Below are positions 1 to 64,000 of a stretch of 64,000 nucleotides of DNA, in pieces. Made by a program: the position numbers and the translations under genes. Origin of the DNA: Dentipellis sp. KUC8613 (lineage: Eukaryota > Basidiomycota > Agaricomycetes > Russulales > Hericiaceae). The notes under the pieces are model-generated. The model searched no databases. It had not been told where the DNA came from and saw only the letters and a program-made list of their open reading frames with translations. Each line of letters starts with the position of its first letter. Position 1 is the first letter of the stretch. The stretch covers positions 265,876 to 329,875 of the forward strand of contig NSJX01000019.1 in NCBI GenBank assembly GCA_002286715.1. Direction: 5' to 3'.

Positions 1-708
1 GTCCGTTAAGTCCGTGTCCAGTCCATGTACAGTATCCGGTCCGTGTACCGTACTGTAACGTAAGCAAGAACGCGTTAGCACGCGTGGACGTTACAGTTGA
101 CTCGGACTCGTTTCCTGTGGGCGAGGTTGCGTGGAAGCTGGGTCGGACATGGTATTATGCTACTGTAGAGTATCTATGGATGTATCCTGTACAGTAGACT
201 CTCGTCGGTGATATATAAACGCGTGCGTGCCACATGCCACGACTGCGTCGACGCGCTCGACCAAAATGCGCTGAGACTTCGGAGACGCGTTAGAATTAAT
301 GAGTCACGTGCTCCTCCGGGAGCTAATGCAGTGTGGGTCTCGGCGCCATAGCGCTGACCCCAGGCTTGTCTCCAGACAAGCATCAGTCGACCTGCCCGCT
401 ACTCCAATTTTACGGTTTTCCCTGAACACTCGGTCACCGATGAATGGCACCAGGACGGCGAGCTCGACAGGGCATGTGGCTCCGCACGTGCCCGCGTCCC
501 CCGCGTCTAACTCACCTACGTAGGTGCGCAGGCCTGATGGCATGCGCGCAGCTCAAGTTGCCCTTCGGCGTGTCCGTTTCCCTCTTCTCTTGTCTTCTCT
601 TCCCCGACGCGCAGCAGCTCGTCCTTGGAACCACCCTGCCCTTTGCTCACCCATCACCCCCTTGCCTCTTGACGCGAACCTGTACCTACAGCACTCAAGC
701 TTTCCACC
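1..708. other. 5' flank of Argonaute A, no gene seen
   Basis: Upstream region of the first Argonaute gene. Only short overlapping frames on both strands, without conserved motifs or convincing splice structure. A TATA-like stretch lies near 208-217 but is about 490 nt before the Argonaute ATG, so its link to that gene is doubtful. The last 150 nt before the ATG are pyrimidine-rich, as is usual for fungal leaders. Confidence 0.5.
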
Positions 709-3700
709 ATGGCTCAGCGTCCCCCGCAAGCCTTGGCTCAGAAGGACCCGTTCTTGAATCCGAAGACTGTCCCAGTCGTGACGAACGCGTTTGCAATTCA
801 GACGCTTCCGACAACGCGTGGACGGGTGTTCTACCACTATGATAGTGCGTGTCTTGACCTCATTCCTCGATAGCGCGTATGCTAACATGTACATCGCGTT
901 CGCGTTCTCAGTCAGTACGTGGCAAAGTCGTCTGCGTAGTGTCTTCTGTTACTGATAAGCCACCACACTGCACTAGCTTTCCTTCCGGAAATCAAGCAGC
1001 CGTTCCGGGCGCAGATGTACCTCGACCACCTGCAGACCGTGCAAGAGCCCCAGATATTCCGTCCACGCGTCGTTTTCGACGGGAAGAAGAATGTGTGGTC
1101 TAGCCACCTGCTTTTTGAAGGCCCGGGCGCGACGGTGCGCGTAATCGCGTTCAGAATTGCCATAGGTGCTGACAACTCCCAGTTCGAGGTCAAGGCGTCG
1201 AAAAATCCTACTTCGAAGGCGAAACCGATTCTCATCCGGTTCAACCTTGTGGGTGAGCCTATAGATGTATTGTGAGTTCGCCGCGATATGATAGTCATAT
1301 AAATGCTGAGTGCGGATATGCGCTGTGTGCACTAGGTCGGCCATCAACAGTCTCGTCGAGAATAAGGCGCATCCTCGGCAGGCCGAGGCTGTCAACGTAT
1401 TGCAGGCCACTGTCCGCCAGTTCCCAATCATGTATGTACGCGTCGTCTCCGGTCGCTGCATTCCCTCACTCTTGTTCCTGTAACACAGGCAGGAACAGAC
1501 GTTCAACGCGCGCTCGGTGTTCACGAACCAGGGTTCGCGCCCAATCGGAGGCGGATTCGAACTTTGGCGCGGCTTCTTCCAGTATGTCGCTTGGTTCACT
1601 TCTTCTCTGTGTATATGCTGACAGGATTGCAGGTCCGTCCGTCCGGCTCCTGGGAGAATGATAATTAACGTCGACACTTCGACGGGAATGGTGTACGCTA
1701 CCTTCTGACATCTCCTGTGCTGGGTATTGGTCTGATATTGCACTAGCTACTCCCCGCAGCGCCTAGATGCGTGGGCTGTAGAGTTCCTGTACTATGGCGA
1801 GCAGAGGAAGAACATCCGTACTCTCGCGCACATGTCGCCGCAGAGTGTCGAGTTCAAGAAGCTCAAGCAGGCGCTGAAGAACTTGAAGTTCAGACCGGTG
1901 GTGCCGCAGAAGAGTCAGGGCGTGCGCCCCATCAAGTCTATCATCCTCGAGGCCGGCAAATTCGAGTTCGACTATGACGGGCGGATGGTCACTGTTGCGG
2001 TCGGTCTCATCTTGCTTTGTGTAATCCTCGAACCAATATTATTGTTCTGCAGCAATACTATTATGAGAAATATGGCAAACAACTTCAGTACCCAGAACTG
2101 TTTGGTGTTGTCACAAAGGAGAAGCCTTTCAAGGTTGTCTTCCCAGCTGAGATATGCATGATTGAGCCTGGGCAGCTCTATAAAAAGGCTGCACCCCCTC
2201 ACCTCATGAATGAGATACTCAAATTCTCTTCCCAGTCTCCGGCAGATAGGCTGAGAGCAATCCAGAGGGGTGTCCAGGGCAATGTGAGTTTTCCATCATC
2301 AGAGTTGTGTATGCATGTTTGCTTAGTCTGGTTTAGTTTCTGGGTTACTCAAGCTCAGACTTCATGAGTACTGCCAGTGTGATGGTGAACCCCACTCCCA
2401 TCACCACCAAAGGGAAGATGCTGCATCCTCCATTTATCCAATATGGCTCAAACACCATCAAACCTGTGTGTTAACTTGATCTTGCTGTTGTATTATTTAT
2501 TGACTTGATGTATAGAAAGATGGAGCATGGAACCTTCTGGGGCAGAGGTTTGCAAAGCCTGGTGACCTTACCCAATGGGTTATTGTCAACTTTACTGCCA
2601 AAGTCCATTGGGACTTGGTGCTGAGGTTTATAGATACCCTCATTGACTGCTGTCATAAATTGGGTAGGTATTCACATGAATCTCATTTTTCCCCCTATTC
2701 TGACCATGCCTTTCAGGGATGAGTAAGTCATGCTATTTGCACTGGGACTGTTTTCTCAATCAATGTAGGGACTTCCAGGCCTATCAATACTGTCAACATT
2801 TCATTTTCAGGGCAGGGTCTGACAGACAGGGTATTTTCTGTATATTTGAAGCTCCCTTTCAGCATATTGACATGTGGGTTCCAGGCACTCAAAGAGATTG
2901 TAGACTACAAGCCCAAGCTTGTTGTTGCTGTTCTACCCAATGAAGCTGCAGAGATTAGAAGGGATTTGAAAGTGTGGGGAGACACAATCTATGGTATTCC
3001 AACTCAGTGTGTAGTAAGTTTTGCACCTTTTCATGGTTGTCAAGAAATATTTCTCATGATCATGACAGAGAGAGAACAAGATCTACAAGGCTAACAATCA
3101 ATATTGCAATAATCTGGCAATGAAGTATAAAGTTACAATATTTATGGAATGCACTTTTGCTCATCAGAGTATAGGATCAACACTAAGATGCATGGTACCA
3201 ACTCCATTGTCCAGCATCCACTCAAGCAGACTGGGCTTTTGTCAACACCAACCATGATTGTTGGTAAGAATATTGCATCTTATTGCTACAATCCTGATAT
3301 TGATATTGCTCAAATGTCATAGGGATTGATGTTGGTCATGCAGGAGCTGGCATCAATAATCAGCCTTCTATTGCTTCTCTAGTGGCTTCATATGACCCAG
3401 ATTTTGCCAAATATATGACCTTGATCTCCCTACAAAAGCCAAGAAGTGAGATTATTGTGGACTTGAAGGCAATGATCATGGTAAGTACAGAGAAGTCCTC
3501 TGAACTCATTTTTACTGAGTACACTCTACATTCTTCAGAAAGCCATGCAATTCTTTTACCATGCAACCAAAGTTTTCAAGTTCAGGATTGTTGTCTTTCG
3601 TGATGGTGTCTCAGAAGGAGAATATGACAAGGTCATGGTGCAGGAAGTTGCAGCTATTGAAGGTCTGTGGGATGTTGATTTATGCTCAGCCATGCTATTT

Positions 3701-4615
3701 TTGTCTGACTTCTACTTGTAGAAGCATGGTCTGAGTTCACCAAGCCTTTGCTGAAGGAAAAGGAATCTCTGCCTCCAAGACTGAGCTATATTGTTGTGGG
3801 GAAAAGGTGTGTTGAAAATGGTCAGATAATTTGATCTAACTCACATATACATTTCTAGGCATCATATTAGATTCTTTCCTGCTGAAGGGATGTCCAGAGA
3901 TGACTTGTATGTCACCTCCTTACAATACCTTGCAATATATCTCACATATTTTGGTGCACACACAAACTCTCTTTTGATTTTCAGTGTGGACAGATCTACC
4001 AACTTTACTGCTGGTCTAGTTGTGGACAAGGAAATCACTGATCCTAGGGTCTCTCAGAATTTTTACCTTCAAAGTCATGGTGGAATCAAAGGCAGTAAGT
4101 TCCTAAATTCCCTTGGAAGTTTTTTTCCATGATAACTGAGTTCATAATCCAGCTAGTCGCTCAGGACATTATATCATCCTTCGAGATGACAACAAGTTTC
4201 CCACTGATTTGTGAGGACATGTTCTAATTCTCGGCAATGATTTGATCACTGAGATTTTTGTCAGGTGGGAGCATGTGGCATTCTATCTATGCCATGTCTA
4301 TAGCAGGGCTAGCAGATCTGTGTCAATTCCTGCCCCAGTATATTGTCTGTCTGCTTTTTTTCTGTTCTGGCACCTGTTTATTCATGATGTTACTTTATAG
4401 ATGCAGATGTATGGCTTATTATGTGTCATTTGGATGCTGTGCTAATTTTTTGTGTTTCAGATTGTTTGTGCCAGGGCTGTGTTTTACTTCAAGAATGAGG
4501 TAACTTATGGAACTGAACTATCTAGTGAGAGTCCAGATGAGTGTGATCTGGATTGGTGGAGGGCAAGGTTCAGGCCTGTGCACAGAAATCTTAGAGGGGG
4601 CATGTTCTTTGTTTG
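709..4615 (+). CDS. Argonaute protein, copy A
   Basis: Guide-RNA-binding Argonaute, the effector of RNA silencing. Many short introns. Start chosen at ATG 709 (context ACCATGG), giving an N-terminus that aligns with copy B up to FYHYD. Order seen: N domain (PFRAQMYLDHLQT, FRPRVVFDGKKN), L1 (FELWRGFFQ, GRMIINVDTSTGMV), PAZ (YEKYGKQLQYPELFGVV, CMIEPGQLYKK), L2/MID, and PIWI. The PIWI catalytic residues are readable: Asp in GIDVGHAG (codon 3328), Glu in RSEIIVDL (3448), Asp in FRDGVSEG (3602), and Asp in PVYYAD (4406). This D-E-D-D set is also found in fungal slicers such as Neurospora QDE-2. The protein ends MFFV rather than the common MYF-x. Exons after about 2050 contain almost no CpG and use only AGA/AGG for Arg apart from one CGT, unlike the 5' exons. 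No frame break was seen. Confidence 0.93.
912..914 (+). other. candidate 3-nt microexon of Argonaute A
   Basis: The exon ending ...HYD-A at 844 is followed by an intron 845-911 ending cag, then TCA, then gtacgt starting an intron 915-976 ending ctag. Splicing A+TCA+CT gives HYDITFLPEI; skipping TCA gives HYDTFLPEI, also in frame. The two introns (67 and 62 nt) match the usual size here and each holds its own branch-like motif (ctaac; ctgat). Copy B has the same cag-TCA-gtacgt arrangement. Confidence 0.65.
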
Positions 4616-5145
4616 AATATCTGGTTGATCTGTTTACTTATATACAGTATCTGTATTCTATGTGTGTAGTGTTCATTTGTGTTTATGTTGGGTTACATGG
4701 TATATATCACTGAATGTCATACAAGTTACCCCCTACCTATGCCAAAATTGAATGATTTTGAGGAGTGTACATGATAACAGTATATTAATGTTAATCATTC
4801 TGAGATGCAGGGATATAAGACAAACATTTCATAAAATGAGTACAACAGGTCATGTCTAGTTACTGTCTTTTGTCAAGAATCACTCCCACCAGGATCACCA
4901 CAGTCTGAAGCATTTTCTGCAAGCCCTGGTTGCATGGATGACATGAGTATGACTTCTGTCAATCACATTGCTTGAGCAGGAAAGGCTCATCATGAAGCTA
5001 GAGGAAAAAATCAATATCAAATGTACACCATCCCAATGGAATGCCAGTGGCTACATACCAAAGGATACAGACTGCCAAGCTGCATGGAATCCAAAGCCAT
5101 AAGCATCAGAAACAGAATGTAATTTGTCAAGCCCACCTGAGACTC
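2034..5145. other. CpG desert over the 3' part of Argonaute A
   Basis: By eye I find only about five CpG dinucleotides in roughly 3.1 kb (near 2237, 3599, 4157, 4181, 4234), while both flanks are CpG-rich. The last upstream CpG is at 2029, inside the PAZ intron 2000-2052. The block runs past the Argonaute stop at 4615 into the 3' exons of the convergent metacaspase gene. TG and CA are abundant, as expected from deamination of methylated CpG. Confidence 0.9.
4616..4958. other. convergent intergenic spacer
   Basis: AT-rich, CpG-free 3' flank between Argonaute A and the metacaspase gene. It holds no open frame of note and probably contains the 3' ends of both transcripts. Confidence 0.5.
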
Positions 5146-6407
5146 GAATGAGTGACATACAACGACTGGTTTCTGGTGCTTATGTACGAGAGGTGTCGGG
5201 TGGCGGTGGTGAGCGAACCTCATCACCACCTGGCCCTGGGAACCAAGTAGTCCTGTCCTCTTAGGCGACGCGGATGCCGATACAGCCGAGGCATGCATAG
5301 CTGACTGATTGACCGGTCGATGCGACTTGGCGACTACCTCATGCAAAGCAGCAGAAGTATGTTTGTCATGGTGATGAAGAGATATTCGCCGCTTTCTATG
5401 AGCGTCCTCTTGAGGTGACGCTAGATGGAACAGCTTGCCCAAGTCGGCTGTGTAGGCAGAGAGATCAGTGACTAGGTCGTCGATAGCGACATGCACATAC
5501 GAATAGAGTGCACAGTATGTAGGCCTTCATCCCAGTCGTAGTACCGCACAAGGTCAAGCAATGTCCCCGAATGGCAAGTGTCAAATATGGCCTGTTCTCT
5601 ATCAGTGCGACGCGAGAGTAACTAGTATTCCACACTCACAGTGAGCTTGCACCCATCAGGAAGTTTGTCAACCAATATATAGCGTAGAATCTAGATGGAA
5701 TAAGGATGCGGCTTCGACAGTGGACATGGGAAACTCACGTCATCGACAATGCATTGAGCATCCCATGTAACGAGAGCTGGGTGTCAAGCAATGAGAAACT
5801 GACACCGGCAACTCGACCGCGAAAGTAGTCACCTTCATCAAGCTTATCTATCTCGCTCTTGTCGAATTTTGCCGGTTTCTGGGTTGAATGACCTGCAACT
5901 AACGGCACGGGAAGGAAATGGAACATAAGTACTCGCCGAACGAGATGCTTGGCTACTGCGCATACAGTGGAAGACAAAGCTATCGCCTGGCTGTGCGAGA
6001 TGTACCAAACACTCGAGTTGCTTGACCTTTCAAAACGATCAGCTGCGTCACTTCTGCCACTGACCACGAATGTTAGTGAAGCAGCTCACAATATTGTGCA
6101 TTGTAGGCCATAGCGCCGTTTCCTCATTGGAATCGTGGTCATCAGTCATGACGACGATATGCTCTTCAGAATACCCGAAGACATCTGAGAACAAACAGGT
6201 CAGCGTACGGGACACGACGCATGTGTCCACCGCTAACGCACTGATAAGCAATTCCTTCATCTTCCGAACATCCTTGATAGGCTCCTTCAGCGAGCCACCT
6301 ATACTTACACGATGCGGAGCTCGTAGATAGTTGATTCCAACCAAGAGAGCCCGTCGTCTACCAGTCGGGAGGGGCTCCTCGATACTGTCGGCGGGGTCTC
6401 GTTCCAT
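4959..6407 (-). CDS. type I metacaspase-like cysteine peptidase
   Basis: Caspase-fold (C14) peptidase, expected to cleave after Arg/Lys in stress or cell-death processes. The start ATG at 6407 leads to RRALLVGINYL, then IKDVRKMKELL, FGYSEEHIVVMTDD and PTMHNI. After an intron the catalytic His lies in a GHSTQ stretch, in place of the usual SGHGG. Next come IVDDILRYILVDKLPDGCKLT and, after another intron, AIFDTCHSGTLLDL with the catalytic Cys in the classic D-x-CHSG box. The downstream His/Ser/Lys-rich part (around 5150-5450) is not well conserved, and I do not see the usual p10 CISGC-like block. My model ends with two small exons reaching TGA at 4959 in CpG-free sequence. That end is uncertain, and a stop near 5017 is the alternative. 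There is little room for an N-terminal prodomain. Confidence 0.8.
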
Positions 6408-7318
6408 ATGCAGTAGATATCTGGGAAGGGCTGCGAAAAGCGAAGATGGTCTCCAAGAGGGTGCGAGGGAAAGACGAGCCCATCGTATTTATGCGTTCCG
6501 CTAGGAGTCCGAGTGGCTCGCTAACAGATCGCCTGGAAGATACGAGGCAGACGCCGTCGAGGTATATGGCAATTGGTGACAAACAATCAGGCCGATACAC
6601 ATCAGCGCCCATAAGCTCTCGCGATGAACCTTCGTAAACCTTAGAGAAGACGGAATCGCGCGGGTCCAGCGTCCAAGGTGTATTTATGGAGTAGATGCCT
6701 CTCCTAACCCAGCTCGGGCTCGGAGGTCTTTCCTATCATGAGGTTAGTGTGTATGTCAACTATCAGGGAAGCAGGCTCACAATATATATCTCGTCAGTCC
6801 GATCAATAGGGCGCGTACAATGTATGTGTGAGGGCGGCTCTTTGTTGGTTCGTCGACTTGTGCAGGAATAGAGATGTCACCGTCTTGTCAGTGCTCTTGA
6901 TCGGATCCGTCCTCGAAGCTTCGCCTGATCGTTAGGCGCCAAAGAGAACGTGCGGGAACATACCAAGACGAAAGTAGCCCACCCTCAAAAATACTCGCAG
7001 ATCGGCGAGGGTGGATTGTATGGCCTCCCTGATCGCGTGAGAAGTCGCAATTGCATGCAGACTTGCGTGATCTCCATTTTCTCTCTGAGAGCGAAGTAGC
7101 CGAGGTGAATCTGCAAATCAGAAACAAAAAAAGGGAAAAACCATCGGAACACGCCTTGCACGGGAGTAATTTAGCATAGCACAGTCGGGACGTCACAGAA
7201 GTGAAAGAGGTATATGGAGAAGGTAGCCAGGAATAAAAAACAGAGTCATGTCGCGGACGCAGCGTAGAATACACCGAGAGATATGAGACGGAAGTGGGAG
7301 ATCAAGTAAAGTTATACT
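6408..7318. other. spacer between metacaspase and MOB gene
   Basis: Upstream region of the metacaspase gene and 3' flank of the MOB gene. Short frames on both strands (for example 6888-7274 minus) look non-coding, with no conserved motif. An extra 5' exon of the metacaspase could lie in 6420-6640 but nothing proves it. Confidence 0.45.
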
Positions 7319-9229
7319 CTACGAGCTCGCTTCCTCGGGCTGTTCTGAAGGCTTCTCCTCAGCCGTGACCGCAGCAGGCACCTCTTCGTTCGGAGCTTCT
7401 GGGTCGGCCAGCGAAACCTCCGTCAAGTCGTCCTCCTTCACTCCCTCGGCCGTCTCCTCGACCTCGGCCTCAGCAGTCGGCTCCTCTTTTGACTCTTCCG
7501 CATCGGCTTCAGGAACAGCAGCGGCCGGCGCGGCATCCTCGGGGACTACATCACCGGTCTTCTCTTCAACTTGGTCCTCTGGCTCCTGGGCGGCAGGCTG
7601 CTCTTCAGTGTCTTCAGCAGGCGGTGCCGAGACGGCCTCTTCCTCGATCTGGATTTCCTCCGAAAACTCCTCGATGACCTCGGTGACATCGCGAGTCTCT
7701 TCGCCGATCTCAGGAGAGGAGCTCTCTTCCACAGGTTCTTCGGGAAGCTCAGCAGCATTCTCTTGCTTGGGCGCAACGTCAGGTTCTTCCGGCTGCACTT
7801 CCTCCGGCTGCGGTTCTTCAGGCTGAGGCTCCTCGGGCTCCGGTTCGATTATCTCCTCCTTGGGCGGCTCCTCGCGTTCTCGCGCCAGCGCGGGGTCAAC
7901 CGAATCATGCTCGGCAAATATGTCCCCAAGGCGCGGGTATGAACCTGCTGGAGGGGCATCCTCGTACTCGCGTTTGGTAGCAAAGTCGTCATCGGTGGGA
8001 GGCACAGGCACAGCGTCTGCGGCTGGCCCGGGAATGGAAAGCGAAATATCCTCGGGCTCTGGCGCGCCTTCCCTCCGCGTCTCCGACGAGTATTCGGGCC
8101 TGGCCAGCTCCTCCGCAATGTTGAACGATTCGCTGAGCACCATGGTGTCTGTGCGGCTGCGACCCTTCCTGGGGCTTGGGTTCCGCTCGATGCCAGAGCT
8201 AATGGGCGATGATCCCTGAGCGTTGTCCACGCCGCGCCCGCGATCATCGTCGTACGGTCTGCGGGCAATTTGTGGAGATACGGCAGCGGGAAGGAGGCGT
8301 GGATGGTCGGCGTCATCAGGAGAGATACGGCTTGGGATGACGAGGAAGTCGGGAGGTACCAGATCGAATTTGGAAGTGAGAGCCAAGAAGCGAGCGTACA
8401 AGGAAGACTCGGCCTCCGCCTGTTCGAAGATCTCCCGGTGGTGGTAATATGCGTGAGCGAAGATACGACCTAGTCGCCGTGCGAGAGCGCCAAAATGGCG
8501 AATAGACGTGTGGGGTATTGAGAGCCTATACAAGACTTGTCGTTCAATGTGAGGCCAATATGAAATACGGCGAACTCAAGCTGACCGTGACGGGAATGCT
8601 TTCGGGGAGTTCAGTAGGGCGGTCGCGCTGTCCACCGTGTGTAGAATATAGTCTATAGCGCAACACGACTGCAAAGCCCAATCACAAAGGGGGTTGTCAG
8701 ACAAAAGGAGGTATTGGAGGTCACAAAACGGCATACCTCGACGGCGCCGTCGTTTCCGTGAGCCACACAAAGGTACAACCACTCGCCAGCTTTCATCTCC
8801 GGACATGTCGCTCGCGTACACTCTTGCTGCAGGTTCGTGATGAGTGGGTGGGAAAGGTCTTGAGCAAGTCGTCTAGACATACATCAGACCCATTTGACCA
8901 AACTATATCACTAGAAAGGAGATCACGCACCGTAATTGTTCATAACACCAGCAAGCCTGATCCACTTCGCCTTTGCCATCCTCGCCGCCGTCTCGCCCTT
9001 CTACAGGTGACTCCGCACCGTTTGCATCGCTACCATTTTCCTTTCCGCCGGTCTTTTCAGGTATAGAGACGATGGTATCCACGTCGTGTATGTCGAGGCG
9101 AATGAGGAGTGAAATGTACTCTTGAAGTTGGAAGGCGCTGTCGAGGGATGAAAGAGGCGGGAGAGACTTGACGGGGTAGAAAGTGGAGATTCTGGAGCCT
9201 TTTAGAGGCCTCATCAGCGTGGTGGCCAT
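7319..9229 (-). CDS. MOB/phocein family protein with acidic C-terminal tail
   Basis: MOB proteins are small adaptors that bind NDR/LATS kinases or STRIPAK partners. Start ATG at 9229 (MATTLMRPLKG). Exon 1 reads QEYISLLIRL and CWCYEQLR. Exon 2 (after the intron at 8931) gives LAQDLSHPLI, then ECTRATCPEMKAGEWLYLCVAHG, which holds the zinc-site Cys and His. Exon 3 gives CCAIDYILHTVDSATALLNS. The last exon gives LSIPHTS, RRLGRIFAHAYYHHREIFEQ and ARFLALTSKFDLVPPDFLVIPS. The MOB fold should end near VIPS, but the frame continues for about 330 residues of Ser/Pro then Glu/Pro-rich sequence with EEPQPEEPQPEE-type repeats, up to the stop at 7319. An insert GGKENGSDANGAESPVEG interrupts the N-terminal part. 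The closest subtype is phocein/Mob4-like, not certain. Confidence 0.9.
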
Positions 9230-9572
9230 GATGAGCGAGGGGCCGTCGTCGTCGTCGTTGTCGTCGCCAGCGTTGTCGACGAGGTTGAACGCGTCGACCC
9301 GTTGAATACGCGCCGGTTACCAAAAAAGGGAAGTACACTGCACCGTGAGTAGCTCAGCCTGAGCCTGGCCAAGAGTCTGCCTTCTCCCGGTATTTCTTTT
9401 CAGGTCCGTTCGTCGCTAGCGGCCGGCGGGCCCTATCTTAGTAGCTTGTGTTCCCGTGCTCATCCTTTCTGATGCGGAAACGTATAAAAAGCGAAGTATG
9501 GCGAAATTATGGCCACACGACACCCTGTCTTCTCACCCCACCCAGTGCCGTAGGGCACTCTGACAGAAGCTA
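9230..9572. other. divergent promoter region MOB / amidase
   Basis: Shared upstream region of two divergent genes. It contains a TATA box for the amidase side and no gene. A CGTC/CGTTGTCGTC trinucleotide-like stretch at about 9243-9282 is probably 5' UTR of the MOB gene. Confidence 0.5.
9483..9490 (+). promoter_or_regulatory. TATA box of the amidase gene
   Basis: TATAAAAA about 85-90 nt upstream of the proposed ATG at 9573, in the usual place for a fungal core promoter. No other good TATA lies in the divergent spacer. Confidence 0.6.
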
Positions 9573-11556
9573 ATGTTGTCCTACCTAGCACACCGACGCG
9601 CATGGTAAGCCCTCTTCTGGACATTCAGTAACAGGTTTGCTCAAGTGCACCATAGTCGCGCGAAACAGCAGGAGCGCGAGCTCAGGATAAAGAACCTGAC
9701 TTCGTACCAGATCCCGATAACGACTCGCGACCAGGATATCCTAGGGCAGTTTGCCTCTGAGATCGTCCAGAAAGTGCAGTCAGGTGCTCTTGACCCACAG
9801 GATGTCCTTCTTGCATACGGGAAGAAGGCGCTGAAGGCACATGAAGAAACCAACTGCCTGACTGAAGTTATGATTTCAGAGGCAGAAGGTTGGGCGAAAG
9901 ACTGCAACAAGCAAGGTCCCCTTGCCGGGATGCCTATAAGCTTCAAAGATACTGTCGGTGTTGCAGGCTTCGACTCGTGCATCGGGTACTCTTCTTGGGT
10001 AGGCAAACCCTTCCAGAAGGACTCACCTCTCATCCGACTTCTGCGCGACGCTGGTGCAGTCCCCTTCGTTAAGACCAATGTCCCCATAACGCTCTTGGCA
10101 TTCGAGTCGGCCTCGGACGTTTGGGGGACGACTACCAACCCTCACTCGAAAGGCTACAGCCCCGGAGGCTCCACTGGTGGCGAGGGTGCTATTCTCGCAT
10201 ACGGCGGCTCCCGTCTGGGCATCGGCACAGACGTCGCTGGCTCTGTCCGCGCTCCTGCTCATTTTAGCGGAATATACACCATCAAGGCGTCCAGTTCGCG
10301 CTTCCCGAAAGCTGGAAACGCATCTGGGATGATTGGGCAGGAAGGCATACCGGCCGTCTATTCTCCCATGACGCGGACGCTCGAAGATCTTGAGTATTTC
10401 TGGAAGGCTATCGTCAGCATGAAGCCATGGGAGTACGACCAATATGTGAGTCATCCTCGTTTGCATATTAGTGAGGCAAGAAGTGACTGACTATTTCTAG
10501 TGTGCGCCTATTCCGTGGCGAGACGTGAATCTCTCAGAGAAGAAGGTCAAATGGGGAGTCCTTTGGGACGACGGTTTGCATCTGTCTCAAATTCGCGTGC
10601 TTCGATTCTGACTTCGTGGGATAAAGGCATCGTAACGCCATCGCCAGCGTGTAAGCGTGCACTCCAGCAAGTTGTCGCTGCGCTGCAGGCGGAAGGACAT
10701 GAGATAGTGACAATGTAAGCCACCTTACATTGTGCGCCTGAAGGCTGTCTCAATTGACACACTGGCTGCTAGAAACCCGCCTAGCGTAGCTGAGGCTATG
10801 AAAATCGGGTCGCAGCTCATGACCAACGCTTGTACGTATCCGTGGCTCATCATGGCACAGATGCGCTGACGCTCGAATCAAGACATCACCGCGACTTCCC
10901 ACATCCGTTTCTGGGAGAGCAACGACCCCGGTGTGGCACAGGCGCTCATCCCGCTGCGCCTCCCGCGCTTCCTGAACACACTGCACGCGTGGTTCTGGCG
11001 CTACATCATGCGCGACCCGTTCTATGCCGACCTGATTCAGAGTTGGAATGTGAAAGACGGACAGGAGTTCTACAAGCTCATCGGAGAGCGCGAGGTGTAC
11101 CGCCAGCAATGGTTCGAATACTGGAAGTCTCAGGACTTGGACTTCATAATCACCGTACCGAACGCGCTGCCAGCCTTGAAGCACAAAGGTGGAAAGCTCG
11201 GGTGGAAGTCGTGTGGGTACACGTTCCTGTTCAATGTGGTAAGTCTGTTTCAGCTACTACCGCGTGACTGGTTGTCTCAACTTGGATTGCCACCTCAGCT
11301 CGACTACAGCGCTGGCGTCTTGCCCATCACCCATGTGGACCGCGCGCTCGATGCGCTTTCTGAGAAACTCAAGCCTAGGAACGCTATCGAGGCGGGTGCG
11401 TATGCGGGGTACGATGCGAACGACATGCACGGTCTGCCCGTTGGCGTCCAAGTTGTCGGCAGGCGTCTCGAGGAAGAGAAGGTGCTGGAGGGCATGAAGA
11501 TCGTCGAAGGTCTACTCAGAAAGGCGGGTACTGCGTATCAGCTTTTGCAGAAGTGA
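9573..11556 (+). CDS. amidase-signature family hydrolase
   Basis: Amidase-signature serine hydrolase (fungal acetamidase / fatty-acid amide hydrolase-like); cleaves amide bonds, substrate unknown. The start at ATG 9573 (MLSYLAHRRA) was chosen because splicing the intron at 9605-9634 puts it in frame with WFAQVHHSRAKQQ. The Ser-cisSer-Lys triad is visible: Lys in PISFKDTVG, the cis-Ser in SPGGSTGGEGA, and the nucleophile Ser in GTDVAGSVRAPA. Downstream come PMTRTLEDLEYF, WGVLWDDG, NPPSVAEAMKIGSQLM, FIITVPNALP and MHGLPVGVQVVGRRLEEEKVL, all normal for the family. About five introns (near 9605, 10446, 10716, 10830, 11239). It ends TGA 11556. All key residues are present, so it should be active. 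The N-terminus has no clear signal peptide, suggesting a cytosolic or membrane-associated enzyme. Confidence 0.93.
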
Positions 11557-11987
11557 CCTCGTCGAAGATGTAATATACTGTACATGTATATTCGCGCACA
11601 ACGCCTCGACTGAGCAACAAAAATGTATTGCAAACGAGTCAATGAGTCGAACATCGGCTATGCTGGAGAACTAGAGATGAAGATATGCTGTGTGGTTGCT
11701 AGAGGGTCTAGATAATGTGAAAGCGTGGGAGGTGGGTAATGGATAGAAAATGTCTTGTGAGACGGCATCCTGAGTCCTGGGTTCTGACTATTGTACAACA
11801 AGTTGGGTCCGAAGTAACCAAGGTTCGAGATGAGAGACGAGAGTTCAACACAACCAAAACCACCTGCGGAAGTCCAAGAGATAAGCTACGTGCCAGAGCC
11901 AGCAGAAAGTAGCGACTCACAAAACAAGTTAATGCATATTCTATAATAGTAGGGGCAATCCATGATGGCGACGGGGAAGGATATTCG
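11557..11987. other. convergent 3' spacer
   Basis: Region between the amidase and the minus-strand Ser-rich gene. Only short frames, no motif. Likely 3' UTRs. Confidence 0.5.
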
Positions 11988-13826
11988 TCATTTCATCTTC
12001 ATCCCGCGCAGTTTGTCGATAACATCCTCCACCTTCTCCTCCCGCACGTCGCTGCCACCTTTGGTGACGACAATCGTCTCCGAGCGCGCAGTCGACGGTG
12101 CAGGCGAGCGCGACGGACTCCTGCCCGCATGGCGGTCCAGGTGATACGCCGCATCCCACGCGCTCGAGCCGGGAGGGCCCCAAACCGAAGGCATCGAAAT
12201 CCCCGCCGACATCACGTCCATGGCCTCCCATTCTCCTTGCGAGGAGGATGGCGGGCCATTCGCCGGCTTCGACGACGCCGGTGTGGGAATAGGTGGCAAC
12301 TCGCGACGCATTGTAGGCGCCGTGTCCGTGCTGGAATGGCGGGTGAATAATGGCGGCGCTGGAGGGGAGCGTGGCACGGGCGCGTGAACTGGCAAATTGG
12401 GTACTGGGGCGCTTGGAAGAGGTGTGTCGAACCTGGATGGATCAGACCCTTTTCTTTGGCGCATAGACGGGGCGGATTTTGGAGGCTGTGGCATGGGGAG
12501 GTTGTACGCCGCCGACTGCGAAGCGCTGGGAGTGCGGGAAGGCGTCGAGTGGCCAGACGAAGCTGCCTGACGTAGGTCGGTCTTCGACGACGATGGAGTG
12601 AGTCCCGAAGACATGGGAAGAGGCGGGACTGGAGGGTGTTTTTTGGTCACAGGTTCTGAGGGCTTCGGACTCGGAGACGCTCTCGCCTTCCCTTTGGCCT
12701 TCTCCGAAGAGATTGATGAAGACCTCGACCGTGATGGATTAGACGACATTGGCACAGGCTCTGCGGGAATAGCTGGGGGCTTGGCTGCATTCTTGCTCTT
12801 TTCTGATGAGTTTGACAAAGTACGGGAACGATTATGGCTGCTGGACTTCTTGGAAGGAATGATAATCATGGGTGGTCTCGACTTCCCCTTCGTCTTATCC
12901 GACGATATCGAAAGGGAGCGCAGGCGCATAGCCTCGGTCCCAGTGAGTTGCGCAGGCGAGGATGCCGTAGTCTTGGCAGATGCCGATGTCTTCGTGGAAG
13001 TCGTGGTCTTCGTCGACTTCTGTGACGTGATGGAGACCGGTCGAACGGGCTTGCTCGAGACAGATGCATCGCTGCCCGTCCGTGATCGCGACAGAATTGC
13101 TGGCATCTTCGACTTCGACGATGATGGCGAGGCCGCGGATGTCGCAGAAGACCCCGGCCAATACATGGATGATGTGCGCGAGTCCGCCCCCGAGCCTGCC
13201 GACGGACGGCTGAACCTCGTCAGCGCGGACCACGCGCTCGTCGGCGTTGTGGCGGTGCTCGAGTCCTCCTTGTCCCCATCCTTCGAAGTATCCCCAGCTG
13301 GCGTCCCAAAGGATGCGATAACTCCGCGCGCCGCCCACGGCGGTAACGCCTCGTCTTCGGGCTTGCGTCCGCAGTCGATGGGTCGATGAATACGAGAGAG
13401 TCTGAGCGCGCGGATGCTCTCCTTCATAGAGTTCGGGATGTTGGCATCTGTGGTCGGGGTAGGGGGGAAAGCAAGGACCTCGGGCTGGGCAAGCTTCGGC
13501 GAGGAAGGCTGGAGGGAGGAATCGATGTGTAAATCAGGTCGCTCGCGCACGGTATCGTCATAATCCTCTGCACAGATCGCCAACACAGGGTATTCATCCT
13601 CTTCTATGAGCGTCCCGGCGCCATCGACTGCTGTTGGGACTAAAGGATGTGTGACAGCACGACGCCTGCGCGAGACGCTGAATACGCCTGAACCGGACCC
13701 ACTAAATAAGCCGGAAAACATATTCCGGCGCTTGTTCTGCGGCGCATGCTGTGGTGGAGAGTCCAGCTCGGGATCTGAAGGAGGGACATAAATGGGCTCT
13801 GGGAATGAAGATACAGAGAGGGACAT
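11988..13826 (-). CDS. uncharacterised Ser/Pro-rich, largely disordered protein
   Basis: A single long frame of about 610 residues from ATG 13826 (MSLSVSSFPEPIYVPP). The same frame stays open upstream to 13949 but has no ATG there. The N-terminal 200 residues have several more ordered blocks: NKRRNMFSGLFSGSG, SVSRRRRAVTHPLVP, EDEYPVLAICAEDYDDTV, SMKESIRALRLSRIHRP. The middle is Ser/Thr/Pro/Lys-rich with many RSRTGS- and SEKxKGK-type phospho-like motifs. The end is DVREEKVEDVIDKLRGMKMK, predicted helical. No domain, signal peptide or membrane segment was recognised. The conserved-looking ends around a disordered middle suggest a cytoplasmic scaffold or regulatory protein, which is inference only. 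Confidence 0.75.
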   Translation of the reverse strand: MSLSVSSFPEPIYVPPSDPELDSPPQHAPQNKRRNMFSGLFSGSGSGVFSVSRRRRAVTHPLVPTAVDGAGTLIEEDEYPVLAICAEDYDDTVRERPDLHIDSSLQPSSPKLAQPEVLAFPPTPTTDANIPNSMKESIRALRLSRIHRPIDCGRKPEDEALPPWAARGVIASFGTPAGDTSKDGDKEDSSTATTPTSAWSALTRFSRPSAGSGADSRTSSMYWPGSSATSAASPSSSKSKMPAILSRSRTGSDASVSSKPVRPVSITSQKSTKTTTSTKTSASAKTTASSPAQLTGTEAMRLRSLSISSDKTKGKSRPPMIIIPSKKSSSHNRSRTLSNSSEKSKNAAKPPAIPAEPVPMSSNPSRSRSSSISSEKAKGKARASPSPKPSEPVTKKHPPVPPLPMSSGLTPSSSKTDLRQAASSGHSTPSRTPSASQSAAYNLPMPQPPKSAPSMRQRKGSDPSRFDTPLPSAPVPNLPVHAPVPRSPPAPPLFTRHSSTDTAPTMRRELPPIPTPASSKPANGPPSSSQGEWEAMDVMSAGISMPSVWGPPGSSAWDAAYHLDRHAGRSPSRSPAPSTARSETIVVTKGGSDVREEKVEDVIDKLRGMKMK

Positions 13827-16800
13827 AGTTGCGAGAGAAAAGTCCCAGTTGAATGTCGAGAAATGAGCGTGGAGAGCCCGAAGGCGGATGGAAGGACCTG
13901 AGCCTCGCAGGCCCGAAAACGAAACGTTAGGGATTGGCCGTGCAGACACCTGCAGTGTGTAAATGCATGCCCACGAAGCTAAAAGTAACCCAAGGTCGTA
14001 CGAACCAGTGCAGGATCAGGGCTGTCCACTCCTTGCAACCCCACGTAGATCTATCCACATGCCGACTCATTGATCAGCATGATTCTAAGAGGGATGACGC
14101 GGGATGAGACGTACGAAAAGGGGATGCCTGTGGACGCACGGGAAGTCAGACAGCGCACAACAAAACAAAAATCAGTAGCAGATTCCAGCATTCAGATGGT
14201 TGACGCACCCAAAGAAGTCTGCCCTGACGGAGGAATGAATATCTCAGGAACACGTATTACCGTGTATTGGACCTGTGGGCACATAGACAGCTTTCAATGA
14301 CCTAGACCCGTCATACTGAACTACATCGGCCTACATCCACTGATCTGCAAACTTGAACTCTGCATAGAGATTCATTAGTGTGAGAAAGCTTATGAAAAGT
14401 TATGGGCACGAGGGTACGTACATCTGCCGTCCTCGCTGTCAACTCGAGCAGCAAGCTGCGTCTACGCAGGGTAGAGTAAAGGACAAGAGAAAGCGAGTCT
14501 AAGCACGCGAGAATCGCTGGCTTACGGACGTCGTCGACCCTGACCAAAATGTCAGCGTGTTGACACTGGTGCGACAAGCTGATGATCTAGATGGAGGATA
14601 TATAGTAGTAGCAACCGTCAGCCTCGTCATCACACTGGCATGCCATCATTTGAGTTTTGCCAGAGGCTCGGACTCAACGCGCTTCTTGATGCTCTGATGG
14701 TCGAGGAGTCTGAATCCGTTGTCTGACCCTCAGTTCGAGTTGCAGATCAAACAGCCTGTTGTAGTCGGCGTGGAACTGCAGCAATATATGAAAGATATCA
14801 GAAACCGATTCATGTCGCGGTCCCGACGTTGGGCACAAGAGGCGCCTGGCTCAGAGCTGTAGCTAATGAGGTTGAGCTTCGGGCGCCCCTGCGCATGTAA
14901 AAAGGTAGTAATAGGAGGCATCGGCCTATGAGACCCTCCGCGAGCAACCATGCAAGTTAGCGCCTTCAACTCAATTTACTATTAGTGAAGCCCAGATCAA
15001 GTGAGAATCCTCGCCCAAAGCCGAAAGCTGAACTGAGGTCTTACACAAGCTGCAGACGACCCCACTGGCACATGTACAGCCAAGGTGTCTGACCGTCAGA
15101 CGATCTCTGAGAGCCCTGAACCGAATGCTCCCGGTTGAGTTGAACCGCCGGCGGCCAGTACAACCAACCGTTCAACAGCATTCGCGGCACCGCGGTCTTC
15201 ACGCGGTCTGGGCGCTCTGAGCATCCCCATGCGTCTCATTGACGAGGCAAAAGCGCCGTGAAGGCGAAGAGATCAAAGGAAACCCCGGCCATTTTGAGCG
15301 GTGATCCGGGAGGCGATCAGCGGGTTTGTGGTCGGTCCATTGAACCTTGCGATACTCAGTGCTGTGTCCCGCTCTGCAGCGGCATATCAATCGAGGTTGG
15401 GGGGGGAGGACGGGATAAGGGCTGCAAAAGCGGGTGGTGAGGGAATGGATTGGATGTCGTGCCAAGTAACGGCCGATACCGATTGAAGCTAGCTAGTCTG
15501 TTAGAGTCGGAGCTTAAGTTCCTTACAGCGGGGAATACTTACCATTCCGTTCGCTTGATCCGAGACCACGCGCTCTAGGCGTCCATTGCGCCCGGAAACG
15601 CAGGAGACACAAGCGCCTACTCCTCTTTGCTCGTGATGCTGGCGTACTCAAGTCTCATGTCACCACCTTGGCGCTCCGAGGAAATCGAATGTCCAAGATG
15701 TACGGCCGTGGAGAGATGCGTAGCCTCGGCTTCCCTGTCAGCTTTTAATGAAGAGGCTCTAATTGGCATAATGTCAATGTCGTGGCCTTGCGAGAAGTCC
15801 ACGGGCACATCTAGTCGCTGATGAACCGCTGATGAAACTACAATGTCAGCACATAGAATGGATGGTTAAAGAAGATACTCATCGGACGTAGTATGCCACT
15901 AATGACCCTGCTCAAGGGTCGTACATATACTCTCTGTAATTGACAACCCCTGCAGGTATGTCCCGTCGCTTTTAAAGGCGGGGAATAGTGCCCCTTGGCC
16001 GACGAGTCCGGTCGCTCCCAACGGTCGCATAACCACGGTCGTCGTCTTGCAAGAGCATAGCGCATGTGCCCCTTCCGAAACATTCCGTTAAGGCAATTGA
16101 AGTCGCCCGCCATTGTTTCTAGAAATTCAGTGCAGGAGAAACGGAGATGTGAATCCCAGGGAGAACAAGTTGTCTCCATCACCTCACGATGTGATGCGGC
16201 AACATCGTCTGGGGGACGAGTGGTGATCTCCAGGATCCCCGTGCATAGCACACGTGCCTTGATCAGATGTTTCCGACTGGATATAGGAGGATACAGAGGT
16301 TTTGCGCGTTCAGCACTGAAAAGTAGACTGCATTGAGTTCTGGAGGCAAGATGCACAGTGACATAGAAAACTTCTGAGAGCAGCCTGGGGATAGTGAGTG
16401 TGATCAACCTGCTGGTAATACCACGAGATTATGTTCGACAGGCCGTCTACAAGCGTCGCCATACCCACAGATCGCTGCTGTTAGATCATTGGCTTCAAGT
16501 ACAGCCCATGATATAAACAGACTCAAACCGAACGCGGTGCATATGCCAGCAACTTGCAACATAGATCAGGGTCTATGGCGTGCGAGATGAGAGTCGAATG
16601 GGAAAACTTTCATATTATCCACGTCATTGAGGACGGATGGATGTTAGCGCCTGGCCGCCCTTCGAAACCATCCATGAGAGAGTTTGCAGTTGATACTGTT
16701 GTACTGTCTAGTCGAGAAACTGATATTCGGAGACAGCGGTAGACATACCAAGGCAATGACCTGGGTCCGGATCGTCACTCGGCGATTTGTAGGCGACAAT

Positions 16801-17481
16801 CCATGTCGGCCTTCTATCTACCCTCCGCATGAGGGCTAATGCCGGAAGTCGAGGACAAAAAACCGATGAGGAAGGTTACTGCATCCCCTTGAATTGCTGA
16901 AGAAGATTTGAAGCAAGGAGAAGAGAGCAACAAGTAACTGCGTGTAGAGATCAACATCATCGATAACTACCTGAACTAAGAATAGGTAATCAGCAAACGC
17001 GCGAGGAAGGAATAACAACTTGCGTACCTTCACTTACTATGACCACAGCTCACGAAAGTATGGAAGTGCGTGCAGCCTCTAGAGGTAACGTCCGAGTACA
17101 ACACCAGTCGCTATGATTGTCAAGACAACGAGCGGCAACCTTCTACTAAAAAGACCGTAATCTATTGTAAATCAAAGTGCAACCAAGCCTAACGAGGTCC
17201 ATGCATAAGCGTAAAAAAAAGTCAGGATTGAAAGAGAACGCGAAAAAGAATGGTGAAGCGTGAGCATAACAACGACACGATGAGATGGTGGAGATGAGGT
17301 ACGTAAAGTGTCATTCCCTGCTATAATCCGTAGGCGTGCGGGTCACTGTCAGGTATCAGGTAAGGATGGTCGGTAATAGTTGTCCACAATAAGCTTCCAA
17401 TCGGAACGATGTCCGCCGAAGTCAACTCCGCCTGAAACAACCTATCCGGAGGCTCTAGCCTTCGTGGCCACGCATGACGCC
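13827..17481. other. gene-poor 3.6-kb region
   Basis: Between the Ser-rich gene and the DUF7137-like gene. Only short frames on both strands, none with a recognisable domain or a consistent exon chain. The longest is a 189-codon minus-strand frame at 15838-16407. A small spliced minus-strand gene starting near 16460 (MATLVDGLSNIISWYYQQ) can be imagined but not defended. No repeats, tRNA or transposase motifs were noticed. Confidence 0.4.
15838..16407 (-). CDS. possible small orphan gene or exon
   Basis: Open frame of 189 codons on the minus strand, with nothing recognisable inside. It has Cys and Arg scattered along it and no low-complexity bias. It could be an exon of a small unknown gene whose 5' part lies at 16380-16470, or a chance frame. 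No homologous family comes to mind. Confidence 0.15.
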   Translation of the reverse strand: MITLTIPRLLSEVFYVTVHLASRTQCSLLFSAERAKPLYPPISSRKHLIKARVLCTGILEITTRPPDDVAASHREVMETTCSPWDSHLRFSCTEFLETMAGDFNCLNGMFRKGHMRYALARRRPWLCDRWERPDSSAKGHYSPPLKATGHTCRGCQLQRVYVRPLSRVISGILRPMSIFFNHPFYVLTL

Positions 17482-18326
17482 TCAATGCAAACCGTTGCGG
17501 ATTACCGCGATGCCAGAGAGGAACATGATGAGGATGGTGGCGAAGATGCTGATGAAAGCGGGATGCGCAGTGTACTGTGAGATCATGCCGTTCACGTTGC
17601 AGCCGCTGCATTGCCAGCCTGTGGTGTAACACGTATACAGTCAGCCTTCGGAACTCCCGGACAACAGTGAAATGCGATTTCAACGTGTAGAGAAAGAGAC
17701 TGACCAGATGCGATGGGTGTGTATGCCTGCGGGGTATACAAGGCAAAACGCAAAGCACTGTTCGCCTGCAGGAGACCAGGTGCCCGTGCCGCTCCCGGAC
17801 CTCTCTCGTCAAAGATGTTCAAGGTATATGTCGCCTGCGCAAGCGGGGAATTCGGGTTTGACTGCTGGAATGCGTAGGGGTCCCAAACAACACTTGTCGC
17901 CGTGCCGGGAATAACACCGTCTGTGGGCCCCACGGGGTATGTGACACCATTCTCGCAAACTGCGGAGACGGTAAGCGAAGCTGGTGTCGAGAGGACATCG
18001 GTGAAGGTCCATGCAAACGTGATCGGTTGAGATTGGGCGAGCTTGAAAAAGGCGATGGTCGTTTGAACGGGTTGGGTGATAGACAACTCGCCAACAGGCG
18101 CAGTTTGTGGGATATTGAGCTGGGATCCACTACCACTGCCGCTTCCACTGGCCGAGGGAGCCTGAGAGCCCGCCGAAGAGCTCTGGCTCGCAGACCCGGA
18201 TGCAGAACTGGTGGGTGCCGCCGAGCTTTGTTGCTGGCCGCCCTGCTGCTGACCACCCTGCTGCTGGCCACCCTGCTGTCCGCCTTGTTGGTTTTGTCTC
18301 TCGAGGATTTGCGTCCTGGCGGCCAT
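17482..18326 (-). CDS. DUF7137-like Ser/Gln-rich protein with C-terminal membrane anchor
   Basis: Two coding exons. Exon 1 starts at ATG 18326 (MAARTQILERQNQQ), then a Gln/Gly repeat (GGQQQGGQQQ units), a Ser/Ala/Gly linker and a conserved beta-rich domain: PITFAWTFTDVL, VCENGVTYPVGPTDGV, GTATSVVWDPYAFQQ, LAQATYTLNIFDERGPG, LRFALYTPQAYTPI. An intron at about 17627-17705 is followed by WQCSGCNVNGMISQYTAHP and a hydrophobic segment FISIFATILIMFLSGI ending at a stop at 17482. From memory this matches fungal proteins labelled DUF7137, usually with a signal peptide and a C-terminal anchor. No signal peptide is visible after this ATG, so an upstream 5' exon before about 18390 may be missing from my model. 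Function unknown; cell-surface location is inferred. Confidence 0.8.
18230..18296 (-). repeat. Gln/Gly-coding minisatellite
   Basis: Imperfect tandem 12-15 nt units coding GGQQ/GGQQQ (at least four) inside the DUF7137-like gene. Units keep the frame, so copy number can change protein length without a frameshift. Confidence 0.75.
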
Positions 18327-19749
18327 TGTGGAGGAAAGGGGGGATGCGGCGTAAAGGTTGCGGCGTGAGGGCAGCCTGAGTCTCCTCACTACAGTGCGTT
18401 ACTGTCACACTGTCACGGTCTCGGAGTTCCAGCCTTTGGCCAGTGCACTGTGCGGCCTTCTTCTTCCGTCCTCCTTACACCACATGTCGGTCGTACTTCA
18501 GCATGTTTCAGCTCACAGACCCGGCGCGGAAAAGACTAGGCTGGCTTTGACGTGGTTAGAAGGATTGAAGGAGCAGGGGACACGCGTTCGAAAGTGAGTA
18601 TTGCTGTTACAGTTCGTTGCTAATGGATCATCGCTAGCTCGATAACATGGTCTCGAAGTTCGTCCAAGACTGCTGAGAAAACTCGCCGGTTGACATTCTC
18701 TCACCCTTCCCAACATATAGCCAGCAGGCCTTGACGCTTCCATCATCGCCCGTGTGTCCGCACGCTTGACACGGCCTCCAATGCATGATTGCATTTCGAC
18801 GGCCATGGCGCGACAGTCTGGCGATTGGGATTCTTCGATATATCTATCTCGAGGCTGTATCTACTCTCCGTCTGTCGTCACTTCCACTTTGTACCACTTG
18901 TGCCTCATTCTTGCCGGTATGCTCACCCGTCGTTGACTTGGAGCATTCGCGTGAAGTATCGCATTTCGTGGCACACGACGCATGTGATCGACTATCCAGC
19001 ATCTATGTCGCTGCAGAGCCATGGACGTTGTGACCACGGCCAGCTTGGACAACGTTTCGGACGTCGTATATCTCGCCTGTGTCGCGCCACTGTCACCCTT
19101 TCATCACCCCGCGTGTCATCGTTCTCCTCGCCAGCGGTTTGCTTCTACCTGCAGGCCGAGAATGATGCTCCTCTCTGTTGACCCATCGAAGCTATATGCG
19201 ACCTGGCGCGGCTCGTCGGTGGCTTGTCACGGTACTGGCCATGCACGGCCAGTACGATGTCGCGTACCCGTACAGAGGACATGGCATCCCTTTGCTATTG
19301 CCCCGCACATAATGTCGCGTATGCTTGCGGCCAGTAACTTCTTTCTGAAAATGCTTTGACTGGTGACAAACACCGGCCTAAGTGACTCGTGCCCAGCAGC
19401 TATTGTAGGCTGGCAGCGAGCTTGGAGATGGTGCACATGTGATTGTTTGTTAGCTACAACTGTGGTGTAGCTTGTTGTTTTACTAGGAGGAGACAGCCCT
19501 GCAGATGTTTGTCATTGTCATTTACCACATCCTTTGATTTCAATGCTATTCCTATTTGTTCACACATCAGACAAATGCATAGATCCAAACACAACATACA
19601 TGACATTCAGATGACTTCTGCTACATGATACTCCTACATATGCACTCAACACAGATATTATCAGCACTACACAATTCCTGCAACACAGATACACCTGAGA
19701 TCCCACAAACTAAGCTGCAACAAGATTCAACAATATCATCCACCAAACC
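18327..19749. other. spacer upstream of the DUF7137-like gene and downstream of Argonaute B
   Basis: Holds short plus-strand frames (18484-18597 and 18789-19181) without recognisable domains. The first could be spliced (MSVVLQHVSAHRPG...) but ends quickly. From about 19420 onward the sequence is CpG-free and belongs to the Argonaute B CpG desert. No gene is called. Confidence 0.4.
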
Positions 19750-22365
19750 TCAGACAAAGAACATCTGCCCCTGGATATGAGAGCGAAGAGGCCTGAAGTT
19801 GCTCCTCCACTTCTCCAGGTCAAATTGGGCCTGGGGATCAATGCTGGATGTCTCAGAGCCATATCTCACTTCATCCTTGAAGTAGAATACAGCTCTGGCA
19901 CAGACAAGCTACAGATTGGACAGATGAGTAAGAGAGAAATTCAGCAAAGAAATTCCTCACATCAGCATCTGTGGAAAAGAAAATTCATGAGCAATTAGAA
20001 GAAAAGATAGAAGAAACACCTACAATATACAGGGGCAGGGATAGACACAGATCTGCTGGCCCTGCTATACACATGACACAAGTAAAATGCCATATGCTCC
20101 AATCTGCACTTCACTTCAGAAAAATTGATTGTCTTACAAGAAAAACATGCACTTACATATCCATCCTGAGGTCATTGTCATCATGAAGAACAACATAGTG
20201 ACCTGAACGACTAGCTGAAGGAAAAAATCAGCATTTCAGCATACACATGAGCAAAAAAAATGATACTTACTGCCCTTGAGACCACCATGACTCTGAAGGT
20301 AGAAGTTCTTGGAGATGCTGGGGTCAATCACTCCTTGATCCACCACAAGTCCAGCAGTGAAGTTGTTGGACCTGTCAACACTGATTATAGAGAAGAAAAT
20401 TTAAGTGAAAAAAGGACAAAGAATAAAGTAGAAGGAATACCCACACAGCTGGAGGAGTCCTGTCAGGAGGGAAGAACCTGATATGGTGCCTGCAAAAATT
20501 ATGATGAAAATCAAGTCTCAGAATCAGTCAGATTGATACATACCTCTTGCCAACCACAATGTAGGTGAGTTTCAAGGGAAGATCCTCTTTGAAGGGCTTG
20601 ATGAACTGTGCCCATGCCTCTGCACAAGACATAAAGAATTAATGTTGAGATGCAAGAATGTGGTTTCATTCCACTTACCTTGAATAGCAGAAACTTCATA
20701 CTGGAGCACCTGATCATATTCTCCTTCTGAGACACCATCCCTGAAGAACACAATCCTGAACTTGTACATGGGCTTGTTCTTCAAATAGAAGAACTTCATG
20801 GCCTCCTATGAAAGAATAGCATGATGAATTATCCATGAAGACTGAAAAAAAGGTGCAAACTTACAAACATCATCCTGCTTAGGTCAGCGATAATCTCTGT
20901 CCTGGGTTCCTGCAAGGAGACAGAGGTCATGTACTTGGAGAAGCCTCTGTCAAATGAAGCCACAACTGATGCAATGGATGGCTGATTATTGATGCCAGCC
21001 CCAGCATGACCAACATCAGCACCTGATACATAGTGAGTGATCAAGATGATGCAGCCACAAAATAATACACTCACCAACAACCATGAGTGGCTGGGCCATG
21101 AAGCCTGTCTGATTGAGAGGGTGCTGCACTGCAGAGTTTGTCCCTAGCAACTTGGTATTGATCCTGAGCTGTGATGAGCAACAGCATGATATGATATAAA
21201 TGTAAAAGATAACATACTTCATAGCCAGATTCCTGTTGTATTGGTCCCCAGCATTGTGGACCTTGTTCTCCCTCTGATGCAATCATGAGGAGCACATTTT
21301 TGTTAAGAAAAGTGAAACAAAACTCACAACACATTGGGTGGGAATACCAACACCAGTTTCTCCCCAGGCTTTCAAGGCCCTTCTCAGCTCTGCAGCATTG
21401 GTGGGGAGAATAGCTAGCACAAGTTTGGGCTTGTACTGTGCAATCTCCCCCCATACCTGAGCAAACTATTAGCTTATGCAGATGCACTGTCAACACTGAA
21501 CTCACCTTCTGCAAACCATGGGCAGTCAAGACAATAGGCTCCTGATTTTTGGGCTTGCTGGTAGCTGAAAGATCATTGAGATACAAATCAGCAACATCAA
21601 GGCAGGATACAGCTCACCCATTCCTATGAATGAAATCAGAATCATACTCAGATATAAAGTGCACAAAAACTTACCCAGATCAGCACAGCACATGGCAAGA
21701 TTCCTAACAAAGTTCAACACCACCCCTGCAGGCAGGGCAGAGAAGTTCACAATGACATAGTCATTGAAAGCACCAGGCTCTATGAATTTCCTCCCAACAA
21801 GATTCCAAGAGCCAGCCCTCTGCAGTATTAGATGAATAAAAAGATGCAGGAACACAGGGAACAATCACATACAGGGCTAACATTGGTGTCACCATATTGA
21901 ATAGATGGTGGAGGAAGCATTTTGCCCTTGACATTGATGGGGGTGGTGTCTATTGTCACATTGGCAGCACTCAGGAAATCTGACTGGGAGTAACTCAAGA
22001 ACTTGAAGAGAGTCAGAATACATACATGGCACTCAGAAATTCAAGATACTCACATTTCCACCAATGCCCCTCTGAATTGAAGACAGCCTCCCTGCAGGAG
22101 GCTGAGAAGAGAACCTCAGAACCTCATCCATCAGATGGGGAGGAACCTTCTTCTTGAACAACTGCCCAGGCTCAATAAAGCAGATCTCTGCTGGGATGAC
22201 AACTCTGAAAGGCTTCTCCTTCATGACCACCCCAAAGGAATCAGGGTACTGCAGATGCTTGCCATATCTCTTGGCATAGTATTCCTAGACAAGAGATGTT
22301 ATAGGATGAAAGAGGGAATAGAATAACAGAACACACTGCAACAGTTGTCATCTTCCCATCCAAAT
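19418..22365. other. CpG desert over the 3' part of Argonaute B
   Basis: Only about three CpG (near 19784, 20208, 20888) in about 2.95 kb, against CpG-rich flanks. The upstream edge is at 22366, next to the PAZ intron complement(22285..22336), the same intron at which the copy A desert begins. It extends about 330 nt beyond the Argonaute stop. Arg codons inside are AGA/AGG almost without exception. Confidence 0.9.
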
Positions 22366-23591
22366 CGAACTCGTAACGACCGCCCTGAGGGATAATCGAC
22401 TTGATCGGGCGTGCACCCTGGCTCTGCTTCGGCGTGTCGGTCTTGATCCTCACACCCTTCAGCACGTTCTTAAGATTCTTGAACTTCTCTTCCCCCGGTC
22501 GGAGGCTGCTGAGTTCACGAATGTTCACCTGACGCTGGCCAGGGTTCAGGAAGGCGGAGGCCCAGGCGTCGAGGCGCTTCTCCGCGTAGCTATCACAATG
22601 TCAGGCGTCATTCGATGAGAAAGGCTTAGCGACGTACACAATACCGGTTGATATATCGACATTGATGATCATCCTGCCCGGGGCGGGGCGAACAGACCTG
22701 TCGTTTGGTCAATTATCTATGCACCAGCAACGGATACTAGACGGTCGCAACGTACTGGAAGTATCCGCGCCATAAGTCGAACGCGCCGCCGGTCACCCTC
22801 GCGCCTTCGCTCGAGAATACTGAACGGGCGTTGAATGTCTTCTGTCGCCTAGATAGTTTGACGCAGAAAAAGTTCAGGGACCGACGACGAAGAGAGCGCA
22901 TATACGTACATGATGGGAGCCTGGCGAACAATCGCCTGCAAGATGTTCACGGCCTCTGCTCGGCGGGAGATGGGCTGCCCTTTGGTCGCCGCGTTGATGA
23001 TAGACCTGGGTGGCGCATGAACAAGTCATAATTCGAAGTAAGCAACCGACAGTAGTACACGTACAAGACGTCGATCGGAGCGCCGACGGGGGTGAAGCGG
23101 ATGGTAACGGGCTTCGATCTCGAGTTGGGGTTGTTCGACAAGCGGACATCGAACTGCGGCATATGAGCATACTGGTCAGGAGTTTAGTAGGTAGACGCAC
23201 CGTTGCACCCCCGTCACCGAAGAGCTTGTGGCTAGACCAGACATTCTTCTTTCCATCGAATACGACGCGGGGGCGAAACAGCGAAGCTTCCTGTATAGTC
23301 TGGAGATGGTCCAGGTAAATCTGCGCCCTAAATGGTTGCCGAATCTCGGGGTCGAAAGCTAGAAACATGCACTCGATCAATACAGAACGCGCACTCGAAC
23401 AGCTCTCACGACGTACTGACTGCAGAGACGGCGTCACACGAAACATGACATTAGTGCACGAAGCAAAAGGTAGCGAGTCAGCAATACTGACTGTCGTAGT
23501 GATAGAAAAGACGAGATTTCTGAGACGGTAAGGCCTTGATCACGAAGGCATTGGTTTGCACCGAGACAGGTGCGGGGTCTGGGAACGCCAT
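19750..23591 (-). CDS. Argonaute protein, copy B
   Basis: Paralogue of copy A in opposite orientation, with many short introns at mostly the same places. Start ATG 23591 (MAFPDPAPVSVQTNAF), then RLFYHYD. N domain: FDPEIRQPFRAQIYLDHLQT, FRPRVVFDGKKNVWSSH. L1: GAFDLWRGYFQ, MIINVDIST. PAZ: YYAKRYGKHLQYPDSFGVV, ICFIEPGQLFKKK. PIWI: GADVGHAGAGINNQPSIAS (Asp codon at 21015-21017), PRTEIIADL, FFRDGVSEGEYDQVL, SIPAPVYYADLVCARA. The D-E-D-D tetrad is therefore intact, implying slicer ability. Ends MFFV like copy A, stop at 19750. Exons downstream of 22337 are CpG-depleted; 5' exons are not. No stop or frameshift was seen. Copy B differs from A throughout at the protein level, so the duplication is not recent. 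Confidence 0.93.
23417..23419 (-). other. candidate 3-nt microexon of Argonaute B
   Basis: On the minus strand the sequence reads ctctgcag-TCA-gtacgt, the same junction as in copy A at 912-914. Inclusion gives HYDITFDPEI and skipping gives HYDTFDPEI. Both flanking introns would be of ordinary length. The flanking intron sequences differ between the copies while the junction is kept. Confidence 0.65.
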
Positions 23592-23651
23592 GATCGAAAG
23601 TCCGTCGAAATTTGGCGGGTGTAAGTAAAAAAGGAGCGCGAGAGCGAAGCT

Positions 23652-23660
23652 CTTATATAG
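23652..23660 (-). promoter_or_regulatory. TATA box of Argonaute B
   Basis: CTATATAAG on the minus strand about 60-70 nt upstream of the ATG at 23591. Copy A has no equivalent box at this distance, so the two promoters differ. Confidence 0.55.
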
Positions 23661-25420
23661 CGAGGAGTTGGAGGCGGTGGAATGGAGGAAAGAAGGGGAG
23701 GGGGAGGCAATTCGCCGTGTAATCTGACGGGGAACTCAGGCAACGCGCGCGCGTCACGTCTGCGGGACCTAATTAGGAGGACGCGACCACGTGCAACTGC
23801 GGCTGTCGTCTTGTCGTCCTGCCTCGCCGCCACATCTTTGCTCTTCGGGCCTCCTGCCCACCCTGAAATGTCACCTCACACGCAATTCGTTTGCCTAGAA
23901 GCGACGATGGAAATTGTTAAGGGGTGCGGCGCGATGCGATGTGATCCCAAGGAAGCCTGAAATTAGCGGAGTCGCAGCGGGTCTCCGAGGTAGAAGCTCG
24001 GGAGACAGTTACACCGTGGTTTCCGAGATGTACGCCAGGTCGATATCTTTTCTTCGAAACCTCGGGGTGACTGACTTATTTTCAGAGTGTTGTCAGTTCG
24101 TAGGGCCGCCGCCGCCGCCGCCGCCGCCTCACACCTTCAAGAATTGGGGTATCCTCCAGCGGCTTCCCCGGCCGCCGCGGTGACTGCAAGATCCAAGACT
24201 ACCCACCCCTGAGGCGAAGCCTTGACAGCAGCCCCAGATAAGAGGCCGCTTTTGCCAATTGTGCTGCCTCGAGATCATGGAGAGCCCCTGTGCATTGCGG
24301 GCCGCGGGCAGAAAGTGCGAAGCCTCGCCGCATCTTTATTGCACACACGAGGTAACTGTCAGCATACTCCCAATATTGCGGCATACAATTGCCAGCTCGC
24401 CGCCACGTACGTGTTTTGCTAGCGTCGCTCGATCCGAATAGATCGCCGAGACTAACAACCATATAGGCGCCCTTACGCCCTCTCCTCTATAGGCAAAATC
24501 TCCTCCGCCTTCGGCCACCTTGCTGTTGCATGCGCCTCGAGATAACATGCGTGCGCACTTGGATGGCACACGCGATGTCATTTCAGGGCGTCAAGTTGTC
24601 GCTATGCCTGTTCCAGATTTCTCAGCTCGGGAGGCGGCAGACATGGGAGTACCTGTGGCGCGGGCGGAGTGTACAAAGCAAGGCGTGGCGGATCCGGGAG
24701 CAGCTCTCCGCTGCGGCCATGCTCATGAAAGGCCTCGTGGGCTTTGACGTGGGTCAGGTGGGTAAAGGTGTGACGCAAGCGCTTGGGCGCATGCATATCT
24801 GACGCTGCGATCATAGGAGCGCCCGCAGTAATGGTCGAATTCTCGTCTTTGTTCTAGCTCGCATTTTTTTTCTCGAATGCGACTGCTGCGTCTCGATCTC
24901 AATATTCACTGTGTCTCCTATACCAGTCCGCTCTACGTCTCGGACCATGGATCAAAGCCACCGCAGTTATATGTCAAAAAGCATGGTTCTAGCGGAATGC
25001 TCAATGCCTGCGAGCGGAAGGACCATTGCTCCAGTCGTGATTGTGAATGCGAGAGCCAGGTCAACTCATGTCTGAATTTCATGATGCACGCAGCGATAAA
25101 CGAGCTGGTGAGAAATAGGATACTTTCGATCGGAGGGGGTCCATTTGAGCACAACCTTCCCATGTAATTCACTCAAATGTTTGCATTGGCAATATCTTAC
25201 ATTCCATTGGGTTAGTCTCCGTACAGCAGAACAGGTGAACTGAGAGTCAGAGCTTCGGCGCGCCTAGTGCCTTTTATACAAACCTGAAAGGACCACAGCG
25301 CGGCCGCGACGAGCGGGTCGCGTTTGGACAGCAAATTCGCTATGGCGGGCCGTGTCTGACTGTCAGTGAACAAACTGTGCATTCGAATTCGAACACAACA
25401 CCGAACAGCGTCGAACACCT
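23661..25420. other. spacer between Argonaute B and SET/MYND gene
   Basis: About 1.8 kb with only short frames on both strands (for example 24530-24802 plus) that lack motifs. Contains a perfect GCC trinucleotide tract. No gene is called. Confidence 0.45.
24105..24128. repeat. (GCC)8 microsatellite
   Basis: Uninterrupted GCC repeat of about eight units in non-coding sequence, followed by a C-rich stretch. Confidence 0.9.
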
Positions 25421-27614
25421 CTACTTCCCCGCAGCGCCTTTCTTCACCTTCGGCGTATCCGCAACCACATTCCTCACGCCCTGCGTCCACGCGCCGAGCT
25501 CATTCTCGATCCGCACGAGTATCTCGCGCACCTCGCGCCCGACCTCCCCGCCCTCGTTCTTCTCCCCAAACGCGATGCGCAGCTCCTCGTGCGCGCGCAC
25601 GAGCGTGTCGCGCGCGAGCTGCAGCCGCGGCGCGCCGGACGGCGGGAACGCCGCGTTCGCCGCCGTGGAGGGGGGCGCGGGCGCGGGCTCGTCCACGGCG
25701 AGCAGCTTGCCGAGCTCGGCGAGTGCGAGCGCGCGGATGGGGTGTCCGGGGCAGAGGATCGCGGAGATGCCCGTGAGGGAGACGGAGGAGGCGCGGATGA
25801 CGTTGTCGAGTGCGATTTGGGTGAGTGTGGGCGGGAATGTGGCAAGGAGGAGGGCTTGGTGCAGGCGTGTGAGCGAGAGGAGGGGGTGGGATGAGGGGTG
25901 GAGACCGCTGGAGGTGAGGATGGGGATGATGTTTGTGGTTAGTTGCAGAGCTTTGGGCGTGTCTGTGGGTAAGGGGGAATTGTTAGTCTTTTGGTGGAGA
26001 GGGCGTGAAGGCGATTGGGATACCTTGCGATTGGAGGGCGGTGGCTTTGTCGAGGGCTTCTTGCCCGACGCGGAGAGCGTCCAAGACGGAGTCCGTCGAA
26101 GAGACGACGGCCTTGCACTTGTTGCACCGCGTTAGAGGATCCTCTGACGCGCAACGTCAGAAGAGCAAAGCCGTTGGATAGGCAGCTTGAAACAGACCTT
26201 CGGTCGGCAGAGGGCACAATCCGCCGCATGACTTCGGACACTGCAGTGCTTCACGGGGATCGTTGTTCCAGTCACCCGCACAGAGACTGCACTGGCACTT
26301 GAAGTTATACGCTGACTCTAGCGCCTGCTGTCGTTGAATCCGAGGCAGCGTTGTGTCGATGTACGCCGTGAACACCTGTGGAGAGCTTAGTTCTCGCACT
26401 TGCACGGGACTCGAACACTCGGACAAACCTCTTCGCCTGGAGCGATATCACGAATGGCAATGACCTGCATGAGCGGCTCCAGAGATACCGTCGAATTTGC
26501 CCGGGGATACACGACTACGGCGTTCGGATCACACGAGTGGTTTATCAGAGCGATCGGAGGCGAGACGGAGACGCCCACTGGCGTCAAACTTGGAGTCGTC
26601 AGCGTAATCGAATTCGTCGTGAACTATGGGCACCGATCAGGGGGAGTTCCAAAGGATCTGAGAGAGGACAAACTCTTGACATAAGGTCGACGATGTCGGC
26701 TGCGGTGGTCATCCCAAAGGCTCCGAGTTCGCCAGGAGCGTTGAGTCCGAGATAGCGAATGACCGAATGTGCAAGATGGGTGAGATGCTCGTACGAAGAT
26801 TCAGGCAGCGTGGTTCTGTCTTTGAGGCTGTTAAATATGATGAAAGCATGGGTTATGACGGGAGCGTGGCATACGTGATATAAGAGCATCAATTTCGCGT
26901 GACTGCACAAATCGTCAGAAGACGCGCCGGCAAGGACGTCGAGAGGTAGACATACGAAGACACTTTTCAGCCCTTCTTTCTGCTTCTTCCACAGTACACG
27001 GCCCAGACAGCGAATAGGTTCCGCAGGAATGGCTACATCGGGCGAGGGTGCGCCTGCTGCCCATCGCTGGAGAGCACCGCATTCCTTTTTGTGGATCGTC
27101 CAATCGCTGTTTTGACACGCCTGAGCAAGTCCTAGATGTAAGACTAGGGAAGTGAATAGATATCGAATTTGAACTCACTGCACCGCAATATGATACTACT
27201 TTGCACCGTGTACAGCGCTTCAAGCCCGCTTCAGGTGCTGGTGACACGCAAGCCGAGCAGAAGCTGTCTAGATTCCTCGTCGCGAGGACGTGGACGTGAG
27301 GCTTCATCGCCAGTACGATCGATCCTGGGACATAAGTGAGGCGAATATCGATCATTTCTATATGAACACCCACCTCTCTTGATACCCTCCTTCGCGAAAA
27401 CGCCGCGTCCGCGCTCAGCGGTGGCTTTAATTTCTAGATATGAAGGTACAGTCTTGTACAAATCAGATTCGTCCCGAGCAGCTTCCGCATCTTTGTCGAT
27501 TGTTTTGTGCACCAACGCTGAACTAGAGAACGCCTCGTCAGAATTGGTTATTGATTTGACGAACGATTTGGATTGCTTGGACTGTCGTCCTGATTTGAGA
27601 TCTGAGAAAGACAT
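25421..27614 (-). CDS. SET/MYND-domain protein (SMYD-like methyltransferase)
   Basis: Putative protein-lysine methyltransferase with a SET domain split by an MYND zinc finger. Start ATG 27614 (MSFSDLKSGRQSKQSK). SET-N: YLEIKATAERGRGVFAKEGI. MYND: FCSACVSPAPEAGLKRCTRCKVVSYC, then after an intron CQNSDWTIHKKECGAL. A helical region follows (HAKLMLLYHVCHAPVITHAF, LNAPGELGAFGMTTAADIVDLMSR). SET-C carries ALINHSCDPNAVVVYP, the S-adenosylmethionine/active-site motif, and AIRDIAPGEE, then after an intron FTAYIDTTLPRIQRQQAL. A post-SET CxCxxC is read as FKCQCSLC. The C-terminal exon (25421-25700) is helical, as in the SMYD TPR-like tail, and ends at 25421. About seven introns. All cofactor motifs are present; the substrate (histone or not) cannot be told. 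Confidence 0.9.
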
Positions 27615-28295
27615 TGTATAGTAGATGATTCTCGATGAGATATAGTATGTCTCAAGGAGATGGAGAACGATGCACGCGTTACGGATAGGTACCGCTGCTA
27701 TTGCCTTACAATATGCGTGACGTCAAAAGCATCACGGAAGCGCCATGAGATGTTGTTTAGCCTTGTTTACCAGCGCCTTTGGATCCTAACAACCACAAAT
27801 AAAGGAATTCTTGTAATTTCCTGAGTGGCCACAAGCTCATGCTACATACTTGGCAAGCGCTGCAGCTGCGGCGCAGTTTTTGTATCCTGTGCTGCTGGCC
27901 AACGGATTTTTTAAACCATAAAACTTGAGGTAAATCAAGCATCAGGGCTTGGGGTTTCGTATGCCCGCTGCGGAGCGTAAGTATAGCATGCGAGGCAGGT
28001 GCAGCTGTGCAACCCTTCGACCTGGGAGCAGGGCATTGCTTATTAGGAAGTAAAATGCAGGCTAATGTCCACGTTCGTGTCGACACGAGGAACATGGAGA
28101 ACTGCATAAATAGGAGGATGGACGGAAGGAAAGAGAGCTAAGGAGAACAAGTTGTCTCGGCGCTTAGAACGGAGAATGACGACACAGGTCCGCAGCGTAC
28201 CGAGAGCACCGCCGCGGCAGCGCCCGTGGCTCAAGCTTAACAAGTCTCAGACCTCTGCCTCTCTCCCTCTTGTCCTCTCCCCCCTCTCGCCCAAT
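27615..28295. other. divergent spacer SET/MYND gene / fimbrin
   Basis: Upstream regions of two divergent genes. A TATA-like cataaata near 28104 and a CT-rich leader just before 28296 fit the fimbrin promoter. The middle is AT-rich with no convincing frame. Confidence 0.5.
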
Positions 28296-30706
28296 ATGCA
28301 GGCAATTCGTCTACAAAAGAAATACCCTGAGATCACTCAGGATGAGATGTTTGAACTCATCAACCGCTTCAAGTGAGCATTCGCGTAACGACCATTTCGT
28401 TTCGTAGATACTAATCTACGCGACAGCCAGATCGACACAGACTCCTCGGGGCGCGTCGATAAGGCCGCCGTCATACACAACCTCCAGTCGAAGGGCGAAT
28501 CATACGATCGTGTGCGGGAAACCCTCAAACATGTCAGCATCGATGCCAGTGGCAAGGTCGAGCTCGAGGATTGGGTCGAGGTGCGCAGCTTTTCTCCGTC
28601 CGTGGCGTAGTTCTGACCGGAGACATTCCCTTTAGTTGAATGTCAAGCTCAAGTCCAAGACCTCCTCGATACAACACAAAGCAGGCAAGGTCACCGTTCA
28701 AGGCTCTAACGCAAACGTTAGTCATACCATCAACGACGACGAACGTCGCGAGTTCACGAACCATATCAACGGAGTATGTTTTGTCTTTGTATTCCAGATG
28801 TGATTGCTTAACCTCGCAAGTAGATCCTTGAAGGCGACCCCGATGTCGGCAATCGCATCCCCATCGACACGGAAACCATGCAGCTCTTCGACGAGTGCCG
28901 AGACGGTCTCATTCTCTGTAAACTCATCAATGACTCCGTTCCCGATACGATCGATATGCGTGTCTTGAACAAGGGGTCGGCACGCAAGCCCCTGAACGCT
29001 TTCCAGATTACTGAGAACAACAACATCGTTATTACTTCCGCGAAGGCCATTGGCTGCTCTGTAGTCAACATCGGCTCTACTGATATTGCTGAGGGCACCG
29101 AGCATCTCATTCTCGGACTCATCTGGCAAATTATCCGCAGAGGCCTGCTCAGTCAGGTCGACATCAAGCTCCACCCAGAGTTGTACCGCCTTTGTGAAGA
29201 TGGCGAGACTATTGATGATCTGCTGCGGTTGACGCCCGACCAGATTCTCCTGAGATGGTTCAACTACCACCTCAAGCAGGCCGGGTGGCAACGGAGGTGC
29301 GCCTTTTCCCGCGGCTCGTGTGCGAATTGAGGTTTACTGTCTGGGCATAGGGTCAAGAATTTCAGCAAGGATGTCTCCGACGGTGAGAACTACACTGTGC
29401 TGCTCAACCAGCTCAAGCCCGACGAATGTTCTCTCGCGCCACTGCAGACGCGCGATGTCCGCCAGCGCGCCGAACAGGTCTGATTTCTTCCTCTCCCCCT
29501 TTCTGCCAGCGCACTTGCTGACCCATCTGCATGTGCACAGGTTCTGCAAAACGCCGCAGCCATCGGCTGCCGGAAGTACCTCACGCCCGCCGCGCTCGTC
29601 GCGGGCAACCCGCGCCTGAACCTCGCGTTCGTCGCGAACCTGTTCAACACGCACCCCGGGCTCGCGCCGCTCGACGAGCAGGAGGCCAAGGACTACGGCG
29701 CGATCGAGGACTTCGACGCCGAGGGCGAGCGCGAGGCGCGCGTGTTCACGCTCTGGCTCAACTCGCTCGGCGTCGAGCCTGCCGTGTTCAACCTGTTCGA
29801 GAACCTCAAGGACGGGCTGATTATTCTGCAGGCGTTCGACAAGATCCTCCCCGGCTCGGTCGTGTGGCGCCGCGTGTCCAAGCCGAAGGGCGGCCTGTCG
29901 GTCAGCTCGCCTGTGCAGGCCACGTTCTCGGAGAATGGCGAGGAGGAGGAGGTCGAGATTGGGGTCACGCCGAACCAGAGCACGCTGTCGAGGTTTAAGC
30001 AGGTGGAGAACACGAACTATGCGGTCGAGCTGGGGAAGCAGAATGGGATGCACCTTGTGGGCATTCAGGGTGCGGATATTGTGGATGGGTCCAGGACGCT
30101 CGTACTTGGGTTGGTCTGGCAGCTCATGAGGTATGTTTTAAGCCATTTTCCCATGCACTTGGAGTACGGGTGCTGAGAAGGTGGCAGGATGAACATCACG
30201 AAGACGCTCACCTCGCTGTCGAAGGCGGGCCAGGGCCGGCCAATCAGCGATACCGAGATGCTCAAGTGGGCAAATACCACCGCGCAGAAGGCGAAGCCCG
30301 GCGTCAAGACCATCAGGTCGTTCAAGGACCCATCCATCACGACCGGCTTGTTCTTCCTCGACTTGTTGGATGCTATTCACCCGGGTATTGTGGACCCAAC
30401 CTTGATCATCAACGTCCACGAGAACAGCGAATATGAAGATCGACGACAGAATGGTTAGTGTCTGACTTGCTCGCTGCAGAAAGAATGGTGCTGATTAGGG
30501 TGTTTTTTGTAGCGAAATTGGCAATTTCGATTGCTAGGAAGATGAACGCGCTGATATTCCTCGTGCCAGAGGATATCGTCGACGTCCGGTCGCGCCTGGT
30601 GCGTCCCACTCCTCTTTTGCTCTCTTCTCTGAGGATCGCTAACCAACCACACGGCTGTTCTCAGATCCTGACCTTCGTGGGCAGCTTGATGAGCATCGCC
30701 CAATGA
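28296..30706 (+). CDS. SAC6: fimbrin, actin-bundling protein
   Basis: Cross-links actin filaments in patches and at sites of endocytosis. Start ATG 28296 (MQAIRLQKKYPEITQDEMFE). Two N-terminal EF-hand-like segments: NQIDTDSSGRVDKAAVI and HVSIDASGKVELEDW, the second with a weak calcium loop. After a linker, four calponin-homology domains in two tandem pairs: CH1 (MQLFDECRDGLILCKLIND, FQITENNNIVITSAKAIGC), CH2 (LLRLTPDQILLRWFNYHLKQAGW, LNQLKPDECSLAPLQTRD), CH3 (ARVFTLWLNSLGVEPAVFNL, FENLKDGLIILQAFDKI, LGLVWQLMR), CH4 (EMLKWANTTAQ, LFFLDLLDAIHPGIVDP, KLAISIARKMNALIFLVPEDIVDV). Ends LTFVGSLMSIAQ, stop 30706. About eight introns. The sequence from 29540 to 30120 is markedly GC-rich but in frame. 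A single complete orthologue. Confidence 0.96.
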
Positions 30707-31431
30707 TTTCCTCCTCCCTCAACAACATCTGTATCGCCAATTTGTGTGTTTGTATTCGGACAGGACAGTTGCCGCGGCCGGAGCTTTTGGTTTCCACGCT
30801 AAGTATAAAGGTTATGAAGTGTTTAGTACTCGCCGTACGTATAAGGCGAGCGTAGCTTGGTAGAAGGAATGAAATGGTGTATTTCTGATGTGCTCTTTTT
30901 TCGCTGACTTTCGCTGTGCTTCGGGTATCTGGTTGGGAATTAAAGGTACCCGTTTCTTCTACGAGTCTATGGCTTCTGTTCGAGCGATAATGACAGAAGG
31001 GACGGTTGGTGGCATCCTTCAGTGAGTCCCACTTTAGACGCTATTTGCGAAGTTGATACTCACGGCGACACATACGAATGCAAGTTAAACAGTAAGACCA
31101 CGTCTGAGCCTCCTCAAGGTCAAGCTCCGTTCTTTACCTGAAGTCTCAAGCCATTCAAGGAAAGTGGCATAGAATTTGCTCAAAAGTCTGGATTCTCGGC
31201 CGGAACTTGCCCAATAAGGTCTGTGAGCAGGCGCATGTTTGCCAATATAGACTGAACTTGGTACAGTATCCCTGAGCCTGTGACCGCACCACAGCAGCGG
31301 GCCAAGGATATCTCGACCGCTCGGGTCCGATTGTGCCGCATCGACCCTGAAGGAATGCGCATGTCTAAGTGGCCTCCCGGGACTTACTCAGCGCCAATCG
31401 GCTGCACTGGACATCTCGTGATCGTCGTCTC

Positions 31432-31610
31432 CGGGCCCTTGGATATGGCTTTTGCGATCGAGTGTCAGGAAAGTCGTCGCTGTTCGACTCTGGGCTACTC
31501 CGGGGCGTTCTCGCAGGGCTCTTCGTGCGGGTTTGGTTCGACATGTGTTTCGGCGGGCGTGGCAGCGTGTCAGTCATGGTGAAGGGCCAACAGAGGGACC
31601 GTGTCTCGCC
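31432..31610 (+). repeat. duplicated upstream element, copy 1
   Basis: Two blocks (around 31432-31449, with CTCCGGGCCCTTGGA, and 31577-31610, with GGGCCAACA and GGACCGT) match blocks at 34257-34276 and 34519-34551 in the same order and orientation, upstream of SDR copy 2. This shows that the tandem duplication included promoter sequence. Confidence 0.7.
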
Positions 31611-31689
31611 ATTGACTCCTGTGCAAAGGTGCAAGCAATCGGCTTCCAAGAACTTCTGGATCGTGGTGACCCTGCCATTCGCTTTTTTT

Positions 31690-31697
31690 CATATATG
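31690..31697 (+). promoter_or_regulatory. possible TATA element of SDR copy 1
   Basis: CATATATG preceded by a T-tract, about 64 nt before the ATG. Position is right, sequence imperfect. Confidence 0.35.
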
Positions 31698-31760
31698 AGC
31701 GATGGCGTTGCGGGGTCCGGGACATTTCACCGCTCTCTACTTCGACGGCAAGGCTGCATC

Positions 31761-33210
31761 ATGGGGAATGTGCTCACTGCTGTGATTCAGATGTGGCCAC
31801 CACAGCCGAGATGGGGAGTCGATGATATTCCGGACTTGACAGGACAGGTTATGGTTGTTACTGGTGCGCTGCGAGATCTATATTCATATAAGTATCTCTG
31901 ACTAGGCTGACGGACGTTGCGGATTGACCATCTGTCAGGTGGTGCTTCTGGGGTTGGGAAGGAGACCATGAAGGTGACGCACGTCCCCCATTCTTCACTG
32001 CATCTGTATAGCTAACTGGCTCGATCAGGCTCTTTTGATCCATGGCGCGAAAGTGTACATCGCGACGCGCAGTGAAGTGAAGGCAAAGGCGGCTATCGAG
32101 CAACTGCAGGCTGAGACGGGCAAGGAGGCGCTGTCGCTCCACCTCGACCTTGCAGATCTGCCTTCCGTGAGGAAAGCTGCGGAAGAGTTCTTGTCGTCAG
32201 TCCGTTGTTGCATTCTGCCTCAAATGCTTCCTGACGCGCCCAACTTGCGTGGAAAGAAAGGAGCCCGAATTGCATGTGCTGTTCAATAATGCGCAAGTGT
32301 CCTGTCCTTTTTTTTTGGGGGGGGGGAGGGGGGGCTCATCTTGATGACTGCTTGGGCTACAGGGGAGTTATGTCAAGCCCGATGGACAAAATTACCGCGC
32401 AGGGGTATGATCTCCAATTTGGGACCAATGTCATTGGTGAGTCTACAACTCGGATAAAGCACTGTGTACCAATAGTTTCTCTTTCCGATTTTAGGCCCGT
32501 ATCTCTTCACCAATCTGCTCCTGCCCGCGCTGTTCGCGGCAACCGCCTCGGGGAAGCACGGTAAAGCTCGCGTCGTGACTGTCTCGTCATCTGCGAATTA
32601 CCTCATAAACGGTATTGACTATGACACGATACGAGATGGCAAGCGGCGTCGGTCGCATGCCGATCCCGACATGCTCTATTGTCAGAGCAAGTTTGTCAGT
32701 TGCTTCGTTCATCTCTGTTGTTCATCTCTACGGCTCTGATTGACATAAATTTCATCTGCAGGCCAATGTTCTAGTGGTGCGTGAACTCGCGCGACGGTAC
32801 GGAGATAAAATCGTGTCCACGTCCCTCAATCCCGGCAATCTTGAATCGGACTTGCACCGATACCTGAAGGGCTTTCGAAAGTTCGTGATTGTACGTCTTC
32901 GATACTGTTACGCACCCAGCTGTGACCAATATCCGACGTTCTAACTTGGGCTGATTGTAGGGACGGATTTTGTATCCCACGCCAATGGGCGCGCTCACGC
33001 AGCTCTGGGCGGGCACAGCACCGGAGACGGCCGACTACAACGGAAGGGTCAGTGTGCGGCCCGCGTATAATGGCCGAAATTTTGTGCTGATCTATTGTAT
33101 AGTTCCTTATTCCATGGGCACGGCTTGGGAAAGCGAATTCGGCTACGGATGATCCGGAGACTGCGCAGAAGCTCTGGGACTGGTTGGAGGGCGAGGTAAA
33201 GGGTATCTGA
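31761..33210 (+). CDS. short-chain dehydrogenase/reductase, copy 1
   Basis: NAD(P)-dependent oxidoreductase of the retinol-dehydrogenase/WW-oxidoreductase-like SDR type; substrate unknown. Start ATG 31761 ([26 protein letters not shown]). Cofactor site: VVTGGASGVGKET (TGxxxGxG) then [35 protein letters not shown] (NNAG), [28 protein letters not shown] (catalytic Ser) and the YCQSK box (catalytic Tyr and Lys) follow in order. Then [37 protein letters not shown], ending EVKGI, stop 33210. About seven introns; the one at about 32295-32360 holds a T/G homopolymer run. Complete catalytic set, hence likely active. Very similar to the next gene: a tandem duplicate. Confidence 0.93.
32308..32334 (+). 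repeat. homopolymer T/G tract in an SDR intron
   Basis: A run of T followed by about ten G, an A and a further G run, within an intron near the NNAG exon of SDR copy 1. The equivalent intron of copy 2 lacks it. It could form a G-quadruplex, and its exact length may be unreliable. Confidence 0.8.
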
Positions 33211-34721
33211 GGCCGGTATGGGTGCAAAATGTCGACGATCATCTCGCGCGACTGGAGGAAGAATCGTGGCTACGGTACTATTTATTTCTCTAATTTCTTG
33301 CTTCAGTTGCCGGTGTATGGAGATTCAGGCTTATCATACAGATCTGCGCAATAATGCGGCTTCATCATCACTCTCTAGGGGGTCGCATCTTTCGATGCCG
33401 CAAGGAAACGTGGTACTTTCGCCGGTCACTAGGAAAATGTAAAGAATACCGTCGACACCCAGACACGCCTGGTATGTCCCTAGTTCCTGTTACAGTGATC
33501 TGTACTGGTGCCGTGAGTCCCTCGGCAATGCAACGTGTTCCTTCAGTGCCTGGCTGCTAGCTGCTGCCGGAAAATTGCTGAGATGAATTTTTTGGAGGTA
33601 GCACCGAGCACTAAGGAAGCTGATGTGGTTTGCGGGCGTACGCCATCGCATGGGCCATCGCATTCTCATGATTCACCGCCTTTCACTCCATTGGCGTCGG
33701 GTACAGAACTTCCATGACCCCAACGTGCCATTCCGCAGCGGTTTCTCGGAGACTGACGATCAGCCCGCGCAAATCAGCTCATGCCGGAGAGGAAAATCGG
33801 CCACCATGACTGAGTAAGCCCGGAATCTTATTACAGTTGCAACGCGAGTTCAGGTTCAGGATAACAAGTTGCTCGTCCCCCCATAGGTTACCGACTCTTG
33901 TTAGTGTCCGCCATCACCATACCAATGGGAACGGTCACTTTGTGCGTGTATTTTTGGAACATGGCTATGCCAAGCCCTATTGGACGTACGGTACCGCGAC
34001 AATGGGTCGGTGCTTCGGTGGCCTGGGACGATGCCGACGAGGGCCATATGGTGCCTTTTGTGACGCAGACCTCGTTTGTTCGGGTTTCCTCCAAGTCCAA
34101 TGAGTAGTTCTGCGCGTGGCAGGCGACGCTCAAAGGCTCGTCTCGAGCCTGAGCTTGGAGATTTTGGTTCAAAGCGGAGTCGTGTTAATTTTCCAAGTCT
34201 ATTTTACATGAGCTCTAAAGTGGACGCAAATTCCCGTAGACTGGCAGTGATGATCACCTCCGGGCCCTTGGACATGGTCATCTACAGCGACTCCGTCGAT
34301 CTCGCGAGAGTCCGAAACAAGCATTTGAATGGTCGCATTCAGTTTCTCGTGATTCCCGGTCCAAACCCGGCGGGGCCATTGACTCTTCGGAATTCCCGCT
34401 TCCAGTCCCTGCTCTGATTGTCCTCGCTACGTCTAGCTAGCTATGTTCCCAACAAATTTGCCGCGACTATATGAAGGTCTTTTTTGCACGTGTTTTACGG
34501 CTCGCGATTGGCAATTGATGGTAATGGGCCAACAAATGGACCGTATCTGGCCGCGATATCTAGCGTGCGACGCAAGCGTCCGGCTTGTGCGTCTAATAAC
34601 TTCCGAGCCGCCATGGTCTCAGGCTTGAAGCTGGTTCCGCCTCCTACAAAACTGACAGTCCCTTGGGGCCTTGACTGACAACAACCTATCCTTTCTTCTT
34701 TCGAACGACATCAACAACACC
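33211..34721. other. intergenic region upstream of SDR copy 2
   Basis: Spacer of about 1.5 kb between the tandem SDR genes. Short frames only. Contains the second copy of the duplicated upstream element. Confidence 0.5.
34257..34551 (+). repeat. duplicated upstream element, copy 2
   Basis: Blocks at 34257-34276 and 34519-34551 match those upstream of SDR copy 1 in order and orientation. Spacing between blocks has changed (about 130 nt in copy 1, about 245 nt here), so the intervening sequence has diverged by indels. Confidence 0.65.
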
Positions 34722-36130
34722 ATGGGAAACATTCTCGCTACTCTGGTCCAGATGTACCCGCCAAAGGCGAAGTGGGGTGTCGATGACATTCCAGACTTGA
34801 CGGGCCAAGTCACCATTGTGACTGGTGCGTTGAACGACCCTTACGCGTCTTTGTCGTCTAACTGATATTTGCTATGTGAATTTCGCGGAATAGGCGGTGC
34901 TGTTGGAATTGGGAAGGAGACTGTCAAGGTGCGGCGTGCTCTCCATGACATCGCTCACGCGTAACTCACTGGTTAGAGTAGGCCCTTCTCGTGCATGGCG
35001 CGAAAGTGTACATTGCGACGCGTAGTGAAGAGAAGAGCAAGGCGGCTATTGAACAGCTGAAGGCTGAAACAGGAAAAGAGGCGCTGTTTTTGAAGCTCGA
35101 CCTCGCGGATTTGCCGTCCGTGAAGAAGGCTGCAGAGGAGTTCTTGTCGTAAGTTCGTCCTTTGCATTCTAAAGAGATTTAATTCTGATTTACTCGAGGC
35201 GCGCACAGGAAGGAATCGGAATTGCATGTTCTCTTTAACAATGCGTGAGTATCATCGCTTCTTTGGAAGGAATTGATCTGACCATTGGTCTGGGTTACAG
35301 AGGACTCATGGGGAGCCCGATGGACCAACTAACTGCACAAGGCTACGACCTTCAGTTTGGGACAAATGTCATCGGTGCGTTTCGAGTTCGTATTCATTGT
35401 TTGTATGCTTAATTGTTCTCTCGTTACAGGTCACTATCTTTTTACCAAGCTGCTTCTGCCTGCGCTGTTCGCGGCGACTGCCTCAGGGACACACGGCAAA
35501 GCTCGGGTCGTGACAGTCTCGTCTTCTGCAAGTTATCTCGTAAACGGAATCGACTACGACACTCTCCGAGATGGGCCTCATCGTCGTTCGAAGAGTGACC
35601 CTGAGAAGCTATACTATCAGAGCAAATTCGTGAGTTTTCTTATTCGTTCAAGTCGACGGTCGCTGAAGTCTCGATCTACTCAAACGTCCTTTGCAGGCCA
35701 ACGTTGTCGTCGCGCGTGAATTCGCACGGCGGTATGGAGACAAGATCGTCTCCACCTCTACGAATCCTGGTAATATCCAATCAGAGCTGCAGCGTTACCT
35801 CACAGGTTTCAGGAAGCTCCTGATTGTCAGTCTTTTACAGTCTGAAATATGGATCTCTGGTTGATTTATGCCTTTCATCTTAGGATCGAATTTTGTATCC
35901 GACACCGATGGGTGCGATTACCCAGCTCTGGGCTGGCACGGCTCCTGAGACTGCCGACTACAATGGAAAGGTCCGTGTCAGTGTCTGTCGAGCGTTCGGA
36001 GCGCTATGCTGATTTATAGCAGTTCCTCATCCCTTGGGCTCGTCTTGGCAAGGCAAATTCAGCAACGGAGGATCCCAAGACTGCGGAGAAGCTGTGGAAC
36101 TGGCTGGAGGAGCAGGTCAAGGGCGTCTGA
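34722..36130 (+). CDS. short-chain dehydrogenase/reductase, copy 2
   Basis: Tandem paralogue of the gene at 31761-33210 with the same exon layout. Start ATG 34722 ([26 protein letters not shown]). Motifs in order: [89 protein letters not shown] (catalytic Tyr/Lys), [33 protein letters not shown], ending EEQVKGV, stop 36130. Differences from copy 1 are mostly conservative, and both keep an open frame, which implies both are under selection. Substrate unknown. Confidence 0.93.
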
Positions 36131-38101
36131 GTATAGTGTATCCACTGATTCAATGCATATACCCCAGAATATTGCCAAAATATTCTACTTTCTTTGTACC
36201 ACGCCATCAGTTAGTTTAGAGAGCTGGCGCGAGCTGCATTAGTGTCAACGCTGAGGACGGCATATTTGATTAGAGTATGTGCTTCACCATCTTCACTGCT
36301 CGTTGACGCGGTCACGGTGAGTGCCTGGTATTTAAGCTGATGTAGCAAAGATGAATTACAGGTGTCATGATGTAGGACAATTACTCACTGAATGTCAGTG
36401 CCATGGTGCGTAGCGTCAGACCACCCAGCTGGATATCAACACAGTTGCGGAGTCAATAACGCTGGACCATCGCGGAGGGCAATCAACAATATGAAAAGGA
36501 CTCCGCTGTCAGATTTTGTAGGTAGAAGCAGAATCAGCTCGAGTGATGTGCGCATTGTGCGGTACCTGTTCACGGATTTCCTTGAAAATGACCGGACAGT
36601 GGATGCAAAGATTTGTCCCACGTAGACGCCGGCAGGATCCGAACAGTTGGCATCTACAAGCGCCTATAGTCTTCATCATCGACACCTTGTCGCTGCCATA
36701 TCCAGCGTACTTACTACGACGACAATCTCGCCTTCTAATTTGTCTTTTTTCTCTGACAGTGACGTTTCCACTCACTTGACAGGGGATCTATGATGTCTGA
36801 CGCGGGTCCGACGTCGATCACAGGCTCTCGCGCGTCCACGCTGTCGCGATTCCGTTTCCGAGTCCAGCGTGGCGCTACTCGGACCGCCGGCGGTTTCTTC
36901 GTGTTTGGTCGGCTTAGTAGCATGCTGTAGTCGATTACTCAGTGGGAGCCAACCATTTCGGACCGCATATGGACCGCATAGAAGAAGTTCTATTCGCATG
37001 GCCATCGGTTTCTGTGGGAGAACAAGACCGATGTGCCCACCCCTGGAGGCTAAAATACCAGGCGCTGCACCGTCAAATTGTTCTCGTCATGATGGAAGGA
37101 AAGAGATGTACGCCATCTGACCAGTATCCTTTCATGTGAATTAATGACTTGACCGTATTGGCTCAGATTTCAAGCATGCTACGACATACGTGATTGGTGT
37201 AAGATATACACTCGCCGTGCAAGCGTTTTTGTTGTAATCACTGCGCATGCGTATACTAATATTCTGTGTTTTTTTTTTTAGCTAAACGGATGGCACTGGC
37301 ACACCAACTTCGTCATGGTCGGCCTTTCGCCAGGCCCAAAGGTCTCCTACATGATGCACTAGTGCAATCGCAGTGTTTAATGCTCCTTTTATTCCGGCTT
37401 GGCACTTGATGGTATCTGCTACCTCTCAAATTGCGTGTGAGCATGGCCGATATGTGTGCGGTCCAGCTCAGTGGACACACCACACAGGGCTCCATGGCGG
37501 TAGCGCGGTGACGAAGTTGCGGGCCCCGATACGACGATAGACAGAGGAGCTGAAGGTGGGTTAGGTCATCTGAACAGGGTGGCAGATTCCGTCAGGTGTG
37601 TTAATATGAGTCCTCATTCTGTCATTTGTTCGCGCCAAAGTGCTGTTTCTTATCTACGCACAGTTCTTTGCTGGACCCCTGTACAAGGATGAGACACTCT
37701 CTGTCGAGCTTAAAATGTATCGATGCCTGCATTGCGTAGACGCGAGGCAGAGCGTTTAGATGCACTTTTCCGGTACAACATCGGTGTCTCCTCTGTTGTT
37801 TCAGGTTCTCTGCGCCTATGCGGAACTCCAGCGGCCTCTGCGATTCCTCTAGCAAGAACTTCCTAGAGGGTCTAGCGAAAACTTCTCGCTCCTTCGTCGT
37901 CTAATAATGGCTTGCGTTCGCACTGACCCGCGCAAAGTCCGTCACTTTCCCGATAAGGTCTCTTCATACGCAGACTCCTAGTGGAAAAGAAAAAGCTAAT
38001 CGTTCGTATATTACAGCGAGAAGTTGCGAACGGTAGTCTTGTTCCCTCATTCTTCACGAGCGTTCGTTTCCTGCGGCCTTTCAGTAGGTCTTGCTTAGCT
38101 G
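36131..38101. other. 2-kb region with a possible gene remnant
   Basis: Mostly short frames. Near 37130-37362 there is a suggestive plus-strand exon after a T-rich acceptor: LNGWHWHTNFVMVGLSPGPK ending in TAG. The preceding exon would be FKHATTY. The 5' exons cannot be joined in frame without stops, so it may be a decayed gene. No family recognised. Confidence 0.3.
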
Positions 38102-39625
38102 ATGGAGTACGACCATTACCGCCCCCTTCATCTTGCCGATGTCCAAGAACGTCCACGGATCCATCGAGCCTGGGAGAGGCTTAGACATAAGCAGACTCCA
38201 TGGGTGGTCGATTTCTTTTCTGAAGTTGTGCGTGACATTGCATTTATCCAATACCTACCGCTAACGGAGCTGTTTCGCATTCAAGCTCGGCGTATTTCTC
38301 GTCTCCTTCGCGGGTGCGACAGAAAGTTCAGCTGCAGTCGTCGTTAGTCTCTAACGTCTACTTTGGTCCCCGCGTAGGCGTCGGTGCCACGGCGTCATGG
38401 GTACTAGGAAATCTTCTGCAGATACCAAATCTCGGAAGTGAGTATTGCCCAGCAGTACATCATCGTTGCTAACAAGGTGTTGGTTCCTTAGCGCATCAGA
38501 CGGTTGGTTTGGCATACGGCCTTGGAGTCGCGATGGCCATCATTGTCTGCAGTCCTCAGAGCGGTGGTCATCTAAGTCCGGCCGTGACGATCACTTTTGT
38601 CCTCTTCCAGAAATTCCCCACAAAAAATGCGATCAGGTAAGTTTTTTACCCTTCGCAGCATGGTTTGCGCCGGACGCTGATCCCAAATTTACACTAAGAT
38701 ATATTGTGGCTCAGATCTTGGGAGGATATCTCGGGTGTTTGTTCGTCTACCTGCAGTGGAAGCACCAGTTCATTGTGAGCCGTCCGAACACGAATCCCGG
38801 ATGAAATATTGACATTCGTGCTCCAGGAAATCGAGAATTCACTCACGGCAAGCGGAACGCTGGATGCTATCCGATTTACGCCAAACGGTCCCGGAGGCGT
38901 CATTGCTCTCTACGCAGCTCCGGGCGCCAGCCTGGGATTAGTCTTCCTGAACGAGTTCGTTTGCGTACGTAGTCCTCCGTTTTGGGGTAATTTTAAGGCT
39001 CACCATGTGCCCAATAGGATTTTGTCATTGGAATAATAACGTGGACGGCCGTTGATCCGACAAACCATCTGGTACCGCCGTCATCTGTACCTTGGGTAAT
39101 CGGCCTTTCATAGTGCGTGCCAGCGTACCATTTGCATAACTTACCACTCAACCCATGCCGCAGTACGTTGGCCATCTGGGGATTCTCACCTGTCGGCGGT
39201 AGGCGATTTCCCGCTCACTCCGCGGGTAATAGTGACCGTTTTCGCAGTCATCCTAAACGGCGGGCGTGACATCGGTGGGCGTCTCGTAGCCATGTCTCTG
39301 TGGGGCTTGAAAGCTAGCGGAGGACGGTTCGCCGCCATCGCTGCTTTGACGAACATCCCTGCAACGATCCTCGCGTACGTGGTGTACGAGATCTTCATCG
39401 CGGATACTGCCAGGGGTGCGTTCTGCTAGTTGTTTTCAGATCTGCGGCATGAATTGATGAGCACATTTATTACGGGCAGTTGTCCAGCCTTCGCATCGTG
39501 TCGTGCTGGACTGCGACAAGGCGCGTGTGGAATATCGGAGGAATCAGGACAAGCCAGGCGATTTCCCGCCGTCGCCGACGTCCGACATCCTTGAGAAGGG
39601 TCAACTCGCGAGGACCGAGTCTTGA
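38102..39625 (+). CDS. aquaporin / aquaglyceroporin-like MIP channel with altered NPA motifs
   Basis: Six-helix membrane channel for water or small solutes. Start ATG 38102 (MEYDHYRPLHLADVQERP); the N-terminal tail is cytosolic. Exons, about nine, read: TPWVVDFFSEV-LGVFLVSFAG, VGATASWVLGNLLQIPNL, VGLAYGLGVAMAIIVCSPQ, the first pore box GGHLSPAVTITFVLFQKFP, IRYIVAQILGGYLGCLFVYLQW, a loop FTPNGPGGVIALYAAPG, LGLVFLNEFVC-DFVIGIITWTAVDP, the second pore box LNGGRDIGGRLVAMSLWG, and FAAIAALTNIPATILAYVVYE. The C-tail ends at a stop at 39625. The first NPA is SPA and the second is NGG followed by the usual Arg-Asp (NPARD in most members). The scaffold is otherwise intact, so selectivity rather than folding is probably changed. 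Confidence 0.88.
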
Positions 39626-40695
39626 AGCATATTACCTCGTGAGATACGCTGAGAGTTTGGTGGGACGCGACTGTCAGATGATCATGTATGTTCAAAGTGT
39701 GTACGACTTGTTGACGACCCGTATATGTAGCACATTCACGAAGCTATCGAATCCATTGTGTCACACTAGATGCTACATATACTCAAGAGGACGTACCGCA
39801 TACGCCTCTTTGAGCCATCCAGGACTTCGTCTGCCCAGACGTAGGGTGGAGACGCAGTAGATCTTGGGCATACTTGACAACCCAGCCAACGTGCCCACGG
39901 TGTCGACAAGGGATAAACGAGCGATAGCGCCGACCTTCCTTCAGGGCCAGGGTAGCTGTCAACAAAGATTTCGATCGAGGCTACAAGGATTGAAAGTCGC
40001 CGTCGCTGTCAGATCTGACACGTCCCGGCGGCAGCGCAAGGAGGGAGCACGTACTCCGAGGCAGGGTTCCGGACTTTGGTATGGGGCGAGTAAGAAGCAA
40101 TATAAAGACAGGCCATTGGCCATTAGTAAGTCGAGTTGAAACGCAAACGTAAGCGTATCATAAAAGAGGGCTTCCAGGCGAACTCATGCTCATTGGTTGT
40201 TCGAGGGTACAGTGAAGGTCTGTCTGACACGCACGACTCCACCGTGTTTTGTCATTCCCCGGTCGCGGCAAATGCACACCTTCTCTTGCCCCCGTTGATA
40301 CGATGGATGCGGAGAGGATAGATAGCTCCTCCGAGGACCATGCATCCAGTCAGACGGTGACATGTCAGAGTCGTCATTGTACCTGCTTGAGAGCCTAGAC
40401 TATACCTTGACAAAATCGACGCCAATTATTCACGTTCAGCGAGGGATTTGTTGTCAGATATGATATGGTTGCTACACAACCTTCCCGCGACCAACGTACG
40501 CAGAAAACCCGAAGGCAGCCGTCAAGAGATCCGGCTGGAGGTCGAAGTCTTGAATTCGTACTGTAAGATACCATAAACCTAGCACTTTGCAGAACAAAAC
40601 AATAAGTGAACCATAATAAATACACCATGATCCATTACCCAGTCCACGCCAGCCCACAGCCATCGTACACTCACACAGCCAACCACCTACCAGAC
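39626..40695. other. convergent 3' spacer
   Basis: Between the MIP gene and the minus-strand five-module gene. Small frames only; nothing recognisable. Confidence 0.5.
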
Positions 40696-43600
40696 TCACG
40701 CAGCCACGCCCTTCTTCCCCGCAACTGCTCTCCTCGGCTCGAGGCGGTGCCTCATCTTCGCCTTCTCCTGCCTCCTCTTGATGCGGGCCCTGCAGTGCTC
40801 GCATATAGTGCCCTGCGTGTCCGCGGGAATCGTACGATGGCAGTCCAGGCCACCGCATTTGCGCTGTAGGAGCAGGCGTGTCAGCGTCGGTCTCAGATTT
40901 AGCATCATAGGAATAAAGACGTACTGCCGCAGGTGTCGGCGAAGCCGCCGGGGGCTGGGCTGGAGCTGGCACAGTGGCTGTAATCGAAGCGACAGGGGGG
41001 ACAGTTGCTGGAGCACGCGACGCCACCAGTACAGGCGCAGGCGGGGGTATAGGCACGAGCGTGGGCGTAGACACAGGCGCCAGCGGAGGGGGCGACGGCG
41101 GGCCGACCGGCACGGGCGGATGCTTCGGCTCGACCCAATGGAACGTCGTCTCCTGCACCACGCCCGACGGGTCCGCGAGGCTGCCCATCGGCGGCGGCGA
41201 CGGGTGGCTGGGGCCGGGCGCGACCATGACGATCTTCAGCCCCGAGTCCTTCTCCTTCGCGCGGCTCGCGCGCTTGCGCTTCTTCGCTTCCGGCTGTGCA
41301 GGTCATTCGTGAGTAAGGGACTGCAATTTCAGAGAGAGGAATAGGACGCACCGGTGCGGCGCGCGGCGCCTCGGCGTTTGGGCCGCCGGCCATGACGCCC
41401 AGCCCTGCTGCGCCGAACATGCCCCATGCGCCAGGTGCGGGATACATGAATCCGGGCGGCGGGGGTGCGAAGGGGGAGGGCTGGAACGCAGGAAACGGAT
41501 ATGGTATAGGAAAGGGCGAGGGCGTGTAGAAGGGAGGCTGGGCGAGCGGGTAGGACATGCTGAATGGCGGGGGCATATAGTAGGGGACCTGGAACTGGGG
41601 CTGGATATGCGCTGCGTTGTTGGCTGCAGTACCGTCGGAGGCCGAAGCTGCGGCGTTGGGAGCTTGGACGGGAGCGGCAGGAGTAGCTGGGGATGCGCCA
41701 GGTGCTGGAGTAGACGCAGACACTGGCGCGGATGCTGCTGGCGCCGGAGTAGCAGGTTGCGTTGGGACTGTCGAAGGAGGTCTGGATGCGAGTTCCGTTT
41801 GGTGCTGAGAATCGACTTCGGGAGTTGTCGAACCATGAACCTCCGAACTGGCCGCAGGGGATCCCGACACTACGTCGTTCGCTGTGACATCGGGATTTGC
41901 GGTGGTCGCGGCAGCGGAGACTACTGTCTTCTCTGGCACCTTGACGGCCTTCAGCCTCCTCTTGATCGGCTGGTCGTTGTTGAGCCGCATTCTTTTCTTC
42001 GGAGGTGCAAGTGTGCTCTCTGCGTTCTGTGCTGCAACATCCTCGACTGTGGGCACCATCGGTACGGTTTCCTCTAGATGGTCTGATGTCTGGGGTTCCG
42101 GACACTCAAACTCGGGCGGTAACAGCGGGTCCATGAAGACGACCGACTGCAGCTCCGCCGAATTCACCCTCTCGAACGTATCCTGGTCCCCAGTTTCCAG
42201 TGCCTCCTCTCCATACGTCGTCTCCTGCCCATCGACATCGCCTACTATCACCGAGCCCTCCCGCGTCGGCGTTGTGTTAACAAACACCATACCGCCACTC
42301 TCCTCCTGCGCACGCTGGTTCTCCCGGTCGCGCTCGGCCTTGCGGCGGCGCTGCGCACGGTCCTTCTCGCGGTGAGCTTCGCACATCTTCCAGGGTGAGC
42401 TAGGGTCGAGCAGGTTGTGACACCATTTGATCGTGCAGACGTGATTACTGCGACGCAGGCCCCGGGCAGCGGGAGGAATGCCGAGAATAGACGGTCGTTC
42501 GTCATCAGCCTCCGAGGGCATTTCGCTCCTTTCCCGTGTCCCGCCACGCTCATGGTCGTCGCCGTCGCCATATTGCTGCGGTGGCTGCCGGCGGTCGTCG
42601 AAGATGGGGACGAGCTTGCTCTCCTTGTCGCGCACGCGCTTGAGCTTGCTGTGGTGCCGGTTCTGCAGCCGGTGTTGCTCGCAGCGGCGGAATTCGTAGT
42701 TGGTGGGCAGCACGGCGTGGCAGTGCGAGACGGTGCACATGCGCACGGGCAGCGTGGAGTCGGTGCTGTCGGGTTCGGATGAGGGCGGTACGCCGAGAAC
42801 AACGTTGCCCTCCCATGCGCGGCGCTCGGCGGGCGGGAGCTCTGAGATTGGCTGCTGACATGAAATGGCCGATCAATTGTCAGCATAAAGAACAGTGCCG
42901 TAGGCGCAGCCAGAGGAATTTGCAGATGTGGCGCATACGGGCATACAGTCCATGGGGTGAAGAACAGGGCACAGTCGGTCAGCGCAGATGCGATGATAGT
43001 GCGCATAAAGTCGGTAAATTTCCGAAAGGTGAGATAAACGGTCAGTGAACTATTGAACAGAACATGCATGCATGTGGAACTGACCGGAAGGCCGGCATCG
43101 GCTCGGCGACGATCCTCGGTCTCGCGCATACGGTCGAGTTCAGCCATGGCAGACTCGCGCTCGCGCTTCCACTTGACGCGCTTGGTGTTGCCGTAACCGC
43201 GATAGCGGTCGCGGCAGGACTCGCACATCTTGAAGAGGTAATCTCCGGAGATGATCGCCTTGCAGCCTTTCACAGAGCAATAACGCGGGGGAAGACCCGA
43301 AGCTGAGGGCGGGGGGAGTTTCGAGGTGGAGGCGGGGCCTGGGGTAGAGGCGGGTTGATTGCCATCGTGGGGGTCGAAGACTGCATCGGGGTCATTCGAC
43401 ACCGAAGGTGGGTTGATGGGGGGCAGAGTCAGCGCCCCTGCAAGCTCGGAAGACTTCGGGTTGAATAGACGAGGGTCAATCTGGGTGGCCCAGATGTGAG
43501 TCGTAAATTCCTCGGGCTGGTCAAAGCGCGAAGACGACGCCTGGCGACGATATATTGTTAGTAAGCTGATGCAGGAGAAAGCTGGTGAACAACCTGAGGT

Positions 43601-43977
43601 GGCGCAGGCTCTGAGAGAGCATCTGGGGGCATCCATGCAACTGACTGCGTTTCCGTGCTCGGGTCGGCGAGATTAACGGTGTTCTGAATGACGGCGAGCT
43701 TCTCCATCTTGCGCTTCGCGCGCTTTGTGGTTGCATAGATGCGATGGCGACCGCGACACTGGTCGCACATCTTGAGAGTATAATCTTGAGGGAGACGTTT
43801 TGCACATCCTTTAACAGAGCAGAAACGGTCTTGAGGAGGGTCGGGAAGAGCAGCAGAGGCAGACTGCAAGTAGACGTGAGCTGGATAGTAGCTCATTGTG
43901 GCTTGCACCAGACGTCGACGCGGCCCAGTCGCCTCTCCATCCGAATCGGACCTTGAATGTCCCAGCCTCCCACTCAT
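40696..43977 (-). CDS. uncharacterised protein with five C-x4-C-x12-C-x2-[C/H] modules
   Basis: Large protein of about 950-1000 residues in about five exons. Start ATG 43977 (MSGRLGHSRSDSDGEA). It carries five copies of one Cys module, each followed by a Lys/Arg-rich helix: (1) CSVKGC...MCDQC, tail KRAKRKMEK; (2) CSVKGC...MCESC, tail KRVKWKRERES; (3) CTVSHC...RCEQH, tail SKLKRVRDKES; (4) CTIKWC...MCEAH, tail RRRKAERDRE; (5) CGGLDC...ICEHC, tail KRRQEKAKMR. Spacing is exactly x4, x12, x2 in all five. Modules 1-4 are in the N-terminal half and the fifth is at the very end. Between them lies a Pro/Ala-rich disordered region (41300-41950) with PPFxxPYPxP runs. The stop is at 40696. Zinc binding and nucleic-acid contact are inferred from the Cys/His spacing and basic tails. 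I know no named family with this array. The intron at about 42855-43085 is unusually long (about 220 nt). Confidence 0.85.
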
Positions 43978-44106
43978 CGATCCTTATCTTATCACGGCTC
44001 TCCGGCGGCACCTCCCGAGCACTAAGAAAATTAGAACCTCCTCCTGCTCCAGTCCTACAATTTGAATGATGTCTGACTCGAATACGGTTCCCTCTCCCCG
44101 CCCACC
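43978..44106. promoter_or_regulatory. compact bidirectional promoter
   Basis: Only 129 nt separate the divergent ATGs of the five-module gene (43977, minus) and the nucleobase permease (44107, plus), so the two share one promoter region. No TATA box is visible. Confidence 0.55.
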
Positions 44107-46084
44107 ATGTTCGACGACAAGGACGCTGAGAAAGGCCCGCCCGAGGTCGACGTCGCCGACTCCATCGCGGAAAGCGGCACCCATTCCCAACGCTCGCTGC
44201 TTGCCAAGCGGCTCCTTAGCTGGGGTGTCGAGGCCCGAGGTACGCCATACAAAATATCATCCTGACTCGATAATAATCATAACCCCGCGCAGGCATCCAT
44301 CCTATCTCCGTAGAAGAGCGGATAGATACCCAGTTCCATAAAATCTTCTTCGTCTGGCTGTCTTGCAACGCCAATATTCTCTCGTGAGCCCGGGGCCTGC
44401 GCTGCCGATCGATATGCATAAACTCATAGTGCTGCAGATTTTCTGCGGGCACGCTTGGTCCAGTAACGTTTGGCCTCAGTCTGCGTGACTCATGTCTGGT
44501 CATCTTGTTCTTCAACCTCTTGTGTAGCCTCCCACCAGCTTACCTGTACGTCTGCAACTCTATCTGCACTCACCCTCCCCCCACTGCGGTATTGACACAC
44601 ACTTTCCAGGGCGACATGGGGCCCCAAGATAGGGATGCGCCAGATGTGCCTGTCCCGGTACACATTCGGGTACGCTGCTGCCTTGTGACCTTCACCGTTA
44701 TCTTGACCATATTTTTAGATACTATGGTGTCATGGTCCCGAGTCTCCTGGCGCTCATGGGAGGCTGCGGTTTCTGCATCCTCAATTCCATTCTCGGTGGG
44801 CAGACATTATCTAGTGTCTCCGATGGGCACCTTTCTTGGACGTGCGTAGTTCTTATTGTGGTTTCCAACTATAGCTAACACATGGTCGTAGCGTTGGAAT
44901 TGTCATTATCGCCGTCGTCTCGCTTCTTGTACGCGTACATCTCCTTATTTTCTACATTCAGCACCGACCTGCCTCGTGCTCAGGTATCTTTCTTCGGTTT
45001 GACCGTCCTGAATTGGTACGAGCGCTTCGCATGGTTCCCGATGCTCGTCGTCTTCGCAGTCGCTGCAGGCCTTGGTGGAAAGCACTTCGTCAACCCTCCG
45101 CCTGCAGCGCCTGCTACCGCTGCTGCTGTTCTCTCCTTTGGCGCAACCCTCGCTGGATTCGTCATCACATGGTCGACATTCAGTTCCGATTATACGGCGT
45201 ACTACGACTATCGCGTCTCTAGGTGCGTTTATAATCCCAGAAGAAGCAGAAAGCATAGATACTGATTGTTCGCGATCCAGCTGGCGGATATTCATCTACT
45301 CATACCTCGGACTCGTGATACCCATTGTACGTACCTAGCACGTCCTTTTTAGAGACGTCCTACTCACTCAGCGCAGGTTCTCCTGCAATGCTTTGGCGCC
45401 GCAGCCGCAATCTCTGCGCCCTTCGTTCCGGAATGGAATGCAGGTTACGCAGACGGCAACGTCGGTGGTCTGGTAGCTGCTATGCTTGGGCCCGTGGGCG
45501 GGTTCGGCAAGTTCCTCACTGTCCTGCTCAGTCTGAGCGTCATGGGCAACAACGCGCCGACGATCTACTCGCTCTGCCTCGGCTTCCAGACGTTCATACC
45601 CCCGCTTGTCGTCGTCCCGCGCTACGTCTTCTCCATCCTCGCCACCGCCATGTGCGTTCCTTCCTCACATCTCCTCCCATATTGCAACGCTAAACTGACG
45701 CAACGCAGCATCATCCCGCTCTCGATCGTCGGGCAGCACAAGTTCTACGCGACGCTCTCCAACTTCCTCGGGCTGATCGGGTACTGGGCCACCGCGTGGA
45801 TCGCCGCGCTCCTCCTCGAGCACCTCGTCTTCCGCCACGGCGACTTCGCGCGCGGCTACGACCTGCGCGTGTGGAACAAGCCGCGCCGCCTCCCGCTCGG
45901 CGCCGCCGCGCTCGGCGCGTGCGCGCTGTCCTTCGCGCTCGTCGTCCCGTGCATGGACCAGGTCTGGTTCGTTGGCCCGATCGCGAAGCATACAGGCGAC
46001 ATCGGGTTCGAGGTCGCGTTTGCGATCACGCTCCTGTTGTATGTGCCGTTCCGGTGGGCGGAGCGCAGGTGGTGGGGCGCGTAG
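44107..46084 (+). CDS. NCS1 purine-cytosine permease (FCY2-like)
   Basis: Plasma-membrane nucleobase:proton symporter of the NCS1 family, 12 membrane segments. Start ATG 44107 (MFDDKDAEKGPPEVDVADSI). A cytosolic N-tail is followed by IHPISVEERIDTQFHKIFFVWLSCN, then FSAGTLGPVTFGLSLRDS, GPKIGMRQMCLSRYTFG (family signature region), LLALMGGCGFCILNSILGGQ, VSFFGLTVLNWYERFAWFPML, FVITWSTFSSDYTAYYDY, WRIFIYSYLGLVIPIVLLQCFGAA, GGFGKFLTVLLSLSVMGNNAPTIYS, VPRYVFSILATA and LSNFLGLIGYWATAWIAALLLEH, ending RWAERRWWGA, stop 46084. About nine introns. All signature blocks are kept; likely substrates are cytosine, adenine or related bases. The last exon (45710-46084) is much more GC-rich than the first exons. 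Confidence 0.94.
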
Positions 46085-46559
46085 CGCCTATGCAGACCGC
46101 GTTGTTCTTTTAGAGTCTGTCTGTGTCGCTTTGTACTGCTGTCGCTGACACCTGTCGCTTATGACTCGCGCTCGCTTTCGTCGTTGGATCGTTGACTGAG
46201 GATGGTAGAACAGTTGTATTGACGCACTGACGAACTTAGACTACTGACTACTGACAAAATGGAAATCATACAAGACGCGTAGAAGTACGGCTTGTAATAT
46301 ATACTCGGAACCTTTCCCTCCCCTACCCTGTCGTTTGAAGACCCTAGAGGAGAAGAGAGTGTAGGCGAGTCAGTCTTTGCGGTCACGAAGAAGGGAAGAT
46401 GTACTCACGGGACCTGCTCGCGAAAGGCCCCTAATGCGCAAGGTAAGCGGCTGTCGCAAAGAGAGAGCAGAGAGAAGGGGACTTACCGGGGCGCTGAGGA
46501 GCCCCGCGGATCCTCTTGCTCTTGAGGGCGTTCGGTCGAAGAAGTAGTTGGAGGGCGCG

Positions 46560-47170
46560 GGCTTTTGCTGTTGCTGTTGCGCTTGCACTTGACGTTGATG
46601 GTGACGTTGGAGGAAGCCTTGAAGCACACAATGCGTTGACGTCTTGAAGGTACTCTTACGTCTTGAAGCTTTCTTAGCCTTGACATTCTTGATAATGCTC
46701 TTATATTACACCTTGAAGTCTTGAAAACGTTGCGTCTTGAAGGTACTCTTACAGCTTGAAGTCACTTAACGCTTGAGGCACACGAATTCTTGACGTCTTG
46801 ACGTTCTTATTACTCTTGCAAAAAGCTTGGCGCGAGCTTGAACTTGAGTGAGAGTCGTGGCGTGATCTTGGCGCGCTGAGGTCGTCCAGGGTCTTGAGTC
46901 TTGATGTAACTGCGAAGGGTGCGTCAGTGAGCGAAACGAGGAGAGAGAAGGAAGAGACGTACTGGGGCTGGCGAGAAGCCCCGCGGGGCCCGGGCCCGAG
47001 TCGCGCTTGAAGTGCATGACGTTGAAGACATCTTGAAGTTTAGTATTTGGGCTTAATTCACACGATCATCTCCCGCAGGAGGGGTAGGTAACAAGAGGGC
47101 GCTTGAGGCGCTTGGCGTTGAGGTCTTGAGCAATTTGCAAACTTGAAGCGAAGTCGGAGTCGAGAAACGT
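46560..47170 (-). repeat. dense TCAAG-motif repeat tract with duplicated segments
   Basis: The minus strand is studded with TCAAG (CTTGA on plus), often as TTCAAGAC or CTCAAG, far above chance. Within it a 20-nt direct repeat GTAAGAGTACCTTCAAGACG occurs near 46640 and again near 46740. A larger exon/donor-like unit (GCGGGGCT-C followed by a GT donor) occurs at about 46485-46515 and 46960-46990. It may be a locally amplified coding or non-coding element. Confidence 0.7.
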
Positions 47171-47239
47171 TGATATGATATTGCTCTTCACGCTCGTGTT
47201 CGTCTTGAGGTTGGTCGGGTTCCTCTTAAAGCATTGCCC

Positions 47240-47950
47240 TTCTACTTGCCGCGCGCGCCCACCACCTGTCCCCAAAACCAATCAGCGCGAAACCGAGAAA
47301 ACACACTGCGCACCTTGCTCTTGCAGCTGCCTCCGCACGCAGCGCGCACCCACACCCCAACGCCCCCGACGCGTCTTACACGAGAGCCCGATCGCGCCCA
47401 CTGCAAACCGTGCCTCCCCACGCCCCGCCCGCAGCAACGCAGAGGCCCCCTTCCGCCCGGAGGCAGAGATCGCGGAACGGCACAGCGTCGCGACCAGGGC
47501 TTGGGTCGCCATGTAGCGCGCGGTTGAATACGGGGACATGAGGCATTCCAGAAGTAGGGAAGGGGCGGCGCTGCGAGCGGACGACACACAGCCACGCAGG
47601 GCCTTCTTGGGGTGCGCCCGACGGGCAGGAGGCCGCCGCAGGTGGAGTGGCGGACGCGACGTGTGGGGCCCTGATGCGCGTCGGCAGTGCGCGGGGCTGC
47701 GGTGGGCGTGGCGCGGCTTATGCGCCGTGCGCGGGGGCACGGGCCCCGCGAGGCCCCTTGCGGCAGGGACGCCTGCCCCGGCCCACCCGCGGCCGCCCAG
47801 AGGTCCCGAGCGCACGCGCCGTGGGGGCGGCGGGGACATGGGCAGCGCATGTGCGGTGGGGACTGGGTCCCCTGTGGGCGGGGCGTCCCCGAGGGGACGG
47901 GCGCCGGGCGGAACGGCGCACATCCCGTAGGTGCTTGAGGCGCGCTCAGA
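47240..47950. other. GC-rich island
   Basis: About 700 nt of extreme GC content with abundant CpG, lying between TCAAG-rich and ordinary sequence. Long frames stay open on both strands simply because stop codons are AT-rich, so the frames are not evidence of coding. Confidence 0.75.
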
Positions 47951-48624
47951 CTGCACCGGACGCCCAGGCGTGTGCGGGCGACTCGCTTCTGGGACTGCGA
48001 TGTTGAGAGGCGCTGAGATGTAGTTGAAACTCACGAAGACATAGTATAGCAGCGTTGAATTGCACGAGAAGGGACGTCGAGAGCACTAGGAAGGGTATTT
48101 AGAAGACGGAAATCGGGAAGAGGGACAGTACGTACCCTAAGACTTAGATCACAGAGCAGACACGTAGCAAAGGTCAGCGCGACTAGAGGGTATCGAGATC
48201 GACATTAGCATCGCACGGCAGAGAGGTCGTCGCAGATACTTGTTGTTGGTGGTGATGGACGGCGGGTGGCGTCGTTGTGTCGAGGTGTTGATGGCCACCG
48301 ACCAATGTCGAGAGGTGGCGCCGTCAACAGCAGCTAGCACAAGGTCGCAAAGGACTCTAGAACTCGTCATCATCGAATACCGGAACGAATAGCGCACCCC
48401 GAGGTTGGGCCACACGGCGACGACGACGGGTGGCACGACATCAGTTGATGTTGAAGTCGGCTAGCTATGCCAAGACCAGATAGCGCCGTATGCAGGCGAG
48501 AGTGTAGATAGAGCAGTAGGCAGGCCACCACCGAAGCAGGGGAGGAGGGAGGGCAGAGGGAAGCGGGGAGGAGATGGGGGGAAGAGGAAAGGCGAATTGA
48601 TGCCCCCCACCCCAGGAGGGACCC

Positions 48625-48632
48625 CTTATATA
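48625..48632 (-). promoter_or_regulatory. possible TATA box for a minus-strand transcript
   Basis: TATATAAG on the minus strand followed downstream by a CT-rich leader. It would drive transcription into the repeat-rich region. No confident coding sequence follows. Confidence 0.3.
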
Positions 48633-49588
48633 CGTGCAGAGAACAATAGAACGCTGCGCCCGTGTGGTCATGAGCCGCGATCATCAGCTGATTATCAGAA
48701 ACTCCGCCGCCCACAATGGAACAAGGCCAGGGCAGGGAGGTGCAAACAAGTGGACCCACAAGAACAAAGTCTGCAAAGAAGTCGCTTTCGGGCTCGCTTG
48801 GCTAAACGACGGCCCGCGGGCCGCGCGTTTCTCCATCGAGAACAATAAGCGTTGCTATGGATGAGCTCGTTGCTGTGTTCTCGTGGGCTTTGCCTGCACA
48901 CGTTGAGCACAAAGAGCTGTTTGTCGTTGTCCACGGCAAGCAGGCGACTGCCACGGGCGCTAGCGGTAAATCAGCTGGTGTTCTCCATTTGTCATGCTGC
49001 TGCGGTACTGGTATCGATGAATTCTATCGGCTTCTGTGAAGGGAGGCGTCGTCGTTATTGTTTGATGAGGAGAGGGTATGGTCGTTGACGCTGCCTGGAG
49101 GCGCGCCCGGGGTCGACCATTGCTGGCGTCCGCGTTCCCGGCGTGGGAGGCTGCCGCCACGTGCTTGAACAAGCTCCGCGCCTCTGGCGCCCGGCGCGTG
49201 TCGCGCGCGAGGCCTCGAGCGAGTCGAAGCGACACGCCACTGGGCGTTGGTCGGCCGTTCTCAAGGGAGTCAGATGCGACAAGCAGCCAGGCGGAATCCT
49301 CGTGGATCTGCATCAGAGATAAGGAAAGCACGATGCAATTACAGAGTTTATTTGCATGGATTAGACGCGGTACAATTGCATATACACGTAAAAGTACACT
49401 GCTATGCGTATGCCTACTACTATATAAATACTCAGCGCAGGTATGGCGGGATGAGAACGTCGACGTCGACCCCAGAGAAGAACGAAAGCAACGTGCATGT
49501 GATGAAGCGGAAGATGGAAGATGATATGGAAATGCACGTAGTCCGAGACTGGCCGCCAGAGTCCCAAAAACGTACGAAGAGTTGCGCC

Positions 49589-52149
49589 TCACTCCGCCTC
49601 CGCCTCGTACTCCTTCTCGTGCTCCGAGTCCCAATCCCGCGGGCGCCGGATGCTCCCGTTCCCGTCCCCATTCACGGTCAGGAGCGCCTCGAGCCTGCGC
49701 CCGAGCTCGCCGCCCCGCCCGCCGCAGAAGTCGCCCGTCGACGCCAGCAGCTTCTCTTTCTCCTTCTCCTCCGCCGTCGTGTGGGGGATGCCACGGCGCT
49801 TCTTCCGCTTCACGCCGTGGGGCTTCAGGATGTCGTCCACGCTGGCGATGGGGCTGTCCCCGTCTTCGTCATCCGAAAAGTGTGAGGCGTGCAAGGCCGC
49901 GGATCCTACGATAGCGCTGCGTGCACCGCGCTCGGCATCCGCCTTGGCCTCGCGGATCCAGTCGTCCTGCTGATCTGCAGGTCCCACGATACTCTCGACG
50001 AGGCCTTCCTCCCACCCGTCCCATTCGACGCATCGATGCGCGAGCCGCAGGGGCGCGCCAAGCGCTTCGTAGCGTAGCCACTCCGCAGCAAGGGTCGCGA
50101 GCTCCGTGGCAGTCGCTTTGGCTTTCAAAGATGCAGTGTGGATGGCGTGGTCCGCCAAGCCGGCAACCGCCGTGCGGAAGAGACGCGCGGTGAAGGGGCT
50201 TGACTGGAGGAACATTGGGATATGGGCGCATTGCCAAAGCGGCCGTGTCGTGGTGGATTCCCAGTCGATGATGCACGCCTGTGCTGCACATTAGCAATGT
50301 GTTGGTGATGAAGAAGCAAGTACGCACGATTTTAGTGTGATCGTGCTCGTCCACAAAGACGTTCTCCAAGCTGAGGTCGTGCAGGTCGAGCCCGAATTCC
50401 TCACCTTTGTCGCCCGAGATGCCGAGCTCTGAACTGAGCTTTTCCATCATCTGCATCCACCGTGTCATCTCTTCACGCACCCGGTCCTCTCGCTGGGTAA
50501 GATGCGACACGAGGAACGTGGTGCGCTGCATCCGGCGGTAGTCCCGGTACATGCTGTCACCCGGGCCCTCCCACTCCCCTTCACTGTCTTCCCAGTCCCA
50601 TTCGTCGCTCTCGTCACTCTTGTCACCCGGCACCGCGCGGAGCTGGTGATGCCGTGACGAGTGAATCTCATCGGGATCGAGGTGGAGTCGATGAGGCGCC
50701 GCCTTGCCCTCGTTCTCCAGCTTCACGCCCTCGACCTCGCGCTCTGCGCAGGCATGAAGGTATGCGTGCGTGCTCGTCCACGGGCCGCGGTTGATTTGTG
50801 CAGGATGAGAAAGGTCACCGCGGCTGGAGCCGAAGAAGGGCCAAGAGATGATAGGCCCGACATGGAAGTCCGAGGTGGATGCGGGACTGAGCGAGGAAGG
50901 CGGTTTGGGAGTTTGCGCGGTGAACGTACTTGAACGCGGAGTTAGAGAGGGCATATTAAAGACGTTGAAAGAGGACGTTATTGTAGGCGTCGGTGCGGCA
51001 GACGACCAAACGGACGCTGAGTGGGAATCTGCGATGACGGGCTGCGGGGTGGAATACAGAGAACCTATGCTAGAGAATCTATGTGCGAAGAGGGGTATCA
51101 CGATGGATGCAAGACTGTTGAGGAAAGCGACGAGTTCATTATGGGACATGGAATGGAATACGGTAGAAAGTGGGACGCCTTTGGCCTGCAGAACGTAAGG
51201 GGTGAGAATCACGTGATACGCGCACAAGACAAAGGACCATACCTTAGACATGAGCATGTACTCTCCGCCGAGGCGATTATAGGGGTTTGAGTCGTAGAAA
51301 TAGATCGTGGGGACGGGTATAGACGTGTGCGTGCGGATGTACGCTAGTGTCGCCACCTCGGATTCGGTCTTGAGGCGGGGCATGAAGCGGCGGGCGACGC
51401 GCGCGATGATCTCCCGTCCATCGCAGAGAGTGACGAGATAACCCTGAGTATGCCGTCAGAACGTGTTACCTACCACCCAATTACGACGCGTATTACCTTA
51501 TGAAACGTTCCTAAGGTGGCACTACGCGTCAAGAAGACTGGCCAAGCCGGAGGTAAATACGGAACGCACCAGAGCCAAGGAAGGTGATTCGCGCGACTTC
51601 GCAGTCCATTTTTTCCCTCACGACATCCTTGAGGAGTTTCCGATCTACCAAGAACGGAGCAGCTCCATGAATAGCCGCATCTGCCTTCGCCTCGCGCTTG
51701 CGGTCGTCGTGCTCTACGTCCCAGTCCCATTCGAGGGGATTCTTTAGCGTCTCACTGGAGGAGGTCATGCTGGTAGAAGACAGAGGGTGATTGAGCGCTT
51801 TGGAAGCTATGTCGTCTGTAGATGGTTGGCCGTCATGGGGCATCTCGGAGCGCCCCTGGTTCGCAAGGGGTAAAGCAGAGTGGTCGATACTCGAGAAATA
51901 GCCGGGGGTTGACCAGGTGGGGAGGAGAGGAGAGGTTGCAGGAGCAGTGAGGAAGACGGTGTGGGTGCGAGAAGGGGTACGAATGGAATTATGGAAGGAG
52001 TACTTATAGTCAGGCAGGGACTTATCACCGCCCTCGGCAAGAGACTGCGTCTACAGTGAGATATCAAAATAGTAAGCGGAGACCGGACATTTGTTTGGTG
52101 CTGTTGTGCGACTGACCTTTCTGATTTCTCTAACGCAAGTCGCCGTCAT
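49589..52149 (-). CDS. APH/choline-kinase-like phosphotransferase fold protein
   Basis: Member of the aminoglycoside-phosphotransferase-like (kinase-fold) group common in basidiomycetes; substrate unknown. Start ATG 52149 (MTATCVREIRK) joined across an intron to TQSLAEGGDKSLPDYKYSFHN, in frame with MPHDGQPSTDDIASK. N-lobe: FLVDRKLLKDVV, ARITFLGSGAFHKGYLV (glycine-rich loop), GREIIARVARRFMPRLKTESEVATL, IPVPTIYFYD, YMLMSKAKGVPLS. A long Ser/Thr/Asp-rich insert follows (about 51000-50500). Catalytic loop: LDLHDLSLENVFVDE (H-D-x-S-x-x-N). After an intron, ACIIDWEST is the DFG-equivalent. The C-lobe has RCVEWDGWEE and a tail rich in acidic and KRKK stretches, stop at 49589. The insert and tail make it larger than typical members. 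Catalytic Asp and metal-binding Asp are present, so activity is possible. Five or more introns. Confidence 0.85.
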
Positions 52150-52993
52150 GCTTGCCTCAGTACTCCTCTCCTCCTGCAGGGGGTCCCTTCATTCTGACGG
52201 GACAACGCCGCTTATATAGCCCCGCGATCAGGCTTTGTGCGGGCAGAAGCTCCAGATCCTCGCTGCTGTCTCGAGGCTGGATCCGGATCCGCGAGTATTG
52301 CACCTAGGCACCCCGCATGACCACTCCATAAGTATCACAGGCGCAATCCCCTTATCATGCTACGCCCTCTCGCATCTCCCCGTGAATGAGGCCTCCCCCA
52401 GTTCCGATGGCGATTCTCAAAGGAGGTAACGCCAAAAGGAAGGAACCACGCATATTCCCTGGTCTCCTTCCTGCTCCGGTCCAAACCATTCTTATCGTGC
52501 CGTCATACAACCTGCTGATCGTGACCTTCGTTGCATACACTGAATTGGTCTATATATATTAGGGTTATAGCCTTGTCATCGATGCTGCCAAGCTGACCAC
52601 TGCTCTAGAGGCCCCTCTCCTTCCGCTTTCATCTCTGTACGCGTGAGTGCTGGGAAACGCATGGAACGACAATGGCAATGCAATCCGCGCTTGGGACGAG
52701 GCGTGATTTCATGATTGATAATATTCACTTACACGGTATGCCAGTACCGAAAGTCTGATGTCCCTGTAGCGCCTGTCTGTCCGCCGTCAGTCGTTAAATC
52801 CCTGGGTCAGTATCCACCAGTCTTATCCGTGATCCCTATGAAACTGATCACTCGTCGCCTCAGCACCAAGTCGAGGACACGGAGATGGAGTTGCCGAGCG
52901 TTGCTTTTCAATACGTCAAAAGAAGCTCGTAACCGATAATGCTAAATCGCGTAGCTGAACACTCTACATCCGATATCTGCCTTCTGATCCATG
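52150..52993. other. spacer between MFS and APH-like genes
   Basis: APH-like promoter plus MFS 3' flank. Short frames only. Confidence 0.5.
52211..52219 (-). promoter_or_regulatory. TATA box of the APH-like gene
   Basis: CTATATAAG on the minus strand about 62-70 nt upstream of the ATG at 52149. Same sequence and spacing as the TATA box of Argonaute B. Confidence 0.6.
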
Positions 52994-54573
52994 TTACCCC
53001 TTCCTGGCCTTCAGATCCCTCCATAGGACCCCCGTCAGCACAATCCCGACCCCTAACAACCCAATCTGCAGCCCAATATAGTTCAGCATGCCAACCTTGA
53101 CCCCGGCGCCACCCCACACGGCGCCGCACACGCGCCCGCCGAAATTGCTATACTGGATCGCAATGCTGGTCTTGCGGTTCCACCTTGGCGGCAGATGCTT
53201 CGACAGCAGGCTCATCGTGACCGTGCTGACGATATTGACGCCGAGGCTGGTCAAGAACCAGCACGCGAAGAACGCGCCCCAGTGCGCGGGGTCCCCGTGC
53301 GCGAAGAGCCCCGCGCTGAGCAGCAGCCCCGCGAGCGCGAGCGTGCACCCGAGCACGAGGATGTTGCGGTCCTGCGTGCGCCGCGCGTACCAGATGTTCA
53401 CCCCGAGGAGAGGGAATGTCGTGATCCCCCCGAGCGCGAGCAGGTTCCCCGCGCCGAAGGGCGACCAGCCCCATGCGTGCGCGGTGTAGACGGGGATGTT
53501 CGAGCCCCAGGCGCCGAGGACGAACCAGACGGTCATTGCGAACCAGCACATCGTCACGAAGACGCCCCACTGGCGGAGCGATATAGGCGGGGGTGCTGGT
53601 GCTGGTATTGGTGCTATCTCCGGCGGGGCGGTAGGCTCGACGGCATTTGCTTGCTTGATCTTGACATGTTGCTTGGTCTCGACGACCTGCTTGTCCTCGA
53701 CCTGGACGCCAGTCGCTGCAACCGGCGCCACACTGGACTCGAGCTCGACAGGCGACCGGATCGCCTGGCGCGGGGTCTTCGGGACGTCGACAAAAACCTT
53801 CGTGAAGACAACCCAGTATGTCAGCCAGCACACGGCCATGACCCACGCGGGGCTCGTGTAGCCGTTGAACACGCGATTGCGGAACCCGATCTTGAAGAGC
53901 AGCCCCCCGACGAACGGGCCCACGCTGAACCCGACGCCCTGCCCCGCGACGAGCCCGCCCGCGACGGTCGTGCGCCGCCGCACGCCGACGATGCGCGCGT
54001 CGGAGCAGAAGCGCTTCGTGTAGCCGAAGTTGGTGAACGCGAGCCCGAGGACGATGCGCCCGATCAGGATGAGGTAGAGGAAGTGCGCGCGGTAGGCGAG
54101 GCCGTAGAGCACGTTGCCGAGGATCGCGGTCGCGCAGGAGAAGTGGAGCGGGAGCTTGTACGCGCCTGTGTGGGGGTTGGTGAGTGGTCAGCGGGGGTCT
54201 AGGGAGTGCGGTGAACTGACCTCGGTCGATCTTGTTTAGGGGTATAAGGGCAAGTCCAGCGAAAACCGCTGGGATGCCGATGACGAGACCAGAGAAGGTC
54301 GCTGATCCACCGAGGTATGCTGCGTATTCGTTGTCCGAGGGCACGATGATGAGAAAGGTCACCTTTAGATCGGGGGTTTCTGAGAATATGCAACGGCGAA
54401 GGTGTTAAAGGTGTGCTCACATGGGACATGGCATTCATAGTGAGCATGATTGCTAGTGTTGAGAACTTTGGAAGGAGGAGCTCTGGGTCTACTTCTGTGG
54501 TGCTTGACGCATCCTCAGACGAATGTGATGGCCTCGGGAGTCTTGACCTCCTAAAACATGACATCGTCTTCAT
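52994..54573 (-). CDS. major facilitator superfamily transporter
   Basis: Multi-pass membrane transporter; substrate unknown. Start ATG 54573 (MKTMSCFRRSRLPRPSHSS). Exon 1 ends in the first membrane helix (LLLPKFSTLAIMLTMNAMSH). Exon 2 gives VTFLIIVPSDNEYAAYLGG and FSGLVIGIPAVFAGLALIPLNKID. The last exon gives LYLILIGRIVLGLAFTNFGYTKRF, RRTTVAGGLVAGQGVGFSVGPFVGG, a cytosolic Pro/Lys/Val-rich central loop, and the C-terminal half (WGVFVTMCWFAMTVWFVLGAWG, ILVLGCTLALAGLLLSAGLF, FFACWFLTSLGVNIVSTVTMS, MLNYIGLQIGLLGVGIVLTGV). Ends DLKARKG, stop 52994. Two or three introns near the 5' end, then one long exon. The GRI-x-G and RRTT-x-GP pattern resembles fungal MFS members distantly like CLN7/MFSD8, tentative. 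Confidence 0.88.
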
Positions 54574-55777
54574 AGCTCCTCAGGCCGTCAAAGAGTCCTA
54601 AAGCTAGACAAATCTAGGTCAGTAATCACCCACCAGCAAGTCAACCACGAGCAAGAAATTTACCTCTTAACACCTAAATGACGAGTGACTCGAACAAACA
54701 AATCACCGTCTCCTAGACAATGACTCGGCAGCACGACTTGAGCTTTATACCTGACCCAGTGCCACCACGTCAGGATCGAAGTCTGACGTGCAGCCAATGG
54801 GACGCGCAGATCGAGTCGTCGGCATCGGTGCTATGGTTCACGCAAACGCAAACACGAAAAGCATCTGCACGTCCGGGAGTCGGGTCGGCCCCCCGCACGC
54901 CCCGCACTGGCACGACGACGTTTGCGACTTGCCGCCGGCAGTTACAGCCTGACTCGCGATCTAGAGCTCGACCCATAGCTAGACCTAGACTGTCTGCAGA
55001 TCGGGCCCAAGAGTCACTGGAACGCCATTGGTTCGAGGCTACGCGTCCTCGAGCGAGCATGTCGCGTGATGCTCTGACGTCGCGGGTCCAGGTCGCTTTG
55101 CAATCCTTGATCGTGGAAGAGTCGGACGTGGCTGCAAAGGCAGCAAGACCGATGGAGGAGAGAAATCTGCGACGCTTATACATCTCTGCTATGGGAAGTG
55201 GGTTGTGGAATTTTGGAGAATGGCCTGGGCTCGGAATTGGCACGGTCCATTGGCGGGATCTGTCATGCAATACCGTGGCTGCCGCGGTGTATGGACATAG
55301 CAACGCCATTGGGTTTGCTGCTTGCGACAGCGGAATTGGCCAAACGTACGTGTCGTGTTCCGTCGCTGCATGCTGTGGAGCGGGGAAGCCTGCGAAAGAT
55401 GTACGCACCTTGAAATAGACATTGTTCTGATTCAGCTGCGGTGATTTCTATCGTTGACCATAGGCCTGGGCACGGAAAACGATCGATGGTATATCCAGAA
55501 AACTAGGTAGCTACAAAACAAACCCGGAGTCTCCCAGCAATAGAGAAATAAGTTAACCAGAAACTGCAGTGACAGACGCACCAATACAAGAAGAAACAAA
55601 TACAGTTCCAAGACCCATACCCAAACCCAAACGAGGACAATAAATGCGTCGCGAGTCATGAGTCGCCCACCCAATTCCATCCATACATCCAAGCTTGTGT
55701 TCATATATAGGCATACGACGGGCTATGCGGCGTGCTGCAGACACGCGGTGCGCGAAAACGAATCAACAGGCGGGCCT
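54574..55777. other. intergenic region with overlapping frames on both strands
   Basis: Between MFS and F-box genes. Frames of about 212-232 codons occur on both strands at 54720-55418, with no domain and no splice pattern. Probably non-coding; the plus frame (MTRQHDLSFIPDPVPPRQ) is only a remote possibility. 55440-55700 contains A-rich 3' flank of the F-box gene. Confidence 0.4.
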
Positions 55778-58073
55778 CTAGTGGCACATAACGAAACATC
55801 CATACCGTTCAAACGGGGGCTCGACGCAGGTGACGTCCGCGATGCGGCTCTTCAGCCAGGCCACGACGTCCTGGCCGAGCGTCGCGCAGTCGTACATCTC
55901 GAGCTGGAGCAGCCGCTTGGGGACCGTGCCGGGCCCGGGCGGCGCGGCGGACGAGAACGCGCTCGCGGTGGTGCCGCCCTCGGGGTTGCGCAGCTCGACC
56001 ATCTGCACGAGCTTCGGCAGCCCCTCGACGTGTGCGGGGCAGTTGCGCAGCGCGAGGTGCGTGAGGTACGGGCACGCCCACTGCGTGGGCCCGCCGTCGT
56101 CGTCGGGCGCGCCGAGCATGCTCAGCAAAGGGTCGAGCGGCGTGCCGCCGACGTGCAGCGAGCGCAGGTGCGAGAGGTCCGCGAGGAAGCCCCACGAGGC
56201 GATGATGCTGCCGCCCGTGTAGTAGTACGGCGGGTTGGAGCCGCCGTAGGCGATGGAGAGGCGCGTGAGCGGCGGGTGGTTCGAGCGCGAGAGCAGGTTC
56301 GTGATGCTGTCCTCGAGCGGGTCGCGCGCCTCCATGTCGAGGGAGAGCGCGTCAAGCGCGGGCAGGATGAGCGAGTCAACGATGGTCGCCATCATGTAGT
56401 GCCCGCCGACGGAGAGCTCCTTGAGCTCGGTGAGCGTCGTCGGGATGAGCGGCAGCACGGCGTTGACGACGGTACTGAAGTGCAGCGAGAGCTTCTCGAG
56501 GCGCTGGTTGCTCGCGACGATGTGCAGGATGCGGTCAAGCGGGATGTTGGTGGTCGGGAGCGCGCGCAGATTGAGATGGCGAAGGTTGGTGCGGAGCATG
56601 GGCGAGGCCCACTTGAAGGGCGTGTAGGCCAGCGTGAGGGACTGCAGCACCGGAAGGACGACGTGCGAGTTGGGGTTCGCGCTCGGGAGCCAGGGCCACT
56701 CGCCATAGTAGACGGGCTCGGCACAGGACACCTCGAATTCTTTGAGCAGAGGCGCGGCGCCTATGCAGTCACGGGGCGTTCATCAGCAAAGCTGCTCGAT
56801 TGAGCACTTCGGGGAATGGACACACCGGAAATCGACTTGAGCGCGTGCCACGAGGGGAACTGCTTGTCAAAGCGGAACACAAACCGTTCCCAGCGGTGCA
56901 TCTGCTCGACGAGGTAGAAAATGGCGATGTGTCCCCAGTGCGTGCTCGCACGCGACTGCGGTGCAGAGCTCTGCGAGACCGGTGGCAGGTGTGGTGGCGG
57001 TGGCGGCGGCGGAGTGATTGCTTCCCAATGATCGTGGTGCGGCGGCGACGGCGGGAGCGCGACGGGGGCCGCGGTCGGGATGATTTGGATTGTGCCCGGC
57101 TGTGACACAGAGTGAAAAGGCACGTAATGGTGCGTCGTGATCGGCGCCGAATATGACCATGGCGAGGGCGAGCGGGCGCATGTGCGGGACGAGGACGAGG
57201 ATGAAGGCGACTGCACCTGGAGGTAGATTTCGATGTCAAGCGGGACCCGTGTGCCCGAGCGCTCTAGCCAGAGGCGGATGGTATCGGCTGATGCGTTGGG
57301 CGATGTGAGTAGACGGATCTGGAGGCGGAAAGTGACAGTCAGCGTCCATTCCTTGGAATCAGTGGCACAACGTGAGAGTTATGGGGGCAGCCAAGGACAA
57401 CCAGTCCCGCAAGTCATGCGGCGACGACTGGGAGGCCACGTCGATTCTCCAGCAACCGTCCTGCAACGACTGAGCACGAATGAAGGCTCGAGAGCATGAA
57501 CCGCACGCGTAGAAATAACGTGTCTTGCCCTGCCGCGGCAAACGGCCATAGTCGACCGCGGTATGAAAGGAGATGAGGAAGCCTCTATCACGACATGGAT
57601 GACGCACGACTGAACATAGACGCAGGAAATACTCTCGTCATGACCCCGCGTTGGCCTCGTGCATGGATACGACGGAAGTCAAGAGTAAGCGAACCCACCT
57701 TGGACCAGATCTTGGGCATGGAAAGCGCAAGCCTGCGCCAGAGGGAACAGACGGCGGCGAGGCTCCATGCTGAGCAGGGTTGCTCCTCGAAGTTGAGAAG
57801 GAAGATGTAGCGCAGGAGTTCGTGAGGAAGGCGCTTGATGGGGGCGATGTACGCGAGCGTTTCGGCGACCTTGGTCTCGAGCGCGGTGCGCTCTCGCTGG
57901 AGGTCGTTTATAACGCAGCGGAAATCGGCGACGATTTGTGCGAGCTGGGTTTCGGCGGCATCAATCTTGTGCTGTACGTCTGCGAGAGACGACTTGTGAT
58001 TGTCGAGGCTGCGCCGAGCATCAGCAATAGAGGCCTCTGTCGGTGGATTTGGGAGTTCCATGGAGGGTGGCAT
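55778..58073 (-). CDS. F-box / leucine-rich protein
   Basis: Probable SCF ubiquitin-ligase substrate adaptor; mushrooms have large families of these. Start ATG 58073 (MPPSMELPNPPTEASIAD). A helical coiled-coil stretch DNHKSSLADVQHKIDAAETQ through DLQRERTALETKVAETLAYI precedes the F-box (IKRLPHELLRYIFLLNFEE, WSLAAVCSLWRRLALSMPKIWSK). After introns come RLLTSPNASADTIRLWLERSG and VPLDIEIYLQV, then a Pro/Ser-rich insert (about 56990-57190), then HRWERFVFRFDK. The large last exon contains leucine-rich repeats (PVLQSLTLAYTPF, NLRHLNLRALPT, QRLEKLSLHFS, LKELSVGGHYM, PALDALSLDMEA, LTRLSIAYGG, HLRSLHVGGTPLDP, YLTHLALRNCP, RLLQLEMYDC) up to the stop at 55778. The last exon is very GC-rich. Target unknown. 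Confidence 0.9.
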
Positions 58074-58460
58074 GGAAAAGAGGGCGAGGAGGCCTGGAGG
58101 AAGGCAAGGGGGTAGAGAGGGGGTGGCAGTAAGGGGTGAGACTGAAAGATTGTTGGTTATAGCCCCGCTGAGTATATATTTCAGTTTCCGAGCCACGCAA
58201 TAATCGCAAAGCGTCCGCCCAATCGGTCGTAAATGCAAACACGACAGTACGCAGGTTCTCACCGCCTCCTCCATCTTCAGCGGCTACTCGGACCTTGTCT
58301 ATTAATTGGCACTACAAGACATTTGGCGCACGAAACATGTAACAATACAGGGCCTTGGTATAAGCAAGGGCAAAGGTGCAGGTCGGATGCAAACACGCGG
58401 TCGGGGCGAGGGGCACGAGGACACGGTCGGCGTCTCCGAGGCTTCTTTCCCTACAACGAA
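58074..58460. other. short spacer, F-box promoter
   Basis: Upstream of the F-box gene and 3' flank of the TFIIA gene. A TATA-like AATATATAC (minus) lies about 100 nt upstream of the F-box ATG. No gene. Confidence 0.5.
58172..58180 (-). promoter_or_regulatory. possible TATA box of the F-box gene
   Basis: AATATATAC on the minus strand about 100 nt before the ATG at 58073. Sequence is good, distance slightly long. Confidence 0.4.
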
Positions 58461-58965
58461 CTACTTCTTCCCGGCTTCTATTGCGTCTCCATTCTTACAC
58501 GCGATGATTTTCACCTTGGGTGCGGTGACCATGTCGTTTCCATCCATCTTGAACGACGCGTTCTTGACGATGAACGTCCACACGTCGTCGCAGAGGCGGT
58601 ACGTGTGGAGATGGCCCTGCACGACGGACGATGCAGCCCTGCGAGCGGTAGCCGTGAGCAGACGCATGGACGTACCTTCAAGTTCGTCTTGGTCTTGACC
58701 GACTTGACCATTGTGTCCGCAAGGGACTTGTCGAACTGCTCGGACAGGTCAACGCTGCAAGAAACGACAATGAGTGTCTGCAAGCACCTGCTGCAGGACC
58801 TTCATGGCGAGCTGGGGCGTGATAGCGCCACTCGTGATGAGCTCGTCGAGCGAGTCGGTGAGTGCCATGCCGATCCTAGAAGCGCTTGGGTGGTCAGACC
58901 AAGACATGGCAATGAAACAGTACATACGACGACCCGCGGTAGAACTCATAGTACGCGGTGGCCAT
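58461..58965 (-). CDS. TOA2: transcription initiation factor IIA small (gamma) subunit
   Basis: General RNA polymerase II factor that stabilises TBP on the TATA box as part of TFIIA. Four small exons: [13 protein letters not shown] (start ATG 58965), [49 protein letters not shown], and [20 protein letters not shown] then [20 protein letters not shown], ending DAIEAGKK, stop 58461. The N-terminal helical half (SLDELI, ITPQLA, QFDK) and the C-terminal beta half (TYRFCDNVWTF-like) match the family along its whole length of about 110 residues. Single complete orthologue, nuclear. Confidence 0.96.
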
Positions 58966-59153
58966 GGTCGAGAAGAGAAAGGCGATGAGCAGGCGAGGGG
59001 CACTGGTCGCGCACTGCAGGGCCGTGCATGACCAATCGTGACCCGCCGTGACTCGCGCCGTGGCGGACCGGCTGACAAAGCAAGTCTTGAAGAGACAAGC
59101 GCTCTTCATAGACCACACTTGTCTTCCTCTCCTCCTTACCTTTCCCTACTTGT

Positions 59154-62100
59154 ATGTCGACTGCCGACCCAGCTCCTCTACACACTCCTACTCCATCTGA
59201 AAACCCACCACGTCAAAACAGAGACCCAGAAAACAGGCCACGAAATCCAAATGCCGACCAGGACGCAAACCCAAGGCTCGATCGTCGAGCAGACAATTCG
59301 CGTAAAAAACGCCAATCGCGTCCTCATCCTCCGAATCGTGGTCCTGGAAGGCCGAACGACGTAGCTGATGCGTCTGGCTCGCGCTCTCAGTCGCACACTC
59401 GAAATCCAGATTCCAGACCTTCCAGACGCCCTCGAAACTTTCCTCGTCGTAATGACGGCGAACCACCCGCCGGCTTTACAGGAGCAGATTCAGGAGGGAA
59501 CAACGATGCAGCTTCCCGCGCCTCAGGCTCGCGGTCGCAATCTCGTAATCGAAATCCGGATTCCAAACCTCCCAGACTCCCCCGAAATCCTCCTCGTCGT
59601 AACGATGGCGAGTCTTCGGCAAGGGGCGGGAGACAGCCCTCTCGCGGGAATGGGCGTGCCTCTAGGTTCAAGGGCAAGCTTTCTGAACCTGCGCAAGCGC
59701 CTGGAGCCGTTCCCGACGACACCAAGCCTGCAGAGAAATATCAGGCAGCTGCACCACATCACGACGATCTCACGTCGCGACTTATATACGAGCTGCGCAC
59801 CCCTCCGTATCCCGACTGTCCAATCTGCTTCAATCCTGTGCATCCCGCCCAGCCGACCTGGTCTTGCTCGCCCACGATCGTGCACAATTTGGACGAGAGC
59901 GATTCGGAGAAGGATGGGGCAAAGGAGAATGCAAACGCGCAGTGCTGCTGGACGACATTTCACCTCAAGTGTATTCGTTCCTGGGCTGCGAAGAGCGTAA
60001 AGGATATCGAGGACGCGTGGAGAGCAAGAGGTGAGGAGCGGAAGGGTGATTGGCGCTGTCCTGGCTGCCAGTCGAAGCGGGATGTGGTCCCGCGAGGCTA
60101 TTGGTACGTCCCAACGGACTCTGTCACATTTAGATCGTGGTTGAAAATCAGTTTGCGCATATAGGTGCTTCTGCGGCGCTCAACAGGAGCCCAAACCCCC
60201 TCGTCTCGCAACCCCTCACTCGTGCAGTAACCCTTGCTCCCGTCCGCGCGCCTGCGGCCACGCGTGTCCGCTCGCATGTCATCCGGGTCCCTGTCCACCA
60301 TGCCAGATCACGACGCACCAACCGTGCTATTGCGGCAAGACGACGATATCGTTCCGCTGTTCGCACAGTACTGCGAATCCCATCAGGAACCGTGGCGTGC
60401 CGCTCGTCGATCTCTCGTGCGGCCACAAGTGCGAAAAGAAACTGTCATGCGGAAATCACATCTGTGAGAGTATCTGCCACGAGGGTCCATGCGAGCCGTG
60501 CAAGGTCCGGGAAGTTGCCAAATGCTGGTGCGGGAAGGTGGAGAAGGAGGTTTCCTGCGGGTTTGGGGATCCAAGGCCCTGTGCTGTTCTTGAAGATGGG
60601 CATGAGGAGACTTGGCTCGGAAAGTTCGACTGCGGGAACCTCTGCGATCGGTGAGCACCTCGTACTTCGAAACCCGGATAATAGCTGAATCTATTTGTAG
60701 ACCATTTGACTGCGGCATCCATCGCTGCGAAAGGCCCTGTCATCCGCCCTCGCTCAACGCGCCTCCCTGTCCGCGCTCCCCATCTGTCATCACACATTGC
60801 CCCTGCGGCAAACACCCCCTCACGCCCGACTCCACGTCATTCTTCCCACCAGGCACCAAACTGACGCGGACAGCCTGCACCGACCCCATCCCGACCTGCA
60901 CCTCCCTCTGCAAAAAGCCGCTCGCGAACTGCTCGCATGTCTGCTCCTCGCCGTGTCACCTCGGCCCATGCCCACCCTGCACGATTCCTCTCGTGCGGCC
61001 GTGCCGCTGTGGCGCGACGACACGCGAAGTGCCCTGCTATGAGGCGGGTGCACACGAAGAGATTTTGTGCGACCGCCCGTGCGGCGCGCTCCGCGCATGC
61101 GGGAGGCATCAGTGCACGCGCCTGTGCTGCCCGCTCGCCGCGCTCGCGAACTCGGGCAAGGGGAAAGGCAAGCGTCGCGCGGTGAAGGAGGCGGAGGTCG
61201 TGGACGAAGCGGGATGGCACGAGTGCGACTTGGTATGCGGAAAGATGCTTGGGTGCGGGAACCATCGGTGCGAGGAGCGCGACCATCGTGGACCGTGTCC
61301 ACCGTGTCTGCGGAGCTCGTTCGAAGAGGTATGTGTTCTATCACATCGCGTATCCGCGCTTTTACGAACTCGCCGGGATGTAGCTGGTCTGCCACTGCGG
61401 CCGCACGGTCCTCGAGCCGCCCATCGCCTGCGGCACGCGCATCAACTGCACGTACCCGTGCTCGCGGCCGCCCCCGCCATGCGGGCATCCCAAGACGCAG
61501 CACACATGCCACGAGGACCCGAGTCCCTGCCCGCCGTGCCCGTTCCTGACGAGCAAGATGTGCGCGTGTGGGAAGAAGAGCGTCGACAACGTGCGCTGCT
61601 CGCAGGAGCGCGTGTCCTGCGGCGCGCCGTGTGGGAAGCTGCTCCGCTGCGGCTTCCACCACTGCGAGCGGCCGTGCCACGGCGACCCGTGCGGGCCGTG
61701 TGCGGCGGTCTGCGGCAAGCCGAGGAAGTTGTGGTAAGTCTTCTTCGGGCTGTTGGCGTGGTCTTCGGGAATCTGACATGTTGGTGTTTGTGTAGTCTTC
61801 CGAGCTTGCATCCGTGCCCGCATCCGTGCCATGCGCCTGCGTCTTGTCCCGAGGCTGAGCCGTGCCGCACGATTGTCACCATTACCTGCCCGTGCGGTCG
61901 TCTGCGTCAGGCGGTCGAGTGCGGTCGCTGCACTGGCAGCCCAGCTGGCCGTGAAGCGACGCAGAAGCTCAAGTGCTCGAATGAGTGCGCGATTGCGAAG
62001 CGTAACGCGAAGCTCGCGGAGGCGCTTGGTATCGACACGGGCGGGCGGGGCGGCGAGAAGCCGGTTGTGTACAGCGATGAGCTCGTCGCAATGGCCAGGA

Positions 62101-62764
62101 CAAATGCGAAGTTCGTCGCGCTTGTGGAGAAGACGTTCGCTGAGTACGTATATTGGGTGTATCGATTGGACTGCGTGGCTAATCGTGGTCTGTGCTCCTG
62201 TAGGTTTGTGACGTCGGACAAGAAGGTGCAGGTACTTCCACACATGCCCGAAGCGCGCAGGAAGTTCGTTCACGACGTAAGTCTTTCGCCACATCTCGTT
62301 CCTATCTGAAGGCTCATGCTCGTGCCTTGCAGCTCGCCGCGGTGTACCGCATGGACACCGAGATGGTCGACCAGGAGCCACATCGCAGCGTGCAGCTCGT
62401 CCGCCGCCTCGACACCCGCATCCCGAACCCCCTCCTCTCCGCCTCCGTTTCCCTTGGATCTTCCTCGAGCCTCGGCAAGCTCGCCGACCTCCGCGCGAAA
62501 CCCTATCGCGCGCCTGCGCCCGTTGCTCCAGCCCCGGCAGCACAGACCACCCACCGCGGGTGGACATCCGTCGTATCGACCTCGCGTCCCGCGAGCGGCA
62601 GCTCAACGCCGCCCGCACAGGGTCCGCCCGCCCCCGCGTGGACGACCCCCTCGGCTGCGCTGCGCGCGCCGCCTGTACCGCGCCCCACCCCTTCGCCTCG
62701 GCCTGCGCCTCCTGTGCAGCAGGCTGGCGATAATGTGCCGGACGATTGGGAGGACGATTTGTAG
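59154..62764 (+). CDS. FAP1: NFX1-type RING/zinc-finger protein (FAP1 homologue)
   Basis: Homologue of human NFX1 / yeast FAP1, a nuclear or cytosolic protein with a RING-like finger, a row of NF-X1 fingers and a C-terminal R3H region. Start ATG 59154 (MSTADPAPLHTPTPSENPP). Arg/Pro-rich N-tail with a doubled 30-residue unit. RING (PHD-like): CPICFNPVHPAQPTWSC, CCWTTFHLKCIRSWA, WRCPGCQ. Then about eight to nine NF-X1 fingers of the C-GH-C-x-C-x-GPC-x2-C kind: CGHACPLACHPGPCPPC, CGHKCEKKLSCGNHICESIC, CGIHRCERPCHP, CSHVCSSPCHLGPCPPC, CGRHQCTRLCC, CGNHRCEERDHRGPCPPC, CGHPKTQHTCHEDPSPCPPC, CGFHHCERPCHGDPCGPC, LHPCPHPCHAPASCPEAEPC. A helical CSNECAIAKRNAKLAEALGI is followed by the R3H-like region (FVALVEKTFAEFV, MPEARRKFVHDLAAVYRMD, RSVQLVRR). 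Ser/Pro-rich tail, ending DDWEDDL, stop 62764. About seven introns. Confidence 0.95.
59371..59611 (+). repeat. internal tandem duplication in the NFX1-type gene
   Basis: Two direct copies of an approx. 90-nt unit (59371-59466 and 59520-59611, period about 149 nt) encoding SGSRSQS..RNPDS.P.R followed by PRN.PRRNDGE. Both copies are in frame and diverged by several substitutions. Confidence 0.85.
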
Positions 62765-64000
62765 TCGTGTTTGTCTGACAGTAATGGCTAGATGCTATGG
62801 CGACTGCGCGAACTCTCTGACGAGTCCGGACTTGGTGGTCGCCGTTCACGTTGTTGTTAGATCTTAGATGTTACAGTTACACAATGAGTTTTGTAGCAGG
62901 GTAGACATAGCGTAGATTCGATGTTCGAATAAAAGACCTTTTGTTTTGTGTTTCTCTGGCTTTTTTTTTTGCATCCGTTGAGCGGGGAATATCCGGCAGC
63001 GATCGGTGGCGGTGGCGCGCGCGGGCTTTGCGCATGCTGCCACAAGCTGACACTGCTTCACTCAGGTTCACTGCGTTTGTGCCTCCGTCCACAATGACAC
63101 CCGTCACCATGCACTTCCACAACACAACGCAATGGACCCAGCCAAGTCTCGGTTTGAGCATATACTTAGCGACCTTGTTCTGCTTTCTATGCCCTATCCT
63201 ATCTACAACTTACGCCTAATCTAGCAGGTTATCAGCGGCTGACACCCGCGTCGACTCAGACCGCCAGCCTCATACGCAATCTATTCCCATAAGTCAGCCC
63301 GGCGCGCGGCACCTGGCCAACGCTCCTTTATTGCGAACCCCCACCATCACCGCCCCGTACCCACGCCTTAACGCTTTCCGCCCCGAGCCACCCAGATAGT
63401 GGATCACATGGACCAGCCGAACGGCCAGAGAAGCGCGGCACACGCGCGCCGGGGCTTCTGGGGCTTTGTGCAGCGCTTGTTTCTTGTTCTGCGGCGCTGC
63501 GCCTTGTTCCTCGGCCACGATGCGCATGCTGATCTCAAAGTCTTTGATCGGCAGCCACAGGGCGAGTGCGCTTGTGCTAGTGTGGCTCGCCTTTTGTTTT
63601 GCGCGCATATAAGGAGGTGGGTCTGCGAAAGTGTCTGCATTGTCCCCTTCTCCTCTCCCACTTCCCTACCCACTTCTTCTCCCGCTTGTCCTGGATTTTA
63701 CCGTCGAATGATACTGACGATTTCGTTTCTTTGTCCCCAGGGCTGGTTCAAGTCGTCGCTTGAGACGCGCCTCTTGCTTGTCCAGGCTGTTGTCGATGGG
63801 CTCTGCTCGTTGTCGTGTTTGGCGTAATGTGGGAGGCATGTTTTACCCCGACGAGCACCCCGCTGTCGATGGCTTGCGACGTGAGGCTGCATGTATGCTG
63901 CTGATTCTTTCTCGGGCGGCTGGTCTGTGGCATCTGGGCGACGCTGACATCCAGGCGACACTGAAATCTGGGCGACACTTCGATCGTCGACGCCGACAAT
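62765..64000. other. terminal 1.2 kb, no firm gene
   Basis: NFX1-type gene 3' flank and unassigned sequence. A plus-strand TATA-like atataa at 63605-63610 is followed by a CT-rich stretch and an ATG at 63709 (MILTISFLCPQGWFKSS), so a gene continuing past the window or a short transcript is possible. Other frames, such as 63399-63827, lack motifs. Confidence 0.35.

What the first reader, a model, noticed from the sequence alone, without database searches (positions are those of the whole stretch)
19418..22365. Matching CpG desert in Argonaute B with the same intron boundary
The second copy shows the same loss of CpG and its edge falls at the same PAZ intron. The shared boundary means either the ancestor already had the desert or a homology-dependent process acts on just this part of both copies, for example self-targeting by RNA silencing of its own Argonaute genes. 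CpG loss without stops differs from classical RIP.
Basis: partly seen in the sequence, partly recalled or inferred. Interest (0 to 1): 0.8.

Follow-up and report, generated by a model that had tools for sequence, protein, structure and literature searches.

The report
Silencing genes stripped of CpG
In a wood-rotting fungus, long stretches inside two Argonaute genes have lost almost every CpG although the genes look intact, and the same scar sits inside the two DNMT1-type DNA methyltransferase genes found in its genome, which suggests that the DNA-silencing machinery may long have been marking its own genes.

Summary
Confirmed, and wider than reported. Argonaute A (+, 709-4616) and B (-, 23591-19750) are intact, with 25 exons each and 24 matching introns. 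From intron 8, inside PAZ, to 0.3-0.5 kb past the stop, exons, introns and flank have lost CpG: 5 seen vs 264 expected in A, 3 vs 249 in B. The two edges agree within error. RIP indices contradict classical RIP.

New: the only other clear deserts met lie in the two DNMT1-type methyltransferase genes found in the same genome (Dentipellis, Russulales). Their catalytic motifs are intact and their starts spared. 74 other places sampled, among them four Argonaute loci, RdRPs, Dicers and 28 arbitrary points, showed no clear desert; one retroelement is doubtful.

A-B identity barely changes at the edge, which speaks against a homology-triggered process. Synonymous sites are saturated in the 5' half but not in the desert, which favours an old, inherited desert. 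Best reading: chronic gene-body CpG methylation and 5mC deamination under purifying selection, possibly self-targeting of the silencing machinery. Methylation, small RNAs and relatives' DNA were not examined.

The parts
709..4616 (+). Argonaute A gene: 25 exons, 24 introns, 854 aa, no stops; ArgoN, ArgoL1, PAZ, Mid, Piwi. No record of its own turned up in the protein searches.
   Evidence: Hand-built spliced model, Pfam, protein search best hit 63%
2030..5144 (.). CpG desert A: from inside intron 8 to about 0.53 kb past the stop; 5 CpG, 264 expected; TpG and CpA raised
2000..2052 (+). Intron 8 of A (inside PAZ), the 5' edge of desert A (95% 2004-2073)
19750..23591 (-). Argonaute B gene: 25 exons, 24 introns, 838 aa, no stops; matches P0001 of Dentipellis sp. 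KUC8613 at 100% over 88% of its length (the database model is shorter)
19418..22365 (.). CpG desert B: from 29 bp before intron 8 to about 0.33 kb past the stop; 3 CpG, 249 expected
22285..22336 (-). Intron 8 of B (inside PAZ), the 5' edge of desert B (95% 22366-22321)

Best explanation
The deserts are footprints of long-lasting CpG methylation confined to the bodies of a very few genes. SHOWN: CpG is almost gone from exons, introns and 3' flank alike, with TpG and CpA both in excess; the reading frames and catalytic residues are kept; start-proximal DNA is spared; the same scar lies in two Argonaute genes and in the two DNMT1-type DNA methyltransferase genes found. INFERRED: (1) these gene bodies are, or long were, methylated at CpG by the DNMT1-type enzymes, and 5mC deamination turned CpG into TpG/CpA; (2) purifying selection kept the proteins; (3) the state is old, in A/B older than or about as old as their duplication; (4) because the marked genes encode maintenance-type methyltransferases and Argonautes, the marking may be a feedback in which silencing acts on its own components. 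The mutational origin (1-2) is the firm part; the feedback (4) is a guess that the gene list makes attractive.
For: 5 vs 264 and 3 vs 249 CpG, introns included. TG o/e 1.42/1.66 and CA o/e 1.58/1.44 in deserts A/B, so both strands are hit. Arg codons: in the two desert halves 5 CGN to 55 AGR, in the two 5' halves 36 CGN to 8 AGR. The 7 residual coding CpGs include 4 CGT/CGC Arg codons, which cannot reach AGR by one synonymous step, against 27 of 167 in the 5' halves (Fisher P 0.02); one of them is the same Arg codon in A and B (A 4158, B 20208). Protein constraint is equal on both sides: B vs D. fragilis orthologue 0.89 and 0.89. The slicer tetrad reads D-E-D-D: three residues align with those of human Argonaute and the fourth, D, aligns with an R of the Argonaute-1 chain (tetrad places recalled; D at the fourth place is also recalled for yeast KpAGO). 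The DNMT1-type genes on C22 and C128 are deserts (L026 o/e 0.05; L028 from about 0.8 kb on) with PCQ, ENV, QxRxR and GNAVP motifs (recalled labels) readable after splicing by eye. Starts spared: A 1.3 kb, B 1.2 kb, C22 1.7 kb, C128 0.17-0.47 kb after the likely ATG. No desert elsewhere in 297,575 scanned bases, overlaps included, nor at 28 of 28 arbitrary points. Basidiomycete DNMT1 and DNMT5 act mainly at CG (PMC7862722, passages).
Against: No methylation or small-RNA data exist here. A review calls fungal gene-body methylation generally negligible (PMC13297926, passages), though a rust fungus (PMC12129025, passages) and some genes of Ganoderma sinense (PMC4457147, passages) are reported methylated. 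23 of 24 listed reverse-transcriptase hits, the expected methylation targets, have near-normal CpG (o/e 0.68 or more), so methylation must be less mutagenic, or younger, there than in the four genes. The DNMT1 list rests on two genes that share ancestry (36% aa over 274 positions), and silencing genes of other families show no desert where sampled.
Confidence: 0.68

Rival explanations
1. Ordinary gene-body methylation of a small random set of genes (up to a few percent); DNMT1 and Argonaute are there by coincidence, with no feedback. (This shares the mutational part of the best explanation.)
For: The genome could not be scanned whole. No desert in about 200 kb of contiguous DNA and at 28 arbitrary points still allows about 3-4% of loci (my estimate). 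Spared starts resemble animal and plant gene-body methylation (recalled).
Against: 2 of 2 DNMT1-type genes found and 2 of 6 Argonaute loci are hit, while 0 clear deserts came up at 74 other places sampled; fungal gene-body methylation is called generally negligible.
Confidence: 0.22
2. Homology-dependent process (RIP- or MIP-like) triggered by the A/B duplication.
For: A and B are a convergent pair 15 kb apart with the same edge; CpG-preferring RIP-like mutation is reported in Ganoderma (PMC4457147, passages).
Against: A-B CDS identity is 65-69% and hardly changes at the edge; an Argonaute pair on C1 and an RdRP pair on C128 are CpG-normal; the C22 DNMT1 desert gives no blastn hit to the C128 one, to A or to B; RIP indices are opposite to RIP. 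Identity at the time of duplication is unknown.
Confidence: 0.08
3. Selection removed CpG so that the genes needed for silencing cannot themselves be methylated and switched off.
For: It would explain why DNMT1 and Argonaute genes are singled out.
Against: Promoters and 5' exons, where methylation would be expected to silence most (recalled), are CpG-rich (C22 exon up to 47 CpG per 200 bp); introns and post-stop DNA are cleared as well; GC of desert introns is 0.34-0.35 against 0.47-0.49 upstream, as expected of mutational decay.
Confidence: 0.1
4. The methylation is RNA-directed, by small RNAs made from the 3' part of the transcript or from antisense transcripts (as at disiRNA loci), which would explain why 3' halves are hit. 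(A special case of the best explanation.)
For: Three of four deserts run past the stop and spare the 5' part; a Neurospora paper links convergent transcription to methylation at disiRNA loci (PMC3764098, title and start of abstract).
Against: The C128 desert spares the last exons and begins within 0.5 kb of the likely start; no small-RNA data.
Confidence: 0.25

Closest known systems
Gene-body CpG methylation with CpG depletion (animals, plants; recalled)
   Same: CpG lost from the transcribed gene body, start-proximal DNA spared, protein kept
   Different: Near-total loss, very few genes as far as sampled, sharp edges; in a fungus, where gene-body methylation is called generally negligible (PMC13297926, passages), with a rust fungus as a reported exception (PMC12129025, passages)
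CpG-type RIP-like mutation of transposons in Basidiomycota (Ganoderma sinense)
   Same: CpG is the preferred target and RIP-affected elements are methylated (PMC4457147, passages)
   Different: Here intact genes are hit, while retroelement hits are nearly CpG-normal
RIP of the dim2 methyltransferase gene in Zymoseptoria tritici
   Same: A DNA methyltransferase gene is hit by a silencing-linked mutator (PMC8016269, start of abstract in the listing)
   Different: There gene amplification led to RIP and inactivation; here the genes are intact and the pattern is CpG-only
DNA methylation at disiRNA loci in Neurospora crassa
   Same: Methylation of genic DNA linked to transcription and small RNA (PMC3764098, title and start of abstract)
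   Different: No small-RNA or methylation data here; whether it leaves CpG decay was not looked up

Membership tests
Classical RIP | Excess TpA, loss of CpA (TA/AT above 0.89; (CA+TG)/(AC+GT) below 1.03; cut-offs recalled) | tested here: not met
   0.52-0.75 and 1.62-1.85 in four deserts
Classical RIP | Nonsense mutations, inactivation | tested here: not met
   Intact models of A and B; DNMT1 motifs readable; expression not known
Homology-dependent mutation or methylation (RIP/MIP) | Confined to the near-identical part of duplicated DNA | tested here: not met
   A-B CDS identity 65% vs 69% across the edge; C22 DNMT1 desert without blastn hit to C128, A or B. Identity at the time of duplication is unknown
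CpG decay by 5mC deamination | CpG lost with TpG and CpA gained on both strands, coding or not | tested here: met
CpG decay by 5mC deamination | 5mC present | not testable with these tools
   No methylation data
Gene-body methylation | Start-proximal DNA spared, body marked | tested here: inconclusive
   4 of 4 genes fit by CpG content; methylation itself not measured
Argonaute (A and B) | ArgoN, L1, PAZ, Mid and Piwi domains | tested here: met
   Pfam matches in both; Mid in B and L2 in both are below the curated cut-off
Argonaute (A and B) | Slicer tetrad in Piwi | tested here: met
   D-E-D-D in B by alignment to Argonaute-1, same residues in A by its translation; tetrad places and the D variant are recalled
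DNMT1 (C22) | RFD, BAH and C5-methylase domains | tested here: met
   P0164, 98% identical, on a record of C22's length
DNMT1 (C128) | RFD, BAH and C5-methylase domains | tested here: inconclusive
   BAH and methylase found, though the piece of 134 aa gave no family; an RFD-like stretch was read by eye but not scored by PF12047

The most novel reading that the evidence does not exclude
A self-referential epigenetic circuit: the CpG maintenance methyltransferases and a pair of Argonautes of a mushroom-class fungus have been the persistent targets of their own silencing pathway for so long, across an Argonaute duplication, that their gene bodies are nearly CpG-free. The genome thereby carries a readable fossil of autoregulation, and the cleared bodies can hardly be methylated at CpG any more.
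Probability: 0.33. Interest if true: 0.88.

Novelty: new variant of a known kind. Interest (0 to 1): 0.74.

Why it matters
Fungal gene-body methylation is generally held to be negligible. If the bodies of DNMT1 and Argonaute genes were methylated over evolutionary time, that rule has a telling exception, and autoregulation of a silencing system could be read from sequence alone. The deserts give exact places to test by long-read methylation calling and small-RNA sequencing, and a simple CpG scan of other fungal genomes would show how old and how general the circuit is.

Tried and rejected
Classical RIP: indices contradict it. Chimeric gene or replaced 5' half: trees of the two protein halves agree on A and B, and identities are balanced. 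Recent gene conversion of the 3' half: matched introns exceed mismatched ones by only about 0.03, on both sides of the edge, and the synonymous excess is spread over the four quarters of the desert, none significant alone. Intron-bounded edges as a rule: the edges read (A, B, C22 5', C128 3') lie at or near introns, but exons are so short that this is not unusual, so it is not claimed. Desert as a transposon: desert A DNA matched only itself and B in the genome. Literature: searches for CpG-depleted silencing genes or related themes gave nothing on point in the listed titles (lists capped at 8-20 papers; one search found none). Two other BAH hits (C150, C109) and 8 of 9 TET/JBP hits were not sampled.

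Full report
OBSERVATION. The window is contig C76:265876-329875 of a 34.1 Mb assembly in 171 contigs. Its CpG o/e is 1.03 overall, and near 0 in two places only, about 2.0-5.1 kb and 19.4-22.4 kb. Each lies in an Argonaute gene. Spliced by hand, A has 25 exons (854 aa) and B has 25 exons (838 aa); the 24 introns match one to one and no stop occurs. Both carry ArgoN, ArgoL1, PAZ, Mid and Piwi matches, Mid in B being below its curated cut-off. The best solved relatives are Argonaute-1, -3 and -2 chains; the alignment shows a slicer tetrad D-E-D-D in B, the fourth residue facing an R of Argonaute-1 (tetrad places recalled), and A has the same residues in the same motifs (translation).

EXTENT. 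In A exons 1-8 hold 86 CpG (o/e 1.20) and introns 1-8 hold 29 (1.06); exons 9-25 hold 4 (0.05), introns 9-24 hold 1 (0.04) and the 530 bp past the stop 1, at its rim. In B the figures are 81 (1.18), 32 (1.27), 3 (0.03), 0 and 1. Desert totals are 5 vs 264 expected and 3 vs 249 expected. A change-point fit puts the 5' edge at 2004-2073 in A and 22366-22321 in B (95%), that is +4 to +73 and -30 to +15 from the first base of intron 8; the intervals overlap. So 'same intron' holds within error, though the last dense CpGs are some 60 bp apart. By a rough count of mine, two independent edges would fall this close in about 2-3% of cases.

TYPE OF CHANGE. TpG and CpA are both raised; TpA/ApT and (CpA+TpG)/(ApC+GpT) run against RIP in all four deserts measured. 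Arg codons swung from 36 CGN: 8 AGR (5' halves of A and B together) to 5: 55 (desert halves). Of 7 residual coding CpGs, 4 are CGT or CGC Arg codons, which cannot turn into AGR by one synonymous change, against 27 of 167 upstream (Fisher P 0.02). This is what mutation pressure held in check by protein selection would leave. Desert introns have GC 0.34-0.35 against 0.47-0.49 upstream, more than one round of CpG loss would give by my reckoning, so the process looks old.

ORGANISM. B is identical to P0001 of Dentipellis sp. KUC8613 over 88% of its length, though P0001's record is 494,312 bp long and C76 489,648. The C22 methyltransferase is 98% identical to P0164 of the same strain on a record of C22's exact length, 666,148 bp. 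D. fragilis has the B orthologue P0002 (90%). A has no near-identical record in either search; its best hit is P0002 at 63%, so A may be unannotated.

INHERITED OR HOMOLOGY-DRIVEN. A and B share 62.3% aa in the 5' half and 64.1% in the desert half; CDS identity is 64.7% and 69.1%. Same-residue codons agree no more than shuffles in the 5' half (74 of 170, expected 73.8), but more in the desert (192 of 341; expected 155.0, or 165.6 with the next base of B fixed, or 174.4 with both next bases fixed, P 0.004). The excess is spread over all quarters, none significant alone. Matched introns exceed mismatched ones by about 0.03 in both halves. Thus the desert half has not reached synonymous saturation while the CpG-rich half has. 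The simplest reading is that it was already CpG-poor, hence less mutable, near the time of duplication; a slower synonymous rate for another reason is not excluded. Trees of each protein half both give Hericium alpestre P0003 (a partial protein), then A, then D. fragilis P0002 with B: no chimerism, and a duplication before the split of the two Dentipellis.

BEYOND THE WINDOW. Piwi matches mark six Argonaute loci; the other four (a pair on C1, C2, C92) are CpG-normal. The search for DNA methyltransferases gave five places. Two, C22 and C128, proved to be deserts when I looked at their CpG content. Both look like DNMT1-type enzymes: C22 has RFD, BAH and methylase; C128 has BAH and methylase, with an RFD-like stretch read only by eye. 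The C22 desert begins at 532139-532080 (95%), 1.7 kb after the likely ATG and at an intron by my reading, and runs at least 0.47 kb past the stop; DNA at 527.5 and 526.0 kb is normal. The C128 desert begins between 634700 and 635001, 0.17-0.47 kb after the likely ATG, and ends between 630286 and 630164, before the last exons. The other three DNMT-like places (which I would call DNMT5, DNMT2 and one other, by recall) are normal.

CONTROLS. CpG-normal: 12 of 12 RdRP loci from 7 places; 6 of 6 samples at 3 Dicers, 1 Pre-SET, 1 of 9 TET/JBP hits; 3 samples on the 2 contigs with SRA hits and 1 Spo11-like hit; 28 of 28 arbitrary round-coordinate 100-bp points. All 24 listed reverse-transcriptase hits (the list is a lower bound) were sampled (5 of 200 bp, 19 of 100 bp): 23 near-normal, o/e 0.68 or more, and 1 (L113) with 1 CpG vs 4.0 expected. 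With the 4 Argonaute and 3 DNMT-like loci these make 74 places. Stretches of 400 bp or more, 297,575 bases with overlaps, have o/e below 0.25 only in the window, in the two loci that copy A and B, and in the two DNMT1 loci. Short samples cannot exclude a desert elsewhere in a sampled gene. From about 200 kb of contiguous DNA (my sum, CpG-normal Argonaute loci included) plus the 28 points I put the 95% upper limit near 3-4% of loci; with that, two unlinked DNMT1 genes both in deserts would be rare (about 0.001 if independent, about 0.035 if they share one origin), before allowing for the eleven families searched.

MECHANISM. Shown: CpG-specific, two-stranded, coding and non-coding decay inside four intact-looking silencing genes, with spared starts. 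Inferred: chronic gene-body CpG methylation and deamination; age; feedback. [quoted passage not shown] a rust fungus is reported to have it (PMC12129025, passages), and methylated genes are reported in Ganoderma sinense (PMC4457147, passages). Basidiomycete DNMT1 with DNMT5 act mainly at CG (PMC7862722, passages). The gene list, not any measurement, suggests that silencing acts on its own components.

VERDICT. A real and striking feature, wider than reported; homology-dependence is unlikely; an old, inherited, methylation-type scar is most likely; self-targeting is open and testable.

Noticed in passing
window 709-4616: Argonaute A appears to lack a protein record of its own: searches with A and with B returned no near-identical entry for A, though B's is there.
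   Followed up: partly
C22 about 532335-532735 (L062): Just upstream of the C22 DNMT1 desert lies an extreme CpG-rich exon stretch (up to 47 CpG in 200 bp, GC 0.81), so the switch to a desert is very abrupt.
   Followed up: partly
L113 (C34:23401-23500): One reverse-transcriptase hit of 24 looks CpG-poor (1 CpG, 4.0 expected, TG+CA raised); perhaps an old methylated element.
   Followed up: no
L009 and the end of L010 (C76 about 253.7-265.9 kb): About 12.2 kb directly upstream of the window reads as N (gap or withheld), so the far 5' surroundings of Argonaute A are unknown.
   Followed up: no
C128:46.9-49.1 kb and 53.6-55.9 kb: Two RdRP genes lie as a convergent, CpG-normal pair about 4.5 kb apart, a natural control for the A/B arrangement.
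   Followed up: partly
C171, C46, C24, C84, C1, C151, C116: Seven TET/JBP hits over the cut-off occur in this genome, so active demethylation is possible.
   Followed up: no
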